From Komagataeibacter saccharivorans (GTDB lineage: Bacteria; Pseudomonadota; Alphaproteobacteria; Acetobacterales; Acetobacteraceae): a stretch of DNA of 64,000 bases. The notes under the pieces are model-generated. The model was not told the DNA's origin. It saw nothing but the letters and a program-made list of their open reading frames with translations, and did not search any database. Each line of letters begins with the position of its first letter. The first letter of the stretch is position 1. The stretch spans positions 1 through 64,000 of the forward strand of contig NZ_NKTY01000013.1 of assembly GCF_003207825.1 (NCBI RefSeq), in the 5' to 3' direction. The position numbers were made by a program, and so were the translations under genes. This document shows positions 1-64,000 of this stretch, in pieces.

Positions 1-61
1 CTCGGCCAACTGTCTATCGAACTCTCAGCAGAACAGCCTCAACGTTCTTGTTGGGTTCACT

Positions 62-928
62 CTAAGCGTACGTAAAGTACACTTTCGTGTCGTGACCCCT
101 ATCAGGAAGGGCATTGTTTCTGGTGCGCAGGCCGTGGCCTGCCTCCACCGATCCGGGCTGGTGCGTGCCACGCTGCCTCAGCCCGCGCGGACTGTGGCCC
201 GTCATGCGTCGCACCAGACGCGAAAGATGAAAGGGCGAACCGTATCCGCACAGTTCGGCAATCGTCGCCAGCGGCATATCCGTGCGCAGGATCATGCGGA
301 TGGCCGCCTGCGTCCGTACATTCCAGACATGGCGCATGGGCGTGGTGCCAAAGTGCCGGCGGAATGACGCAACCAGATGCGGCGGCGTCACCCCCCATAC
401 AGCCGCCAGACGGGCGAGGTCGAGCGGCTCGAAATAATGTGCCTCTACAAAGGCATGTACCTTTACCAGCCCTTCGGGCAGGACGGGACGCGCATCGCGT
501 ACGGTTTCAAACTGCCACGCCGCGAACAGCGCTTCCCCCAGTGCATTGCGCAGCATGTCGGTAGAAGGTGAGCTGGCCAGTCCACAGCCCAGCCCCTCGC
601 GGAACAGGGCGCGCAGGCGTGGCGTTGCGGGCATGGACTGGGCGATCATGCCGGTATTGCCCCGGTCATCCACCGGCAGCGGCGTTTCGCACCAGCATAC
701 ATGGCTACCCGGCGCATAGGAGGAAGAGCGCCCCGCCCAGTTGACAAACAGCCCGCATTCCCCCGCCACAAGCCCATGTTCACGCCCGTCGACCAGGGTG
801 CGCATCGAACCGGTTTCCAGCAGCAGTATCCACGCATAGGGCTGTCCGGCCACCCGGAATTCCCCACCACGCGGATAGCCGATTTCCCCGAAGGAGAATG
901 TGGCCCCCCTGTTCAGAAACGACAGCAT
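62..928 (-). CDS. AraC family transcriptional regulator
   Basis: A 288-residue protein with an N-terminal cupin-like sensor half (about residues 1-130) and a C-terminal AraC-type double helix-turn-helix (about residues 150-255). The second HTH shows the family pattern IAELCGYGSPFHLSRLVRRMTGHSPRGLR. Members bind DNA as activators or repressors in response to a small ligand, which cannot be deduced here. The last 30 residues are hydrophilic and extend beyond the domain. No strong Shine-Dalgarno sequence precedes the ATG, so an internal start is possible. No partner gene is adjacent on the same strand; the target is unknown. Confidence 0.9.
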   Translation of the reverse strand: MLSFLNRGATFSFGEIGYPRGGEFRVAGQPYAWILLLETGSMRTLVDGREHGLVAGECGLFVNWAGRSSSYAPGSHVCWCETPLPVDDRGNTGMIAQSMPATPRLRALFREGLGCGLASSPSTDMLRNALGEALFAAWQFETVRDARPVLPEGLVKVHAFVEAHYFEPLDLARLAAVWGVTPPHLVASFRRHFGTTPMRHVWNVRTQAAIRMILRTDMPLATIAELCGYGSPFHLSRLVRRMTGHSPRGLRQRGTHQPGSVEAGHGLRTRNNALPDRGHDTKVYFTYA

Positions 929-1356
929 GCCGATTGTCTTGCCCCTTCATTTCATACCCTGCAGGGATAGCGTCTCCATCCCGGTGATGAAATGACTGCA
1001 CGGCACAAAAACATATCCGTAATTATGATTTCCTGATCGACCGCCAACTCCCCCGACGGCGCAGCCTTTACGGTCATGATTCCATCATGGTCCGACCGCG
1101 TTGAACGGCTGGAGGACGATCAGGGGCCGGGTAATCCGTCAGACCGGACACAAAAAACGGACCGGATAACCGGTCCGTTATGCGCGGGGCGTCGTTCCCA
1201 TTTAAGGAATCCAGCATCACAGCCGGGCAAGAATATCCCGTCCTTCAGGATGGCTGCCCCCGCAGTTAGGTCATAAGGGGCGGTTGGAACTGACTGGCCG
1301 CACGCCCACGACCGCAAGGGTCATGATCATGGCGGGCGGCGTTACCATAGAGGTTG
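929..1356. other. Intergenic region, 428 bp
   Basis: Lies upstream of the AraC-type gene and downstream of the acid phosphatase gene. It holds a minus-strand terminator hairpin near 1157-1178 and presumably the promoter of the AraC-type gene. No convincing gene was seen; the short open frames here lack family features. Confidence 0.5.
1152..1178 (-). terminator. Rho-independent terminator
   Basis: Perfect 9-bp stem ACGGACCGG / CCGGTCCGT (1157-1165 and 1170-1178) around an ATAA loop. Read on the minus strand it is followed by a run of six T (A-run at 1152-1157 on plus). It sits about 180 bp downstream of the acid phosphatase stop codon and probably ends that transcript. Confidence 0.75.
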
Positions 1357-2298
1357 TTACAGGGGTGAATGGGCGGCTGCGTCCGCCTCGACCGCGCAAC
1401 TGCGCTGGTCTGGCTTCGGTGCGGTGGGGCGCAGGGCTGCAAGTTCGCTGCGGGCAGCATCCATATCGGCCCGGAAATCGGCATTACCGTGCAAGGCCGC
1501 AATCTCGGTCGCGCCCATCAGGTAGCCTTCCTGCACATCGCTTTCCCAATGCACTCCACACACGATGCGGCTTTCACCAAATACGCGGCCGCGCTGCATG
1601 ATGGCGGTCGCGCGGTCCGGCAGCAGCTCCGCCAGGATCAGCGCGGTGCTCCAGCCCAGCATGGTATGCCCTGATGGATAGGCCCCGGATGTAGCCAGAT
1701 GCGCCCGGTCCGCTTCGGTGCAGATGGGCTGGCTGTTGCCTACGAAGGGACGCGGGCGGTGCCAGTATGCCTTGCTGCTTTTCATGTCCGGTATTTCCGA
1801 CACGTCCATTTTATGGACAAGGGCGGCCAGATGTGGGGCATGCGCGCTATCGATCACAAAACCCGCCGCACAGGAAAAAGCATGCAGCAGCGGGTCCTGA
1901 TGCAGGTCCGCATCGGATGTGGCCAGTGCCCAGCGCGGGGTGCCCACCAGCGCGCGTGTTGAAGTGAAGGCATGGTCATCGGTGGCCTGCCGTGCCGTGC
2001 CGGGCTGGGGCGGTGGGGGAAGGAAGCGCGTGGCGTCCGGCTGCGTGGCGGGTGTGAAATAACCCTTCTCCTGCGCCGGATCGGACAGCGGATCATCAGC
2101 GGCATGACACAGGCCCGCTGTCAGAAGACCGCAGGCGACAAGGGCAGGCAGCAGGGGACGCAGGCCAATACCCTGCCAGCCGCGCCGACGCGCGGGGCGT
2201 GTGGTCACACCATGACTGCGGACGGACAGGGCCACGTTCCCGTCTGCCTGAGACGAACCGGCGGAAACGGGGGGGATGGCGTCCATATGTAGGGTCAT
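1357..2298 (-). CDS. Class A acid phosphatase (PAP2 superfamily), secreted
   Basis: The protein carries the complete three-part PAP2 signature: KAYWHRPRP (KX6RP), YPSGH, and SRIVCGVHWESD (SRX5HXXXD). These give the phosphate-binding lysine and arginines and the two catalytic histidines of bacterial non-specific acid phosphatases of the PhoN type. A long basic N-terminal stretch precedes a hydrophobic segment ending in LCHA-AD, which fits an exported periplasmic enzyme that frees phosphate from organic phosphomonoesters. I chose the ATG at 2298 because GAGGA lies 5-6 bases upstream; an in-frame ATG at 2310 is the alternative. Length (313 residues) is slightly over the roughly 250 usual for PhoN because of the long leader. 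A terminator lies downstream. Confidence 0.9.
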   Translation of the reverse strand: MTLHMDAIPPVSAGSSQADGNVALSVRSHGVTTRPARRRGWQGIGLRPLLPALVACGLLTAGLCHAADDPLSDPAQEKGYFTPATQPDATRFLPPPPQPGTARQATDDHAFTSTRALVGTPRWALATSDADLHQDPLLHAFSCAAGFVIDSAHAPHLAALVHKMDVSEIPDMKSSKAYWHRPRPFVGNSQPICTEADRAHLATSGAYPSGHTMLGWSTALILAELLPDRATAIMQRGRVFGESRIVCGVHWESDVQEGYLMGATEIAALHGNADFRADMDAARSELAALRPTAPKPDQRSCAVEADAAAHSPL

Positions 2299-2328
2299 TA
2301 CGGTCCTCATGCGGGGTGTCAGAACAGG

Positions 2329-2694
2329 TCAGGAACAGATACTGGCATTGATGGAGATCAGGTTACGCACAGGTGGGGTCACGCGGAAAGTCCATTCCGA
2401 ACGGAAATCCGGCGTAAGCGGTCGCAGATGGCATGCGGCTGCGATGTCGGGACTGCCAACAGGGAAAATGCCTGCATGTAGCGACGTGATCGCGCCCGGA
2501 AGCCGGGGAGCCGATACGGCCGGGTTTTCCGCAATAACGGCATGTTCGCCCCTGTACCTGTCAGTGGGCAGATTGATGAAATCACGGACAAAACGGGCTT
2601 CGGGATGCCTGATCCATCCGTTCATCATGCATGCACGCTGGCGGATGGGCAGCCGTTCCTGTCGGCTGGGCAACCTGTCTTCAGTCAGCAGCAT
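2329..2694 (-). CDS. Hypothetical protein, uncertain
   Basis: Open frame of 121 residues on the same strand as its neighbours, in the gap between the acid phosphatase and the ScfR-type gene. The ATG has GGGAG five bases upstream, and the C-terminal codons look natural for this genome. I recognise no family. It may be a real small gene, the C-terminal remnant of a larger one, or a chance frame. The rest of the 2299-2869 gap holds nothing I can name. Confidence 0.25.
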   Translation of the reverse strand: MLLTEDRLPSRQERLPIRQRACMMNGWIRHPEARFVRDFINLPTDRYRGEHAVIAENPAVSAPRLPGAITSLHAGIFPVGSPDIAAACHLRPLTPDFRSEWTFRVTPPVRNLISINASICS

Positions 2695-2869
2695 CCTTAC
2701 TCCCGGTTCTGGGGCATTGGAAAAGATGGATGCTGTTTAGATGATTCTACGGCCCTGAAATTATGATAGTTTCATGAAAAGGCGTTTTGCCCGAGCCTGT
2801 GCACATCGTACCAAGGACGTGATTGGCAGGCGACTGCCCCCTATGGTGGTCATCATGCCGCCTCCCGTT

Positions 2870-4363
2870 TCACGACGTAACCCGGTACGGCATCACGCCA
2901 TGTTCCCCATTACCGGTATCAAGGCTGTGTCCCACCATCGGCAGCGCGCGATGGCGGCAGTTTTCACGGGTGCAGGCACGGCAGCCGGGACCGATGGGAA
3001 TGATCATTTTCGGATCGTTCAGGTCCAGACCGGCGGAATAGACAAGGTGCCCCGCATCGGCAATGGAACACCCCAGCACCACGGCGGTCAGGCGCGGGCG
3101 GTCGAAATAGGACAGGCTGCTGCGCCCGACCGTACGCGCCACATTCAGGTAAACCGCCCCATCCGTGGTGCGCGACAACTGCACCTGTACCTGAAAGGGC
3201 GTGCTGAAGGCGCGAAAGATATTCCATAGCGGGCACGGCCCCCCGAAACGCGATTGCGTGAAGCGGTTGGCGCTGAAGCTTTTCAGGATATTCCCGGCAA
3301 TATCCGTTTTCAGGAAGTAAAACGGTATCCCTTCATGTCCGGGGCGTTGCAGGGAACTCAGGCGCTGGCAGACCTGTTCGAAACTGACGCCGAAATGACG
3401 TTGCAGCCGTTCCACGTCATGCCGCAGGTCACGCGCCGCCTGCCGGAAGGCTTCGTAAGGCATGAGCAGCGCGCCTGCAAAATAATTGGTCAGATAGACA
3501 CGGGCCAGTCCCTTTGCCTCCCGCTCACGCAGGGGGGACCGGCGGATGGCGCGCTCAAACAGGGTCCGGTGTTCGATCTGGCCCAGGGCCTGCGCCATCC
3601 AGAACATGCTGCTTTCCGATGGCACCCCTTCCGACAGGAACAGCGTGCGGGCGCGACGGTCGAGCCGCCACATCAGGCCGCGCTGGCCCATATCGAGGTC
3701 AATGGCGGTCCGGATGCCGTGCTGATCGAGAAAATAGCGCGAAAGCTGTTCAACGGGGCGGCCTTCATCAAGGCGGATGGAGGCGGCCTGCCGTTCGGCT
3801 ACGCGGTCGATCTCGTCAAAATAATTGCGTTGTGCCTGAACCCAGTCCGCTACTGCTTCATATGGTTCGACCCGGTCCGGTGCATCATCCGCCAGCGGAC
3901 GAAAGGATACATTCCCCGTCAGGGCGGGCGTGGCCTGTTCCTGACGCAGCAGGTAAGCCCGGTACAGCCGCACGAACTGGGCGCACAGATCGGGCGCGGC
4001 ACGCATCGCCGCCTGAATGTCGTCCAGTCCGATGGCGCCTGCATTGAAAACCGGATCGGTCAGGATTTCACGCAATGCCTGCGTGCCGCGTGCTTCCTCG
4101 GTATCGCTGAAGTAATCCGCGCCGACAGAGAATATATCGCACAGGGCGCTGACCAGACGGGGCGGCACCGGGCGCTGGTCATGTTCAATCTGGTTCAGGT
4201 AGCTTCCCGAAACCTGTAACCGTTGGGCCAGTGCGCTTTGCGTCATGCCGGCGCGGCTACGCTGATGGCGGATGCGCGATCCGGCAAAGGTTTTGGTGAC
4301 GGGCTTTTTCATCTTCGCAATCTTTGCAACTGGCGATCCGGCATTAGCCGCTTTCAACCGCAA
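2870..4363 (-). CDS. ScfR/RamB-type XRE family regulator of short-chain acyl-CoA metabolism
   Basis: Begins with an XRE helix-turn-helix (about residues 25-85, SRIRHQRSRAGMTQSALAQR...VSGSYLNQIEHDQRP). A central region follows that resembles the IrrE/ImmA fold (FAGALLMPYEAF) but lacks a HExxH zinc motif. The cysteine-containing C-terminal domain is typical of short-chain fatty acyl transcriptional regulators (ScfR, RamB, PccR). Such proteins control acetate, propionate and glyoxylate enzymes. The 497-residue length fits the family. The frame opens with TTG at 4363 preceded by GGGGAAG; an ATG at 4312 is an alternative start. It is divergent from an acyl-CoA synthetase remnant, a neighbour typical of this family's target genes. 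Confidence 0.88.
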   Translation of the reverse strand: MRLKAANAGSPVAKIAKMKKPVTKTFAGSRIRHQRSRAGMTQSALAQRLQVSGSYLNQIEHDQRPVPPRLVSALCDIFSVGADYFSDTEEARGTQALREILTDPVFNAGAIGLDDIQAAMRAAPDLCAQFVRLYRAYLLRQEQATPALTGNVSFRPLADDAPDRVEPYEAVADWVQAQRNYFDEIDRVAERQAASIRLDEGRPVEQLSRYFLDQHGIRTAIDLDMGQRGLMWRLDRRARTLFLSEGVPSESSMFWMAQALGQIEHRTLFERAIRRSPLREREAKGLARVYLTNYFAGALLMPYEAFRQAARDLRHDVERLQRHFGVSFEQVCQRLSSLQRPGHEGIPFYFLKTDIAGNILKSFSANRFTQSRFGGPCPLWNIFRAFSTPFQVQVQLSRTTDGAVYLNVARTVGRSSLSYFDRPRLTAVVLGCSIADAGHLVYSAGLDLNDPKMIIPIGPGCRACTRENCRHRALPMVGHSLDTGNGEHGVMPYRVTS

Positions 4364-4461
4364 GGTATCTTCCCCTGCAGGGCGAAATTAAGACACTCTG
4401 CGCCCAGTAAAGACCAGGAACAATAACAGGAAAATCCATGTCATCGCGGCATATCCCGAAA

Positions 4462-4479
4462 GTGATCGCATGCGATGAC
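4462..4479. promoter_or_regulatory. Palindromic operator candidate between scfR-type gene and acyl-CoA synthetase
   Basis: The 12-bp perfect palindrome ATCGCATGCGAT (4465-4476), extended to GTGATCGCATGCGATGAC, lies in the divergent gap about 80 bp before the synthetase start. Its position suggests an operator or activator site. It does not match the TTTGCAAA-type site reported for PccR-like regulators, so the cognate regulator is uncertain. Confidence 0.35.
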
Positions 4480-4555
4480 ATCACAGCCGGAAAAGTGACG
4501 TACCCCCTGCCCTGTTCCAACAGGGTCCATGATCGCACAGGAGAGAACCCGGACC

Positions 4556-5533
4556 ATGACCCCCATTACCGAAGATAATCGCCATATCGCAGCGGCGCCC
4601 ATATCCGCATGGCTGCACGCAGGCACACAGGACCGAACGCCCGACCGCCATGGCTTCTGGCTGGCGCAGTCACGTCGGGTTGCCTGGCATCGCCCGCCGC
4701 AGCGCATGGCGACGGCAAGGCCGGATCGGGATGCCCGCTGGTTTGAAGATGGCACGCTGAATGCGTCCGTATCCTGCGTTGACCGCCATCTGGCGGATCA
4801 TGGTGACAGGCTGGCGATATTCTGGCGGGGCGAGGACGCCGGGCAGGTTGATCGTGTCACCTATCGCGACCTGCATGAACGGGTGTGCCGTCTGGCCAAT
4901 GCCCTGCGCGATCAGGGGGTGCAGCGTAATGACCGGGTGATGATCCATCTGCCCATGGTGGTCGAAGGCATCGTGGCCATGCTGGCCTGTGCGCGGATCG
5001 GGGCGGTGCAGGTCCTGATGTCCGGTGATTTCACGGCGCAGGAAATGGCGGGCCATCTGGTGGATTGCGGCGCTGTTGCCGTGATTACGGCGGATGAGAC
5101 AGGCCATGGCAGCCGATCCATACCGTTGAAAGCACGGATGGATGAAGCCCTGCACATTGCCGGGCCGGACAGCCATGTGCGGCTGATGCTGGTCGTAAGC
5201 CATACTGGAACGCCCGTTCCCATGACAGCGGGGCGAGACCATAAATTCAATGATCTGGTCGATTGGTACGAACCTGACTGCCTGCCGGAAATCATGCATG
5301 CGGAAGATCCGCTATTCATCCTGCATACCGCTGGAACCAGCCGGGGAATGATGCATGCGACAGGCCGGTATATTGTCTGGGCATCCTATGCGGTGGACAG
5401 TACCGCAAACGGTGCCGGAACACAGCCCGGCATTGCGCAGGTCGCACGCCATATCGCCCTTGTTTACGGTGCGCTGGCCAACGGTATGACCATCAGGATT
5501 CATGAAGGACAGCCCGCTACGCTGGCCGCGTAA
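4556..5533 (+). CDS. Truncated acetyl/propionyl-CoA synthetase-like protein, probably inactive
   Basis: This 325-residue frame aligns with the N-terminal half of acetyl-CoA synthetases (full length about 630-650): the ACAS N-terminal segment, VTYRDLHERVCRLANALRDQG, and AEDPLFILHTAGT. Where active enzymes have the ATP-binding loop TSGSTGKPKG, this protein has TAGTSRGMM, several residues short. The frame stops after the segment matching YGPLANG (here VYGALANGMTIRIHEGQP). The rest of the adenylation domain and the C-terminal domain are absent. I chose the ATG at 4556 because GGAGAG precedes it; an ATG at 4529 is in frame. A strong terminator follows at once, so the short version seems to be the standing gene. 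It is either a decaying remnant or a repurposed non-catalytic protein. Confidence 0.75.
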   Translation: MTPITEDNRHIAAAPISAWLHAGTQDRTPDRHGFWLAQSRRVAWHRPPQRMATARPDRDARWFEDGTLNASVSCVDRHLADHGDRLAIFWRGEDAGQVDRVTYRDLHERVCRLANALRDQGVQRNDRVMIHLPMVVEGIVAMLACARIGAVQVLMSGDFTAQEMAGHLVDCGAVAVITADETGHGSRSIPLKARMDEALHIAGPDSHVRLMLVVSHTGTPVPMTAGRDHKFNDLVDWYEPDCLPEIMHAEDPLFILHTAGTSRGMMHATGRYIVWASYAVDSTANGAGTQPGIAQVARHIALVYGALANGMTIRIHEGQPATLAA

Positions 5534-5546
5534 CCAAACGCACGGC

Positions 5547-5602
5547 AAAGGGGCATATCCGGTCATGAGGCGTAAGACGCACGGACCGCATATGCCCCTT
5601 TT
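5547..5602 (+). terminator. Terminator with long stem
   Basis: AAAGGGGCATAT (5547-5558) pairs with ATATGCCCCTTT (5590-5601), followed by T and flanking an inner pairing CGGTC/GACCG and a small GCGT/ACGC hairpin. It starts 13 bp after the stop of the truncated acyl-CoA synthetase and should end that transcript. Confidence 0.75.
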
Positions 5603-5974
5603 CGCTGCTCTGATTGCGTATCCTGTCAACAGATGCTGACAGGGACGAATGGAGGACCGCGAACCCCAATGTTTCCTATCGTGGTGATAGAAAACGTGCA
5701 TAGGGTTTACCGCCCCCTTCTGTCAGGCACTGACGGGCAGGGTGCAGTCTGTCACATGCGGGAATATGGGTTGGATAAACCGGTTCTGTGTGCCGATGGG
5801 CTGCGGCGCATGCGCCCGCCCGTCCGGCATGCAGATCTCTAATCCTGCGGATGGCTACAGGGTGTAAAGGCCTGATCGAAAACAGGTCGGTCGACGTGGC
5901 CCCGCGAACGGCAGCAACCGGATCACACAGGTCCGTGGCTCAATAAACCTGTCCGTTCCAGCATCATGCTGCGT
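5603..5974. other. Intergenic region, no gene recognised
   Basis: About 370 bp between the terminator of the truncated synthetase and the 3' end of the minus-strand membrane protein gene. I looked for a riboswitch around 5860-5950, where short complementary segments occur, but no known conserved core was seen. Confidence 0.4.
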
Positions 5975-6205
5975 TCAGGCATCCCCGGACGGGCTGCCGG
6001 TAAGACACCACAGCGCCAGTGCGGGGCCAAAGCAGTAGACAACGGCAGCGCCAATCAGCCACGGCATCAGGTATGTCAGGTCCGTTTTCAGCACGAAGCG
6101 ACAGATCAGGTTGGCGAGCCCCAGCATGATGATGATGCAGAACAGCACGCCCACATTCATCAAAAGCGTCCGACCGCCGTTGATCTCACGCAGTTTCTCT
6201 ATCAT
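5975..6205 (-). CDS. Small two-helix membrane protein
   Basis: From the ATG at 6205 the product is 76 residues. It has a short basic N-terminus (MIEKLREINGGR) and two hydrophobic helices (about residues 13-35 and 44-66), so it should sit in the inner membrane. CAGGG lies seven bases upstream of this ATG. The frame is open further up to 6370, but that extension is polar and has no ribosome binding site. I do not recognise a family. It stands alone between the acyl-CoA synthetase remnant and the TonB receptor. Confidence 0.5.
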   Translation of the reverse strand: MIEKLREINGGRTLLMNVGVLFCIIIMLGLANLICRFVLKTDLTYLMPWLIGAAVVYCFGPALALWCLTGSPSGDA

Positions 6206-6513
6206 TGCCTCGCCCTGTCTTTTCACCCCGCGGTGATAGCGGATCAGGTCGATCTTGACCAGTCGATGTATGGAACAGACAGGGCGGATTTCTGTTGCGA
6301 TACGACCCGAGCCAGACGTGGCGGCTTTATCGGGGAAAGCCCGGTCCCTGTTCACGACAGATAACATCATCTGACGCGCGGGGCAGTGCCCGGTATTCTT
6401 CTGTGTTCCCGCCAGTCAGGACGGTCAAAGCCCGATAATGACGGCTACGGACAAACCGGTCCGCATAAGGCGACTTTTCCGTCCACCCTTGTCTACGTCA
6501 TGGCGGTTGACAG

Positions 6514-6536
6514 AAAACACCCCCGATATCGGGGTG
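6514..6536 (-). terminator. Terminator of the TonB-dependent receptor gene
   Basis: The 14-bp palindrome CCCCGATATCGGGG forms a hairpin that, on the minus strand, is followed by TGTTTTC. It lies about 95 bp downstream of the receptor stop codon. Confidence 0.55.
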
Positions 6537-6548
6537 CTGAACAGACTT

Positions 6549-6587
6549 CGCCCGTGGGCACAGATCTGGCATCTGTACCCACGGGCG
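6549..6587. other. Long stem-loop downstream of the TonB receptor
   Basis: Left arm CGCCCGTGGGcACAGAT (6549-6565) pairs with ATCTGTaCCCACGGGCG (6571-6587) around a CTGGC loop, with one mismatch. There is no adjacent U-tract. It could be an mRNA 3' end stabiliser or part of a tandem terminator with the hairpin at 6514-6536. Confidence 0.6.
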
Positions 6588-6628
6588 ATAAATCATCTGC
6601 TTTCAGTCAGGTAAGGCGTAGTCGGATT

Positions 6629-9118
6629 TTAGAACTGTGCCGAAACCGAACCGAAGAATTCACGCGGCGCGGCCACGAACAGGTTGTCGTTGTTATCCCC
6701 GCTCACACTCGCGGCACCATAGACACCACCGATATAGTTCTTGTTGAACAGGTTGGTGATACCGAATGTCGTCTTGATGTTCTGCGCGAAACCGACCTTG
6801 CCGAAGTTATAGCTGCCGTTGAGGTTCGAGGTCCAGTAAGCCGGAATCTGCTCGTCATTCATGTAGGTCATCTGACGGGCGCTGCTATAGGTCGCATTGA
6901 AGTTGAACATCGCCCGATGCCACGTATAGGTCAGGTTCGCCTTATACATGAACTTGGGATAGTAAACCTGATGCTTGCCCTTCAGGCTGGTTCCATCAGG
7001 CAGGCTGCCCTGATAGACCGCGTTGTTCCAGCTGAAGCTGTTGGAGATTTCCAGACCACGCACGGGACGGATCGCCGCCATTACGTCGGCACCGTTCATC
7101 GTTTCACGACCCACGTTCGCCATTGCGCCATACTGGTTGTTGGTCGGCCCGGTCGTGACCGTCGCAAGGCGGTTGTAGTAATCGGTATGATAGAAATCGG
7201 CGCTGGCGCTCAGCAGTTTGGAGTTGTAGCGATACCCCACGACATAGTTCCATGTGCGTTCAGGGCGCAGGGTCTGCTTTTCTGCGTTGAACGCCTGCTG
7301 GGCGCTGACACTGGTGCCATTACCCAGCGCACCCCATGCCGTGCCGGAACTGGTCTGCTGCCCGTAATCGTAGGCGCGCATGTTTTCAGCAATGTCGAAA
7401 TAGACTTCGTGGTGATCCTTGAAGTGGTAATCGAAATTGAAGTGCGGCAGGAAGGCGTTGGCTGCCGTCAGGCTACCGGCAGCCGGATGGCTGTATGTAT
7501 AGCTGGTCGGATCAACCGACTGGACCAGCCATGGCATGACGGAGGCGGAGTTATCCTGACTCGTGCCGCCATGGGTCGTCTGCAGCATCGACTTGAAACC
7601 GGCGCTGACAGTCATGCCTTCAATGATGTGATAGGTGTCCTGCAGGTAGAACTGGAACGTGTTGGTATTAAACGAGTCCGAATACCACGTCGTAGCCTGC
7701 GATCCCTTGAAACCCGAAATCGAATTGTGCGCCGAGGTCAGGCCGTCTTCATACATACGCATCGGGTAGTTGAAGGTATCGTTTTCGTACCAGATACCCG
7801 TCTGGATGACGTTCTTATGTACATTGATGGTGAAGTTCTGCGTAAAGCCGATACGGCGCACATCCGGGTGCCCCGTTTCCATCACCATCGGCACGCCCGT
7901 TGAAGGCGAGGTCAGGAACGGGTTGGTGCCGCTGTAATCACCGTTGGACACATGCGCATAGGCGACCGTCTTGGACGTCACGTTCGGGAAAAGCTGGAAC
8001 TCTCCCGTAATGGCCGACAGGTAATTGCGCTGGGTCTGGGTGCCGTCATAGGCATAGTTTTCCATATCCCCCACGCTGGGGTCGCCCGGCAGGGCCGAAA
8101 CCCCGGGATAGCCCTGACCAATCTGCGCATAGCGCAGGGCGGTCGCGTAATCGGGCTTCAGGTAGTCGGCGTTACGGCCTTCGCGCTGCCACATGCCCTT
8201 GGTCAGGCCAAGGTAGTTGTACTGCTGAAAGTCCGAATAATCGAAAATCGCCGTGATCTTGCCGCGATCGCCAACCGGCTGGACCAGCTTGAAGTTGGCC
8301 TGCATTTCCTGCTGGTCGCCGTACCCCTTCCACTTGTCCTGATCGGTGCGGGCGAAGGAGGCATAGAACTTGGTGCCCGTGGAATTCAGGACGCCACTAT
8401 CCACGCGGCCGAACGTACGGAACGCGTTATAGCTGCCGAATGTCTGCCCCACGCGGCCCCCGGCCTTATCCTTCGGATCGGACGTGGTATAGGTAAGCGC
8501 GCCGCCCAGTGTCTGTGCCGACGGGGTATCAAGCGCGCCCGCACCCTGCGACATGGTCATGCCGGCCACGTTTTCCTGAATTTCCATCTGATCGACGCTC
8601 AGGCCGTTCCAGTTATGGAAACCCTGCCCGCCCATCGGGATGCCGTCCAGCGTCTCACCGAGCTGCGTCTGGTTGAAGCCGCGTACGTACAACGTGTTCG
8701 CCACGGTATCGAGACCGAAGGCATCATCCGACTGGAAGCTGGCGCCGGGCGTGGTCAGCGCCAGGATCTGGTTCGGGCTGGTGCCCTCCACAAAGTGGTC
8801 CATCTGCTCACGCGAAACAGCCTGAACCGCATTGTGGGTGTGGACGCGGCCGACACTGACCTTCAGCGTTTCAGGCGCGGCGTGCGATGTGATGGGCGTC
8901 GGCGCCTGGGTCGTGCGTGCATGCGTGGTCGTATGCGTGGCCGCTGCCCTGGAACCAGCCTGATGGGCACGATGGGTTGCGGGTGTCGTGTCCACATCAC
9001 TTTCCGGGGCGGCGACCGCTGCGGAGCAGCCAAGGGACAGCAACCATACGAAGGCTGAACTGGCCAGCAATGGCCCGTACGTCAGCGTCTCTCTTTTCCG
9101 TCTTACTATTTTCAGCAT
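6629..9118 (-). CDS. TonB-dependent outer membrane receptor
   Basis: From the ATG at 9118 (MLKIVRRKRETL) the protein is 829 residues. It has a signal peptide ending near SAAVAA, then a Thr/His/Ala-rich linker (about residues 38-85). The plug domain (about 90-220) includes TLYVRGFNQTQLGETLDGIP. A large beta-barrel ends in ...GSVSAQF, with the C-terminal phenylalanine needed for barrel assembly. Such receptors take up siderophores, cobalamin, metals or glycans with energy from TonB-ExbBD, none of which are nearby. The substrate cannot be deduced. The frame extends to 9184, but the upstream residues do not look like a leader. The gene is followed by two hairpins and preceded by an AT-rich gap. 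Confidence 0.92.
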   Translation of the reverse strand: MLKIVRRKRETLTYGPLLASSAFVWLLSLGCSAAVAAPESDVDTTPATHRAHQAGSRAAATHTTTHARTTQAPTPITSHAAPETLKVSVGRVHTHNAVQAVSREQMDHFVEGTSPNQILALTTPGASFQSDDAFGLDTVANTLYVRGFNQTQLGETLDGIPMGGQGFHNWNGLSVDQMEIQENVAGMTMSQGAGALDTPSAQTLGGALTYTTSDPKDKAGGRVGQTFGSYNAFRTFGRVDSGVLNSTGTKFYASFARTDQDKWKGYGDQQEMQANFKLVQPVGDRGKITAIFDYSDFQQYNYLGLTKGMWQREGRNADYLKPDYATALRYAQIGQGYPGVSALPGDPSVGDMENYAYDGTQTQRNYLSAITGEFQLFPNVTSKTVAYAHVSNGDYSGTNPFLTSPSTGVPMVMETGHPDVRRIGFTQNFTINVHKNVIQTGIWYENDTFNYPMRMYEDGLTSAHNSISGFKGSQATTWYSDSFNTNTFQFYLQDTYHIIEGMTVSAGFKSMLQTTHGGTSQDNSASVMPWLVQSVDPTSYTYSHPAAGSLTAANAFLPHFNFDYHFKDHHEVYFDIAENMRAYDYGQQTSSGTAWGALGNGTSVSAQQAFNAEKQTLRPERTWNYVVGYRYNSKLLSASADFYHTDYYNRLATVTTGPTNNQYGAMANVGRETMNGADVMAAIRPVRGLEISNSFSWNNAVYQGSLPDGTSLKGKHQVYYPKFMYKANLTYTWHRAMFNFNATYSSARQMTYMNDEQIPAYWTSNLNGSYNFGKVGFAQNIKTTFGITNLFNKNYIGGVYGAASVSGDNNDNLFVAAPREFFGSVSAQF

Positions 9119-10169
9119 AGAAGAGTGTTTCCAATCGCACCTGACGGCATAGAACATAAGCTGCCCTACCGTCCATTCCGCCATGATTTTCTGATATTAG
9201 CGCCGTGTATGGAGGGAAAAAGGCTGAACTGTTCCGGTCATTGCTTTTCCCTTCCCTACGGCTGAGTGCTTCAGCCGACGCTGCATGTTTCTAGGTGTCA
9301 ATTATTACAGATTCAGAAGAGAGAATATTCAATAACGAAAAATGATCGGGCGGCATTTGGGCGCTTATTGTGATTTAAAAGCAACATTTACTATAATGTA
9401 TTCCAAAGTGAAGTTTCGCTTAACCTAAAGTGGTATACGATATTTGACGTTTTCTGGTTTCAGCGTTGGTATTCATATGAAGTAATTAATAATGTAATTT
9501 GATTATATTTTGAGATTATCAGTCACATATATCGCTTGTGGAATTGAAATATAAAATAATTATGTCGTGTTATTAATATAATATATCCGGTCTATATATT
9601 TTGTATACGAGATATATATGACCTTGTTTTTATAACACCTCCATTATGCGATATGTATGGCTTTTAAATACCATTTTTTACATTGATTTATAGCCATAAA
9701 TGCCCGGAACGCATCCTGCGCAGACCGCCCAAACTATCAGTTGGATGATGTGCGCAAAAGAACACGCCCGTACCGGGCATACAGGTCACACCTCCTTTTC
9801 ACGCCGTTGCGATGGAATATCACAGGTATAGTTCCGGTCGGGAAAAATACTGCTAATATCGCCTCAGTTAAGAAACTTTACGGACAGAGAAGGCCGGGGA
9901 TGAATACTATTGTTTCTTCCTGCCCGTTGTGACCGGGAAAGTTTTGCCTTTCCTCATGCGAAGTTAAATAAAACAGAAACGAACACACCATCGCAGCCAC
10001 GCAAAACCATCGTTACGATAACGATCATTGCTCCGGTCCGGTTGCGCATTGTATGCGTAATCGTGGACCGGGTTATATCATTTTATGCCTGTATATACGG
10101 GGTGTTGCCCCAGTTGGGCCGCCGCGCTTCGGAATGCGTTGTGACAGTTGGATAGTGGAGTGGAATAAC
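9119..10169. other. 1.05 kb intergenic region with strongly AT-rich core
   Basis: Between divergent genes (TonB receptor on minus, ester hydrolase on plus). The part from about 9300 to 9700 is dominated by A and T, with many TATA-like runs, in sharp contrast to the GC-rich flanks. I see no convincing gene; the frame at 9741-9932 has no recognisable features. The region must hold both promoters. It could be a site for nucleoid-associated silencing proteins or a remnant of transferred DNA. Confidence 0.6.
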
Positions 10170-12158
10170 GTGAAACGGCTTTCCTGGCAGTCCCTGCCCT
10201 CACTGGCGATCATGATTGCCTGCGCATCATTGGGTGCGGCCCAGACCCCCGCACTGGCCGCCGATGCAGGCACCCCCGCCACGACGCCCACCGCGCATGA
10301 TTTCGCCCTGACGGTGCAGACGGGCAACGACATCCCCGCCCATGTGAACTTTCCCACCGACGCGCGCAATTATATAAAGCGCGATGTCATGATCCCGATG
10401 CGTGATGGCGTGAAGCTGCATACGGTTATCGTGGTGCCGCGCCATGCGTCCAACGCCCCCATCCTGCTGACCCGTACGCCCTATCACGCATCCGAACGCG
10501 CCAACCGTATTCCTGATGCGCCCGACATCCGCTCCATCCTGCCGCAGGGTGACGATACGTTTGTTGATGGCGGCTATATCCGCGTGTTTCAGGACATTCG
10601 TGGCAAATACGGATCGGAAGGCGATTACGTCATGACGCGCCCGCCGCATGGTCCGCTGAACCCGACCAGCACGGACGAGACGACCGATGCGTGGGACACG
10701 ATCGAATGGCTGGTGCATAACGTGCCCGAAACCAACGGTCGCGTGGGCATGCTGGGTTCATCCTACGAAGGGTTTACGGTGGTGATGGCGCTGCTCAACC
10801 CGCATCCGGCGCTGAAGGTCGCCGCCCCCGAAAGCCCGATGGTCGATGGCTGGATGGGTGATGACTGGTATCATTACGGCGCATTCCGTCAGGGCGGTCT
10901 GGACTATTACACCATGCAGATGTCCGTGCGGGGTGAAGGCAACACCATCCCGCGCGTCGATCATGACGACTACACCAATTTCCTGTCCGCGGGTTCGGCC
11001 GGACAGTTTGCGCATAATGCGGGGCTGGACCAGTTCCCGTGGTGGCAGCGCATGCTGGCCCATCCCGCCTATGACGCCTTCTGGCAGCAGCAGGCCCTTG
11101 ACCACCTTCTGGCCCAGCACAAGGCGACGGTGCCGACGCTGTGGGAACAGGGACTGTGGGATCAGGAGGACATGTGGGGCGCCATCCATACATGGCAGGC
11201 CATGCAGGGCACGAACCCGACCGTTCCCAACGTTCTGGTCATGGGGCCGTGGCGCCATAGTCAGGTGAATTACGATGGATCGTCCCTCGGTCCCCTGCAC
11301 TGGAATGGCGACACCGCCGCGCAGTTCCGCCACGATGTGCTGCGCCCGTTCTTTGACCAGTACCTGCGCCCCGGCACACCCGCCGTACATCTGCCCGAAG
11401 CCGTCATCTACAATACGGGCACCAATAAGTGGGACTATCTGGAACGCTGGCCGCTGGCGTGCGACGAACACTGTCCCCATCCCTTGCAGCCGCTGTTCGT
11501 GCATGCGGATCATGAACTGTCGCTCCACGCGCCGGAACATGGTGAGGAGGATGCAGACCATTATACATCCGATCCGCAGCATCCCGTGCCCTTCCTGGCC
11601 CGTCCCTTCTCGTTCGTGACCGAGGCGGACCGCTGGAAGACATGGCTGGTACAGGACCAGCGCGCCGCCGAAAGCCGCCCCGATGTCCTGACCTATGAAA
11701 CCCCTGTCCTGACCGCCCCGGTCAAGGTCAGCGGCGTGCCGGTGGCGGACCTGTATGCGGCCACGACCGGTTCGGATGCGGACTGGGTGGTCAAGGTGAT
11801 CGACGTCAACCCGCCCACGACCGCCGACAGGCCGGAAATGGGGGGGTATGAACTGGCGGTCTCGATGGATATCTTCCGTGGCCGTTACCGGCACAGCTTC
11901 GCAAAGCCCGAACCCGTCAGCCCCGGTCAGGTGGAACGCTACCGCTTTACGCTTCCTGCCATCAATCATGTGTTTGAACCCGGCCACCGGATCATGATCC
12001 AGATCCAGTCCAGCCTGTTCCCGCTTTATGACCGCAACCCGCAGAAATACGTGCCCAGCATATTGCAGGCCCACAAGGACGATTTCATCACCGCGACGCA
12101 GAGCATCTATCACAACCAGAAATACCCCACGGCTGTATGGCTTCCGGTCGTGCCCTGA
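10170..12158 (+). CDS. Alpha-amino acid ester hydrolase (CocE/NonD family), secreted
   Basis: A 662-residue alpha/beta hydrolase of the X-Pro dipeptidyl-peptidase S15 type. The nucleophile motif GSSYEG (serine about residue 198) is the one known from Acetobacter turbidans alpha-amino acid ester hydrolase. Downstream GLWDQED and GPWRHSQ supply the likely catalytic Asp and His. A C-terminal jelly-roll domain follows (about 430-660). The family cleaves and transfers alpha-amino acyl esters and amides, including beta-lactam side chains. I chose the GTG at 10170 because GGAG lies about ten bases upstream and a clean signal peptide (VKRLSWQS...AQTPALA-AD) begins there; the open frame reaches back to 10053. 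A POT peptide transporter follows after 11 bp, suggesting periplasmic release of amino acids or peptides and their uptake. Confidence 0.9.
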   Translation: MKRLSWQSLPSLAIMIACASLGAAQTPALAADAGTPATTPTAHDFALTVQTGNDIPAHVNFPTDARNYIKRDVMIPMRDGVKLHTVIVVPRHASNAPILLTRTPYHASERANRIPDAPDIRSILPQGDDTFVDGGYIRVFQDIRGKYGSEGDYVMTRPPHGPLNPTSTDETTDAWDTIEWLVHNVPETNGRVGMLGSSYEGFTVVMALLNPHPALKVAAPESPMVDGWMGDDWYHYGAFRQGGLDYYTMQMSVRGEGNTIPRVDHDDYTNFLSAGSAGQFAHNAGLDQFPWWQRMLAHPAYDAFWQQQALDHLLAQHKATVPTLWEQGLWDQEDMWGAIHTWQAMQGTNPTVPNVLVMGPWRHSQVNYDGSSLGPLHWNGDTAAQFRHDVLRPFFDQYLRPGTPAVHLPEAVIYNTGTNKWDYLERWPLACDEHCPHPLQPLFVHADHELSLHAPEHGEEDADHYTSDPQHPVPFLARPFSFVTEADRWKTWLVQDQRAAESRPDVLTYETPVLTAPVKVSGVPVADLYAATTGSDADWVVKVIDVNPPTTADRPEMGGYELAVSMDIFRGRYRHSFAKPEPVSPGQVERYRFTLPAINHVFEPGHRIMIQIQSSLFPLYDRNPQKYVPSILQAHKDDFITATQSIYHNQKYPTAVWLPVVP

Positions 12159-12169
12159 GGGCAGATCAT

Positions 12170-13714
12170 ATGCACAATCCGGAGTGTGAAATTACCGCGA
12201 GGCACATGACTGCCAAAGACCGGTCGGCGGCGTTTCGTGTGGTTGTCGCCATAGAGATATGGGAAAGGTTCGGCTTTTACGGCATGCAGGCGATCCTGCT
12301 GCTGTACATGATTGAAAAACTGGGTATGAACGATACCCAGGCCAACATGTTATGGGGCACCTTCTCCGCCATGACCTATACCGCCCCGGTCGTGGGCGGA
12401 TGGCTGGGCGACCGGGTCATGGGTACGCGCCGGACGATGGTTGTGGGGGCCATCATCCTGGCGACAGGCTATCTCATGCTGGGGGGGCTGACCGGCAACG
12501 TCCATTCCCTGTTTTTCGGGATGGCGGTCATTGCCCTCGGCAACGGTTTTTTCAAGCCCAACTCCTCCAACGCGGTTAATATCATCTACCGCGATCAGGA
12601 CCACAAGCTGGATGTCGCCTTCACGATCTACTACATGTCGGTCAATATCGGCTCCACCTTCTCCCTGATCCTGACACCCTGGTTGCAGCAGACTTATGGG
12701 TGGGGTGTCGCGTTCATCTCCTGTGGCGTCGGGCTGGGACTGGGCATAGCGGGTTATTTCAGCCGTCAGCGCCGGCTTGCCTGTATCGGCACGGCGCCTG
12801 ACTTCACGCCACTATCGCCACGGCGGGGCATGCTGATTGCAGGGACGACGCTTGCGGCCGTGGTATTGATGGCGCGGGTTTTTGAATACAGCTCGATACA
12901 GGGTGCGCTGGTCATCGCATCGGGCTGCGTCATCATTGCAGCGTGGACCCTGCTTTACATACGCGCCGCCGCACATGAACGTCCCGGCCTGAAGATCATG
13001 TATCTTCTGACCTTTGAAGTGGCGCTGTATTTCATCTTTTACCAGCAGATGGTGACATCGCTTACCCTGTTCGCGCTGCGTAACGTCAGCAAGGAATTCA
13101 CGCTGTTTGGCATGAACCTGTTTTCCATGTCGGCCGGACAGTTCCAGGCGTTCAATCCGCTCTGGATCATGGGGGGGACGCCCGTACTGATCGCCATCTA
13201 TAACTGGCTGGGACGGCGCGACGATGATGTGAGCATCGCCACGAAATTCGTGATCGGCTTCGCCTGCGTCACCCTGTCCTTCCTGATCTGGTGGCTCAGT
13301 GCGGCGATGTCCTCCTCTCCCTACGTGTCACCGTGGGTCATGCTGATTGGATACGGCCCGTTATCCATCGGGGAACTCATGCTCAACAGCCTTGGGCTTG
13401 CAGCGATCGCCCGCTATGTCCCGCCGCGTATCAGCGCATTCATGGCCGGGTGTTTTTACGTCATGATCGGCTTTGCCATGTATGTCGGCAGTCTTGTCGC
13501 CAATCTGGCTGCGGTCGATAATGCGGGAACGCAGGGTGTCGATGCCGCCCGGACATTGCCAATCTATGGTGGACTTTTCTTTTACCTGGCATGTCTGGCC
13601 GGGGGGGCTACGCTTGTATTTGCCCTGCTGCTGCCGCTGGTCCGGAAATGGGAAGACGCCAATGCGCGGGGGCAGGATGAAAGTGTGGGAATGGAAACCC
13701 GCCTTTCGTATTAA
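12170..13714 (+). CDS. POT/PTR2 family proton-dependent peptide transporter
   Basis: A 514-residue inner membrane protein of the major facilitator superfamily. The proton-coupling motif of peptide transporters appears near the N-terminus as EIWERFGFYG (ExxERFxYYG), followed by GGWLGDRVMGTRRTM and about 14 hydrophobic segments. Relatives such as DtpA and YdgR import di- and tripeptides. The ATG at 12170 is preceded by AGGG at good spacing. The gene starts 11 bp after the ester hydrolase stop and shares its transcript; a hairpin terminator follows at 13807-13836. The pair suggests use of short peptides or amino acid derivatives. Confidence 0.92.
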   Translation: MHNPECEITARHMTAKDRSAAFRVVVAIEIWERFGFYGMQAILLLYMIEKLGMNDTQANMLWGTFSAMTYTAPVVGGWLGDRVMGTRRTMVVGAIILATGYLMLGGLTGNVHSLFFGMAVIALGNGFFKPNSSNAVNIIYRDQDHKLDVAFTIYYMSVNIGSTFSLILTPWLQQTYGWGVAFISCGVGLGLGIAGYFSRQRRLACIGTAPDFTPLSPRRGMLIAGTTLAAVVLMARVFEYSSIQGALVIASGCVIIAAWTLLYIRAAAHERPGLKIMYLLTFEVALYFIFYQQMVTSLTLFALRNVSKEFTLFGMNLFSMSAGQFQAFNPLWIMGGTPVLIAIYNWLGRRDDDVSIATKFVIGFACVTLSFLIWWLSAAMSSSPYVSPWVMLIGYGPLSIGELMLNSLGLAAIARYVPPRISAFMAGCFYVMIGFAMYVGSLVANLAAVDNAGTQGVDAARTLPIYGGLFFYLACLAGGATLVFALLLPLVRKWEDANARGQDESVGMETRLSY

Positions 13715-13806
13715 GATGATGTAAAGTGACGTTCCACGTCGCATAGGAATGTGGCGTGGAAACACTGTGGCCACTTGGGCTGCACGTCACTGACCGTCCC
13801 AGATCA

Positions 13807-13836
13807 GATCCAGCATTTCGCTGCTGGATCTTTTTT
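13807..13836 (+). terminator. Rho-independent terminator of the peptide transporter operon
   Basis: Perfect 9-bp stem GATCCAGCA / TGCTGGATC (13807-13815, 13822-13830) with loop TTTCGC and six T immediately after. It is 92 bp downstream of the transporter stop codon. Confidence 0.9.
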
Positions 13837-14187
13837 GTTTTAAAATGCCAGCACATCGAAAATGGATATCAAGCGGGCGGCAGGCTTGTGTAAGCAAGAC
13901 TTCGTTTGTGACATTGGCACGACCCTGATGGTCGTGTTTACCGCACACCAGAAACTGACACCGGACGTATTTTTTCAACAGGGTCTGACTTCACTTGGAT
14001 TTCCCCTGTTGGTCCGGTTTTCATCCTCGGTCATGAAGGCGGCCTGAAGACAGGCGTATTTCAGAATTATTATTGCGAAACAAAAACAATATCACGTTCA
14101 TTTGATTTTTATGGCTGGCAACACTTCACCAGCATTACGTTAGGGGTTTCTGTCTGGCTCAATATCATCCGTCCATAATGGAGGCGT
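13837..14187. other. Intergenic region, no gene recognised
   Basis: About 350 bp, AT-richer than its flanks, preceding the GT87 gene. The only open frame (13862-14047) has no Shine-Dalgarno sequence or recognisable features. It probably holds the promoter of the GT87 gene. Confidence 0.4.
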
Positions 14188-15558
14188 GTGTTGCGCAACG
14201 TAGCGAGACTGCTCACATCAGGACATATCCTTTTCATCCTATATTTTTCCCTGTTAGCCCTTGTAAATATCTATAATGCTTTTCCACTTGGCGGCCATCA
14301 TCCGCTTTTTGAGGTGGATTTCAAAAAGGCCTACTATGCGGCAGGGGATGCACTGGTCCACGGCGGACCGCAAGCATTATGGCCGCTGATTGAACAGGCT
14401 GAATTCGTTAACTGGCCGATCACTGCCTATCTGTTCGTACCTTTTGCATGGATCGGATTACAGAATGCTGAGTGGCTTTTCACTGCTCTTGGGGTTCTGG
14501 CAATAGTTGCAACGTTTCTGCTGCTGTCAAAAGACTGCCCATCGGGAACACGATTACTGCTGGCCCTTCTGTTCCTTGGAAATGGCCCGTTATGGTACAG
14601 CCTTGCGGGAATGGGCAATACAACGCATTTCATACTTCTTGCCCTTATTATCTCCCTTCTTCTGCTGCGACCTGAACGTATGTATGGCGCTGGCGTCATA
14701 ATCGGGGCTGCTGCCGCCATAAAACCAATGATCTCCATTTTTATTCTATATTTTATCTATCGCCGAAATTATCGCGCAGCCTGCTCCAGCATGGCCGTAA
14801 TCGCACTGATTGCAGTATCTTCAGTGATTGTATTTGGACAGACCATAACCCATGGTTGGTATGAACATTGTATTGTAGCATTCTCGAAAAATCCAATCGG
14901 GGCTTTCAATAACCAGTCCCTCAGCGCGTTCCTGCTCCGCCTGCAAACGGGAGAAAAATATTTCCATGACTGGCGTGGACAGGATCTATCCTTTGACCTG
15001 CATTTCATTGCACAAATTGTACCGATACTGCTCATCGCCATAACGGCTTATGTCGGATGGAAAGAACGCCTGTCTCTACAATCCGAACATTCATCCGATA
15101 CTGTGGCCGCGGATATTTTTGACTTCAGTATTCTTACTACATTCTGCATCGTAACCAGTCCCGTTTCGTGGACGCATTACTACCTGCTGCTACTTCTGCC
15201 GTGGGGTTTTCATATCACGGGCCGCCTGCCGTCAGATGACAGGCCCCTGACGTCATGGATGGTCTGGGGCAGCATGGTTTTTGGCTCACTGCCGGTTGTT
15301 AACCCGATAAGTCTGCCGTCCCCTCTGGAAGCCATAGCGACACGGACCATTGCATCGATTTGGTTTCTGGGCGGAATGCTTTTCCTGTTTTCGCTGTTCC
15401 GATCCGGCCTGTATAAATCTCGCGCAATCCCGCAGCCCATACCCGTGGATATTGCGTGGTTTAGCGGTACGGTTGAAACTCTACCGCTTGTATCGGCCGC
15501 CAATGATGATGTGTTATCACCTGTTACAATAGCGGATCGAACGGCTGAATCATCCTGA
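14188..15558 (+). CDS. GT87 (DUF2029) family membrane glycosyltransferase
   Basis: A 456-residue polytopic membrane protein with about ten hydrophobic helices. Typical GT87 landmarks are present: an early acidic loop ([13 protein letters not shown]) and the [20 protein letters not shown] segment. Also seen are [13 protein letters not shown] and [18 protein letters not shown]87 enzymes are GT-C fold transferases that use polyprenyl-phosphate sugars (for example polyprenyl-phosphomannose) on the periplasmic face of the inner membrane. The donor and acceptor here are unknown. The start is GTG at 14188 with GGAG about five bases upstream. It is isolated, with noticeably lower GC and more A/T-ending codons than its neighbours, which may mean horizontal acquisition. 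Confidence 0.8.
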
Positions 15559-15742
15559 CACATGTACGGGGAATGGTATACGCGCCCCCCGTTCCCTGAC
15601 GGATGCCAGATCCCGCTTCCGGTTTTATTCCCGTCATCATCCGTCTGTTTCTGGTCCTGATCTGAAAAAGAAAGACCGTCCGGCAAACTACACACTCCGC
15701 CATGCGTCTGCCTGCTATCCCTACAGAGCAGGACATCGTCCC

Positions 15743-16933
15743 ATGAAAGCACTGACCTGGCAGAAAAAGGGCAAAATCACATGCGAAAGCGTGCCCGATC
15801 CCGTCATTCTTGACGGGCATGACGCCATCATCAAGGTAACCGCCTGCGCCATCTGTGGCTCCGACCTGCATCTTATGGACGGTTTCATGCCGACCATGCA
15901 GTGCGGTGATATTCTGGGCCACGAAACGATGGGGGAGGTTGTCGAAGTCGGAAAGGAGAATACCCGCCTTTCGGTCGGCGACCGTATCGTCGTGCCCTTT
16001 ACAATCTCATGCGGTGCATGCCGACAGTGTAAATGGGGCAACTGGAGCTGCTGCGAACGCACCAACCCGAACGGACACCAGCAGGCTGAAACCTTCGGGT
16101 ATCCACTGGCCGGACTGTTCGGTTATTCCCACATTACCGGCGGGTTCGCGGGCGGTCAGGCGGAATATCTGCTGGTTCCCCATGCCGATATCGGGCCGAT
16201 TATCGTGCCACCGGAACTGGATGACGAAAAGGTTCTGTTCCTTTCCGATATTTTCCCGACCGGATATCAGGCTGCCGAATATTGTGACATTACACCCGAA
16301 GCCGAAAAGACCATTGCGGTATGGGGATGCGGACCGGTTGGACAGATGGCCATCCGGTCATGTTTCCTGCTGGGGGCAAAGCGCGTCATCGCAATAGACG
16401 AGGTTCCCGAACGTCTGGCCATGGCGCGGGCTGGCGGGGCCGAAACACTGGATTTCCGCGACAGAAACATTCAGCAGACCCTTATGGAAATGACGCAGGG
16501 TCTGGGGCCGGATGCGGTGATCGAAGCCGTCGGGATGGAAGCCCATGGCGCCGATACCATGATGCAGAAAATCGGGTCGGCCGTACTTTCGGCAACGACG
16601 CTGGAACGCCCGTTTGCGCTCAATCAGGCAATTCTTGGGTGTCGGCCGGGCGGGATTGTATCAATGCCCGGTGTCTATGCCGGCGCCCTTGGGCCGGTCA
16701 TGATCGGCGCCCTCATGAACAAGGGTCTGACGTTGCGGACAGGACAGACGAACGTTCAGAAATATCTTCAACCCCTGCTGGAGCGCATTCGGAAAGGGGA
16801 GATTGATCCATCTTTCGTCATCAGCCATCGCACCACCAGCCTTGAAGATGGCCCCGATCTTTACCGGAAATTCCGCGATAAGAAGGATAACTGTACCAAG
16901 GTGGTCTTTTACCCTCATGGAAATGCGATATAG
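15743..16933 (+). CDS. Zinc-dependent alcohol dehydrogenase (formaldehyde dehydrogenase-like)
   Basis: A 396-residue medium-chain dehydrogenase. The N-terminal GroES-like domain has catalytic zinc ligands in CAICGSDLH and [12 protein letters not shown]. The structural zinc cysteines lie in [15 protein letters not shown]. The Rossmann fold shows [10 protein letters not shown] followed by an acidic residue in AIDEVPERL, which favours NAD. The insertions and ending match the glutathione-independent formaldehyde dehydrogenase-like branch often annotated as zinc-dependent alcohol dehydrogenase. The substrate is undetermined. It is a single gene, convergent with the photolyase gene that ends 57 bp downstream. 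Confidence 0.88.
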
Positions 16934-16990
16934 GATTGGCAAACTGCGGCATTTCTACACTTCCTGCGTATTCTGCCGTTTCTGCCGGCG

Positions 16991-18373
16991 TCAGATCATT
17001 TTCCATGCGCTTAACGCCCTTTCCCGTGCAAGCCGGTGGTCCACCACTGGCGGCGGATAATCGCGGGGAAGCGCTGCTTCCCACGGCGCATGAATGGCAT
17101 CGTCAGAAAGATGCGAAAGTTCGGGCACCCAGCGGCGGATATACACGCCGTGGGGATCGAATTTCCGGGACTGAAGGATCGGGTTCATGATGCGGAAATA
17201 GGGGGCCGCATCTACGCCCGTGCCTGCGCTCCACTGCCAGTTCATCGGGTTGCTGGCCGGATCATGATCGATCAGCGTGTCGGCAAACCAGCGTTCCCCG
17301 TGTCGCCAGTCGATGAGCAGATGCTTTACAAGGAACGAGGCAACAACCATGCGCACCCGGTTGTGCATCCAGCCGGTATGCCATAGCTCCCGCATCCCGG
17401 CATCGACCAGCGGATAGCCCGTCTGGCCTTTCCGCCACCGGGCCAGCCCGACCGGATCGTCACGCCAGGGCATGGCGTCAAATTCTGGCCGTAGATTCCG
17501 GTTGGCCATATCCGGTGTCACGAACAGCAGCGACCAGGCGAAATCACGCCATCCCACTTCAGCAAGAAACTGCTCGGGGTATGTTTGTTCCGTTGCCGCC
17601 TGCCATATCTGCGCCGGGGTGATATGGCCAAAGCGCAGGAAGGGGGACAGCCGGGATGTGGCTTCCTGACCGGGAAAATCCCGCGCGGTTGCGTAGGTAT
17701 CCAGATCGTTTTCGATGAAATCGGCAAGCTGGCTGTGCGCTGCTTCCTCCCCCGGTTCCCACATCGCCTGCAATCCGCCCGTCCAGTCATGGGTGGTGGG
17801 AAGCAGGCCGTATTCTCCCCCCTGCACGACAAGCCCGTCCGGCATGGGCGGAAGGGACGCAAATGTCAGCTTTTCAGGCGCGGGCACAGGGGGAAAGGGG
17901 GCCGGACATGCCTTCATCGCGCGCCAGAACGCCGTGAAAATCTTGTACTGTCCGCCCGAGCGTGTGCGGATGGCCCATGGTTCGTGCAGAAGGGCACCCG
18001 CAAAACTGTGGGCCATGATACCCTGTGACCGGAGTTCCGACTTGATGACGGTATCCGTTTCACGCCCGCCGGGATCATAACGACGATTCCACAGGACGGT
18101 ATCCGCCCCGGTCCTTCTGATGATTTCTATCAGAACATCCCGCGCTGCCCCCCGAAAGACATGCAGCGCCCCGCCCCTTTTGCGCAGCGCACCGTCCAGC
18201 GACCGGATGGCCCCATCCAGCCACCACCGCGCCGCAGCGCCGGGCAGATGGGCGTCATCTACAATCACGATGCAGAGGACCGGTTTGCGCAGCTTTTCCG
18301 CCTCAAGAAGCGCCATGTTATCCGCAATACGGAAATCTTCGCGAAACCAGACGATAGTGGGGGGATGCGTCAG
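16991..18373 (-). CDS. phrB: Deoxyribodipyrimidine photolyase with a probable CTG start
   Basis: The protein repairs UV-induced cyclobutane pyrimidine dimers using light, FAD and an antenna chromophore. The N-terminal antenna domain and C-terminal FAD domain are complete, with LSPFLRFGHITP, MRELWHTGWMHNRVRMVVASFL, DHDPASNPMNWQW and KFDPHGVYIRRWVPEL. The first in-frame ATG (18316) would cut off the conserved first strand. The 19 codons before it encode the canonical opening THPPTIVWFREDFRIADN and begin at CTG (18373-18371), seven bases after AAGGAG. No ATG, GTG or TTG lies in frame between, so I call the CTG the start (460 residues). It is a single gene, convergent with the zinc dehydrogenase. 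Confidence 0.9.
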   Translation of the reverse strand: MTHPPTIVWFREDFRIADNMALLEAEKLRKPVLCIVIVDDAHLPGAAARWWLDGAIRSLDGALRKRGGALHVFRGAARDVLIEIIRRTGADTVLWNRRYDPGGRETDTVIKSELRSQGIMAHSFAGALLHEPWAIRTRSGGQYKIFTAFWRAMKACPAPFPPVPAPEKLTFASLPPMPDGLVVQGGEYGLLPTTHDWTGGLQAMWEPGEEAAHSQLADFIENDLDTYATARDFPGQEATSRLSPFLRFGHITPAQIWQAATEQTYPEQFLAEVGWRDFAWSLLFVTPDMANRNLRPEFDAMPWRDDPVGLARWRKGQTGYPLVDAGMRELWHTGWMHNRVRMVVASFLVKHLLIDWRHGERWFADTLIDHDPASNPMNWQWSAGTGVDAAPYFRIMNPILQSRKFDPHGVYIRRWVPELSHLSDDAIHAPWEAALPRDYPPPVVDHRLARERALSAWKMI

Positions 18374-18386
18374 GTTATGTCTCCTT
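18371..18386 (-). promoter_or_regulatory. Ribosome binding site deciding a CTG start
   Basis: On the minus strand AAGGAG (18386-18381) is followed by seven bases and CTG (18373-18371). The spacing is ideal and the following codons give the conserved photolyase N-terminus. Confidence 0.7.
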
Positions 18387-18489
18387 TATCCCGGCATGGG
18401 GCCTGCATGATCTGACAATAGATAAAGCCGTTTGCGGTATGGGGCAAATGGGCAGCCGGGGAGTGTCCGTTTGCAGAAAGGGCATTCTC

Positions 18490-18535
18490 CGAAGCTTTTT
18501 GGAAAAAGATTCCCCAAAAACTTCTTTCTGATCAC
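18490..18535 (-). repeat. Dispersed intergenic repeat, copy 1
   Basis: Read on the minus strand: AGAAAGAAGTTTTTGGGGAA, then TCTTTTTCCAAAAAGCTTC. It closely matches the copy at 61230-61282 and more loosely those at 26437-26491 and 33527-33566. It can fold as a hairpin around the GAAGC/GCTTC-like arms. It lies between the photolyase start and a small secreted protein gene. Confidence 0.6.
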
Positions 18536-18612
18536 GGGACATCAAATGGAGATCATGCTTCTGTTGATGTCCAATGATTACATATTGTCGTGATTAATAT
18601 ATTTATAAATAA

Positions 18613-18903
18613 TCAGAACTGATACGTGTTCAGTTTTGATGCGATAACCTTGTTTTTGATATATTTGCGCTGAAGTTTTTCCTGCACCACATGGATATTC
18701 GTGCAGCGTGCGTTCATTTCCTTCAGCAGCGCATCTTTCCGGTCTTCTGGCAGGCTGCTGTCCCATTCGCCAGAAAGGTACTGACATATCTCCGCATTAC
18801 GGACAAAGGCGGTAACATCCGCAGGAAACTGTTCCTCAGCCCTTGCAATAACCGGAAAGCCGACAAGTAAACAGGTAAGAAGAAATGCCATTTTCGTAAT
18901 CAT
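18613..18903 (-). CDS. Small secreted hypothetical protein
   Basis: From the ATG at 18903 (MITKMAFLLTCLLVGFPVIARA-EE) the product is 96 residues with a clear signal peptide and a mature part of about 75 residues. That part is charged and carries two cysteines (EICQYL and NARCTNIH), which could form a disulfide in the periplasm. The pattern CQYLSGEWDSSLPEDRKDALLKEMNARC resembles small periplasmic proteins seen in other proteobacteria, but I know no function. The open frame reaches 18939, but the extra residues precede the signal peptide. It lies downstream of the aldehyde dehydrogenase gene, separated from it by a terminator. Confidence 0.6.
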   Translation of the reverse strand: MITKMAFLLTCLLVGFPVIARAEEQFPADVTAFVRNAEICQYLSGEWDSSLPEDRKDALLKEMNARCTNIHVVQEKLQRKYIKNKVIASKLNTYQF

Positions 18904-18978
18904 TGATGGATTGTCGCATACTCCGCCTGTTTCTTCCATCCGGTGTCACGATGTATTCGCCCGAATGAATAATGACGT

Positions 18979-19016
18979 AAAAAAACCCCTGCAACTTACG
19001 TCACAAGGGGTTTTTT
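18979..19016 (-). terminator. Terminator after the aldehyde dehydrogenase gene
   Basis: AAAAAACCCCT (plus-strand 18980-18990) pairs with AGGGGTTTTTT (19006-19016); on the minus strand the T-run follows the stem. The overlapping perfect repeat TGACGTAA (18973-18980) / TTACGTCA (18996-19003) could form an alternative, mutually exclusive hairpin. Confidence 0.85.
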
Positions 19017-19069
19017 CATTCAGGACCAGATGGACGCAGGGCAGCAATTGCCTGCGTCCGGTCATGACA

Positions 19070-20461
19070 TCAGAACGGGGCGTCGATGTCCACCACGTTA
19101 ATAAGCTTGTGGTTGACGAACTCCTTGATGCCAAGGCCGATCAGTTCCCGGCCATAGCCGGAGTTCTTGATACCACCAAAGGGCAGGTCCGCCTTGGGCG
19201 ACAGCGGATGGTTGATGACCACCATGCCCGTGCGGATGGCGCGTGCCACGCGGGCGCCACGGGCTTCATCCTTCGTAAACACACTACCGCCCAGACCGTA
19301 GGGGGAGTCATTGGCGATGCGGATGGCGTCGGCCTCGTCCTTCGCACGGTAGATCTGGGTGACGGGACCGAAGAATTCCCAGTGCCGTGCCTCGTTCTTT
19401 TCATCCAGATTGGACATGAGCAGCGGCTGGAAGAAGGCGCCATGCTCCGGCACCGGTGCGCCGATCACTTCCACCTTCGCGCCCAGATCCATCGCCCGCG
19501 TCACCTGATCGCGCAGGTCATCCGCAGCCGCCTTGGATGACAGCGGCGCAAGCGTGGTGGCCGGGTCCATCGGATCACCCGCCTTCAGTGCTGCAACGCC
19601 TTCCTTATACAGCGCAAGGAACCGGTCATAAATGGCATCAGCCACGATCAGCCGCTTGGCGGAAACACAGACCTGCCCGGCATTCCAGTGCCGACCGATC
19701 ACCGCCCAGCGGGCTGCCTTTTCCACATCGGCGTCATCCAGCACGATGAAGGCGTCCGCGCCGCCCAGTTCCATCGTCGCCTTCTTCAGCGCCTTCCCTG
19801 CAATACCGGCAATAACCGTGCCCGCCCCTTCCGAACCGGTCAGTGCGATACCGCACACGCGGGGATCGTTCAGGATCATGGCGGTGTGCGGACGCGCCGC
19901 ATACAGGTTACGGAACAGGCCCGCGGGCAGTCCGGCTTCCGCCATCAGCGTATCAAAAGCAGCGGCGCATTGCGGCAGGTTGGACGCATGCTTGAGCAGC
20001 ACGGCATTACCGGCCGAAAGCTGCGGCGCGATGATGCGCACCACCTGATAGAACGGGAAGTTCCACGGCTCGATCGCCAGCACGATGCCAAGCGGCTCAT
20101 GCACCAGCGTGGCCCTGCCTTCCGCCGCGTCCGCCACAGGCAGGATCTCGGGCTTCAGCAGTTCTTCGGCATGGTTTGCGTAATATTCGAAAATCTCGGC
20201 GGAAAGAATGACTTCCTTCTTTGACTCCTCGAACAGCTTGCCCATTTCCAGCGTGCCGAGGCGGGCATATTTATCAATGTCACGGCGCAGGATGGCAGCC
20301 GCCGCGTTCATGACCTTTGCACGATCGGCAAAGGATGTATCGCGCCAGCTTTCAAACGCGGCATGCGCCTGTGCCAGTGCGGTCTGTACTTCCGCATCCG
20401 TTGCATCGGGAAAGGTTGCAACGACTTCGTTGGTATAGGGATTGGTTGTGGCGTACGCCAT
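19070..20461 (-). CDS. NAD(P)-dependent aldehyde dehydrogenase (succinate-semialdehyde dehydrogenase-like)
   Basis: A 463-residue aldehyde dehydrogenase with general base Glu231 (MELGGADAF) and nucleophile Cys265 (NAGQVCVSAKR). The WNFP oxyanion-site segment (EPWNFPFYQ) and the C-terminal PFGGIKNSGYGREL are also present. Its compact length and N-terminus (YATTNPYTNEVVATFP) match the GabD/Sad-like succinate-semialdehyde dehydrogenase branch, but specificity cannot be fixed from sequence. It lies 58 bp after the YqhD-like gene on the same strand and ends at a strong terminator. Together with YqhD and the NemR-like regulator it likely disposes of toxic aldehydes, one enzyme reducing and the other oxidising them. 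Confidence 0.88.
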   Translation of the reverse strand: MAYATTNPYTNEVVATFPDATDAEVQTALAQAHAAFESWRDTSFADRAKVMNAAAAILRRDIDKYARLGTLEMGKLFEESKKEVILSAEIFEYYANHAEELLKPEILPVADAAEGRATLVHEPLGIVLAIEPWNFPFYQVVRIIAPQLSAGNAVLLKHASNLPQCAAAFDTLMAEAGLPAGLFRNLYAARPHTAMILNDPRVCGIALTGSEGAGTVIAGIAGKALKKATMELGGADAFIVLDDADVEKAARWAVIGRHWNAGQVCVSAKRLIVADAIYDRFLALYKEGVAALKAGDPMDPATTLAPLSSKAAADDLRDQVTRAMDLGAKVEVIGAPVPEHGAFFQPLLMSNLDEKNEARHWEFFGPVTQIYRAKDEADAIRIANDSPYGLGGSVFTKDEARGARVARAIRTGMVVINHPLSPKADLPFGGIKNSGYGRELIGLGIKEFVNHKLINVVDIDAPF

Positions 20462-20519
20462 TTTAAGCCTCGTTTCTTTTCAACTTATGGATGCCGGCAG
20501 CGGGAACCGGCGCAGCAGG

Positions 20520-21677
20520 TCAGGCTGCGGCTTCGAGGATTTTGCGGCTGACATCCAGCGTGACATCGCCATTTTCGCCCAGATGGGTCATGCCGTGGTC
20601 TTCAAGCTGCCTGACCAGATCGTTGATGCCTTCGGCTCCGATGTCATAGGCGGACAGGCGGGTCGGCACGCCCAGACCTTCGAAGAATTCCTCGGTCTTG
20701 CGGATGACGGCGTCAATCCGCTCGTCTTCCGTGCCTTCGGTCAGGTTCCACACCCGCGCGGCATACTGCAGCAGCCTGGCGCGCTTTTCCGTGCGCCGCA
20801 CCCGCAGCAGCGCCGGGAACACCATGGCCAGCGTACGGGCATGGTCGATGTGGTATTTCGCCGTGATTTCATGGCCGATCATATGCGTCGTCCAGTCATG
20901 CGGCACGCCCGCGCCAATCAGGCCGTTCAGGGCGAGGGTCGCCACCCACATGAGGTTGGAGCGCAGGTCATAATCATCCGGTGTCGCCACGATGCGCGGC
21001 CCGATTTCGACCAGACTGGACAGCAGCCCTTCGGAAAAGCGGTCCTGCGCCATGCCATCGACCGGATAGGTCATGTACTGTTCCATCACATGGACGAAAG
21101 AGTCCACGACACCGTTGATGACCTGCTTCATCGGCAGGCTCATGGTGCGCATCGGGTCCAGCACGGAAAAGCGCGGATAGACCAGCGGATTGGAAAACAG
21201 CAGCTTGTCACCGGTGGACTGGCGCGAAATCACGCTCAGGCAGTTCATTTCTGAACCGGTTGCGGGCAGGGTAACGACCGTGCCCAGCGGCAGCGCCTTT
21301 TTTGCGGCCTCGCCCTTGCTGACCAGAATGTCCCACGGCTCACCTTCATACGGCACGGCGGCGGCAACAAACTTGGTGCCATCCATGACCGAACCGCCGC
21401 CCACGGCAAGCAGGAAGTCGAGCTTTTCCGCCCGCACCATGGCCACGGCCTTCATCAGCGTCTCGTAAGTGGGGTTGGCTTCAATGCCACCGAATTCACG
21501 GACAGTACGGTTGCCAAGGGCTGCGCGCACTTCGGCCAGCGTCCCGCTGCGTTCGGCGCTGGCGCCACCATACAGCACGAGTACGCGTGCTTCGGGCGAA
21601 AGCTGTTCATCAAGGCGGGCAATCATGCCTTTGCCAAAGAGGACCCGCGTGGGGTTGTAGAATTCAAAATTCAGCAT
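20520..21677 (-). CDS. yqhD: NADPH-dependent aldehyde reductase YqhD-like (iron-type alcohol dehydrogenase)
   Basis: This 385-residue protein is close to E. coli YqhD (387 residues) throughout, for example NPTRVLFGKGMIARL, LAVGGGSVMDGTKF, VTLPATGSEMN and HGMTHLGENGDVTLDVSR. Metal ligands are visible as Asp and His in NGVVDSFVH and two His in HDWTTHMIGHEITAKYHIDHA. YqhD reduces short and reactive aldehydes such as methylglyoxal, glyoxal and lipid-peroxidation products with NADPH. I chose the ATG at 21677, matching the YqhD N-terminus (MLNFEFYNPTRVLFGKG). Two operator-like repeats lie directly upstream, shared in sequence with a site before the nemR-like gene. The downstream aldehyde dehydrogenase is probably cotranscribed. 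Confidence 0.93.
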   Translation of the reverse strand: MLNFEFYNPTRVLFGKGMIARLDEQLSPEARVLVLYGGASAERSGTLAEVRAALGNRTVREFGGIEANPTYETLMKAVAMVRAEKLDFLLAVGGGSVMDGTKFVAAAVPYEGEPWDILVSKGEAAKKALPLGTVVTLPATGSEMNCLSVISRQSTGDKLLFSNPLVYPRFSVLDPMRTMSLPMKQVINGVVDSFVHVMEQYMTYPVDGMAQDRFSEGLLSSLVEIGPRIVATPDDYDLRSNLMWVATLALNGLIGAGVPHDWTTHMIGHEITAKYHIDHARTLAMVFPALLRVRRTEKRARLLQYAARVWNLTEGTEDERIDAVIRKTEEFFEGLGVPTRLSAYDIGAEGINDLVRQLEDHGMTHLGENGDVTLDVSRKILEAAA

Positions 21678-21688
21678 TCTTGCACCTA

Positions 21689-21720
21689 CTAGACCGGTCG
21701 TCTCTATTAGACCGGTCACT
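21689..21720. promoter_or_regulatory. Tandem operator-like sites upstream of yqhD
   Basis: Two copies of TAGACCGGTC (palindromic core GACCGGTC at 21692-21699 and 21710-21717, 18 bp apart) lie 12-43 bp before the yqhD start. The first continues as TAGACCGGTCGTCT and matches the site at 22401-22414 (TAGACCAGTCGTCT) with one difference. It resembles the TAGACC-containing NemR box of E. coli. Confidence 0.75.
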
Positions 21721-21761
21721 TATTAAATTCGTGAAACAGGACGCCCTGCCCCACCCTGAAA

Positions 21762-22355
21762 CTAGATTTCCAGAAGCCGCCTGCTTGCCTCCCAGGCATG
21801 GTCAAACGGCGGGGAACTGCGGGTGATCTTCACCATCAGCGTCGAACCCAGCCATAACTGGTAAAGGGCCGCCGCCAGCATCGGGGCCGACTGCATGTTG
21901 CCGATCGACCCTTCTTCCTGTCCGGCGGCAATGACCCTTGCGATCCGTTCGATCACGGAACGGGTCCCGATCTCCAGTATCGTGCGCATCCGTTCGGACA
22001 GGTCGGATACTTCGGCCGCCAGCTTCACGATCAGGCATTTGTTCCCGATCTGGCCATCAATATGGGTATCGCGCCAGAACTGGCAGTAACGCGTGATACG
22101 CTGTGCTGCGTTCCCTTCCCCATTATCAAGGATATCGTTCATTTTGATCAGATATTCCTCGATATAGGTCCGCAGGAGTTCTTCCCCGAATGCTTCCTTT
22201 GATTCGAAGTAGTGGTAGAATGACCCCTTGGGAATACCCGCGACATCCAGTATCTGCGCCAGACCGACGGCGGAGAAACCACGCTGGCCGATAAGCGGTC
22301 TGGCCGTTTCCAGAATATGCTGCCGGGCGGCGCGATGTTTCTCTGCGATCTTCAT
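21762..22355 (-). CDS. nemR: NemR-like TetR family electrophile/redox-sensing repressor
   Basis: A 197-residue TetR-family protein with an N-terminal HTH (about residues 10-56, IPKGSFYHYFESKEAF). It tracks E. coli NemR along its length, including NKCLIVKLAAEVSDLSERMR and WLGSTLMVKITRS. Cys107 and Lys176 align with NemR Cys106 and Lys175, the pair proposed to form a reversible sulfenamide bond on oxidation by chlorine species or electrophiles; NemR Cys116 is serine here. The ATG at 22355 fits the NemR N-terminus. Operator-like sites lie before this gene (autoregulation) and before yqhD. In E. coli NemR controls nemA and gloA; here the linked targets appear to be yqhD and an aldehyde dehydrogenase. 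Confidence 0.88.
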   Translation of the reverse strand: MKIAEKHRAARQHILETARPLIGQRGFSAVGLAQILDVAGIPKGSFYHYFESKEAFGEELLRTYIEEYLIKMNDILDNGEGNAAQRITRYCQFWRDTHIDGQIGNKCLIVKLAAEVSDLSERMRTILEIGTRSVIERIARVIAAGQEEGSIGNMQSAPMLAAALYQLWLGSTLMVKITRSSPPFDHAWEASRRLLEI

Positions 22356-22400
22356 GGGAGTGTATATATGGGGTGCCTGATGGCGTGTCCAGATAAAAAT

Positions 22401-22414
22401 TAGACCAGTCGTCT
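22401..22414. promoter_or_regulatory. Operator-like site upstream of the nemR-like gene
   Basis: TAGACCAGTCGTCT, 46-59 bp before the nemR-like start, matches TAGACCGGTCGTCT upstream of yqhD except for one base. The arms AGAC and GTCT form an inverted repeat. It is probably the autoregulatory site. Confidence 0.7.
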
Positions 22415-22433
22415 TTTTTTGGATCATGCCTGC

Positions 22434-23339
22434 TCAGGCACTCTGCCCGGCCATGATTTCCCCAATAATATCCTCCACCATCCGGGTGGTGCGCGAAAGC
22501 TGCCGCGTGCGGTCATGCACCAGCGCCAGCGTAAGATCCGGCACGCTGGCCCCGATCAGCGGGACAAAAGCCAGATCCCCCCGCATCACTTCGGACATCA
22601 CATCCAGATAACTGAGCAGACAGATACCCGTTCCCGCCATGACAAGGGAAATGATCATCTGCACATTGTTCGCCCGTGCCGCGACAGACGGGGCCATGCG
22701 TCCCGCCGCCATCAGCCGGGCAAATACGGATGCCAGCGCCAGCGGCTGTTCCGGCACGATCATGGCATGGTCCGCGCACTGCGTCAGCCGGACGGCATCA
22801 TGCTGCGCCAGCGGATGGTCGGAACGGCAGGCAAAGCCGAGCGGAAAGGACAGCCGCCGGACCACAACCAGATCACGCATTTCCTCCGGGTCCAGTACCA
22901 GCGCAAGATCGCCTTCGCCGGACAGCAGGGTGTGGTGAATACTTTTATTGTCGCGGATATGCACATTCAGCACGACACCGGGATGCGTGCGTTTCATGCG
23001 GCTGACCAGTTCGGGCAGGAAAGCACGCGACAGGGCTTCGGGCGCCAGCAGGTCAACCTGACCACGGCGTATGCCCTTCAGGTCATCGATTTCGCGCTTC
23101 AGGTCATCCAGATCCTTAACCCAGCGTCTGGCGCATCCATACAGCAGTTCCCCCGCCGCCGTCAGGCGCATGCCGGTGGGCAGGCGTTCAAATAACGGGG
23201 TCTGGAGCTGTTTTTCACCCAGCAGGATATGCCGGTTGATGGCCGAACCCGCGATATGCAGTTCCTCTGCCGCCTTGCGTATGGATTTGTGCCGCGCAAC
23301 AGCCAGGAAATAGACCAGAAAACGGGAAAAAGGCTGCAT
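22434..23339 (-). CDS. LysR family transcriptional regulator
   Basis: A 301-residue LysR protein with an N-terminal winged HTH (about residues 1-62: FLAVARHKSIRKAAEELHIAGSAINRHILLGEKQLQTPLFER) and a two-lobed substrate-binding domain (about 90-295). It is divergent from the Rieske oxygenase gene, with a 117-bp gap, so it most likely regulates that oxygenase operon in response to its substrate or a product. It ends close to the nemR-like gene, which it otherwise does not resemble in role. Confidence 0.9.
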   Translation of the reverse strand: MQPFSRFLVYFLAVARHKSIRKAAEELHIAGSAINRHILLGEKQLQTPLFERLPTGMRLTAAGELLYGCARRWVKDLDDLKREIDDLKGIRRGQVDLLAPEALSRAFLPELVSRMKRTHPGVVLNVHIRDNKSIHHTLLSGEGDLALVLDPEEMRDLVVVRRLSFPLGFACRSDHPLAQHDAVRLTQCADHAMIVPEQPLALASVFARLMAAGRMAPSVAARANNVQMIISLVMAGTGICLLSYLDVMSEVMRGDLAFVPLIGASVPDLTLALVHDRTRQLSRTTRMVEDIIGEIMAGQSA

Positions 23340-23456
23340 GCGTTCTCATTTCGAGAATGGGAAAGGATCAATTATGATATATCTGAGAGCACACCGCATG
23401 TGAAATGATCTTTCCGAAGACCCCGGACCGCTTCCGGCCCGTTCAGGAGGACCATC

Positions 23457-24512
23457 ATGACCACAGCAACCTGCGCCCGCCCGGCGGACATCCACCCCCT
23501 GCCCCGCACCATGACGTTTGAAGTGGATGACTGGAACATCCTTGCGCGCTGCTGGCATCCGGTCGCCCTTGTGCGCGAACTGGGTGACAGGCCGCTGGGC
23601 GTGACCCTGCTGGATGCGCCGCTGGTGGTCTATCGCGCGGGCGACAGCATTGTCGTGGCCGATGACCTGTGTCCCCACCGTGGCGTGCCGCTAAGCATGG
23701 GCAAGGGAGACGGGCAGACCGTTGCCTGCGCCTATCACGGTTTCCGTTTTGGAGAAAAAGGCCGCTGCGTGAAGGTGCCCGCCCATCCCGACAGCGCCAT
23801 TCCGTCAAAGCTCAACCTGCGCACCTATCCCGCCGTGGAACGCTATGGCCTGATCTGGACCTGCCTGCGACCGGAAGGGGACGGGGCCGATATTCCCCCC
23901 ATGCCGCACTGGAACGACCCGGCCTTTCAGCAGATCAACTGCCCGTGGATCGATATTGCCGGTTTTGCAGGCCGACAGGTGGAAGGGTTCATTGACGTGG
24001 CCCATTTCGCCTTTGTCCATACCGACACGTTCGCGGACCCTGAAAACCCCGTGGTGCCCCCTTACAGGACCCGCATCACGCCCGACGGGTTCGAAGCGGA
24101 ATACCGCAGCAGCGTGGGCAATTATCCCATTGGCAAAAGCGACCGGGGGCGGTCGGGTTTTGAATGGCTGCGGCATTTCCGCGTGCATGTACCCTTTACC
24201 GCGACGCTGGAAATCCATTTCCCCGATAATGGCCGCCTTGTCATCATGAATGCGGCGTCACCCGTGTCGGCCCGTAAAACGCGGATGTTCGCGCCCATGT
24301 GCCGTAACTTCGACAAGGACCTGCCTCTACAGGATGTCTATGACTTCAACCTGCGGGTTTTCGAGGAGGACCGCGCCCTGGTGGAAGCCCAGAAACCGGA
24401 GAACCTGCCGCTGGATCCCACGCTTGAAGCGCATGTCATGGCGGATCGCAGTTCGATCGCCTATCGCCGTGCCCTGCGCACGATGGGACTGAGCCAGTTC
24501 TTCACGGCGTGA
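23457..24512 (+). CDS. Rieske non-heme iron oxygenase, VanA-like oxygenase component
   Basis: A 351-residue protein with a Rieske 2Fe-2S centre (Cys72-x-His74 in CPHRG and Cys91-x2-His94 in CAYHG). The catalytic domain has mononuclear iron ligands His183 and His188 in EGFIDVAHFAFVHTD. The length and the reductase partner fit class IA oxygenases such as vanillate O-demethylase, phthalate-type and N-demethylase enzymes. These hydroxylate or demethylate aromatic or heterocyclic compounds. The substrate is unknown. GGAGGA precedes the ATG. The reductase gene begins 14 bp after its stop; the divergent LysR gene is the likely regulator. Confidence 0.92.
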   Translation: MTTATCARPADIHPLPRTMTFEVDDWNILARCWHPVALVRELGDRPLGVTLLDAPLVVYRAGDSIVVADDLCPHRGVPLSMGKGDGQTVACAYHGFRFGEKGRCVKVPAHPDSAIPSKLNLRTYPAVERYGLIWTCLRPEGDGADIPPMPHWNDPAFQQINCPWIDIAGFAGRQVEGFIDVAHFAFVHTDTFADPENPVVPPYRTRITPDGFEAEYRSSVGNYPIGKSDRGRSGFEWLRHFRVHVPFTATLEIHFPDNGRLVIMNAASPVSARKTRMFAPMCRNFDKDLPLQDVYDFNLRVFEEDRALVEAQKPENLPLDPTLEAHVMADRSSIAYRRALRTMGLSQFFTA

Positions 24513-24526
24513 AGGGAATGATGCCC

Positions 24527-25471
24527 ATGTCCACCCTGTTTTCTGTCCTTGTCGATGCTGTCACGCCGGAAGGGGACGACTGCGTGCGCCTGCGTCTGGT
24601 CGCCCGGGCGGGGCAGGACGACCTGCCACGCTTTGAACCCGGCGCGCATATTGATGTCATGACCCCTTCGGGCCTGATCCGTCAGTATTCACTGTGTGGA
24701 TCAGCGGAAGATCGCACGGGGTATGAACTGTGCATCAAGCGCGAAGCAGCCTCCCGTGGGGGATCGGAATCCCTGTGCGCGGGAATACGGCGGGGCATGG
24801 AACTGCGGATTTCCCCGCCCCGCAATGCGTTCATGCTGCCTGACGCGCAACGCCATATCCTGATCGGGGGCGGTATCGGCATTACGCCCCTGCTTTCCAT
24901 GATGATGTATCTGCAAGGCAGGAATGCTGACTGGCAGCTTCATTATTATACGCGTGATCCCCGGCGCGCGCCGTTTGGGGACATGCTACGCCAAAGTCCG
25001 TATGCGCCCCGTGTCCAGTTCAGCCGAAGCCTGAAAAACGGGTACCCGGATGTACTGGACACACCATCGCCTGACACCGCCATCATGCTGTGCGGGCCGG
25101 ACGGGTTCATGAACGCTGTTTTTTCCCATGCCATCGCCGCAGGCTGGCAGGCGGATCAGGTCCATACCGAATATTTCCGCCCGACCGAAACAACCCACGC
25201 CCTTTCCGATCGGGCGTTTGATGTCGTGCTGGCGCGATCAGAGCAGACGGTGAACGTACCGGCGGGACAGAGCATTGCCGCCGCCCTGCTTGCCGCCGGG
25301 GTGGATGTGGACCTGTCGTGTGAGCAGGGTATGTGCGGTGCCTGTGTCGTGCCGCTTGTCGCCGGGGAAGGCGATCACCGTGATATGGTCCTGACCGCGG
25401 AAGAACAGGGGCGCAGCATTGCGCTATGCTGTTCACGCAGCCGCAGCCCGTCGCTGACACTGGACCTGTAA
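24527..25471 (+). CDS. VanB-like oxygenase reductase (FMN/NAD(P)H, plant-type 2Fe-2S)
   Basis: This 314-residue protein has a flavin-binding barrel (IRQYSLCGSAEDRTGYELCIKRE), a nucleotide-binding domain (HILIGGGIGITPLLSMM, IMLCGPDGFM) and a C-terminal plant-type ferredoxin domain (CEQGMCGACVVPL...C). It would pass electrons from NAD(P)H via FMN to the Rieske oxygenase encoded just upstream. I chose the ATG at 24527 (MSTLFSVLVDA), nine bases after AAGGGA; the frame is open from a GTG at 24509 that overlaps the upstream stop. It is convergent with the nuclease-like gene, about 30 bp away. Confidence 0.92.
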   Translation: MSTLFSVLVDAVTPEGDDCVRLRLVARAGQDDLPRFEPGAHIDVMTPSGLIRQYSLCGSAEDRTGYELCIKREAASRGGSESLCAGIRRGMELRISPPRNAFMLPDAQRHILIGGGIGITPLLSMMMYLQGRNADWQLHYYTRDPRRAPFGDMLRQSPYAPRVQFSRSLKNGYPDVLDTPSPDTAIMLCGPDGFMNAVFSHAIAAGWQADQVHTEYFRPTETTHALSDRAFDVVLARSEQTVNVPAGQSIAAALLAAGVDVDLSCEQGMCGACVVPLVAGEGDHRDMVLTAEEQGRSIALCCSRSRSPSLTLDL

Positions 25472-25502
25472 CCGGGACCGGGCGGGGAATACCCGCGCGT
25501 TA

Positions 25503-26294
25503 CTATGGCTGTCGGGAACTGTCCTCGGGGTCCGGTAATGCCAGCAGCGTCTCTTTCAGCGTATCCGGCAGGGCTGGAAAAGGATCGACCCCGACCGCGC
25601 GGATCAGCGTCGCCACATTGACAACCGTGCAGGTCGGGTTTTCCGTGTTCTTGCAGACATAGACACCGGCTGCGTTGACCATGGGGTCATACACCGCTTT
25701 CCATGTGGAGGAAGGCACCACAACATGATGCCCGATCCCCTGCGTGCTGCCGTAAAAAGCCGGTCCGGTCACGACATAGAGCGCGCCTTCCTGCAACGCC
25801 AGTTTCCGCACCGCCCGTTCCACATCGCTCCATATCCCCTTATTCAGTTCGGGTGTCTGTGGCACGACATTGGCCAGTGAAAACGCCTGATCGCGTCCCG
25901 CCATGTCGGGTGCTTCCGACGCTGGTGTCATACGGCCACGGGCATAGCCCGAACGCCTGTAATCGGCAGGATCTGCCCCGTCGCCCGGCGGCAGGCGTGG
26001 GTCGGCATGGGGCCGGTCGGTCACGCGGCCCAACTGGCTGGCCCGCATGATTTCCCGCCGGGTCAGATATTCCGCCGACCATAGCGGTTCATGCACCAGA
26101 CCGGAATTGAGGGCAGCATAATCCGCATTGCACAGCAGGGTCGTGCGCGGCAGCAGTCCGGGGGCAACCAGCGCGGGCAGGTGGCCCTGCGCGCCGAACT
26201 GCGGGCACGGATCTTCCTGGGCTGATGCCGCGCAGGGCATGCTGACAGCCAGGCATCCCATAACCGCACACACCCGGACTGATCTGCGTAACAT
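25503..26294 (-). CDS. Secreted DNA/RNA non-specific endonuclease-fold protein lacking the DRGH motif
   Basis: From the ATG at 26294 (AGAGGTG six bases upstream) the protein is 263 residues with a signal peptide ending AASA-QE. The middle matches the EndoG/Serratia-type beta-beta-alpha metal nuclease domain. The downstream metal-site segment is well kept (FSLANVVPQTPELNKGIW), as is the ALYVVTGPAF strand. The catalytic DRGH motif, however, reads ARGR (SGYARGRMTPASEA): Asp to Ala and the general-base His to Arg, each explained by one base change (GAC to GCC, CAT to CGT). The fold is probably intact but the nuclease activity may be lost. It is convergent with the VanB-like gene. Confidence 0.8.
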   Translation of the reverse strand: MLRRSVRVCAVMGCLAVSMPCAASAQEDPCPQFGAQGHLPALVAPGLLPRTTLLCNADYAALNSGLVHEPLWSAEYLTRREIMRASQLGRVTDRPHADPRLPPGDGADPADYRRSGYARGRMTPASEAPDMAGRDQAFSLANVVPQTPELNKGIWSDVERAVRKLALQEGALYVVTGPAFYGSTQGIGHHVVVPSSTWKAVYDPMVNAAGVYVCKNTENPTCTVVNVATLIRAVGVDPFPALPDTLKETLLALPDPEDSSRQP

Positions 26295-26436
26295 ACCGAA
26301 CACCTCTGGATACCCTGCATAGGGCATTCCACATCAGCCGGGCGCAAGGCAAGCCCCGGCCTGCGATAAGGTGTAATGGTCGCGGCATCGCAATACTGCC
26401 GGAAAAACAGACTGTCTGAAAAACCCGCTTTTCATA

Positions 26437-26491
26437 AGAAAGGTTCTGGTGAAGCTTTTTGAGAAAAGGCGGCACTCAAAAACCTTTATTA
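26437..26491 (+). repeat. Dispersed intergenic repeat, copy 2
   Basis: AGAAAGGTTCTGGTGAAGCT followed by TTTTGAGAAAAGGCGG and CTCAAAAACC. It shares AGAAAG...GGTGAAGCTTTTT with the other copies. It lies immediately beside the 3' end of the lipid kinase gene, in the 200-bp gap before the nuclease-like gene. Confidence 0.55.
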
Positions 26492-26495
26492 CATT

Positions 26496-27389
26496 TCAGG
26501 CCGAAACGATACGGATGGGACGTTCGGCTATGTCGATCCGGACGGGTGTGAACTGGCGGGCATCCCCATCGCTCTGCACCGGTATGCCCGGTGGTGTGCG
26601 GATTTCAATGCACCGCGCGGTATGTATTTCCACATCCCGCTGCCGTGCAAGATTGCCGCGCAGCAGGGACAGGCTGGCGCGCAGGGTAGCCAGAATGCCG
26701 GGCGCCCGGAACAGCACGACCGAGAAGCGTTTCTCCGCCAGCATGGAATCCCGTGTCAGGACGTATTTCCCGGCATAGAGAGAACCCTTCGACACGATAA
26801 CGGAAACGGCATCATATTCCACGCCGTCCAGCAAGACATGCAGCGGTTCAAATCCGTACCGCCATAATGATCGCACGGTATTCAGAACATAGGCGAACTG
26901 GCCTAACGCGCTTTTCAGTCGCGTCGATACGGCATGTACCACATGCGCGTCGAACCCGATCCCCGCCATCTGGATGAACAGCCCGTTCCAGCCATCGGAT
27001 TGCAGGTGGCCGGGCCAGATGACCCTGCTGTTTCCCCGCGCCATTACGCCTGCACTGTCGGCATCATCCGATGGAATACCCAGTTCATGGGCCAGCACAT
27101 TGGCCGTGCCCAGCGGCAGGATGCCAAGGATACAGTCGGACCCCGCCATCCCTTCGGCGATTTCGGCAATGGTGCCGTCACCCCCGGCTGCTACGATATG
27201 CGTGTATTTCTGGTCATGGACCGCTTTGCGGGCAAGTGCTGTTGCGTGGCCCCGGAAAGCGGTAGGGACGATATCGACCACAAACCCGGCGCCACGCAGG
27301 CACTGCGCGAAATGGGCGATACGGGTCCGGCTGTGCCCACCGCATTTTTCATTTACAATAATGACGGCTGTTTTGTGCTGGACAGGCAA
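26496..27389 (-). CDS. Diacylglycerol kinase catalytic domain (YegS/BmrU-like lipid kinase)
   Basis: A 297-residue protein with the DAGK_cat signature: the nucleotide-binding GGDGT motif (HIVAAGGDGTIAEIAEG, about residues 67-83) followed by ILPLGTANVLAHELGIP. A C-terminal beta-sandwich completes the fold. Bacterial members phosphorylate diacylglycerol or related lipids, using ATP at the membrane; the exact lipid is unknown. The only available start is TTG at 27389 without a strong ribosome binding site. It ends next to repeat copy 2. No functional link to the parAB genes upstream is evident. Confidence 0.85.
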   Translation of the reverse strand: MPVQHKTAVIIVNEKCGGHSRTRIAHFAQCLRGAGFVVDIVPTAFRGHATALARKAVHDQKYTHIVAAGGDGTIAEIAEGMAGSDCILGILPLGTANVLAHELGIPSDDADSAGVMARGNSRVIWPGHLQSDGWNGLFIQMAGIGFDAHVVHAVSTRLKSALGQFAYVLNTVRSLWRYGFEPLHVLLDGVEYDAVSVIVSKGSLYAGKYVLTRDSMLAEKRFSVVLFRAPGILATLRASLSLLRGNLARQRDVEIHTARCIEIRTPPGIPVQSDGDARQFTPVRIDIAERPIRIVSA

Positions 27390-27453
27390 GATCTCTATCG
27401 CTCTGAAATAAAATCATACAAGACGGCCATGCCGCACCATGGAGGGGGCGGGA

Positions 27454-28479
27454 TCAGTCCTCCTGCCCTTCAGGCCAGTACTGATCCAGAAGCAGGTTGA
27501 GGGCTTCATGCCCCTGCGCCCGGCTTTTCAGGTCCGCAAGATGGAAGGTTACGGCAAGGGATTTTCCCGAACGCCGGTTTATCGTCACGACAGTCCTGCC
27601 ATCGGATGGACGTTCTATGGTCGATGCCCCGGCAGCCCTGCGGGGGGCGGGTTCCGGTTTTTCCGCGGCTTTCTGCAACTCCCTTACCACGGCGGGCGCT
27701 TCGGTCAGGTAGGAATGATCACGCTTGCGCATATCCGCCATCTTTGCCGCCGCATCCAGCACGCGCCTGCGGGTGTCGATATTTTTCAGCAGGGGCTTGA
27801 GCTTCATGACATGCTTGATCCGCATGTCATGCGGGGAAGCAAAGGCCCCGATTACTGCGGCAGGCAGGCGGGCGAGATCAAGATAACGGCTCAGCCAGCT
27901 TTCCGATACCCGCAGCCGCTCGGCCATCGCCTTCTGTTCATTACCATAATAAAGGCCCAGACCCTTGAGGTAATCCCGCGCGCGTTCATAATCGCTCAGA
28001 TCCTGTCGGGCGCGGTTTTCCAGATCGGCAATGCGGAAAGCCTGCTCATCGGTCAGTTCGCGCGGTTCCACGATGAAGCGGAATTCGGGATAGGTATGCG
28101 CCCGCAGCCATGAAATCGCCCAATGACGGCGCGCGCCGCAGATAACCTCGAATTCGTAATCGGGATCATTCTTCAGCCGCCTTACGATGGCGGGCATTTC
28201 CTGATGTCCCTGCGCCTTCAGGCTTTCGATCAGGTCATGGCAGCTTTCATATGTCAGGGCCGCGTAATCGCGGTTATGCTCCCCCCACATCCGGCAACGG
28301 GCGGGATCGACCGACAGATGGGTCTTGGTCTGGGCCAGTCCGCCCGCCATTTCCGCCAGCCTGTTACGCCGGTCCCCCAGCACGCCGCCCATCCGCGTGG
28401 CGGGCTTGCGGTCTTCGCGCAGGCCCGCACTGGCGGCGGCGGCAAGACCATCGGTGAATAACTTGTTCTTGGAGGACAT
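27454..28479 (-). CDS. parB: ParB/RepB-type partition protein
   Basis: A 341-residue ParB. The N-terminal CTP-binding domain has the ParB box with GARRHWA (the GxRRxxA motif, about residues 114-120). A central HTH region follows (LSDYERARDYLKGLGLYYGNEQKAMAERLRVSESWLSRYLDLARLP), then a C-terminal dimerisation region. ParB proteins bind centromere-like parS sites and work with ParA to segregate replicons. The sequence type is closer to plasmid or RepB-like ParBs than to the chromosomal Spo0J type. It lies 116 bp downstream of parA; a perfect palindrome in the gap is a candidate binding site. Confidence 0.9.
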   Translation of the reverse strand: MSSKNKLFTDGLAAAASAGLREDRKPATRMGGVLGDRRNRLAEMAGGLAQTKTHLSVDPARCRMWGEHNRDYAALTYESCHDLIESLKAQGHQEMPAIVRRLKNDPDYEFEVICGARRHWAISWLRAHTYPEFRFIVEPRELTDEQAFRIADLENRARQDLSDYERARDYLKGLGLYYGNEQKAMAERLRVSESWLSRYLDLARLPAAVIGAFASPHDMRIKHVMKLKPLLKNIDTRRRVLDAAAKMADMRKRDHSYLTEAPAVVRELQKAAEKPEPAPRRAAGASTIERPSDGRTVVTINRRSGKSLAVTFHLADLKSRAQGHEALNLLLDQYWPEGQED

Positions 28480-28557
28480 CGTGGCCGACCTTCATGCTCT
28501 GGATCAGGGTATGGCGTGTAATAAAGAGGAAGAATGCCGCCGAACGCGGCTATCGGA

Positions 28558-28579
28558 GTGATTGCACCGGTGCAATCAC
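28558..28579. promoter_or_regulatory. 22-bp perfect palindrome between parA and parB, candidate parS or operator
   Basis: GTGATTGCACC / GGTGCAATCAC form an uninterrupted perfect inverted repeat about 80 bp upstream of parB. No T-run follows on either side, so it is not an obvious terminator. It differs from the usual chromosomal parS. No second copy was found in the window by eye. Confidence 0.65.
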
Positions 28580-28595
28580 CCCGGCGCGGGCAGGA

Positions 28596-29798
28596 TCACA
28601 GGACACCCGCCCGGCGCAGGCTTTCCCGGTGGCTGGGCCACATGGCGCGTATGTCCAGTTCCAGTTCCTGATTAACCGCGTTCAGGTAAGTCAGGCAGCG
28701 ATCCCGCACCGATCTGCTGGTAATCGGCGCATCCAGTTCATAAACGGTCATGAGCCGCGCGGTCGCGTTATCGATCTCGGCTGAGTTTTTCAGTGATGAA
28801 CGGGCAAGATGGTGCCCGAAAATGGATTTCATCAGCCCCAGCAGTTCACGCTGCATGGATTTGTTTTCGTCCACGCGGGAGCTTACGAATTTCAGAAGCT
28901 GCAGGTTCGGCGCATGCCCCGCCCGCTCAAGCTCAACCAATGTTTCCTGCAACATGGCAAGGAAGGCCGCGGTAGAAGAAAAATCCATCACCGTCGGCGG
29001 AACCGGCACGATCAGCGCATTGGCCGCGCGCAGCACGGACAGTGAGATTGCCCCCAGCGCGGGCGGCGGGTCCATGATGACCACATCAAACGCATCGGAA
29101 ACCGAATTGATGCCCTGCGTCAGCCGGTCGATCAGGCCGGGATCACCCTGCGCCATCCGCGCCGCCAGTTCGTATTCCGACTGGAACAGGCGAAGATTGG
29201 CGGGGATCAGCGACAGGCCGTCAAAATGGGTCGGCCGCAGCGCGTAGGCCAGCGATCCCATCTCATCATTGCGCAGGAACGGGTAAAGCGTATCGTCTTC
29301 CCCCAGATCCATGTCCGGCACGTAGCCAAACAGGGTGGTGGCGGATGCCTGGCTGTCACAGTCGATCAGCAGGACGCGATAGCCCTGTATTGCAAGATAC
29401 TGCGCCAGATGCACGGCGACGGTTGATTTCCCCACGCCCCCCTTGAAGTTCTGTACGGCTATGACCGCGGGCGCATCCGTTTGCGCACGCCACGGGCGGG
29501 TGCCGAAAATGCCGCGCATGACATTGAGCTGTTCCAGCGTATAGCCCACGCGCCGGTTGTTTTCCCCACGCCGGGGTTCAGGCAGGCGGCCATCCTTTTC
29601 CGCTTCCCTTATTGCGGCAGCCGAGCGGCCGATCAGTTCGGCGGCCTGACCGATCTGGAATGTCGGCTCCCTGCGGTCCCCCGCCCGCACGGCCTGCGCA
29701 TTGTTGCGCAGGGTCTCCAGCACCGAAGACGTACGCAGTGCAAGGTCTTCCACCAATGAGAGCACGTTCCCGCCCTCGCCTTCAGCTACCGTGTCCAT
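28596..29798 (-). CDS. parA: ParA partition ATPase with N-terminal HTH (type Ia-like)
   Basis: A 400-residue ParA. An N-terminal MerR-like HTH (about residues 47-95: [27 protein letters not shown]...[10 protein letters not shown]) precedes the ATPase domain. The deviant Walker A is [20 protein letters not shown] (about 118-137), followed by [10 protein letters not shown] and [14 protein letters not shown]-bound ParA coats the nucleoid and moves ParB-parS complexes. The HTH-bearing form is typical of plasmids such as P1 and repABC replicons, where ParA also represses its own promoter. No replication initiator gene is beside it, so the pair may be an integrated plasmid module or a second chromosomal system. 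Confidence 0.92.
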
Positions 29799-30040
29799 CG
29801 CCCACCATCATTTCACAATCACGAACCGATTACGCAAACCTTGCACTTCTTGTGCCCGTTTAACGTTTTTTTCGCAAGGACATTAAATCAGACGATGTCT
29901 GTCGAAAGAACGGACGTCGCCGTGAAACCGGCGATTTATCTTTGCCTGACAAAGACATGACCACCAGAATTGCACAACACGACCGGGCCATGATCCAGCC
30001 TGTCCCATCGCGGGAATATCCCGTTTACACCGATGAAGGA

Positions 30041-30075
30041 TTGTTTTCCGCTTATTATATCGCATATACAATAAG
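30041..30075 (+). promoter_or_regulatory. Putative brnTA promoter with overlapping operator-like inverted repeat
   Basis: A TTGTTT (30041-30046) and TATACA (30065-30070) pair could serve as -35 and -10, which would leave almost no leader before the ATG at 30077. The imperfect palindrome CTTATTATAT-cgc-ATATACAATAAG (30051-30075) covers the -10 and is a plausible BrnA autoregulatory site. No Shine-Dalgarno is seen before brnT. Confidence 0.4.
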
Positions 30076-30076
30076 G

Positions 30077-30340
30077 ATGCGGTATGATTGGGATGACACA
30101 AAACGGGCAGCCAACATCGCCAAGCATGGCGTGGACTTTACCGCCGCTGAGGACTTTGAATGGGATGTCGCCCTGGTCATCGCCAGCCACAGCGCAACCG
30201 AACCCCGCCTTGTCGCCATTGCCCCGATCCGGCGGCGGCTGCATGTGCTGGTTTACAGCATTGAAACCCGCATTGTCCGCATCATCAGCCTGCGTAAGGC
30301 CAACCGACGGGAGGCAAAACTTTATGAAGCGCAAACCTGA
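30077..30340 (+). CDS. brnT: BrnT family toxin (type II toxin-antitoxin)
   Basis: An 87-residue protein with the BrnT layout: MRYDWDDTKRAANIAKHGVDFTAAEDFEWD at the start, a central beta-sheet (RLVAIAPIRRRLHVLVYSIE) and RIVRIISLRKANRREAKLYEAQ at the end. BrnT is a RelE-fold ribonuclease that blocks translation and is neutralised by BrnA. The start at 30077 matches the family N-terminus; the upstream extension to 29942 is not conserved-looking. The gene overlaps brnA by 17 bp. It is beside the plasmid-style parAB genes, a common place for stabilisation modules. Confidence 0.9.
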   Translation: MRYDWDDTKRAANIAKHGVDFTAAEDFEWDVALVIASHSATEPRLVAIAPIRRRLHVLVYSIETRIVRIISLRKANRREAKLYEAQT

Positions 30341-30635
30341 CTTCATCATGCCCACGGAAGATGAGGACGCCCGTATCAATGCCGGCATTGCGGATGATCC
30401 TGACAATCCCGAACTGACCGCAATGGATTTCACCCGCGCGGCAAGCGCATCCCGCGCGCAGCCTGATCTGGTGCGCGATTATGAAAGACGCGTGCGCGGC
30501 CCGCAGAAAGCGCCGACCAAGAAGCAGGTGTCGATCCGGCTGGATCAGGACGTGATCGAACGCCTGAAATCGGACGGTCCCGGCTGGCAGCGCCGCGCAA
30601 ATGACCTGCTGCGCAAGGCCGTGGGCATACGATGA
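30324..30635 (+). CDS. brnA: BrnA family antitoxin (RHH-type)
   Basis: A 103-residue antitoxin starting at ATG 30324, nine bases after GGGAGG. The N-terminal part is acidic and probably binds the toxin (EDARINAGIADDPDNPELTAMDF). The C-terminal part carries a ribbon-helix-helix DNA-binding domain (KKQVSIRLDQDVIERLKSDGPGWQRRANDLLRKAV). It should bind BrnT and repress the operon. The reading frame is open well upstream of this start inside brnT, but those residues are a shadow of brnT. Confidence 0.9.
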   Translation: MKRKPDFIMPTEDEDARINAGIADDPDNPELTAMDFTRAASASRAQPDLVRDYERRVRGPQKAPTKKQVSIRLDQDVIERLKSDGPGWQRRANDLLRKAVGIR

Positions 30636-30645
30636 CCCCGCCGCG

Positions 30646-30861
30646 ATGCAGGAGGCCGGGTTGCGCCTGATCGCAGGCATCTGCCTTGTTCTTGGCCTTG
30701 CGTCGTCCCTTGCGGGCTGTGCAGACCAGAACCCCCGCATGGACCGCAATGCGCGCGCCGCCTATGACCGGGGCGGCGGCGGATACCATGATGGCTGGGA
30801 CGGTTCCGGCGGGTGGGGTGGCCCCGGTGGCTGGGGCGGACCGGGTGGCATGGGCTGGTAA
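30646..30861 (+). CDS. Small Gly/Trp-rich lipoprotein
   Basis: A 71-residue product starting at ATG 30646, ten bp after brnA. It has a signal peptide with lipobox SLAGC (cysteine about residue 24). The short mature chain turns into an unusual tail of Gly, Trp and Pro, with repeated WGGPGG units ending GGMGW. It should be anchored to the outer membrane or the periplasmic face of the inner membrane. I know no function. Closeness to brnA suggests cotranscription, though it is unrelated to toxin-antitoxin biology. Confidence 0.6.
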   Translation: MQEAGLRLIAGICLVLGLASSLAGCADQNPRMDRNARAAYDRGGGGYHDGWDGSGGWGGPGGWGGPGGMGW

Positions 30862-31007
30862 ACCCGTGGCCGGATTTTCAGGGGTCTGCCCCGGAACGTC
30901 GCGGGGCGCAACGGGTTATTGACACGGGCGCACCCGCGCCCACACAAAGCGATCCGTCCTGACGTGACGCCGTCAGCGATCCCGAAAGCGCCCGTTGCGG
31001 ATATCCC

Positions 31008-31733
31008 ATGCCCACGCATATCAAACTGGTCCAGTCTGTCGAACGGGCCGCGGCCATTCTGGAAACCATCGCCCGGCAGGGTGGGGCCGCACACCTGCGG
31101 CAGATCGCGGCCCTTACGGGTATTGGCAAGACCACCGCCCATAACATCCTGCAGACACTGGACCATCTGGGCTATGTCCGTCGCCGCTCTGGCGATACGC
31201 GCTATTACCTCGGTGGCCGCATCCTCAACCTTGCGCGTATCGCGGGCAATGACAGCGCGACCCGCACCCGCCTGCGCCCCGTTCTGGAAACCATTGCCCG
31301 CAATACCGGCCAGACCGTCTGGCTTGCCGTGCCCGGTGGCGATGAAGCCGCGTATCTCGACATCGTTGATGCCACCAGCCCGGCAGAACAGGCCGATCGT
31401 GCCCCCTTTCGGGAAAAGCTGGAAGGCTCCGCCGTGGGGCTGGTCTTTCTGGCCTTCGTGCCCGGCATGGCCAAACGCCTTGCCGCCGCCCCCGGTGAAG
31501 CGCCCACACCCGCCATGGTGGAACAGATCCACACAGTGCGCGCACGCGGTTATGCCCTTGATCTGGAACGATATCACGCGGGTATCCACGGTGTCGCCAT
31601 CCCGTGGTGGGAAAATGGGGAAGTGCTGGCAAGCATCTGCGTAACCGGCCCGGCGGGCGAACTGCCGCGTGCGAAGCTGGCCGATATTGCATGGATGATG
31701 ATGCAGCAGCAGCTTGTCCGCGTTCAGCAATGA
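31008..31733 (+). CDS. IclR family transcriptional regulator
   Basis: A 241-residue IclR protein with an N-terminal winged HTH (about residues 5-65: SVERAAAILETIARQGGAAHLRQIAALTGIGKTTAHNILQTL) and a C-terminal effector domain (about 75-240). Members often control aromatic, glyoxylate or sugar-acid catabolism. It lies 90 bp upstream of a GlcG/HbpS-like gene on the same strand and may regulate that gene and the MFS exporter that follows. Confidence 0.88.
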   Translation: MPTHIKLVQSVERAAAILETIARQGGAAHLRQIAALTGIGKTTAHNILQTLDHLGYVRRRSGDTRYYLGGRILNLARIAGNDSATRTRLRPVLETIARNTGQTVWLAVPGGDEAAYLDIVDATSPAEQADRAPFREKLEGSAVGLVFLAFVPGMAKRLAAAPGEAPTPAMVEQIHTVRARGYALDLERYHAGIHGVAIPWWENGEVLASICVTGPAGELPRAKLADIAWMMMQQQLVRVQQ

Positions 31734-31823
31734 TGAATAAATCATCATTTCACGATCATCTGTATTCCCTCATCCGCCATTGCCGTTAGCGTGCGCTTTT
31801 TTACATGAAGAAGGTCCGCAATA

Positions 31824-32222
31824 ATGAAACTCTCTGTCGCTTCCGCCATGATCGACGCGGCCCTTGCCGAAGCCACCAGACTGAAGGTGACGGTATGTAT
31901 AACCGTCGTGGACGCAGCCGCATGGCCGGTGGCCTTCGCCCGCATGGACGGCGCACCGCTGGGCGTAATCGATGTCAGTGGAAAGAAAGCGAAAACCGCC
32001 GTCCTTTTCCAGATGGACACGGCGGCCTTTGCCAAAATCGCGCATCCCGATGGCGTTGCCTATTCGCTGGAAAACACCAATGGCGGCCTGACCAGTTTTG
32101 GCGGTGGCGTGCTGCTGAAGGCGGCTGATGGCGCCATTGCCGGGGCGATTGGCGTATCGGGCGCCACCAGCGCGGAAGATATCGACATCGCCCGGGCCGC
32201 CGCCCGCGTCCTGTCCGCCTGA
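31824..32222 (+). CDS. GlcG/HbpS family protein (DUF336)
   Basis: A 132-residue protein covering the whole GlcG/HbpS domain: an N-terminal helix (ASAMIDAALAEATRLKVTVCITVVD), the central KAKTAVLFQMDTAAFA helix, and the glycine-rich end (GGGVLLKAADGAIAGAIGVSGATSAEDIDIARAAA). Relatives bind heme (HbpS) or accompany glycolate oxidase and propanediol genes (GlcG, PduO C-terminal domain), but the role of stand-alone members is unsettled. AAGG precedes the start. The gene lies between IclR and an MFS exporter. Confidence 0.85.
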   Translation: MKLSVASAMIDAALAEATRLKVTVCITVVDAAAWPVAFARMDGAPLGVIDVSGKKAKTAVLFQMDTAAFAKIAHPDGVAYSLENTNGGLTSFGGGVLLKAADGAIAGAIGVSGATSAEDIDIARAAARVLSA

Positions 32223-32242
32223 CAGCCCGACCCGGACCGCAC

Positions 32243-33460
32243 ATGACCACAGATACCGCAACGACCGAATTCAATCCCCGGCCCGTCCACCCGCCGCACG
32301 GTGCAGCAGCCGCCTTCCTTATCCTGACCTTTGGCACCTTTGTCGTGGGAACGGGTGAGTTCGCCATCATGGGCATGCTGCCCGAATTCGCATCCTCGCT
32401 CCGGCTTTCCACCGCCGATGCCGGTTACGCGATTACCGCCTACGCGCTGGGTGTTGTATTTGGCGCACCACTCATCACCATACTTGGCGCACGCCTGTCG
32501 CGGCGTGAACTGCTGCTGTCGCTCTATATTCTTTTCTGCTGCGGCAACCTGCTGAGCATCGCCATGCCAACCCCCGGCCTGATCGAGGTCGCCCGCTTCA
32601 TCACCGGTCTGCCCCATGGGGCGCTGTTTGGCATTTCCGCCCTTGTCGCCGCGTCCATGGTCGACCACTCGCGCCGGGGCTGGGCCGTGGGGCGCGTGCT
32701 GTCAGGCATTGCCATCGCCACCCTTGTCGGCGCGCCGTTTTCCACCTTCGCCGCCAATCACTGGGGCTGGCGGATTTCCTACTTCATCATCGCACTGTGC
32801 GGTCTGCTGACCTTTCTGGGGGTATGGCGCTATATCCCGGCGGACCGGCCCAACCGTTCCAATTCCCCGCTGCGCGAAGTAACGGCGCTGTTCAACACAC
32901 AGGTCATGCTGACCCTGCTGACCGCCGCCATCGGTTTTGGCGGCATGTTCACCATCTATACCTATCTGACCAGCATCCTGCAGAACGTGACCCGCGTGCC
33001 GGAATGGGAAACCATGGTGTTCATGGTCCTGTGGGGTGCGGGCATGCTTACGGGCGCCAATGCGGGGGCGTGGGTGGTTGACCGCAACCTGTCCCTTGCC
33101 GCGATCCTCGCGCTGGCAGGCAGCGCGCTGACCATGCTGGTCTTCCCGCTGGTGCTGCACAGTATCCCTGCCCTTGTGGTGGTGGTTTTCCTGATTCCGT
33201 GTTTCGTCAATGCACTGGGGCCGGCATTGCAGACACGGCTTATGGATTACGCGGGGGACGCGCAGACACTTGCCGCCTCCCTCAATCACTCGGCATTCAA
33301 TGTCGCCAATGCCATGGGGGCATCCCTGGGCAGCGCCCTTCTGGCCGCGCAGTTCAGTTATGGATCGCTTGGTTTTGGTGCGGCCGTTCTGTCCACGGGG
33401 GGGCTTGTCGTCTATCTTCTGGCGCTTGCGCTGCTGAAGCGGCATGTCGTACGTGCGTAA
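32243..33460 (+). CDS. MFS transporter, DHA1/AraJ-like exporter
   Basis: A 405-residue major facilitator protein with 12 hydrophobic helices. It has the DHA1 sugar-efflux features: FVVGTGEFAIMGMLPEFASSL in helix 1, PLITILGARLSRRELL in the helix 2-3 loop, and a GLPHGALFGISALVAASMV helix. Family members (AraJ, YdhP, SotB) export sugars or drugs. The substrate is unknown. It starts 20 bp after the GlcG-like gene and is probably cotranscribed with it. Confidence 0.88.
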   Translation: MTTDTATTEFNPRPVHPPHGAAAAFLILTFGTFVVGTGEFAIMGMLPEFASSLRLSTADAGYAITAYALGVVFGAPLITILGARLSRRELLLSLYILFCCGNLLSIAMPTPGLIEVARFITGLPHGALFGISALVAASMVDHSRRGWAVGRVLSGIAIATLVGAPFSTFAANHWGWRISYFIIALCGLLTFLGVWRYIPADRPNRSNSPLREVTALFNTQVMLTLLTAAIGFGGMFTIYTYLTSILQNVTRVPEWETMVFMVLWGAGMLTGANAGAWVVDRNLSLAAILALAGSALTMLVFPLVLHSIPALVVVVFLIPCFVNALGPALQTRLMDYAGDAQTLAASLNHSAFNVANAMGASLGSALLAAQFSYGSLGFGAAVLSTGGLVVYLLALALLKRHVVRA

Positions 33461-33500
33461 CCACTCCGGCACGGATTACCGGTAAATAAACATCATGAAA

Positions 33501-33525
33501 CGCCGCCATTATTTTAATGGCGGCG
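33501..33525 (+). terminator. Stem-loop after the MFS gene, probable terminator
   Basis: Perfect 11-bp stem CGCCGCCATTA / TAATGGCGGCG with a TTT loop, 40 bp after the MFS stop. Only a weak T-tract follows, but the stem is very stable. It abuts dispersed repeat copy 3. Confidence 0.6.
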
Positions 33526-33526
33526 T

Positions 33527-33566
33527 TGCCTGAAGCTTTTTGAAAAAGGCTTCACCAGCAACCTGC
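33527..33566 (-). repeat. Dispersed intergenic repeat, copy 3
   Basis: On the minus strand: GGTTGCTGGTGAAGCCTTTT then TCAAAAAGCTTCAGGCAA. The core GGTGAAGCcTTTTTCAAAAAGCTTCA is the same hairpin-forming element as in copies 1, 2 and 4. Confidence 0.6.
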
Positions 33567-33889
33567 CTGATAATCTGTCGATACAGCCGGAACCGGGACA
33601 ACGCAGCCCATAAACAATAAAACCGGTATTGAATCCCATTCATGCGATCGCATTTATTCGGGCTGCGGAATCAATAATCCCGGCGGCTTCAGGCCAATCG
33701 GCAAAAAAGATTACACACATCAGTATCGTTCCGGAACTTCCCTGTTCAGGGGACGTATAGCGATCATGAGGTGACAGCGGCATTTTGCATGACCTGTCAT
33801 CATTTGCATCCTTGCATTCAATACATCCCAATACCAGTACATCGAGACGTCTCCGTTCATAAATAACCAGTACAGACGGAAGGCCCGAC
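33567..33889. other. Intergenic region upstream of the nuo operon
   Basis: About 320 bp that must contain the nuo promoter. A 12-bp palindrome ATGCGATCGCAT lies at 33642-33653, about 240 bp before nuoA. A minus-strand frame at 33640-33924 overlaps the nuoA start and has no family features; I do not count it as a gene. Confidence 0.45.
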
Positions 33890-34309
33890 ATGGTGGATAT
33901 TTCTGAAATCTGGTCCCTGTTCATCTATGCGGTTGTGATCGGGGGGCTTCTGGCGTGCCTGTTCGGGCTGTCCGCCATGACCGGCACCCGACGACGTGGG
34001 GCCGCAATGGGCCGTTCCATGTCCCTGCCATTTGAATCCGGCATGATGCCGACCGGATCGGCACGGCTGCGCCTGCCGGTGCAGTATTATCTGGTTGCCA
34101 TGTTCTTCGTCATATTCGACGTGGAAACGGCCTTTCTCCTACCGTGGGCGACCGTTGTGACGCGGGTCGGATGGATCGGGTATGGCGCGGCGGTTTTCTT
34201 TATCGCCTTTCTGGCTGCCTCCCTCCTCTATCTGTGGCGTGCGGGTGCGCTGGAATGGGGGCCGCAGCCGCGCCTGCCACGTATCGGGGGAAAGGCTTCG
34301 GTATCATGA
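33890..34309 (+). CDS. nuoA: NADH-quinone oxidoreductase subunit A
   Basis: A 139-residue membrane subunit with three helices and the conserved loop [41 protein letters not shown]. This loop carries the acidic residues near the quinone cavity and helps join the membrane and peripheral arms of complex I. GGAAGG precedes the ATG. It is the first gene of a 13-gene operon and overlaps nuoB by ATGA. Confidence 0.96.
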
Positions 34310-34956
34310 CATGGTCCCTCTCGCCCGTATCGCCCCCACGGAACACGCGGCCAGCGCAACATGACGACACGCCGACCTTCAGCGAGACGGTGCGGCGGAA
34401 CCTTGTCATGGGACGGCTTCAGGATTTTGTGGCGTGGGGACAGAAAAATTCGATATGGCCGCTCAATTTCGGCCTGTCCTGCTGCTACGTGGAAATGGCG
34501 ACCGCCTTTACAAGCCGGTTCGACATTGCACGTTTCGGGTCCGAAGTCCTGCGCGCGACCCCGCGTGAAGCGGATCTGATTGTCATTTCCGGCACCGTAT
34601 TCGTCAAGATGGCCCCGATCATCCAGCATCTGTATGACCAGATGCTGGAACCCCGATGGGTGATCTCCATGGGGTCATGCGCCAATTCGGGCGGTATGTA
34701 CGACATTTACAGCGTGGTGCAGGGCGTGGACAGTTTCCTGCCGGTCGATGTGTATGTTCCCGGCTGCCCGCCCCGCCCGGAAGCCCTGCTTGAGGGCCTG
34801 ATGCTGTTGCAGAAATCCATCGGCACGCGCAGGCGTCCGTTAAGCTGGATGATGGGACCGCAGGGCATGGAACCTGTAACGCCCCCCAGCATGCGCGATG
34901 AAAAACGCGCCGCCCGCCAGGGCGTGCGCGACATCCGCCAGCCCGACGGGATCTGA
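34306..34956 (+). CDS. nuoB: NADH-quinone oxidoreductase subunit B
   Basis: A 216-residue peripheral subunit that holds the terminal 4Fe-4S cluster N2, which passes electrons to quinone. Ligands Cys59, Cys60, Cys125 and Cys154 ([26 protein letters not shown]) correspond to E. coli Cys63, 64, 129 and 158. The start at 34306 gives an ATGA overlap with nuoA and the expected length. The frame is open to 34144 only as a shadow of nuoA. Confidence 0.96.
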
Positions 34957-34959
34957 CCC

Positions 34960-36699
34960 ATGGTCCTGAGCGCATCCCCCATAACCGGACTGGACCAGCC
35001 CGGCATGATGGCCACCCAGTCCACGCGCGATGGCGTCCGCACGCTGTGGGTTACGGTGGACGACCTGCGGCCCACCCTTTCCACGCTGAAGGAACACACG
35101 CCCGCATTGCTCATGCTGTTTGACCTGACCGCCATTGACGAACGCGAACGCACCCACCGCGATGGCCAGCCACCGGCGGATTTCACGGTCATCTATCACC
35201 TCATGTCGCTTGCCACCCGCGCAGATGAAGTGCGCATCAAGGTGGCGCTGCTGGGGGACAGGCCCACGCTTCCCACCATCAGCGACCTGTGGCCCAATGC
35301 CAACTGGTACGAACGCGAGATATGGGACCTGTTCGGCATCCGGTTTGAAAACCATCCTTTCCTGCGCCGCATCCTGACACCACCCACATGGACCGACCAC
35401 CCGCTGCGCAAGGATCATTACGCCCGCGCCACCGAAATGCCGCCCTACAGCCTGACCGAAGAACAGGAGCGGCACGAGCAGGACGCCATGCGTTTCGATC
35501 CCTCGGCATGGGGCATGCAGCGGCATAGCGACCACAGCGATTTCATGTTCCTCAATCTCGGCCCCAACCATCCCAGCGTACACGGGGTCTTTCGCATTAT
35601 CCTGCAGCTTGAGGGCGAACGCATCGTCGATGCCGTGCCCGATATCGGCTTCCACCACCGCGGGGCCGAAAAAATGGGGGAACGCCAGTCATGGCATACC
35701 TACATCCCCTATACCGACCGGGTGGATTACCTGGGCGGGGTCATGAACAACTTCCCCTACGTGATGGCGGTCGAAACGCTGGCGGGCATTACGCCGCCGC
35801 CACGCGCGCAGATGATCCGCGTCATGCTGGCGGAACTGTTCCGCATTGCCAGCCATCTGGTTTTCTATGGAACCATGGCGCAGGACGTGGGGCAGCTTTC
35901 GCCAGTATTCTACATGTTTACCGACCGCGAGCGCGTATTCGGCATTATCGAGGCGATCTGCGGTTTTCGCATGCACCCGGCATGGTTCCGCATCGGCGGG
36001 GTGGCGATGGACCTGCCCACCGGATGGGAAGACCTGATCCGCGCCTTCGTCAACGACCTGCCCCGCCGCCTTGACGAATATGACGCGATGGTCATGCGCA
36101 ACCCGGTTTTCCGGGGGCGGACGAAAGGGGTGGGCGCCTATACCACCGCCGAAGCCGTGGAATGGGGCGTAACCGGGCCGGGACTGCGCGCCACCGGCCT
36201 GCCATGGGATTACCGCAGGCAGGCCCCCTATGCCTGTTACGAGCAGCTTGAATTCGACATTCCCACCGGCGCCAATGGCGACTGCTACGACCGGATCGCC
36301 GTGCATGTGGAAGAAATCCGCCAGAGCCTGCGCATCATCCGCCAGTGTCTGGACCACATGCCCGCCGGTCCCATCAAGGCGGACCATCCGCTCACCACCC
36401 CGCCGCCCAGGGCACGGACGCTGCATGACATCGAAACCCTGATCCATCATTTCCTTGGCGCAGCCTGGGGGCCGGTCATCCCGCCGGGGGAGGCCAGATC
36501 CTGCGTCGAAGCCACGAAGGGGCTGAACTGCTATACCCTTGTCAGCGATGGCGGCACCACATCCTATCGCACCCGCATCCGCACGCCGTCCTTCGCCCAT
36601 CTGCAGATGATCCCGCTTCTGGGGCGTGGCGTCATGATCGCCGACCTGATCGCGATCCTTGGCAGCATTGATTTCGTGATGGCCGATGTCGATCGCTGA
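34960..36699 (+). CDS. nuoC: NADH-quinone oxidoreductase subunit C/D (fused)
   Basis: A 579-residue fusion. The NuoC (30 kDa) domain covers about residues 20-185 and includes [25 protein letters not shown]. The NuoD (49 kDa) domain covers about 200-579, from [17 protein letters not shown] and [33 protein letters not shown] to the C-terminal [35 protein letters not shown]. NuoD forms the quinone site with NuoB. Fusion of C and D is the E. coli arrangement; most alphaproteobacteria have separate genes. It begins three bases after nuoB and overlaps nuoE by 14 bp. Confidence 0.95.
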
Positions 36700-37180
36700 A
36701 CAGCCCCTGTCAGGCGACCTGCGGGCGGAAATCCGCGCCCTTGCGCAGGCGGAACCGCACCCGCGCGGGGCCAGTGTCGCGGCCCTGCGGCTGGTGCAGG
36801 CGCATATGGGGTGGATCAGCACGCCGCACCTGAACGAAGTAGCCGATGTGCTGGGCATGTCCGCTGCGGATCTGGACGGCATCGCCACCTATTTCAACCT
36901 GCTGTTCCGCAGGCCCGTGGGGCGGCATGTCATCATGCTGTGCGACAGTGTCTCATGCTGGATCATGGGGCGTGAGCGGCTATGCGCCCATCTGTGCCAC
37001 ACACTGGATATCCAGCCGGGCCAGACCACGGCGGATGACGCCATCACCTTTCTGCCCATCGTGTGTCTGGGGCACTGCGACCATGCGCCCGCCATGCTGG
37101 TGGACGATACACTCTATGGCGACGTGGATACGCCCACCCTCGACCACCTGATCGACACCCTGCGGGAGCCGCCACCATGA
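36686..37180 (+). CDS. nuoE: NADH-quinone oxidoreductase subunit E
   Basis: A 164-residue thioredoxin-fold subunit holding 2Fe-2S cluster N1a. Ligands Cys86, Cys91, Cys127 and Cys131 ([18 protein letters not shown]) correspond to E. coli Cys92, 97, 133 and 137. It forms the NADH dehydrogenase module with NuoF and NuoG. Its start lies inside the end of nuoCD, and its stop overlaps the nuoF start (ATGA), so the genes are translationally coupled. Confidence 0.96.
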
Positions 37181-38472
37181 GCCATGCCGAGCGCCCCCTG
37201 ACCGCCATGATCGACCCCGTGACCGGTCCCCCCGACTGCGCGGCCTATGAACGGGCCGGGGGATGGCAGGCCACGCGCACGGCCCTGCGCACCCTTGCAC
37301 CGGCCGAGGTGGTGGACATCGTAACCCGCTCGCGCCTGCGCGGACGTGGGGGGGCGGGGTTCGGAACCGGGCAGAAATGGAGCTTCGTGCCCAGGGAACC
37401 CGCAAGCGAACGCTGCAAATACCTGATCGCCAATGCGGATGAGATGGAACCGGGCACCTTCAAGGACCGCTGGCTGATGGAAGGCAATCCGCTGCAACTG
37501 GTCGAAGGCATGTTACTGGCCGCCTACGCCATTCAGGCGGGGCATGGCATCATCTTCCTGCGCGGGGAATACCACCTTGCCCGCACCCGTCTGCACGACG
37601 CCATTGCGCAGGCGCGGCATGGGGGGTGGCTGGGTCAGGATATCCTCGGCTCCGGTTTCAGTTTCGACATTCATGTGCATGTCAGCGCCGGGCGCTACAT
37701 ATGCGGCGAGGAAACCGCCCTGCTGACCGCGCTGGAGGGACGGCGCGCCACCCCGCGCAGCAAGCCCCCCTTTCCACAGACAGGCGGACTATGGGGCGCG
37801 CCAAGCGTGGTGAACAATGTCGAGACATTAAGCAACCTGCCCCACATCATCGCCAACGGACCGGAATGGTTTGCGGGTCTGGGCATCGGGCCGGATGGGG
37901 GCACCAAGATATATGGGGTCAGCGGGCGCGTAAGACGGCCCGGCGCATGGGAACTGCCCATCGGCACGCCGCTGCGTGAAATTATCGAGGAGCACGCGGG
38001 CGGCATGCAGCCGGGCTACGGACTGCGCGCCCTGCTGCCCGGCGGGGCTTCCACCGCATTCGTGGATGACACGGCCCTTGATATGGCGATGGATTACGCA
38101 TCGGTTGAAAAAGCGGGCAGCCGCCTTGGCACCGGCATGGCCATCATCCTTGATGACCGCACCTGTCCGGTGGGCATGCTCCGCAATCTGGAACATTTCT
38201 TCGCACAGGAATCCTGCGGCTGGTGTACCCCATGCCGCGATGGACTGCCCTGGGTCGAACGCCTGCTGGACGCGATCGAGGCGGGTACGGGCATGGCGGA
38301 AGACATCGACCAGCTTGACCGCCACGCCCGCATGCTGGGCACGCCGGGGCATACGTTCTGCGCCCATGCGCCGGGGGCCATGGCGCCGCTGGCCAGTGGG
38401 CTGAAACTGTTTGCGCGCGATTTCGCGGACCATATCGCCGGGCGCGGCTGCCCGCTGCGTCACGCAGCCTGA
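37177..38472 (+). CDS. nuoF: NADH-quinone oxidoreductase subunit F
   Basis: A 431-residue flavoprotein subunit that oxidises NADH. The FMN/NADH site shows RGRGGAGFGTGQKW (about residues 55-68) and AGRYICGEETALLTALEG. The N3 4Fe-4S ligands are in ESCGWCTPCRDG (about 345-356) and FCAH (about 393). The start at 37177 gives the ATGA overlap with nuoE; upstream residues in the frame are a shadow of nuoE. The family length is about 440. Confidence 0.96.
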   Translation: MSHAERPLTAMIDPVTGPPDCAAYERAGGWQATRTALRTLAPAEVVDIVTRSRLRGRGGAGFGTGQKWSFVPREPASERCKYLIANADEMEPGTFKDRWLMEGNPLQLVEGMLLAAYAIQAGHGIIFLRGEYHLARTRLHDAIAQARHGGWLGQDILGSGFSFDIHVHVSAGRYICGEETALLTALEGRRATPRSKPPFPQTGGLWGAPSVVNNVETLSNLPHIIANGPEWFAGLGIGPDGGTKIYGVSGRVRRPGAWELPIGTPLREIIEEHAGGMQPGYGLRALLPGGASTAFVDDTALDMAMDYASVEKAGSRLGTGMAIILDDRTCPVGMLRNLEHFFAQESCGWCTPCRDGLPWVERLLDAIEAGTGMAEDIDQLDRHARMLGTPGHTFCAHAPGAMAPLASGLKLFARDFADHIAGRGCPLRHAA

Positions 38473-38493
38473 CGGCGGGCAGGAGATCCGGCC

Positions 38494-41232
38494 ATGACCA
38501 CCATCAGGATCGACGGGCGCGAATGGCCCACCCGCCCCGGCATCAACCTGCTGCAGGCGTGTCTGGAAGCGGGTGCGAACCTGCCCTATTTCTGCTGGCA
38601 TCCCGAACTGGGTTCCGTGGGGGCCTGCCGCCAGTGCGCGGTCCGTCAGTTCAGCGGTCCCGATGACAGGACCGGCCGCCTTGTGATGGCGTGCATGACG
38701 CCGGTAAGTGACGGGGCCATCATTGCGATCGAGGATGCGCAGGCACGCGCGTTCCGTGAGGGCGTGATCGAATGGATGATGGTCAACCATCCCCATGACT
38801 GTCCCGTGTGCGAGGAAGGCGGCGAATGCCACCTGCAGGACATGACCGTCATGACCGGCCACAACCAGCGCCGCTACCGGTTTACAAAACGCACGCACCG
38901 CAATCAGGATCTCGGCCCGTTCGTGAAACACGAAATGAACCGCTGCATCGCGTGCTATCGCTGCGTACGGTTCTACCGCGATTATGCGGGGGGCGACGAT
39001 CTGGCTGCCTTCGCATCGCATGACAGTGTCTATTTCGGCCGCGCGGAAGACGGTGCGCTGCAAAACGCCTTCAGCGGCAATCTGGTGGAAATCTGCCCCA
39101 CCGGCGTATTTACCGACAAACCATTTTCCGGCGTCTACACACGCAAATGGGACCTGCGCGGCGCGCCGTCGGTATGCGTCCACTGCGCCGTGGGCTGCAA
39201 CATTATCGTCAATGCGCGTGAAGAAAGCGTGCGGCGCATCGTCAACCGGTACAATGCAGCCGTCAACCGCTACATGCTGTGCGACCGGGGCCGGTTCGGG
39301 CATGGCTTCGTCAATGCCGACAGCCGCATCCGCATGCCCATGCGCAGCATTGATGGACACCCCGCACCCGTTCCCACGCGCGACGCGGTGATGCAGTTCG
39401 CCCGCATGGCCGCTGATGGCCCGGTCGTTGGCATAGCCTCTCCCCGCGCATCCATGGAAACATGTTTCAGCCTGCGTGCCCTTGTCGGGGAGGCACGGTT
39501 TTCGACCGGGCAGACGCAGGTTGAACAGGCATGCGGGCAACTGGCCTGCACGCTGCTGCGGCAGCATCCGGGTGTCATTCCCAGCCTGCATGAAATGGAA
39601 AGCGCGGATGGCGTGCTGGTTCTGGGGGAAGATGTCTGCGCTACCGCCCCCCGGCTGGGCCTGTCGCTGCGCCAGTCCGTCCGCCAGCCAAGCTTCCCTA
39701 TGGCGGATGCGGCGAAAGTGCCGCGCTGGATGGATGCCGCCGTGCGCACCATCGGCTGTGATGCGCCATCCGGCCTGTTCATCCTTACCCCTGCCCCAAC
39801 GGATCTGGACCCCGTGGCCGCCCAGTGCTTTCGCGCGGTGCCTGACGATATCGCGCGCATCGGTTTCGCCATAGCACACCGGATCGACCCGTCCGCTCCC
39901 ACTGTTACGGACCTGACCGATGAACAGGTCCGACTGGTGGAGCATGCCGCAGCCACGCTGCTCGCCGCGAAAAAGCCCCTTGTGGTATCGGGCATGCAAT
40001 ATGGGTCGCCCGCACTCATGCGCGCCGCCGCCGCCATTGCATCAGCCCTTGCACGCACCATCCCCGCAAGCGGGCTGTCACTGGTCCTGCCGGAATGTAA
40101 CAGCATGGGGCTGGCGCTGCTGGGGGGGCTTACGCTTGAAGCCGTGATGGCGCAGGCGCGGGCGGGAAAGATCGCAACGCTTGTGATTGCGGAAAACGAC
40201 CTGACCCGTCGCCTGTCCCCCGCTGCGGTGGTCGAACTGCTTGAGGCGGTGCCCAACATCGTCATCATCGACCATACGGACACGCCGCCATGCCGCGATG
40301 CGACGCTGGTGCTGCCCGCCGCCGCCTTCAGCGAATGCAGTGGCACGCTGGTCAGTCAGGAAGGCAGGGCGCAACGCTTTTTTCAGGCGGTTTATCCCCC
40401 CCAGCCCATCCGGGCGGGATGGCGATGGATGCAGGCCCTTGCCCGCGCGCAGGGCTGCGTGAACGTACAGGCAGCGGCACGGATACAGGCAACCGGACTG
40501 ACCACATGGCAGGGGCTGGATGACGTGATTGCCGCGCTGGGGCGGGCCTGCCCCATTCTGGCGGGCATGGTGGATGCGGCCCCCGGTGCCGATTACCGCA
40601 TTGATGGCCAGAAACTGCGCAGCCAGACTTACCGCGCCAGCGGGCGGACTGTTATCCGCTCCCATATCAGCGTGCGTGACCAGCCCCCGCCGGGCAGTCC
40701 GGACACCCCGTTCAGCAGTTCGATGGAAGGGGCGTACACCCCGGACATGCCGCCGTCGCTTGTCCCCGGCTATCAGGTGCCATCATGGAACTCGGTCCAG
40801 TCGCTCAACCGGTTCCAGCACGAAATCGGCGGGGACATGCGTGGGGGGATATCCGGGGTCCGGCTGTTTCCGGCACCTGATGCTACCGACCACCCCACCC
40901 ATCCCTGCGCCACGGATATTCCCGCCGCGTTTGCGCGCGCTGAAGATAGCGTTCTGGTGCTGCCCGATACGCGCCTGTTCGGGAGCGAGGAACTGAGCAT
41001 GCTTTCCCCGCCCGTCGCCGCACGGGCAACACCACCCACGCTGCGCGTGCCGACCGGGGCTGCAGGACCAGCACACATGACCCTTCACCTGCCGGACGGT
41101 GCGCATACCCTGCCGGTGGAACCCCTGGCAGGGCTGCCGGATGGCGTGGTGCTGTGCCCATCGCACATGGTGTCCCCCGCCTTCATGTTTCCCTGCATGG
41201 CGCGCATCACCCCGGCGGGAGAGGCGACATGA
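38494..41232 (+). CDS. nuoG: NADH-quinone oxidoreductase subunit G
   Basis: A 912-residue subunit (E. coli 908). All cluster ligands fall at E. coli numbering: N1b Cys34, 45, 48, 67; N5 with Cys103, 106, 112 (HDCPVCEEGGEC); N4 Cys151, 154, 157, 201. The off-pathway N7 cluster has Cys228, 231, 235 (CVHCAVGC) and Cys263 (LCDRGRFG). N7 is found only in some bacterial enzymes, including E. coli. A degenerate molybdopterin oxidoreductase domain fills the remainder. It overlaps nuoH by ATGA. Confidence 0.96.
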   Translation: MTTIRIDGREWPTRPGINLLQACLEAGANLPYFCWHPELGSVGACRQCAVRQFSGPDDRTGRLVMACMTPVSDGAIIAIEDAQARAFREGVIEWMMVNHPHDCPVCEEGGECHLQDMTVMTGHNQRRYRFTKRTHRNQDLGPFVKHEMNRCIACYRCVRFYRDYAGGDDLAAFASHDSVYFGRAEDGALQNAFSGNLVEICPTGVFTDKPFSGVYTRKWDLRGAPSVCVHCAVGCNIIVNAREESVRRIVNRYNAAVNRYMLCDRGRFGHGFVNADSRIRMPMRSIDGHPAPVPTRDAVMQFARMAADGPVVGIASPRASMETCFSLRALVGEARFSTGQTQVEQACGQLACTLLRQHPGVIPSLHEMESADGVLVLGEDVCATAPRLGLSLRQSVRQPSFPMADAAKVPRWMDAAVRTIGCDAPSGLFILTPAPTDLDPVAAQCFRAVPDDIARIGFAIAHRIDPSAPTVTDLTDEQVRLVEHAAATLLAAKKPLVVSGMQYGSPALMRAAAAIASALARTIPASGLSLVLPECNSMGLALLGGLTLEAVMAQARAGKIATLVIAENDLTRRLSPAAVVELLEAVPNIVIIDHTDTPPCRDATLVLPAAAFSECSGTLVSQEGRAQRFFQAVYPPQPIRAGWRWMQALARAQGCVNVQAAARIQATGLTTWQGLDDVIAALGRACPILAGMVDAAPGADYRIDGQKLRSQTYRASGRTVIRSHISVRDQPPPGSPDTPFSSSMEGAYTPDMPPSLVPGYQVPSWNSVQSLNRFQHEIGGDMRGGISGVRLFPAPDATDHPTHPCATDIPAAFARAEDSVLVLPDTRLFGSEELSMLSPPVAARATPPTLRVPTGAAGPAHMTLHLPDGAHTLPVEPLAGLPDGVVLCPSHMVSPAFMFPCMARITPAGEAT

Positions 41233-42179
41233 CGCCGCTTCCCCTCGCCCCCATCGTGCTTACGCCCCTTGTGGTGCTGGCACTTGCCACCGTGCTGACA
41301 TGGGTTGAACGGCGGCTGCTTGGATTATGGCAGGATCGCTACGGTCCCAACCGTGTCGGGCCGGGCGGGATGTTTCAGGCGGTGGCGGACGGGATCAAGC
41401 TCCTGTTCAAGCAGGACTGGGTGCCTCCCTTTGCCGACCGGGGCGTGTTCGTTCTCGCACCCGCCATCGGCATGATGACGGTGCTGCTGTCCTTCGCCGT
41501 CATTCCGCTTGCGGCAGGGGGCATTGCGGGGGGCCTGAATGTGGGCCTGCTGTTCATCCTCGCGATGATGGGTCTGGGCGTTTATGCGGTCGTTCTGGCG
41601 GGGTGGGCGTCGGACAGCAAATATGCGCTGCTGGGCGGGATGCGCGCGGCGGCGCAGATGATCAGCTACGAAGTCTTCATGGCGCTTTCGCTGCTGGGTG
41701 TTGTCATGGTCGCCGGGTCGTTCAGCCTGCGCGACATCGTGGCGGCACAGTCCGGGCTGTGGTTCATCATCCCGCAGGGGCTGGGGTTCGTGGTCTTCCT
41801 TCTGGCCGGAATTGCGGAGACGCACCGCCTGCCCTTCGACCTGCCGGAAGGGGAAAATGAACTGGGTGCCGGTTTCCATACCGAATATTCCGGCATGAAA
41901 TTCGGCATGTTCTTCATTGCCGAATATGCCGGGATCGTCCTTGTCAGCGCCCTTGCCACGACGCTGTATCTGGGCGGCGGCAATGGCCTGCTCCTGCCCG
42001 CGCCGGTGTGGTTCGCGCTGAAGACCGGCGTGATCGTCGCCTTCTTCATTCTGCTGCGCGCGGGGCTGCCACGTCCGCGTTATGACCAGCTTATGGGGCT
42101 GGGGTGGAAGGTGCTGCTACCGCTTTCCCTGCTCAATGTCCTTGCCACCGGAACCGTAATGATGCTGCGCGCGTCATAA
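41229..42179 (+). CDS. nuoH: NADH-quinone oxidoreductase subunit H
   Basis: A 316-residue polytopic subunit that links the quinone site to the proton pumps. Conserved segments include [38 protein letters not shown] and [38 protein letters not shown], which carry the acidic residues of the E-channel. The ATG at 41229 gives the ATGA overlap with nuoG; the earlier in-frame codons belong to the nuoG shadow. Confidence 0.96.
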
Positions 42180-42207
42180 CCACGCCTGCAAGAAAAAGGC
42201 ACGTCCC

Positions 42208-42720
42208 ATGCTCGATACCCTGCGCACGCTGCTGCTGACGTTCCTGCACGGTTTTCACCGGCGCGCCACCGTGCAGTATCCCGAACAGCAGCCCTACCTG
42301 CCGCCGCGTTACCGTGGGCGCATCATCCTGTCGCGCGACCCCGATGGCGGGGAACGCTGCGTGGCGTGCAACCTGTGCGCCGTTGCATGCCCCGTGGACT
42401 GCATCAGCCTGCAGAAGACCGAACGCGATGGCCGGTGGTATCCGGATTATTTCCGCATCAACTTCTCGCGCTGCATCTTCTGTGGTTTCTGCGAGGAAGC
42501 CTGCCCCACCTACGCCATCCAGCTTACGCCGGATTTCGAGATGGGCGAATATGCCCGCCCCAACCTTGTCTACGAAAAGGAAGACCTGCTGATCAGCGGG
42601 ACGGGAAAATATCCCGGCTACAGTTTCCATCACGTCGCGGGCGTTCCCATACCGGGCAAGGACCGGGGCGCGTCGGAACATGAACGCGCGCCCATCGACC
42701 TTCACAGCCTGCTGCCCTGA
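42208..42720 (+). CDS. nuoI: NADH-quinone oxidoreductase subunit I
   Basis: A 170-residue 8Fe ferredoxin-like subunit carrying clusters N6a and N6b. There are two CxxCxxCxxxC motifs: Cys51, 54, 57, 61 ([12 protein letters not shown]) and Cys89, 92, 95, 99 ([12 protein letters not shown]). It relays electrons from NuoG to NuoB. It starts 28 bp after nuoH, one of the few real gaps in the operon. Confidence 0.96.
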
Positions 42721-42726
42721 CGCATC

Positions 42727-43227
42727 ATGTATGTCCTGCCCCTTCTTTCCGGTGGTCTGACCCTTGTGGGGGCGATGATGGTCGTCACCTGTCCGGTGGC
42801 GGTGCATGCGGTGCTGTACCTTGTGGTAACGCTGCTCTCGCTGGCCATGGTGCTGGCCATGCTGGGCGCACAGTTCGCAGCGGCGCTGGAAATCATCATC
42901 TATGCCGGCGCCATCATGGTGCTGTTCGTGTTCGTCATCATGATGCTCAATCTGGGCCAGCCTGACCGGGACCGGGAAAAAGAATGGCTCCGGCCACGCG
43001 CATGGATCGGGCCGGGGCTGCTGGCGGTCGTGGCGTGCGGCGAACTTCTTTACGGCCTGCCCACGCTGTCCGACCCGGATGGTGCCGTTTTCCCGATTGA
43101 TGCGCGCGACGTGGGGCTGAGCCTGTTCGGGACATATGTACTTATGGTCGAACTGGCATCCTTCCTGCTGCTGGCCGGGCTTGTTACCGCCTTTCATATC
43201 GGGCGAACCCTGCGGGAGAGGCCCTGA
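42727..43227 (+). CDS. nuoJ: NADH-quinone oxidoreductase subunit J
   Basis: A 166-residue membrane subunit with five helices, including the conserved third helix AALEIIIYAGAIMVLFVFVIMMLNL with its pi-bulge glycine region. It forms part of the proton path between NuoH and NuoK. It lies between nuoI and nuoK with a gap of six and one base. Confidence 0.95.
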   Translation: MYVLPLLSGGLTLVGAMMVVTCPVAVHAVLYLVVTLLSLAMVLAMLGAQFAAALEIIIYAGAIMVLFVFVIMMLNLGQPDRDREKEWLRPRAWIGPGLLAVVACGELLYGLPTLSDPDGAVFPIDARDVGLSLFGTYVLMVELASFLLLAGLVTAFHIGRTLRERP

Positions 43228-43228
43228 C

Positions 43229-43540
43229 ATGACCGCCTTTCCATTCAACGCGGCGCTGCTTCTGGCCGCCCTGCTGTTTTCCATCGGACTGGCGGGCGTG
43301 CTGGTGCGGCGCAACCTCGTCTTCATGCTGATGTCGCTTGATATCATGCTGAACGCGGCGGGGCTTGTTTTCGTCGCTGCGGGGGCACGGTGGCAGGATG
43401 CGTCGGGTCAGGTGATGTTCCTGATGATCCTTGCCCTTGCCGCATCCGAAACGGCGGTGGGGCTTGCCATCATCCTGTGCCTGCATGCGCACGGACGCCC
43501 ATCGCTTGACGCCGATACCGGCAACCTTCTGCGAGGATAG
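43229..43540 (+). CDS. nuoK: NADH-quinone oxidoreductase subunit K
   Basis: A 103-residue three-helix subunit (MrpC-like). The conserved membrane glutamate of the family is visible in helix 3 (LALAASETAVGLAIILCL); at the equivalent position in helix 2 the sequence reads FMLMSLDIMLNAAGLVF, where E. coli has SIELMIN, so an Asp replaces the first Glu. The start at 43229 fits the family N-terminus; the upstream part of the frame is a nuoJ shadow. Confidence 0.95.
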   Translation: MTAFPFNAALLLAALLFSIGLAGVLVRRNLVFMLMSLDIMLNAAGLVFVAAGARWQDASGQVMFLMILALAASETAVGLAIILCLHAHGRPSLDADTGNLLRG

Positions 43541-43544
43541 GATC

Positions 43545-45473
43545 ATGGCGGCACTCCTCCCCCTTGTGGTTGTCTGGCCGCTGGCCGCCACCGTGATCGT
43601 GTTCCTGTCGGCGGGACGGATCAAGGGGCGCTCCGCCGGGATACTTGCGACCGGTGCGGTGGGACTTTCCGCCATGACGGGTGGTGTGCTGGCGGCGGGG
43701 TTTATGTCCGGTGCGGTGACTTATCCGCTGCATGTCACATTGTGGGAATGGATGCGTGTTCCGGGCTTTTCAGCCACCATTGCGTTTGCGCTGGACCCGG
43801 TTTCCCTTGTCATGATTGCGGTTGTTACCATCGTTGGGTTCCTGATCCATCTGTATGCCATCGGGTACATGGCGGCTGATCCCGGTAGCGCGCGGTTCTT
43901 TGGCTGCATGACCCTGTTTGTGGCTGCGATGCTGGTGCTGGTGCTGGCGTCGGACCTGCTGTGCCTGTTCATCGGGTGGGAAGGGGTGGGGCTGTGTTCC
44001 TACCTGCTGATCGGGTTCTGGTATGACAGTCCCGCCAATACCGCCGCCGCGCGCAAGGCGTTCTACATCACCCGTATCGGGGACGTGGCCATGCTGTGCG
44101 GGCTGCTGATGATGGCGACGGCTACCGCTTCGCTCCAGATTGACGGGCTGCTTTTTGCTGTTACGGCGGGACAGCTTTCCCCGGCGGTCATGACGGGAAG
44201 TGCGCTGTTGCTGCTGACGGGCGCCCTTGCCAAATCGGCGCAGATCCCCTTCCAGTCCTGGCTGCCCGATGCGATGGCTGGTCCCACGCCCACATCCGCC
44301 CTGATCCATGCGGCCACGATGGTTACAGCCGGGGTGTATCTGCTCGCGCGGCTGCACGGGCTGTTTGCCGCAGCCGCGCCTGCCATGGCGATCATGGCGG
44401 CAATCGGCATGCTGACGCTGCTGGTGGCGGCCTGCACGGCGCTGGTGCAGTCGGATCTCAAGCGTATTCTGGCATGGTCCACGATCAGCCAGCTTGGCTA
44501 CATGTATCTGGCGCTCGGGGTGGGGGCGTGGCAGGCGGCGCTGTTCCATCTGGTGACGCATGCCTGTTTCAAGGCGCTGCTCTTTCTCTGCGCGGGTGCG
44601 ATCATCGCGCGTGTCGATCATGAACAGGACATCTTTCGCATGGGCGGGCTGCGCCGTTTCATGCCCGGTGTCACAGCCGCCTTTGTCATCGGGGCTGGCG
44701 CGCTGGCGGCCCTGCCGCTGGTGACGGCGGGCTTCTACAGCAAGGAAATGATCCTGTCCGCCGTATGGCGGGGTCAGCCCGTGCTGACACCGGATTTCAT
44801 CCTCTCGGGTCATCTGCTGTGGGGCGGGGCGCTGTTCGGGGCGCTGCTGACGGCCCTGTATATTTTCCGCTGCGTTTTCCTTGTTTTTTATGGACAGGAG
44901 AAAACCGTGCCCACGGGTCGCACGCGGTGGGTCATGGCTGTTCCGCTGGGCTGTCTGGCCTTTCTGTCCGTATTCGTCGGCTGCGTTGAAATGCCCGGCG
45001 ACATTGCGCCGGTTCATCTGTTTACGCGGTTTGTCGATCCAGCAGGCATGGCGTTCCATCCGCATGAGCCTGTCTGGCTTCTGCTGGCAGGCGCGATCAC
45101 ACCGGTTGCGGGCGCAGGGATCGCATGGATCGTGTGGGGACGCTCCGGACCCGTCACCCGCACAATCCCCGAAACAGGGGGGGGAACGGACGACCTGCTT
45201 CCGGTCATGCCCCTACGCTTCGTGGTGCGGATCACGCGCTACGATCTGCCTGACCGGCTGGCTGCGGCTGCAGGCTGGATGACACGCGCCACAAGCCGGA
45301 TGATGATGCGGGCACGACGCGCCGCCCTGCATCTCGCCGCCGAACGCACGGCCATGGTGGGTCGGGAGGGGACAGTTGTGCTGGTGCGGATGCAAAATGG
45401 CCGCGTGCGCTGGTATGCGGGCTGGATCGTGGCCGGGCTGGGCGCGGCCCTTGCATGGGCGATGCTGTCATGA
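43545..45473 (+). CDS. nuoL: NADH-quinone oxidoreductase subunit L
   Basis: A 642-residue antiporter-like proton pump, the distal subunit with the long lateral helix. Core segments are present: GWEGVGLCSYLLIGFWYD, KSAQIPFQSWLPDAMAGPTPTSALIHAATMVTAGVYLLAR and HLVTHACFKALLFLCAGAII. The ATG at 43545 follows GAGGATAG and gives the family N-terminus. It is slightly longer than E. coli NuoL (613), mainly near the C-terminus. It overlaps nuoM by ATGA. Confidence 0.96.
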   Translation: MAALLPLVVVWPLAATVIVFLSAGRIKGRSAGILATGAVGLSAMTGGVLAAGFMSGAVTYPLHVTLWEWMRVPGFSATIAFALDPVSLVMIAVVTIVGFLIHLYAIGYMAADPGSARFFGCMTLFVAAMLVLVLASDLLCLFIGWEGVGLCSYLLIGFWYDSPANTAAARKAFYITRIGDVAMLCGLLMMATATASLQIDGLLFAVTAGQLSPAVMTGSALLLLTGALAKSAQIPFQSWLPDAMAGPTPTSALIHAATMVTAGVYLLARLHGLFAAAAPAMAIMAAIGMLTLLVAACTALVQSDLKRILAWSTISQLGYMYLALGVGAWQAALFHLVTHACFKALLFLCAGAIIARVDHEQDIFRMGGLRRFMPGVTAAFVIGAGALAALPLVTAGFYSKEMILSAVWRGQPVLTPDFILSGHLLWGGALFGALLTALYIFRCVFLVFYGQEKTVPTGRTRWVMAVPLGCLAFLSVFVGCVEMPGDIAPVHLFTRFVDPAGMAFHPHEPVWLLLAGAITPVAGAGIAWIVWGRSGPVTRTIPETGGGTDDLLPVMPLRFVVRITRYDLPDRLAAAAGWMTRATSRMMMRARRAALHLAAERTAMVGREGTVVLVRMQNGRVRWYAGWIVAGLGAALAWAMLS

Positions 45474-46978
45474 GCCTGCTTCCCGCCCTTGTCGTGCTAC
45501 CCGTCGCGGGGGGCGTGATTGCGTGGCTGGCGGACCGCCTGCATGTCGGTACCGGCGTGCGGATGCGCAGCATATCGTGGTTTGTTAGCGTCGTGGTGCT
45601 TGTGCTGGAAACGGTGCTGCTGGTGGTGGAAAGCCTGCGGCCTGCGCTACAGGCGGGTGGATGGCGGGATCATTTCTTCCTGCCGTGGATTGCGCAGATG
45701 GGCATTGCGGTCCGGCTGGATATGGATGGCCTGTCGCTGTCCCTGATCTGGCTTTCCCTGTTGCTGTGCCTTGCGTGCGTCATGTTTTCGACACGGCAGG
45801 TTACGGTCAGTGCCGGGGTTTTCCATTTCCTGTTCCTGTCCACCCTGACGGGCATTATCGGCACGTTCCTTGCCACCGATCTGTTCCTGTTCTTCTTCTT
45901 CTGGGAACTGATGCTGGTGCCGATGTTCGTGCTGATTGCGCAATGGGGACACGAGGACCGGCAGCGCGCGGCGATGAAGTTCTTCATCTTCACGCAGGGT
46001 AGCGGCCTGCTGATGCTGCTGTCCATCCTCGGCCTGGTCATCATCCATTACCGGCAGACGGGTGTGCTGACCTTCGATTATTTCGCGCTGGCCACCACGG
46101 GGCTGTCGCCGCTCGGCTCAATGCTGCTCATGCTGGGCTTTTTCGTCGCCTTCGCCGTCAAGCTGCCGGTCGTGCCGGTGCATGTCTGGCTGCCCGATGC
46201 CCACACACAGGCCCCCACCACCGCCAGCGTGGTGCTTGCGGGCATCCTGCTCAAGACCGGGGGATATGGCATGATCCGCTTCGATATCATGCTGTTTCCC
46301 GATGCCGCATCCCGCTTCGCCCCGGTCGCCATGGGGCTGGGGATTGCGGGTATCCTGTATGGCGCGTGGCTGTCGTGCGAACAGGACGATATCAAGCGCC
46401 TGATCGCCTATAGCAGCGTAAGCCATATGGGATTCGTCCTGCTGGGACTTTTTTCGGGATCGTGGACCGGCATGCAGGGGGCCATCATCCAGATGCTGGC
46501 GCACGGGCTGAGCACGGGGGCGCTGTTCCTTATCGCCGGGTCCATTCAGGATCGCGTGCATAGCCGGGACATGCGCATGATTGGCGGGCTGTGGGCGGCC
46601 ATGCCGCGCCTGTCGGGTGCGGGCGTGTTTTTTGCCGTCGCATCGCTTGGCATGCCGGGGCTGGGAAATTTCGCGGGGGAATTTCTTGTCCTCCTCGCCA
46701 CATGGCGGGTCAGTCCGGCAATGGCGGTCATGGCCGCAGCCGGTCTGGTTCTGGCGGCGGTCTATTCGCTCCGGCTGGTCAATCGGGTATTCCTTGCCCC
46801 CACGCGACCGGGCGCGCAGCCCGTAACGGACTTTCCGGCCCGGCAGATGGCCCTTCTGGGCGGCATTATGGTCGCTGTCATCGTGCTGGGCCTGTATCCC
46901 CGGCCATTCATGACGTTCGCGGTCCCGTCCGCGCTGTCCATGACGGCTGCCGCCAGCGGGGAAAGGCGCGCGCCATGA
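45470..46978 (+). CDS. nuoM: NADH-quinone oxidoreductase subunit M
   Basis: A 502-residue antiporter-like subunit with 14 helices. It has FFFFWELMLVPMFVLIAQWG, AVKLPVVPVHVWLPDAHTQAPTTASVVLAGILLKTGGYGMIRF and SSVSHMGFVLLGLFSG, including the key membrane Glu and Lys residues of the pump. The start at 45470 gives an ATGA overlap with nuoL, and its stop gives an ATGA overlap with nuoN. Confidence 0.96.
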   Translation: MSLLPALVVLPVAGGVIAWLADRLHVGTGVRMRSISWFVSVVVLVLETVLLVVESLRPALQAGGWRDHFFLPWIAQMGIAVRLDMDGLSLSLIWLSLLLCLACVMFSTRQVTVSAGVFHFLFLSTLTGIIGTFLATDLFLFFFFWELMLVPMFVLIAQWGHEDRQRAAMKFFIFTQGSGLLMLLSILGLVIIHYRQTGVLTFDYFALATTGLSPLGSMLLMLGFFVAFAVKLPVVPVHVWLPDAHTQAPTTASVVLAGILLKTGGYGMIRFDIMLFPDAASRFAPVAMGLGIAGILYGAWLSCEQDDIKRLIAYSSVSHMGFVLLGLFSGSWTGMQGAIIQMLAHGLSTGALFLIAGSIQDRVHSRDMRMIGGLWAAMPRLSGAGVFFAVASLGMPGLGNFAGEFLVLLATWRVSPAMAVMAAAGLVLAAVYSLRLVNRVFLAPTRPGAQPVTDFPARQMALLGGIMVAVIVLGLYPRPFMTFAVPSALSMTAAASGERRAP

Positions 46979-48477
46979 TCGGTCATGACATCTTCCTTCC
47001 CGCGCCGCTGCCTGTCCTGTCGGCCGGGACGATGGTTATGCTGCTGGCCATTGCGTGGCGGCGCAGTGTGATCCGCAGCCTTGTCATTGCGGTCGTGACC
47101 CTGCTTGCCGCCCTTGTCAGCGTCAGCCATGCGTTTGGCACCCCGCCCGCTGACGGGACGGGCCTGTTCGTTCAGGACCGCTGGGCGATCTATACGGCGC
47201 TACTGATCCTGCTGTCGGTATTGTGCATCGTGTTCATGTCGTGGCGGGATCTGGTGCGGGATGCGGCGCATCCGACCGATGAATATCCGCTGCTTATGAT
47301 GCTGGGCACGCTTGGCGCCACTTCCATGGTGTTCAGTGCCAGTTACATGCCTTTTTTCCTTGGCGTGGAAATTCTGGGCATATCCCTGATGGGTCTGATC
47401 GCATCGCGGCATTACCGCTTTGCGCAGGCCACTGAAGCAGCGATGAAGTATCTGATATTGTCGGGTGTTTCATCTGCCATCCTGCTGTTTGGCATGGGAC
47501 TGGCCTATGGCGTGAGCGGTTCGCTGGCCTTCGTGCCACCTGTTGCGGCAGCGGGCTTTGCGCCGTCCATGGCGCAGGTGGCGACGGTCATGATCCTTGC
47601 TGGCATGTTCTTCAAACTTTCCGCTGTGCCCTTCCATATGTGGCTGCCCGACGTGATGGAAGGCGCACCGCCGCCCATAGCCGCCTTTACGGCCGTAACC
47701 GCCAAGATTGCGATATTCGCCAGCCTTGTCCGGTATTTCGGCGCCGGCCCCCTGCCGCCCTTCATGCAAGGGGTAATATATGCCGTCATCATCCTGACCA
47801 TCATGGGGGGGAACCTGCTGGCGCTGTGCCAGAACAGCCTGACACGGCTTATGGCCTGTTCCTCCATCGCCCATATGGGATATCTGCTTATCGCCTTCTT
47901 TTCCCCCGGACGGCTGCAGGGCGGGGCGATGACCGTCTATCTCGTGGCCTACACGGTCAGCACGCTGGGGGTCTTCACCATCATCTGTGCATGTGCCCCC
48001 GCCATGGGGCAGGATGGCAACCGTATTACGGCATGGAAAGGGCTGTTTGCCACCAATCCGCTCCCCGCCACGGCCATGTCGGTGATGCTGCTTTCGCTTG
48101 CGGGCATTCCGCCGACAATCGGCTTTTTTGCAAAATTTGAAATTGCGGGCACCGGCGTCGAACTCCAGCGCGACGTGTTGCTGCTGGTTCTGGTGATCGG
48201 CAGTATTATCGGTCTTTACTATTACCTGAACATCATCCGCGTCATGATGAATGGAGGGGTAGCACCGTCCCTGCCCATTGCCAGACAGCCACAACCGGAA
48301 CTGACGGCCCTTACCATCGTTCTGACCATAATCGTGATTATGGGGGGTCTTTTTCCTGGCCCTGCGCTGTACCCGCTGCTGCCTGCCACCGTTAAAACCA
48401 TGCCTGCCCGTAACCTGACCGGAACGCCGCCTGAAGCACCGATCATGAAAACCGCGATCGCGCCCCCTGCCCTGTAA
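46975..48477 (+). CDS. nuoN: NADH-quinone oxidoreductase subunit N
   Basis: A 500-residue antiporter-like subunit closing the operon. Core motifs are FLGVEILGISLMGLIA, FKLSAVPFHMWLPDVMEGAPPPIAAFTAVTAKIAIFASLVR and SSIAHMGYLLIAFFSP, then LSLAGIPPTIGFFAKFEI. The start at 46975 overlaps the nuoM stop; an open frame back to 46591 is a shadow of nuoM. The next gene (CBS protein) follows after 47 bp, and no clear terminator separates them. Confidence 0.96.
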   Translation: MIGHDIFLPAPLPVLSAGTMVMLLAIAWRRSVIRSLVIAVVTLLAALVSVSHAFGTPPADGTGLFVQDRWAIYTALLILLSVLCIVFMSWRDLVRDAAHPTDEYPLLMMLGTLGATSMVFSASYMPFFLGVEILGISLMGLIASRHYRFAQATEAAMKYLILSGVSSAILLFGMGLAYGVSGSLAFVPPVAAAGFAPSMAQVATVMILAGMFFKLSAVPFHMWLPDVMEGAPPPIAAFTAVTAKIAIFASLVRYFGAGPLPPFMQGVIYAVIILTIMGGNLLALCQNSLTRLMACSSIAHMGYLLIAFFSPGRLQGGAMTVYLVAYTVSTLGVFTIICACAPAMGQDGNRITAWKGLFATNPLPATAMSVMLLSLAGIPPTIGFFAKFEIAGTGVELQRDVLLLVLVIGSIIGLYYYLNIIRVMMNGGVAPSLPIARQPQPELTALTIVLTIIVIMGGLFPGPALYPLLPATVKTMPARNLTGTPPEAPIMKTAIAPPAL

Positions 48478-48524
48478 CATGGGGGATGTGTTTTCTGTCT
48501 GGAAACATGGAAAGGATTTTTCCC

Positions 48525-49049
48525 ATGTCCTCTCGTGTCTTTCATCTGCTGGCCCAGAAAGGCCGCATGGTCATTACCGTAAACGAAGATGATCCGATCC
48601 TGTCGGTTGCGGATACATTGGTGCGTTACAATATCGGTGGTGTGCCGGTTGTGGACCGCGACGGCGCGCTGCTGGGGCTGGTATCGGAAAAAATGATCGT
48701 CAACGCCCTGTCACAGCGCGGCAGGGACATATCATCCGCCCGCGCGCGCGATATCATGCTGACGGACATCCAGACCGCCACCCCCGATGACAGCCTGTAT
48801 GACATCGCATGCCGCATGACATATTCCCGCAGCCGCCATGTTCCCGTGCTGGAGGACGGGAAGCTGGTCGGCCTGATCAGTATCGGCGACATCGTCAAGA
48901 TGCGTGCCGAAAATGCGGAACAGGAAGCACGCGAACTGCAGGATTATGTCACGGGCAGCGACCACGGTGCCGTCCAGACGCCGGATGCGCCCGCACAGAT
49001 GCACTGTGACGTAAATGGCAGCGCATCGCGCATACGCAACGATAACTGA
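48525..49049 (+). CDS. CBS domain protein
   Basis: A 174-residue cytoplasmic protein made of a CBS pair: first CBS about residues 12-62 (VADTLVRYNIGGVPVVDRDGALLGLVSEKMI), second about 77-130 (IACRMTYSRSRHVPVLEDGKLVGLISIGDIV). A hydrophilic tail follows. CBS pairs bind adenosyl nucleotides and act as energy sensors. The start at 48525 is preceded by GGAAAGGA; the frame is open from 48486. It is the first of five same-strand genes with stress or energy-sensing features directly after the nuo operon. Confidence 0.88.
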   Translation: MSSRVFHLLAQKGRMVITVNEDDPILSVADTLVRYNIGGVPVVDRDGALLGLVSEKMIVNALSQRGRDISSARARDIMLTDIQTATPDDSLYDIACRMTYSRSRHVPVLEDGKLVGLISIGDIVKMRAENAEQEARELQDYVTGSDHGAVQTPDAPAQMHCDVNGSASRIRNDN

Positions 49050-49143
49050 AACCCGATACCGCAGCGGCAGGGACCGCAAACGCCGCACGATCCGGAGCGC
49101 GGGGCATACAGGCGGAAGGCTATCCTGAACGGGAACGACAGCC

Positions 49144-50478
49144 ATGACACCCAGACCATCCGTACGGGCAACACAGGGCCACGACGATCTGGTCCCCACC
49201 CTTGCCCGACATGCCGAACCCCTGCCCCCACTGGAAGACACCGCGGCATTTGGCGCGTTTTTCGATCGCTTTGCCGATGCCCGTGTCGTGCTGCTGGGTG
49301 AAGCGACGCATGGCACGTCGGAATTCTACCGTGCGCGTGCCGCCATTACCCGCAGGCTGATCGAACACCACGGCTTCACCATTATCGCGGTTGAAGCGGA
49401 CTGGCCCGATGGCGCGCGGATCGATGACTACATCCGCCATCAGGCCCCGCGTCCATGGCGCGGCGCGGCCTTTACCCGCTTTCCCACATGGATGTGGCGT
49501 AATGAGGAGGTGGCCACTTTCGTCCGCTGGCTGCACCACCATAATGAACACCTGCCGGATGAGGGACAGGTTTCGTTCCATGGTCTCGACATCTACAGTC
49601 TGGACGAATCCCTCCACGCCGTCCTGACATATCTGGACAGGGTTGACCCACACGCCGCCGCATCGGCCCGGCAGCGTTATGCCACCCTGAGCCAGTGGCG
49701 ACATGACCCCACCCATTACGGCCGGGCCGCTATGGGCGAAGCGCACCATGCGACCGAGGACGCCGTGGTGGCGCAGTTGCGCGACCTGCTGCGCAACCGC
49801 CTGCGTTACCTTAAGGATGATGGGGAAGCATGGTTTGACGCAGCCCAGAACGCCCGCATCGTACGCGCGGCGGAACAGTATTACCGGATCATGTACCGCG
49901 GCATGAACGAAGGCTGGAACCTGCGCGACCGGCATATGTTCGCAACCCTTCAGGCGCTTCTGGCCCACCGGGGCGATGGCGCCCGGGCCGTGGTATGGGC
50001 GCATAATTCGCATATAGGCAATGCCGCCGCGACCGCCATGGGATGGGAAGGACAGTTCAATATCGGTGAACTGTGCCGCATGGCCCATGGCGACGAAGCG
50101 GTGCTGATCGGTTTCGGGACGGATCGCGGCACCGTGGCGGCGGCGGGCGAATGGGATGGGGATATGGAAATACGCACGGTCCTGCCCGCCCGCGCCGACA
50201 GCTACGAACATGCTTTCCTGCGCGCGGGCCTTTCCCCTGCCCTGACAGACTGGCGGCACAGCCGTTCATCGCTCCGCGCGGCATTGCGCGGCCCCCGGCG
50301 CGAACGCGCGATCGGCGTGATCTACCGCCCCGACACGGAATTGCAGAGCCATTATTTCGAGGCCTCCCTTACCGATCAGTTCGACGCATGGGTCTGGTTC
50401 GAGCAGACGGAAGCAATCACGCCGCTGGGGCATGAACACCCGCACGGCCTGCCCGAAACATGGCCGTTCGGGCTGTAA
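49144..50478 (+). CDS. Erythromycin esterase family protein
   Basis: A 444-residue member of the erythromycin esterase/EreA-like superfamily. Motifs with the presumed catalytic residues are visible: LLGEATHGTSEFYRAR (about residues 50-65), FTIIAVEADWPDG (about 79-91) and VVWAHNSHIGNA (about 281-292). True EreA/EreB hydrolyse macrolide lactones, but most environmental members act on unknown substrates. Many sit beside or are fused to a phosphoribosyltransferase, as here, where one begins 41 bp downstream. A resistance function should not be assumed. Confidence 0.88.
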   Translation: MTPRPSVRATQGHDDLVPTLARHAEPLPPLEDTAAFGAFFDRFADARVVLLGEATHGTSEFYRARAAITRRLIEHHGFTIIAVEADWPDGARIDDYIRHQAPRPWRGAAFTRFPTWMWRNEEVATFVRWLHHHNEHLPDEGQVSFHGLDIYSLDESLHAVLTYLDRVDPHAAASARQRYATLSQWRHDPTHYGRAAMGEAHHATEDAVVAQLRDLLRNRLRYLKDDGEAWFDAAQNARIVRAAEQYYRIMYRGMNEGWNLRDRHMFATLQALLAHRGDGARAVVWAHNSHIGNAAATAMGWEGQFNIGELCRMAHGDEAVLIGFGTDRGTVAAAGEWDGDMEIRTVLPARADSYEHAFLRAGLSPALTDWRHSRSSLRAALRGPRRERAIGVIYRPDTELQSHYFEASLTDQFDAWVWFEQTEAITPLGHEHPHGLPETWPFGL

Positions 50479-50519
50479 CAACGCGCCCCATTGCGCAGCC
50501 TGCGTTGGGGGAGAGACAG

Positions 50520-51230
50520 ATGCCGCCAGAACGGAGCACAGCATTCGCCAACAGGCAGGCCGCCGGACGCGCCCTGGCCGCAGCCCTGCTGCCGCTGGCG
50601 TCTTCCCACCCGCTGGTGCTGGCCCTACCCCGTGGCGGCGTGCCGGTTGCATTCGAGGTGGCGAAAGCACTGGATGCGGAAATGGACCTGCTGTTCGTGC
50701 GCAAGATCGGCATTCCGGGGCATGAGGAATACGGCGTGGGTGCGATGGTGGATGGCGCCGATCCGCAGGTCGTGCTGGATGAAAACACCATAGAAAGACT
50801 GGGTATCCGTACGGAGATGATCCAGGCCATCATTACCCGCCAGCGCGCCGAAATCGAACGGCAGCGCCATCTGTATGCAGGCAGCCATCAGCCGCCATCC
50901 CTGACCGGTCGGGCGGTGATTATCGTGGATGACGGGATTGCCACTGGCGGCACCATGCGCGCCGCCCTGCGCGCCGTGCGGCGGAACCGGCCAGCACGGC
51001 TGGTACTGGCCGTGCCGGTTGCACCACCTGAAACCATCGCGCTCCTTGCGGGGGAGTGTGACCAGATTGTCTGCCTGCTGCAACCACAGCCACTGTATGC
51101 CGTTGGCGCCTATTATCGGGATTTTTCACAGGTGGAAGACGTGGATGTCATCCGCCTTGTAGCACAGGCCAGCAACCTGCGACGCCAACGTCTGACCAAT
51201 CGCGTGGGTCCACATTCCGATACCACGTAA
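50520..51230 (+). CDS. Phosphoribosyltransferase family protein
   Basis: A 236-residue type I phosphoribosyltransferase. It shows an N-terminal SHPLVLALPRGGVPVAFEVAKALDAEMDLLFVRKIGIP segment and the PRPP-binding loop VIIVDDGIATGGTMRAAL (about residues 141-158). The ATG at 50520 is preceded by GGGGGAGAG. Its substrate is unknown. This subgroup (YrrM/PF00156-like, with the extra C-terminal segment ending YYRDFSQVEDVDVIRL) commonly accompanies erythromycin esterase family genes. That suggests a shared pathway, possibly handling a damaged or phosphoribosylated compound under stress; this is inference. Confidence 0.88.
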   Translation: MPPERSTAFANRQAAGRALAAALLPLASSHPLVLALPRGGVPVAFEVAKALDAEMDLLFVRKIGIPGHEEYGVGAMVDGADPQVVLDENTIERLGIRTEMIQAIITRQRAEIERQRHLYAGSHQPPSLTGRAVIIVDDGIATGGTMRAALRAVRRNRPARLVLAVPVAPPETIALLAGECDQIVCLLQPQPLYAVGAYYRDFSQVEDVDVIRLVAQASNLRRQRLTNRVGPHSDTT

Positions 51231-51446
51231 TGTTGCCTGCCCATGGATATATATTGGTCAAAGCAGCCGTCAGGTAAAGTAATGTCCATAAACCTGCATG
51301 CCATGCTCCACAACGAAAAAAGAAACATGGCGGACAGGAATCCCGACATGATGACACTTCACCGCCATCACGAATGCGGGAGAGATATTGCTTCCATCCA
51401 TGTCAATACGCATCTGCGGTAGAATAAAACAAAAAGGTACTGTCCC

Positions 51447-52160
51447 ATGCAGGTCAAGACCATAATGACATCGCCCGCAATAAGTATAGAACCCACCGAA
51501 ACCATCATGACGGCCATCCGCCTGATGCTGGCGCACAAGATCAGCGGCCTGCCGGTGGTGACATCAAAGGGGGAACTGGTGGGCATCGTCACGGAAAGCG
51601 ATCTTATTCATCGCAGCGAACTGGAAACCGAAGGTGAACATTCCTGGCTTGCGGGACTGTTCCGGTCGGCTGGCAATTACGCCGATGAATATGCCCACAC
51701 GCACGGGCGCAAGGTGGCCGATGTCATGTCGAACGCCCCTGTTTCCATAGCGCCCGACGCGTCCCTGCGCGACGCGGTCGAAGCCATGACCCGGCAGCGG
51801 GTAAAACGCCTGCCGGTGGTCAAAAACGACCATGTTGTAGGCATCGTGGCGCGCGCGGACATATTGCGTGCGCTGCTGCCCGCCATTGCCGATGCATCAA
51901 AAGTTGATGACGATGAAAGCATCCGGCAGGCGATCCTGCGCGAATACCAGAATCAGGACAGGTGGGCGGGCAGGAATCTCATCAACGTACACGTCAAAAA
52001 CGGTATTGTTGAACTGACCGGCGTTGTCATGGATGAACCTTTGCGCACGGCGGCCCGTGTCGCGGCGGAAAATGTGCCTGGCGTCGTTTCCGTCATTGAT
52101 AACATCACCTTCAGCGAACCACTCAGCGATACCATCATCCCCCCGCCCATGTTTCCGTGA
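51447..52160 (+). CDS. CBS-BON domain protein
   Basis: A 237-residue protein with two CBS domains (about residues 8-57, MTAIRLMLAHKISGLPVVTSKGELVGIVTESDLI, and 97-148, AVEAMTRQRVKRLPVVKNDHVVGIVARADIL). A C-terminal BON domain follows (about 155-225, ILREYQNQDRWAGRNLINVHVKNGIVELTGVV). This layout is typical of stress-induced proteins in alphaproteobacteria, with CBS sensing nucleotides and BON possibly binding phospholipid or proteins. It lies 216 bp after the phosphoribosyltransferase, enough for its own promoter, and 12 bp before the next gene. Confidence 0.92.
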   Translation: MQVKTIMTSPAISIEPTETIMTAIRLMLAHKISGLPVVTSKGELVGIVTESDLIHRSELETEGEHSWLAGLFRSAGNYADEYAHTHGRKVADVMSNAPVSIAPDASLRDAVEAMTRQRVKRLPVVKNDHVVGIVARADILRALLPAIADASKVDDDESIRQAILREYQNQDRWAGRNLINVHVKNGIVELTGVVMDEPLRTAARVAAENVPGVVSVIDNITFSEPLSDTIIPPPMFP

Positions 52161-52172
52161 AGGTCAGGACCA

Positions 52173-52607
52173 ATGACTGCGAAACATATCCTTATCATCA
52201 TCGCCGATGGGGAACATGCGCGCTTTGTCCGACCCGCGGCAAATCACAGCCTGCATACCGTTGAATCCTTTGACTCCATATCCGCCCATCAACGGACATC
52301 CGACATTGGCAATGACGCGCCCGGAGCATCCTGTCATACCGGTTCCACCGCCCGTCATGCCCTGAACCCGCATCATGATCCGCACCGAATGGCCATGGAA
52401 TCGTTCGGAAAGTTCGTTTCTGAACAGATCAATGAATGGAGCCGTAGCTACGACAGGCTACTGATCGTCGCGCCACCGCATAGCAGTGCCGAAATCATCC
52501 GTTACCTTGACCCCGCATCCCGAACAAAAGTCATCGATATTGTTCATAAAGACCTTGTCAAAACCCCGGACAATGCGCTGAAGGACCACCTGAATTATAT
52601 TACCTGA
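52173..52607 (+). CDS. Host attachment family protein
   Basis: A 144-residue protein of the host attachment family (PF10116, named after AtsE of Agrobacterium). The opening ILIIIADGEHARFVRPAA and the later YDRLLIVAPPHSSAEIIRYLDP...VIDIVHKDLVKTPDNALKDHL match the baeRF/eRF1-like fold seen in this group. The family name reflects one early report; many members sit with stress proteins and their biochemical role is not settled. It starts 12 bp after the CBS-BON gene and is probably in the same operon. Confidence 0.87.
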   Translation: MTAKHILIIIADGEHARFVRPAANHSLHTVESFDSISAHQRTSDIGNDAPGASCHTGSTARHALNPHHDPHRMAMESFGKFVSEQINEWSRSYDRLLIVAPPHSSAEIIRYLDPASRTKVIDIVHKDLVKTPDNALKDHLNYIT

Positions 52608-52701
52608 TCCGCTCCGCGCCACAGGGCCAATGATACCGCGACCGCAATTGATAAAAAGCGTCTGATCACAGAGGGCGTTTGAAAACAGCAGGCGACGGGT
52701 T

Positions 52702-52734
52702 GGGTACCCTCTACACAGAACATACAGGGTACCC
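52702..52734 (-). terminator. Hairpin after the adenine deaminase-like gene
   Basis: GGGTACCCT (52702-52710) and AGGGTACCC (52726-52734) form a perfect 9-bp stem with a 15-base loop, eight bases after the deaminase stop on the minus strand. The T-tract is weak, so function as a terminator is uncertain. Confidence 0.45.
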
Positions 52735-52742
52735 GCTGCCGA

Positions 52743-53780
52743 TCAACCGATCGCCGCGACGCCTTCGCTCCGGGCGAACGTATCAAGCCGGTCGAGATAT
52801 GCGCGCCGTTCCTCAGCGCCAATCCACGCAGCGTTGAACGCATTGCGGCTGATCGTGACCAGTTCTTCGGGCGTCAGGGCCGCGCCGTCGCGTGCCATTT
52901 TCATGGCCTCGTTCATATACACGCTCTGCATATAACCCGGATCATCGGAATTTATGGTGATGGTCAGACCGGCATCCAGCAGGGCGCGAATGTCCTTTTC
53001 ATTACTGCCGGGACGGATCGCCATGTTGGGGAACGGACAGACCGTGAAGGGAATATGCCGCTCCCGTGCCTGCTGAAGCAGTTCGGGTTTTTCCAGCACA
53101 TTCAGTCCGTGGTCGAGCCGCTCGCTTCCCACGTCCTCAAGCGCCTGACGGATATGTTCATGGGTATTCTGCTGGTCAATGTCGCAATGCATTGTCACAT
53201 GCAGTCCGGCTTCACGCGCACGGCGGAATACATGGGCGAATTTGGCGGGAGGATTACCCTTCTCGTCCGAATCAAGACCTACACCGATAATTTCCGACAG
53301 ATAGGGAAGCGCCTGGGTAAATGTCTCATCGGCTGATTCCGCGCTCATTTCGCGGATGAAACACATGATGAGCTGGGACCGGATGCCAAAATCGCGCTGC
53401 GCATCCGCCCGGGCGCGGCTGATACCCTTTATGACCGTCTCGAATGCAATGCCCCGGCGGGTGTGAAGCTGGGGATCGAAGAACATCTCGGTATACAAAA
53501 CGTTCTGCGATGCGACCTTGTTAAGGTAAGCGTAGCACAGGTCATAAAAATCCTGCTCGGTCTGAAGCAGTTCCACGCCTTCGTAATAAAGAGCCAGAAA
53601 GGAAGGCAGGTCATCGAATACGTAACCGGCGCGAATATCGTCTTCCGTCATGCTCTGGATCGCATGGCCATTGCGGCGGGCGAGGACGATCTTCAGCGCA
53701 GGTTCGAGCGTGCCTTCCAGATGGACGTGAAGCTCCGCCTTGGGCAGGGCTTCAATAAAAGAATCGGAGGCAGACGTCAT
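52743..53780 (-). CDS. Adenine/adenosine deaminase family protein with altered HAGE motif
   Basis: From the ATG at 53780 the protein is 345 residues. It follows the adenine deaminase (Ade/AAH1) branch of the adenosine deaminase family: KAELHVHLEGTLEP with metal ligands His18 and His20, VFDDLPSFLALYY, and the typical MFFDPQLHTRRG. LDHG contains His224 and NSDDP the catalytic and metal aspartates. The metal-ligand/catalytic HAGE motif reads His198-Cys-Asp-Ile (THEHCDID region: MHCDIDQQN), so the usual proton-shuttling Glu is not in place. It may use Asp200 or Asp202, belong to a variant subfamily with another substrate, or be inactive. The frame is open to 53969, but that extension lacks homology. 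Confidence 0.85.
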   Translation of the reverse strand: MTSASDSFIEALPKAELHVHLEGTLEPALKIVLARRNGHAIQSMTEDDIRAGYVFDDLPSFLALYYEGVELLQTEQDFYDLCYAYLNKVASQNVLYTEMFFDPQLHTRRGIAFETVIKGISRARADAQRDFGIRSQLIMCFIREMSAESADETFTQALPYLSEIIGVGLDSDEKGNPPAKFAHVFRRAREAGLHVTMHCDIDQQNTHEHIRQALEDVGSERLDHGLNVLEKPELLQQARERHIPFTVCPFPNMAIRPGSNEKDIRALLDAGLTITINSDDPGYMQSVYMNEAMKMARDGAALTPEELVTISRNAFNAAWIGAEERRAYLDRLDTFARSEGVAAIG

Positions 53781-54081
53781 GATATGAAACCCTTTTTGGT
53801 CGCGAGACAGGTTTCCATCATACACTATCGCAATCGTAATAAAATGGTGTACGTAGCGATCTGGAACCGCAGGGCAAAAGCATTCCATCGAATGGGATGA
53901 AACAGCCGGTGGCGAGAAGGGTATGGGATGGGAAACAGTGGTGTGAAGCTGGCCATCTGCCCCCGGCACCCTGATAATTTACTGCGTACCCAATTAACTA
54001 CGAAATAATACTCAGGGCATTGATAATGCGGTATTGTGTGTAAGCAGGACGCACGGGATATCCCCATAAGGATACGCAATC
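53781..54081. other. Intergenic region upstream of the deaminase gene
   Basis: About 300 bp between the start of the deaminase gene and the end of the DUF4142 gene, both on the minus strand. It should contain the deaminase promoter. No gene or clear terminator was seen. Confidence 0.4.
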
Positions 54082-54615
54082 CTACTGCGGCAGGGAACGT
54101 GCCATCTGCAGATGGTTTTCAAGGGTTGGAAGGGTTTTGGCGGCCCAGGCTTTCAGTGCAGCATTATCCCCGCCTTCCGAATAACGACGGAACAGGGATA
54201 CGGCATCCTCGTGCCCCGAAATCTGGTCCGACCGGTACTGAAGGGCAAAATCCCGACCGTGCAGGGTTTTGAGTTTATCCAGCATGGTCTGGTGGCTCTC
54301 ATCAACCGCTGTGGGTTGATCCGCCTGCAGGTTGTTGCTCTGCACGATACCCTTGAGCGCCGTCGAAGTCGTTTCGTGATCTTCGATCATGCGGGCGGCA
54401 AATGCACCAAGGGCCTGATTGTGGGTCTGCTGGGCCAGTTCGCTCGACTGGATCTCGAACAGGTCACTGATGGTGGCGATCTTGATGAAATCAGCCGTCC
54501 GGGGTGCTACACCCATAAGGGAGTTCACGCCCGTTTTTTCCGGAATGGACTGCGCCAGGACGGGGCCGGACATGCAGACTGCCAGTCCCAGCATTACGAT
54601 CATGCTTTTTTTCAT
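54082..54615 (-). CDS. DUF4142 family secreted protein
   Basis: From the ATG at 54615 the product is 177 residues with a signal peptide (MKKSMIVMLGLAVCMSGPVLA-QS) and a DUF4142 ferritin-like four-helix domain (about residues 35-172). Typical segments are DFIKIATISDLFEIQSSELAQQ and VRxFAxxMIxDHxxxxxxL-like AFAARMIEDHETTSTALKGI. Such periplasmic proteins are common in alphaproteobacteria and often stress-related, but no activity is known. It is on the same strand as the small KGG gene upstream but separated from it by a terminator. Confidence 0.87.
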   Translation of the reverse strand: MKKSMIVMLGLAVCMSGPVLAQSIPEKTGVNSLMGVAPRTADFIKIATISDLFEIQSSELAQQTHNQALGAFAARMIEDHETTSTALKGIVQSNNLQADQPTAVDESHQTMLDKLKTLHGRDFALQYRSDQISGHEDAVSLFRRYSEGGDNAALKAWAAKTLPTLENHLQMARSLPQ

Positions 54616-54799
54616 TGGATATGTCTCCATGCACCTGAAGGCGGCATTGGCATAAAAGTAGGTAGAATATTACTTTCTCTAAACATTACTCATGAAATAA
54701 GGTTCCGGCAGGCAGGGTTTTTATATCCCTGCAATTTCTTACCGGAAAACCCATCGCCATGATGGCGATATGTTCTTTTTATTGTCGTCCCCCCGTAAT

Positions 54800-54829
54800 A
54801 AAAGGGCGGAACCTTTACAGGTTCCGCCC
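54800..54829 (-). terminator. Rho-independent terminator of the KGG protein gene
   Basis: Perfect 10-bp stem GGGCGGAACC / GGTTCCGCCC with loop TTTACA, followed on the minus strand by TTTTATT. It lies seven bases after the stop of the KGG-repeat gene. Confidence 0.9.
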
Positions 54830-54835
54830 CCCGGT

Positions 54836-55144
54836 TCAGCCCTTGTCGTGGTCGTGACTGTGTTGGCCCCCTTTACGGCCGGCTTCTGCGGCGCGCTCCG
54901 GGTTTTCGGCAAAGTTTCCTGAACTGTGCTGGCCGCCCTTGCGACCGGCCTCGGACGCTTTTGCAGGGTCCTGTGCAAAGTTACCCGAGCTGTGCTGACC
55001 GCCTTTTTGTCCGGCTTCGGACGCTTTTTTGCGGTCATTGGCGAAGTTGCCCGGATTATGCTCGGCCCCACCGCCCCCATGGCTGTCTGCGGGCGCCATT
55101 GCGGGAAGGCCGGCATATTCGTGTGGGTAGATACGATAAGTCAT
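54836..55144 (-). CDS. KGG-repeat stress protein (Con-10-like)
   Basis: A 102-residue hydrophilic protein with three tandem copies of a roughly 23-residue unit. Its core reads GNFA-x2-P-x2-A-x-EAG-x-KGGQHS (about residues 32-54, 55-76, 77-98). The repeat is the KGG or con-10 motif also found in E. coli YciG, YmdF and fungal Con-10. These proteins are linked to general stress and sporulation and are probably disordered until bound. The ATG is preceded by AAGGG. The last unit ends in a His/Asp-rich tail. A strong terminator follows. Confidence 0.9.
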   Translation of the reverse strand: MTYRIYPHEYAGLPAMAPADSHGGGGAEHNPGNFANDRKKASEAGQKGGQHSSGNFAQDPAKASEAGRKGGQHSSGNFAENPERAAEAGRKGGQHSHDHDKG

Positions 55145-55836
55145 GATTACTTACCCTTTCGGATGGCAGCGGCTATTTGAGATCCTTGTTATTTCTGACT
55201 TCCCATGGTTCTGGGGTAAGAAAGCGACCTCAACACTGTTCGCTGCGGATAGCTCAACGGAAGGGCTATGGGGTGGTTTCGCATCATCTGCGAAAACAGA
55301 AAATAAAAATAATACGACTTTATGAAATACATATCGAATTCATAATATAAATTAAGAATCGTTCTATTGTTTTATGAGGCGCAATGACCGTTTTCTTTCG
55401 TGCACCGTATGGTGCGTTTGCAAGGAAAGATATGAGGGGACAATATTTCTATTCCATTTTTCTTCCCACTCTCGATCTGTGCAATTACTACTAAAGAAAA
55501 TGGGATGGATTCCGTTAACGCCATCTCTTTGCGTGAACAAATGGCATAAGCAGCACATTTCTTTTCAGACCATCGCAATGCACAAATGCTGTTCCGTATC
55601 AATCAAGGCACAAAAAATTACGGGACAGCGCACCCATCCCCACAGAGGGGAACAGGTGACTATCCCGAATATTCATTCAGATACAGATTGACTTCCGCGA
55701 GACCCACGCCCCGTTCAGGCTGCTATAATGCCACCTGAACAGGGGATGCGCAAACCAGCGGCTGCGGGGCTGTTTGAAAAGTCTGTCCAGAAATCATAAG
55801 GAGGTTTTTACCCAGGATTTCTTTTCAGACGATCCC
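55145..55836. other. Intergenic region, about 690 bp, AT-rich in part
   Basis: Lies between the KGG gene start and the end of the next minus-strand gene. The part 55300-55620 is AT-richer than the flanks. The frame at 55374-55691 (plus, 105 codons, rich in Cys, His and Ser) has no ribosome binding site or family features and looks accidental. The stretch around 55760-55810 resembles nothing I can name with confidence. It could be the scar of a lost mobile element, but no terminal repeats were found. Confidence 0.4.
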
Positions 55837-56172
55837 TTACTGTTCGCCGCTGTCAGAGGGCGAAGGCGTTTTGTTGCCGCCCCGGCTGCTGCGACCTTCG
55901 CTCCCCGGCAGGGTACGATGGGTTCCGGCATTAGCGGGCGGCTGGGTTCCCGGCTGCTCGGATACGGTACGGGGATTGTTCCATAACTTGTCCGACGGTT
56001 CCACCCGCTTGCCGCTGGAAGTGGTGGCCGAAGACGGGCTTTTTCCAACAGCCGAGGCAGCGGAATCTGCTGTCGGCGCGGGTCCGCTGCTCGGTTCTGT
56101 CTGCGCCATCGCCATGGCGGGCACGCTGGCGACAACGGCGGCCAATAATGCGGCATGTATTGTCTTTTTCAT
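55837..56172 (-). CDS. Secreted low-complexity hypothetical protein
   Basis: A 111-residue product with a clear signal peptide (MKKTIHAALLAAVVASVPAMAMA-QT). The mature chain is rich in Ser, Pro, Gly and Ala, with no predicted hydrophobic core and no cysteine, so it is probably a disordered periplasmic protein. I recognise no family. Similar Ser/Pro-rich exported peptides are common in acetic acid bacteria. It is the second of a group of small minus-strand genes with envelope or stress character. Confidence 0.6.
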   Translation of the reverse strand: MKKTIHAALLAAVVASVPAMAMAQTEPSSGPAPTADSAASAVGKSPSSATTSSGKRVEPSDKLWNNPRTVSEQPGTQPPANAGTHRTLPGSEGRSSRGGNKTPSPSDSGEQ

Positions 56173-56357
56173 AATTCAATCTCCTGTCTGGCAAAAATGC
56201 CGTTGTATTTCTAAGGGGCTGAATAGGATGAAGGTTGCATGCTATCTGCGCAGGCCCGGTGCGTGGACAATGGTGTCACGACACACAGGGGCACCGGGCC
56301 GCTACACTTCATGGCCTGAAAACATGCGAAACGCGCTCTGCCGTATCACAGCGCCCG

Positions 56358-56600
56358 TTATGGATTTTTCTCCGGCGGGCGAGAATGCCCGTCGCATTCA
56401 TCCGGGTTCTGCTGTGTACCCTTGTGGCTTGTTTCTTCGACTTTCCTGTCATTGTCGAGTGTGGATTCCGGCTCATCTTCTCCCGCACGGGGACCGCCGG
56501 TTCCGGTGGCTTTCGGGTCCTGTCCACCGGCATGATTGTCCGCGGGGGAAAAGGCGGTACGGTCAGTGCGTGCATGACCATATGCGTGATGCATCATCAT
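56358..56600 (-). CDS. Small very hydrophilic hypothetical protein
   Basis: An 80-residue product (MMMHHAYGHARTDRTAFSP...) with a high content of Asp, Glu, His, Gly, Pro and Thr and almost no hydrophobic residues. It is therefore likely intrinsically disordered. CCGGAGAAAG lies directly before three consecutive ATG codons; the second or third gives the best spacing to GGAG. I know no homologue. The composition resembles hydrophilin-type stress proteins, and the gene stands among other small stress-type genes on the same strand. Confidence 0.5.
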   Translation of the reverse strand: MMMHHAYGHARTDRTAFSPADNHAGGQDPKATGTGGPRAGEDEPESTLDNDRKVEETSHKGTQQNPDECDGHSRPPEKNP

Positions 56601-56769
56601 CTTTCTCCGGTATGTGGGGAAGGAACAGAGCGATAGAGTGGCCTGTTTTTCAACATGCCCAACCTAACGACAGGCGGGCTTGCGGGGTTTCCCTCTTTTT
56701 TGCGCCTATTTTTCAGGGGCAGACCGAAAAACCGGTATGCCGACCGCAGCCGGTCCACCCCGCCGGCCG

Positions 56770-57033
56770 TCAGGAAACGAGCCGATAACCCCGTTTTTTC
56801 CTGTGCCGGACAAGTGCAGCCAGCGCATTTGCCGCCGCGCCTTCATTGGCGTACAGATCCAGTCTGATCCGCCCGGCCGCACCAATCCGGCCCCACCGCC
56901 GCATCAATGCCGCGCCACCGAACAGGTCCGGCTGAATGACCATGGCATAGTAACGCCATTCATTCTTTTGCGGACAGATACGCTGCATGTAGACGCTGAG
57001 CGGAAACAGGGACATCTGGGATGGGGATGTCAT
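56770..57033 (-). CDS. WGR domain protein
   Basis: An 87-residue protein that is essentially one WGR domain: an N-terminal strand region (NEWRYYAMVIQPDLFGGAALMRRWGRIGAAGRIRLDLYANEGAAANALAALVRHRKKRGYR). The signature Trp-Gly-Arg is at about residues 45-47. WGR domains bind nucleic acid and occur in PARP enzymes and in small stand-alone bacterial proteins of unknown role. Start choice (57033 or 57015) is uncertain because no strong ribosome binding site is visible. Confidence 0.85.
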   Translation of the reverse strand: MTSPSQMSLFPLSVYMQRICPQKNEWRYYAMVIQPDLFGGAALMRRWGRIGAAGRIRLDLYANEGAAANALAALVRHRKKRGYRLVS

Positions 57034-57282
57034 GATGGGCGCTTCGTTTCCTGAAACATGCACGGGTTGATTGCGTATATATAGGATGGTTTCAGGACGA
57101 ATTGAACAGAAAGCCACGCCTTTTATCTGAACTGCGCACGATAGTTGATTGAAAACCTGCGGCGTTGCTGTCCCCCGCTTTACCCCCGCCGGTTACAGGG
57201 AACTAATCAGACAGCGCCGTATTGTGTCTGTGCGTAGCGGCTTTCCCCGCAAACGTAACCGGACAGAAGGAGCTGGCGGTAC

Positions 57283-58389
57283 ATGACCTTTCCCTTCGAT
57301 GCCCTGTCAGCCTGCCGCGCCGAACTGGAAGAAGAAGCATCCATCAATGATGCACAGGGCACTTTTCCAGCAGACGGCCTGCGCCGCGTGCGGGAATTGG
57401 GGGGATTATCGGCAGTACTGCCTGCAACACTGGGCGGGTACGGGTTCGGAGATGGCTGTCAGGGGGCAATCGGGCTTTTGCACCTGCTGCGCCTGACAGG
57501 CGAGGGTAATCTTTCACTGGGGCGCATAGTGGAAGGGCACGTCAACGCCATCCGCCTGATCGCCTGTTATGGCACGCCCGAACAGCTCGCCCGCGCGGCG
57601 GCGGATATTCATGATGGTGCCCTGTTCGGCGTATGGGTAACACAGGGCACTGCCCCCGTACGCATGGAACAGACGGGGGACACCATCATACTGCGCGGAG
57701 AAAAAATCTTTGCATCCGGTGTGCGGCAAGTCACGCGGGCGCTCATAACAGCCAGCACGGCTGATGACGCAACCCGGATGATATTGGTGCCACTGGATAC
57801 CGAGCATAATGCGGCCCCCTGTCTGGACGGGATTACCGGCATGCGGGGCGCAGGCGCCGGACGGTATGATTTTACGGGCACGATGGTCCTGTCCGATGCA
57901 CTGATTGGCCAGAGCGGGGATTACCTGCGCCAGCCCGAGTTTTCGGCAGGCGCATGGCGGGGCATGGCCGTGGCCCTTGGTGGCGTCGACCGGCTTGTCA
58001 CCCTTCTGCGCGAACAGTTATGCGCGCGTAACCGGGCGGAAAATCCCAGTCAGCAGGCACGGATCGGCACGGCCCTGATCGCGGCTGAAACCGCCCGGTT
58101 ATGGACATGCAAGGCAGCCCTGATTGCCGCCGGAACCGACGATCATGAAGCCGGGGATGTCGCGGCCACGGTCAATCTGGCGCGGCTTGCGGTGGAAAGG
58201 GCGGGGCTGGAAGTGATCGAACTGGCGCAGCGGGGCCTTGGGCTTTCCGCCTTTGTCAAAACCAATGTCGTGGAACGCCTGATTCGTGATCTTTCCACCT
58301 ATCTGCGCCAGCCTGCCCCGGATGAAACGCTGCTCGAAGCCGCAGAATGGTTTACCCGTCGCAACCTGCCCCAAATGGAGCGCATATAG
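57283..58389 (+). CDS. Atypical acyl-CoA dehydrogenase family protein
   Basis: A 368-residue protein with the overall acyl-CoA dehydrogenase layout: N-terminal helices, a beta domain around DGALFGVWVTQGTAPVRMEQTGDTIILRGEKIFASG, and C-terminal helices including RGLGLSAFVKTNVVERLIRDLSTYLRQPAPDE. The usual substrate-site signature (ITEPxAGSD) is absent, so a classical beta-oxidation role is doubtful. AAGGAG precedes the ATG. Its stop overlaps the start of the PIG-L deacetylase gene (TAGTG), and a methyltransferase and a glycosyltransferase follow. The context suggests oxidation within a lipid or glycan modification pathway. Confidence 0.85.
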   Translation: MTFPFDALSACRAELEEEASINDAQGTFPADGLRRVRELGGLSAVLPATLGGYGFGDGCQGAIGLLHLLRLTGEGNLSLGRIVEGHVNAIRLIACYGTPEQLARAAADIHDGALFGVWVTQGTAPVRMEQTGDTIILRGEKIFASGVRQVTRALITASTADDATRMILVPLDTEHNAAPCLDGITGMRGAGAGRYDFTGTMVLSDALIGQSGDYLRQPEFSAGAWRGMAVALGGVDRLVTLLREQLCARNRAENPSQQARIGTALIAAETARLWTCKAALIAAGTDDHEAGDVAATVNLARLAVERAGLEVIELAQRGLGLSAFVKTNVVERLIRDLSTYLRQPAPDETLLEAAEWFTRRNLPQMERI

Positions 58390-59117
58390 TGAAAGCGGGC
58401 ACCATACATACGGCGCTGCGCAGCCTGCCCGTGGCTCCCCTGTCGGCTGTTGCACCCGGCACGGTCCTGATCCTTGCGCCCCATGCGGATGATGAAAGTC
58501 TGGGGTGCGGGGGGCTGATCGCCGCCTGTTGCGCCGCCGGTCGGCCGCCTGTTGTGGTTATTGTGACCGACGGGGCTGCTTCCCACCCCAACTCCCCCAC
58601 CTGGCCTGCCGATCGCCTGCGGCAGCAGCGGCAGGCGGAAGCCATACGCGCGGTCGAATGTCTGGGCCTGTCGCGACAGCGGATCGGTTTTATGGGTCTG
58701 CCCGATGCCGCCGCCCCCCATAGCGGTCCCGTTTTCGGGCATGCGGTCAGTCAACTGGCACGGCTTGTCGCAACCCATGGCTGTACCACCGTGCTGGCCC
58801 CATGGCGGGCTGACCCGCATTGCGATCATGAAGCTGCGTGGAAAATGGGTGTGGCATTACAGGAGCATTGTGCCATAGCCCTGCTTGCCTATCCCGTATG
58901 GGGCTGGCTGATCCCGGCTGACAGGGAACTGGATCATGACATGCCGGTGGGAATGCGGCTGGATATATCGCCCTATCGCGCGCACAAGGCCCGCGCCATT
59001 GCCATGCATGAAAGCCAGTACGGACACCTGATTACAGACGACCCGACAGCTTTCAGCCTGCCCGAAGACCTGCTGGCGGCACTGAGTTCGGATTTTGAGG
59101 TCTTTGTCAGGCCATGA
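58389..59117 (+). CDS. PIG-L/LmbE family deacetylase
   Basis: A 242-residue protein with the zinc motif of the PIG-L family, ILAPHADDESLGCGGLIA (PHxDDE, about residues 29-34), and a later His in ADPHCDHEA. Family members remove N-acetyl groups from GlcNAc-containing glycolipids, mycothiol or bacillithiol precursors. I chose the GTG at 58389, which overlaps the upstream stop (TAGTG) and has GGAG eight to nine bases before it; the ATG frame opening at 58347 lies within the dehydrogenase gene. It overlaps the methyltransferase start by ATGA, so the three genes are translationally coupled. Confidence 0.9.
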   Translation: MKAGTIHTALRSLPVAPLSAVAPGTVLILAPHADDESLGCGGLIAACCAAGRPPVVVIVTDGAASHPNSPTWPADRLRQQRQAEAIRAVECLGLSRQRIGFMGLPDAAAPHSGPVFGHAVSQLARLVATHGCTTVLAPWRADPHCDHEAAWKMGVALQEHCAIALLAYPVWGWLIPADRELDHDMPVGMRLDISPYRAHKARAIAMHESQYGHLITDDPTAFSLPEDLLAALSSDFEVFVRP

Positions 59118-59734
59118 GTATGACAAGCTGGTCACGTGACGTGTTTGAACGCATATACCGCCACCATCCCGATCCCTGGGGACTTGCCACACGGGTATAT
59201 GAACGTGAAAAATACCGCCAGACGCTGCGTCTGGTGGCCGGCCGGCATTTTCATCATGCGCTGGAACTGGGCTGTGGCATCGGCATGATGACGGCGCAAC
59301 TGGCACGGCAATGCGACCGGCTGGTTGCCGTGGATGTGTCCGAAACCGCCCTTGTGCAGGCACGCCGCCGCTGCGCGGGGTTGGCGGGGGTATCGTTCCA
59401 TCGAGGGCAGCTTCCGCACATGTTCCCGCCGCTGGTGCGGCATGGCTGCGACCTGATCGTTATATCTGAACTGCTCTATTTCCTTTCACCCGCCGATATC
59501 AGCCAGCTTGCTGCGCAATGCCTGTATGTGCGCCGGCATGGCGCGCCCATCATTCTGGTCAACTGGACCGGGCCGACCGATACGCCATGCGATGGCAACA
59601 CCGCCGCCGGGCATTTCATAAACTGTTGCCTCAACGACGGGCTGCTCGTGACCCATGCGCGCCAGTACCCGCAATACCGTATCGATGTACTTAGCGACGC
59701 TACATTCCGCCCGGGGGTGAAGCTGTCGGGATAA
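59114..59734 (+). CDS. NodS-like SAM-dependent methyltransferase
   Basis: A 206-residue class I methyltransferase. The N-terminus HHPDPWGLATRVYEREKYRQTL and the SAM-binding loop ALELGCGIGMMTAQLARQCDRLVAVDVS (about residues 48-75), with the later DLIVISELLYFLSPADI, follow the NodS family pattern. NodS of rhizobia N-methylates the deacetylated glucosamine end of Nod factors. Placement directly after a PIG-L deacetylase fits methylation of a freed amine, but the real acceptor is unknown. The gene overlaps the upstream deacetylase by ATGA. Its 3' end overlaps the convergent glycosyltransferase by 35 bp. Confidence 0.87.
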   Translation: MSMTSWSRDVFERIYRHHPDPWGLATRVYEREKYRQTLRLVAGRHFHHALELGCGIGMMTAQLARQCDRLVAVDVSETALVQARRRCAGLAGVSFHRGQLPHMFPPLVRHGCDLIVISELLYFLSPADISQLAAQCLYVRRHGAPIILVNWTGPTDTPCDGNTAAGHFINCCLNDGLLVTHARQYPQYRIDVLSDATFRPGVKLSG

Positions 59735-60833
59735 GGGAAGAAGACGGGGCGGGAGAGAGCAGTCCACACACGATCCGTTCGGCCATACGGTGCTGCATGG
59801 GCAGATCGGCCCGTTTAACCGGCACATGAACAAGCAGCGGGCTGGCAATTTCCAGCTTCTCCCACGCCATGCCAAAAAAACGCTCCTTCGCCATATGGGC
59901 TACATCCTGCACCCCGACATGCAGGTAATCGGCAAGCTGTTTTTCAGCGGTCATCCGCTCATCCCCTGTTCGGGGTCGTATGCGTAACCGGCGCAGGGCC
60001 GCACTGGCCCGCGCCCGACGCAGGCAGTGCATTGCGGGTTCAAGACTGTCATCCAGCATTTCATCCTGCCGGACCAGGCGGCGTGCCATGGTATCGGCCA
60101 TGCCGCCGCGTGCCCGTCCCGCCGTGCGGCCAGATACGGTTACCGTTACATCCGGCGCATGGCGGATAATGGCGTCCACACGGCGCAAAGCCGCAAGGAA
60201 AGCCCGGTCTTCCCCCAGCGAAAGGGCTGGAATGCCCCCTGCCCGCTGCCAGGCAGACGCACGCACGGCAATGCTGGCGCCGGAATGTTCCGTATGGCGG
60301 GGCCACGGATCATGTGGATCAGGGTCCACCAGATCATGAATATGGTCCAGTAACGTGGCATAAGCGATTTCTGCTGCGTCATCGCGATGGAGATGCGCGG
60401 GGATCAGCAGCGCGTCCATCGGGTCAATCAGGGCGCGCCCGCATACGGCGTCTGCCCCTCTGGCAAGGGAAGCCAGCGTATTGACCAGCCAGTCCGTGGC
60501 GGGAACGGCATCGGCATCGGTCGTGAGCAGCACGCCATCCGGCCCGGCCAGCTCCGCCGCGATTTCCATGGCTTCGCGCCGCGCGGTTCCGGCATGGGCC
60601 ACGTCTGGCGGGTAGAGGCGGGTGGCGATGGAAATACCGAAAGGTAACTGTGCGGCAAGCGCCTGCACACAATGCGCCGTATCATCAGTACAGTTGTTGA
60701 GCAGAAGGACGGCATGGGTAAGACAGGCCCGCTGCTGGTCTGCAAGGGCGCGCAGGCATGGGCCGATACGCTCCGCTTCATTACGCACAGGAATAGCCAC
60801 GACCAGTGGACAGGGAAACCGGACGAGAGGCAT
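59700..60833 (-). CDS. Family 2 glycosyltransferase
   Basis: A 377-residue GT-A protein. The N-terminal nucleotide-sugar domain is VVAIPVRNEAERIGPCLRALADQQ (about residues 11-34), with a DxD-type motif in LLTTDADAVPATDWL (about 103-117). An acceptor segment with LGEDRAFLAALRRVDA follows, and then a helical C-terminal region of about 130 residues. Such enzymes move a sugar from UDP- or GDP-sugar to a lipid, glycan or protein acceptor. AAGGTG lies six bases before the ATG. It is convergent with the dehydrogenase-deacetylase-methyltransferase operon and overlaps it at the 3' end, so it is likely part of the same pathway though separately transcribed. Confidence 0.87.
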   Translation of the reverse strand: MPLVRFPCPLVVAIPVRNEAERIGPCLRALADQQRACLTHAVLLLNNCTDDTAHCVQALAAQLPFGISIATRLYPPDVAHAGTARREAMEIAAELAGPDGVLLTTDADAVPATDWLVNTLASLARGADAVCGRALIDPMDALLIPAHLHRDDAAEIAYATLLDHIHDLVDPDPHDPWPRHTEHSGASIAVRASAWQRAGGIPALSLGEDRAFLAALRRVDAIIRHAPDVTVTVSGRTAGRARGGMADTMARRLVRQDEMLDDSLEPAMHCLRRARASAALRRLRIRPRTGDERMTAEKQLADYLHVGVQDVAHMAKERFFGMAWEKLEIASPLLVHVPVKRADLPMQHRMAERIVCGLLSPAPSSSLIPTASPPGGM

Positions 60834-61294
60834 GGAGGCACCTTGTAGGTGGGAAAAGATGAACGCACGCCCTGATGATCCGGTTGCATGGTCATGGCGG
60901 GAAACAGTGAAGTAATTCCTGACCGGAATACCAGTGGATGATGGGCGAACCTGCAGGGCAGTTTCCTGAACCAGCGCCCTGTTTCGTGGCAGATATGGTA
61001 TACCTGATGAATATTACCCGGCAGATATAGAAATATAATGCCGCACGCAGGGCCATTCTATCGGGAACCGATTATACCGATTCCCCACCACAACTACACT
61101 TATTTATTTAAATAATAATATATGAATACAGTAATTCAATTTATCACCATATTCATAAACACCGGATACGAAGCCAAAGATCCTTTTTGTAAATTGATCA
61201 GCAGCCACCCATCCCTCTATCCACAACAGAAAGAAGTTTTTGGTGAAGCTTTTTTCAACAAGCTTCAAAAACACCGCTCCGGTGAAGAACCGGA
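60834..61294. other. Intergenic region, AT-rich in part
   Basis: About 460 bp between two minus-strand genes. The part 61080-61170 is very rich in A and T. Near the end lies dispersed repeat copy 4. It contains the promoter of the glycosyltransferase gene; no gene was recognised. Confidence 0.5.
61230..61282 (+). repeat. Dispersed intergenic repeat, copy 4
   Basis: AGAAAGAAGTTTTTGGTGAA then GCTTTTTTCAACAAGCTTC and AAAAACACCG. It is the most complete copy and folds through GAAGCTTTTTT / AAGCTTC. It lies just downstream of the stop of the TPR-sulfotransferase gene and may act as its terminator. Confidence 0.6.
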
Positions 61295-63247
61295 TTAAAC
61301 ACCATCCTTCAGGGAACCAAGCCCTTCAAGAAGCGGGCGAAGCGTTTCATCATCGGGACGCCAGCGCCCGATTGCATTACGGTAAATCGGGTTTCTGACC
61401 TGTTCCATACTGGATGTCCTGACCGGACGGGTGGACTTATGGAAATCCAGACAGGCCTCATCCCATTCCAGTCCACAATACGCGATGATGCACCGTGCGC
61501 TGGCCTCAAGGTTTTCGACTACATCTTCGTAACGCACATCCAGCATGGCGCCAGCGGGCAGCACCTTGCGCCAGTGTTCCATCAGTTCATGATACTGGCG
61601 ATAACGGCGGCCCAGTTCGCCCAGATCGAAAGAGAATTCCTGCGTATTGAATGGAATTGAAAAGCAGGAAAGGCAGGTGTCCACCGGGTCACGCATCGTA
61701 TGAATAATGCGTGCATTCGGCCATAACTGGTGAATCAGGCCGATATACAGGTAATTGCCCAATGTCTTGTTGGTAATACGCTGTGGCGGTTCATCCCCCG
61801 TCCAGTCGACAACCCGCGCGTTCAGCCGCTGAAGATAGTCTTCGGCCACTGCAAACCGCTCGGCTTCCGTCAGATGCGCAAGGGGGGCAACCGTTTTCCA
61901 CGCCGGAAACTGTGTGGCCGCATCCCTGAATGTATCAAGCAGGGTACCGACTTCGCCCGCCGCATAAACCGCAGGGTGACGCGCCAGTATCTGTTCAACC
62001 AGTGTCGATCCCGATCGTGGCATGCCAACAATGAAAATGGGCTGGGTCGATGAATGGCCGGTCCGGGCCAGACCGGCTATCGCTTCCGTCGAAAAAAGCT
62101 CGCGCATCTTGCGCATGCCTGCGAATACCCGCTTTTCATCATACTTAATATGGCGACGGCGCAGCGCATTGCCCTGCTGGATATGGGCGAAAGAGCGCTG
62201 GTGTTCGCCAATATCCGACAGCGCCTTGCCCAGCGCGAAATGAATATCGGAACGTTCCTTATCCGGCAGGGATGTGGCGTTATCCGCCGCCAGTTTCTGC
62301 ATGACCGGCAGAACCGGATCATCGGCGGCAAGTTTTGCAAGGCGTGTCAGACATAAATAATACCGCGCACGGTCCGGGGCCAACGCAATGGCACGACGGA
62401 ACCCCTGTATCGCTGCCTCAATCTGCCCGGTTTCCTGCAACACGGCGGCCACGGCGGCATGTGCCGCGGCCTCATCGGGTTTCAGGGTCCGGGCCTTTTT
62501 GAAATGATGCAGCGCTTCGTTATGCCGGCCGTTCTTATGCAGCAGCTTTCCCAACTGCATATGGACCGTATAACTGTCGGGACGATGCGCCAGCAGGGCA
62601 CGATAACAGTCTGCTGCCCTGTCCCTGCGTTCCATATCGATCAGAAGCGCGCCAAGATCGAGGGTGGTTTCAACATTATCGGGGGCATATGTCAGGGCCT
62701 GCTCGAACTGGCTCGCTGCCTCCTCATATCGACCCGTGGCCTGTAGGGCCTTGCCCAGTTTGTTTATGGTGGCAATATCCGTGGGGTTGCTGACCAGTAT
62801 TTCCCGGTAGCGGCTGATATCCGCGTTATGCCCGTCAATTGTAAGAATCATCCGATAGGCGGCGATCGCCCCGGCCTGATCGCCGCATCCGCTCAGCGTG
62901 TCGCCCAGATTGACAAGGGCCGCGCGATAATGCGGCGCCAGTTCAAGCGCCCGACGGAACGCGGCTACGGCTTCTTTCATATGGTCTGCCTGCCGCAGGG
63001 CCAGCCCAAGGGTATTAAAGCCTTCCACATTCCTGGGCATATGCGCCAGAGCACGCCTTAACAGAGGTATGGCTTTTTCCGGCCATCCATGCCGGGCATA
63101 TAATGTACCCAGAAAGTATAGCGCATCCATCTGGTCAGGATTTTTGGCCAGCATGCCTTCATAAAGCTGCATGAGACTGGTGGTGTGCGCGTCCTGCTGG
63201 TCCGCAGGCCCGGAAACCGGACTGTTGGATAAATGAGTTTCCTGCAT
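61295..63247 (-). CDS. TPR-repeat sulfotransferase family protein
   Basis: About 650 residues from the ATG at 63247. The N-terminal half is an array of roughly eight to nine TPR units (about residues 25-330, for example VEGFNTLGLALRQADHMKEAVAAFRRALELAPH). The C-terminal half is a sulfotransferase domain with PAPS-binding loop PIFIVGMPRSGSTLVEQILARHP (about 405-427) and a later 3'-phosphate-binding segment (ARIIHTMRDPVDTCLSCF). Members sulfate proteins, peptides or glycans, as in tyrosylprotein sulfotransferase-like enzymes. The acceptor is unknown. The frame is open to 63289 and the start is uncertain. No PAPS-synthesis genes are in the window. Confidence 0.87.
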   Translation of the reverse strand: MQETHLSNSPVSGPADQQDAHTTSLMQLYEGMLAKNPDQMDALYFLGTLYARHGWPEKAIPLLRRALAHMPRNVEGFNTLGLALRQADHMKEAVAAFRRALELAPHYRAALVNLGDTLSGCGDQAGAIAAYRMILTIDGHNADISRYREILVSNPTDIATINKLGKALQATGRYEEAASQFEQALTYAPDNVETTLDLGALLIDMERRDRAADCYRALLAHRPDSYTVHMQLGKLLHKNGRHNEALHHFKKARTLKPDEAAAHAAVAAVLQETGQIEAAIQGFRRAIALAPDRARYYLCLTRLAKLAADDPVLPVMQKLAADNATSLPDKERSDIHFALGKALSDIGEHQRSFAHIQQGNALRRRHIKYDEKRVFAGMRKMRELFSTEAIAGLARTGHSSTQPIFIVGMPRSGSTLVEQILARHPAVYAAGEVGTLLDTFRDAATQFPAWKTVAPLAHLTEAERFAVAEDYLQRLNARVVDWTGDEPPQRITNKTLGNYLYIGLIHQLWPNARIIHTMRDPVDTCLSCFSIPFNTQEFSFDLGELGRRYRQYHELMEHWRKVLPAGAMLDVRYEDVVENLEASARCIIAYCGLEWDEACLDFHKSTRPVRTSSMEQVRNPIYRNAIGRWRPDDETLRPLLEGLGSLKDGV

Positions 63248-63461
63248 TGACACGCCCATCCCGCAATAAAAGCACCCTGCGGCCACCATCCGGCCCGATC
63301 TGTTACGATCAGTCGGATACAGCCCACGCTGATTTTATAGGACAGGTTCCCCGCCCGGCCAATGCCCCGGCGGGCTGGACACAATTATACACAGGCAGGA
63401 AAATCAGGCCGCTGCCGATCCCCATAATATACGGATCACCCTATATGATATGTTGCCTGAA

Positions 63462-63872
63462 CTATGCTTCAGGCAGGACACGCGGGCGTCTGTCTTCGTC
63501 AATGGCGACAAAAGTAAACAGTCCTTCGGTGACCTTGCTGGTTTCGTGCGATCTGCGTGCGCGGCGCCATGCTTCAACATGGATCGACATTGAAGTGCGG
63601 CCGGTACGGACAATTTCCGTATACAGGCTGATCTCATCGCCAATCAGCACAGGCTGGTGCAGGATCACCTTGTCTATGGCGACAGTCACGCACCGCCCCT
63701 GTGAACGCAGGGCCGCCGCGCTGCCTGCCGCAAGGTCCATCTGTGACATAAGCCAGCCGCCGAATATATCGCCCGCTGCATTGGCGTCTGCCGGCATGGC
63801 GATTACACGGATGGTCGGCGGCGTGGATGGATGCGGGTTTGGGGAGGGGATCTCAGAAACGGGTTTATCCAA
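63462..63872 (-). CDS. YciA-like acyl-CoA thioesterase (hotdog fold), probable TTG start
   Basis: A hotdog-fold thioesterase with the YciA hallmark MPADANAAGDIFGGWLMSQMDLAAG and the later RTGRTSMSIHVEAWRRAR and TEGLFTFVAID. YciA-type enzymes hydrolyse a broad range of short- to long-chain acyl-CoAs in the cytoplasm. The open frame begins at ATG 63929, but no ribosome binding site precedes it. A TTG at 63872 has GGAGG five bases upstream and gives the usual family length (136 residues, DKPVSEIPSPNP...), so I prefer it. The last 70 bp of the window beyond it hold no recognisable gene, though AAGGAAGCAG at the very end could be a ribosome binding site for a plus-strand gene outside the window. 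Confidence 0.88.
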   Translation of the reverse strand: MDKPVSEIPSPNPHPSTPPTIRVIAMPADANAAGDIFGGWLMSQMDLAAGSAAALRSQGRCVTVAIDKVILHQPVLIGDEISLYTEIVRTGRTSMSIHVEAWRRARRSHETSKVTEGLFTFVAIDEDRRPRVLPEA

Positions 63873-64000
63873 GCAGACCTCCAACACACGATAAAATTGC
63901 CCCTGGGGGCATGGCAGGGTAACGCCCATCCGAACCGATGATTTAAATACCGGGCGCTTAAACTCTGCGATCAGTTCGCGTGAACCGTATAAGGAAGCAG

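What the first reader, a model, noticed from the sequence alone, without database searches (positions are those of the whole stretch)
57283..60833. Coupled gene set: atypical acyl-CoA dehydrogenase, PIG-L deacetylase, NodS-like methyltransferase and convergent GT2
Three genes overlap as one translational unit (TAGTG and ATGA junctions), and the fourth overlaps the third tail-to-tail by 35 bp. The enzyme logic (glycosyl transfer, N-deacetylation, N-methylation, acyl-chain oxidation) echoes Nod-factor chemistry, where a deacetylase and NodS act in sequence. This cell need not be a symbiont. The dehydrogenase lacks the usual acyl-CoA site signature. A small uncharacterised glycolipid or aminosugar modification pathway is a reasonable hypothesis and the best candidate in the window for an undescribed system. 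Family assignments are from motifs I can read; the pathway is inference.
Basis: partly seen in the sequence, partly recalled or inferred. Interest (0 to 1): 0.72.

Follow-up and report, generated by a model that had tools for sequence, protein, structure and literature searches.

The report
Conserved four-enzyme aminosugar-tailoring gene module
Four neighbouring genes in a vinegar bacterium form a tightly linked enzyme set that is kept together in many bacteria, often beside stress-survival genes, and probably makes a chemically modified amino sugar that has not yet been described.

Summary
Three genes overlap or abut (57283-59734, + strand) and a GT2 gene overlaps the third tail-to-tail by 35 bp. 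It is not a local accident. In 397 sampled Pseudomonadota genomes the four subfamilies co-occur about ten times more often than chance and mostly sit within 6 kb of one another. Of 128 loci holding the dehydrogenase-like gene, 96 hold all four, including Nostoc; Deinococcus has three. Their sequence divergences correlate (Mantel r 0.73-0.88). In one genome the deacetylase and methyltransferase are fused.

The 'acyl-CoA dehydrogenase' has neither ACAD signature (0/55) nor the catalytic Glu at its usual position. Its profile, and less clearly its predicted fold, lie nearest flavin monooxygenases (DszC, MsuC; also the sugar N-oxygenase KijD3). The best reading is aminosugar tailoring: glycosyl transfer, N-deacetylation, N-methylation, then flavin oxidation, possibly at nitrogen, not acyl-chain chemistry. 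Neighbours in several lineages (Ku/LigD, catalase, trehalose genes) suggest a stress product. The Nod-factor parallel is only chemical. The product is unknown and no describing paper was found. This is an undescribed pathway built from known enzyme families.

The parts
57283..58389 (+). ACAD-fold flavoprotein, 368 aa; predicted flavin-dependent oxygenase/oxidase rather than acyl-CoA dehydrogenase
   Evidence: profile best hits DszC 3.7e-28, MsuC, KijD3; AlphaFold2 pLDDT 95.9; TM 0.87 DszC, 0.86 MsuC, 0.80 SCAD; no PS00072/PS00073 match; Pro at the position of the catalytic Glu
58389..59117 (+). PIG-L family Zn-dependent N-deacetylase, 242 aa; the only PIG-L match of this kind in this genome
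   Evidence: PHxDDE and HxxH motifs conserved; nearest solved: TT1542 and diacetylchitobiose deacetylase
59114..59734 (+). NodS-related class I SAM methyltransferase, 206 aa; predicted N-methyltransferase on the freed amine
   Evidence: 4isc 4.8e-62; NodS 3ofj 2.2e-29
59700..60833 (-). GT2 glycosyltransferase, 377 aa, convergent with the methyltransferase (35-bp overlap); predicted to make the glycosidic bond
   Evidence: DxD D106/D108 and E208/D209 invariant; AlphaFold2 pLDDT 94.4; GT-A fold: PcManGT, TarS, hyaluronan synthase

Best explanation
The four genes encode one small biosynthetic pathway that builds and decorates an amino sugar. The GT2 enzyme attaches an N-acetylated sugar to an acceptor. 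The PIG-L enzyme removes the acetyl group. The NodS-like enzyme methylates the exposed amine. The ACAD-fold flavoprotein oxidises the product, most likely as a flavin-dependent monooxygenase acting at or near that nitrogen, as KijD3/DnmZ-type sugar N-oxygenases do, rather than as an acyl-CoA dehydrogenase. The product is probably a soluble or cell-envelope glycan made under stress or in stationary phase. Shown: gene identity, conserved linkage, co-divergence, fusion, loss of the ACAD catalytic signatures. Inferred: substrates, order of steps, N-oxidation, stress role.
For: Co-occurrence in 397 genomes: ACAD+methyltransferase in 31 genomes against 3.0 expected, 31 of 31 within 6 kb; ACAD+PIG-L 31 against 3.2, 28 adjacent; ACAD+GT2 25 against 2.4, 21 adjacent. 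96 of 128 loci complete. ACAD-PIG-L-MT is co-directional nearly everywhere while GT2 moves: 58 loci A P M with GT2 opposing, 19 A P M G, 17 G A P M. Mantel r 0.73-0.88 over 60 non-redundant loci, 0 of 2000 permutations. PIG-L/MT fusion in L076. In G086 and G200 the set is split into ACAD+MT and PIG-L+GT2 elsewhere in the same genome, so linkage is not only positional. Flavoprotein profile ranks DszC, MsuC, TdsC and KijD3 above SCAD, and TM-scores show the same tendency. PIG-L is nearest chitobiose and sugar deacetylases. Extra GTs and sucrose-phosphate synthase-phosphatase flank some loci. Stress neighbours: Ku/LigD, KatE, TreY/GlgX/MalQ, and KGG in the window. Four flavin reductases exist elsewhere in the genome.
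Against: No substrate, product or mutant is known. The flavoprotein also lacks the DszC-type HDP motif, and SCAD structures score almost as well in the fold search, so oxygenase activity is not established. No flavin reductase lies in the block. KijD3 ranks below DszC and MsuC, so N-oxidation is one option among S-, C- or N-oxidation. Stress neighbours occur in a minority of loci: LigD 15, TreY 9 and KatE 5 of 128. A general-stress (EcfG-type) promoter pattern was found upstream of only 6 of 128 ACAD genes and not upstream of the window's block.
Confidence: 0.5

Rival explanations
1. Nod-factor-like glycolipid pathway: GT2, deacetylase and N-methyltransferase build a short aminoglycan and the dehydrogenase introduces a double bond into an acyl chain.
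For: Deacetylase plus NodS-family methyltransferase plus GT2 in one block; the flavoprotein is ACAD-fold.
Against: No acyltransferase in the block; NodS equivalog score 70.8 against cut-off 300; ACAD signatures and usual catalytic Glu absent from the family; the species range (Acetobacteraceae, Deinococcus, Nostoc, Methylobacterium) is mostly non-nodulating. NodA was not found in the genome, but the control was silent.
Confidence: 0.1
2. Stress-protectant oligosaccharide: the GTs extend sucrose, trehalose or a related primer into a small oligosaccharide whose amino sugar is deacetylated, methylated and oxidised, giving a compatible solute for desiccation or oxidative stress.
For: Sucrose-phosphate synthase-phosphatase and further GTs flank L058, L076 and L078; Ku-LigD-block-GlgX-TreY-MalQ order in L048 and a similar trehalose island in L051/L054; TreZ, MalQ, TreY and GlgX fall in an rpoS mutant of P. 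fluorescens (PMC6372562); KGG stress protein, DUF4142 and CBS-BON in the window.
Against: Sucrose synthesis genes are in only 3 loci and trehalose/glycogen genes in about a dozen; in the window no such gene adjoins the block. No transcription data.
Confidence: 0.2
3. The block decorates an existing envelope polysaccharide, EPS or lipopolysaccharide with a modified amino sugar.
For: The GT2 fold resembles TarS/TarP and hyaluronan synthase; extra GTs in a group of loci (L058, L073, L075, L076, L078, L079, L161).
Against: No flippase, polymerase or export genes belong to the conserved set.
Confidence: 0.15
4. The ACAD-fold protein is a non-enzymatic or DNA-associated stress protein (AidB-like) carried along with a sugar operon.
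For: Ku/LigD neighbours in 15 of 128 loci; signatures for ACAD catalysis lost.
Against: It is the member most tightly linked to the methyltransferase (31 of 31 adjacent) and keeps a dense set of invariant residues (E84, H86, W118, R301, R342, Q343), as expected of an active site.
Confidence: 0.04

Closest known systems
Nod factor synthesis (NodC GT2, NodB deacetylase, NodS N-methyltransferase)
   Same: Glycosyl transfer, N-deacetylation and N-methylation in sequence; the methyltransferase belongs to Pfam NodS and is nearest 4isc and NodS among solved structures.
   Different: PIG-L instead of NodB-type deacetylase, no acyltransferase in the block, an ACAD-fold flavoprotein added, NodS equivalog cut-off not reached, mostly non-nodulating hosts.
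PIG-L/MshB/BshB and diacetylchitobiose deacetylases
   Same: Zn-binding PHxDDE and HxxH motifs, sugar N-deacetylase family; profile matches 8bgn 4.9e-24, MshB and BshB1.
   Different: Far below the BshB1 (48 of 182.5 bits) and MshB cut-offs; a distinct subfamily tied to this block.
ACAD-fold flavin monooxygenases (DszC, TdsC, MsuC, and sugar N-oxygenases KijD3/DnmZ)
   Same: Best profile and top-tier fold matches; no ACAD catalytic signature.
   Different: 18-19% identity, no HDP motif at the C-terminus, own invariant RQ motif; activity untested.
Aminosugar steps in mycothiol and bacillithiol synthesis (GT then PIG-L deacetylase)
   Same: GT followed by PIG-L deacetylation of a GlcNAc product, yielding stress metabolites (established knowledge).
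   Different: GT2 rather than GT4; methyltransferase and flavoprotein instead of Cys ligase (and acetyltransferase).

Membership tests
Acyl-CoA dehydrogenase (canonical) | PROSITE signatures PS00072 and PS00073 | tested here: not met
   0 of 55 family members, window protein included; 6 of 9 other ACAD-superfamily matches carry them
Acyl-CoA dehydrogenase (canonical) | Catalytic Glu in the C-terminal (I/L)(Y/L)EGT motif | tested here: not met
   Aligned position is Pro (or Ser/Cys in the diverged branch) within the conserved LRQ-P/S/C motif
Acyl-CoA dehydrogenase (canonical) | Pfam domain scores above gathering cut-offs | tested here: inconclusive
   N-terminal 23.6 against 22.9 met; middle and both C-terminal models below cut-off
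Group D (ACAD-fold) flavin monooxygenase | Sequence/fold nearest to DszC, MsuC or nitrososynthase | tested here: met
   Profile top hits are DszC, MsuC, TdsC; TM 0.87 and 0.86 against 0.80 for SCAD, though E-values are similar
Group D (ACAD-fold) flavin monooxygenase | DszC-type C-terminal HDP motif | tested here: not met
   Present in two DszC-like proteins of the comparison set, replaced by RQP/RQS here
Group D (ACAD-fold) flavin monooxygenase | Reduced-flavin-dependent oxygenation | not testable with these tools
   Needs purified protein; flavin reductases do exist in the genome
PIG-L N-deacetylase | Pfam PF02585 and zinc-site motifs | tested here: met
   76.7 bits against 28.2; P31-H32-x-D34-D35-E36 and H144/H147 conserved
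NodS nodulation methyltransferase | NCBIfam NodS equivalog NF041650 cut-off (300 bits) | tested here: not met
   70.8 bits; the broader Pfam NodS family is met at 60.4 against 24
GT2 glycosyltransferase | PF00535 and DxD plus ED motifs | tested here: met
   36.0 bits against 23.3; D106, D108, E208, D209 invariant
Nod factor biosynthesis system | NodA acyltransferase encoded | tested here: inconclusive
   No NodA match in the genome, but the family rang in none of the control genomes

The most novel reading that the evidence does not exclude
A widespread, undescribed stress-associated pathway makes an N-methylated, N-oxidised (hydroxylamine, nitrone or nitroso) amino sugar glycan outside antibiotic producers, using an ACAD-fold sugar N-oxygenase of a new subfamily.
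Probability: 0.2. Interest if true: 0.85.

Novelty: new variant of a known kind. Interest (0 to 1): 0.6.

Why it matters
The same four enzymes are kept together, fused or co-diverging across Acetobacteraceae, Methylobacterium, Ancylobacter, Bradyrhizobium, rhodobacters, sphingomonads, Deinococcus (three of the four together) and Nostoc, yet no paper describing the set was found. A conserved unknown metabolite is likely, and its genes sit beside DNA-repair and desiccation-protection genes in several lineages. It would also correct an annotation: genes filed as acyl-CoA dehydrogenases and NodS would be sugar-tailoring enzymes. The question can be tested directly by knockout plus metabolomics.

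Tried and rejected
Literature: ten full-text searches for the gene combination, LmbE/NodS/PIG-L synonyms, stress regulons and Gluconacetobacter found no paper on the set; the library holds only open-licence papers, so this is not proof of absence. Anti-phage defence: PADLOC gives only one methyltransferase hit to a mad2 model, taken as generic methyltransferase similarity and rejected. General-stress promoter: GGAAC-N16-18-(C/G)GTT upstream of 6 of 128 ACAD genes against 0.8% background, none upstream of the window's block, and the GT-side hits are probably coding; treated as inconclusive. The ~400-aa N-terminal extension of the Deinococcus ACAD looked like a glycoside hydrolase by eye, but Pfam and PDB gave no match, so no claim is made. 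The TPR-sulfotransferase next to GT2 was considered a fifth gene but was found in no other species' locus.
Full report
OBSERVATION. The window's assembly (3.35 Mb, 107 contigs) is a Komagataeibacter by inference: two K. saccharivorans plasmids carry the PIG-L gene at 99% protein identity. In strain JH1 the block lies on a 222-kb plasmid. The methyltransferase start is uncertain by six bases, because NCBI chose the second ATG in JH1.

FAMILIES. Pfam and NCBIfam support PIG-L, NodS-family methyltransferase and GT2; the ACAD assignment is marginal. The methyltransferase's best solved match is 4isc, then NodS. PIG-L is nearest TT1542 and diacetylchitobiose deacetylase. The GT2 model is confident (pLDDT 94.4) and has a GT-A fold related to PcManGT, TarS and hyaluronan synthase, but this does not settle the donor.

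IS THE LINKAGE REAL? Profiles built from seven to nine block members were run over the same 397 evenly drawn Pseudomonadota genomes. The ACAD-like subfamily forms a clear group (32 genomes, E below 1e-30) separated from ordinary ACADs. Pairwise co-occurrence is about ten times expectation (Fisher p 1e-28 to 1e-39), and 21 of 25 up to 31 of 31 co-occurring pairs with the ACAD lie within 6 kb, against fewer than 0.1 expected. The seeds were chosen because they carry the block, so the profiles favour block members, and the tool's first look misses some diverged copies (for example G235 and G247, recovered). Neither can create adjacency. Plasmid records add Bradyrhizobium, Limimaricola, Sulfitobacter, Sphingomonas, Deinococcus and Nostoc. 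Of 128 loci with the ACAD-like gene, 96 hold all four genes. Gene order ACAD-PIG-L-MT is nearly fixed, usually with 4-nt overlaps, while GT2 is opposing, downstream or upstream. Distance matrices of the four proteins correlate at r 0.73-0.88 over 60 non-redundant loci; part of this reflects shared species history. L076 has a single ORF joining PIG-L and methyltransferase. In G086 and G200 the set is split between two places of the same genome.

THE FLAVOPROTEIN. Neither ACAD signature is present in any of 55 members, and the position of the canonical catalytic Glu holds Pro, or Ser/Cys in diverged members. By eye, the alternative isovaleryl-CoA dehydrogenase position also appears to lack Glu (the aligned stretch reads GAWR; from memory of that enzyme, not tested). 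The 55-row profile ranks DszC (3.7e-28), methanesulfinate monooxygenase and TdsC first, then KijD3 (1.5e-19) beside SCAD (9.9e-19). The AlphaFold2 model (pLDDT 95.9) has TM 0.87 to DszC, 0.86 to MsuC and 0.80 to SCAD, with similar E-values. Group D monooxygenases share the ACAD fold and include N-hydroxylating enzymes (PMC6165268); flavin-dependent N-hydroxylases as a class accept amino sugars (PMC7347517). Oxygenase function is therefore favoured but not shown, and the DszC HDP motif is missing too. The family's own invariants (E84, H86, W118, K141, R301, R342, Q343) point to a distinct active site.

CONTEXT. LigD is found in 15 loci, TreY in 9, KatE in 5, sucrose-phosphate synthase-phosphatase in 3, and a shared set of extra glycosyltransferases in 6-8. 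In P. fluorescens the TreZ/MalQ/TreY/GlgX genes depend on RpoS (PMC6372562). The window's own neighbours include a KGG stress-repeat protein, DUF4142, a CBS-BON protein and a WGR protein. The stress link is suggestive: it rests on a minority of loci, and the promoter test was inconclusive.

MECHANISM. Most likely: GT2 transfers an N-acetyl sugar; PIG-L deacetylates it; the NodS-like enzyme methylates the amine; the flavoprotein oxidises the product, possibly at nitrogen. The sequence of steps and the product are inferred. The genome has four flavin reductases that could supply reduced flavin and no other match to this PIG-L profile.

VERDICT. A real, conserved and apparently undescribed four-enzyme module. 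The novelty lies in the combination and in the flavoprotein subfamily, since each component family is known.

Noticed in passing
window 51447-57117: Stress-themed neighbourhood: CBS-BON protein, Host_attach/baeRF-like protein, DUF4142, KGG stress-repeat protein, WGR protein.
   Followed up: partly
window 61295-63289 (-): TPR-sulfotransferase next to the GT2 gene; among the fetched loci found only in K. saccharivorans.
   Followed up: partly
L167-L170: Proteins of about 1000-1200 aa with an internal methyltransferase domain of this family, followed by GT2 and ABC-exporter-like genes, in genomes G128, G093, G266 and G332.
   Followed up: no
L012:5690-8029: Deinococcus radiodurans block ACAD carries a ~400-aa N-terminal extension with no Pfam or PDB match.
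   Followed up: partly
L051:7808-8569, L054:8020-8787, L082:11333-12238, L085:12308-13123: A second, diverged PIG-L gene sits after GT2 (or after the methyltransferase in L085) in these stress-island loci.
   Followed up: no
L135, L143, L144, L147, L159, L160: Methylobacterium-group loci with the ACAD-like gene alone, several followed by a cytochrome-b-like gene; a possible second role of the family.
   Followed up: no
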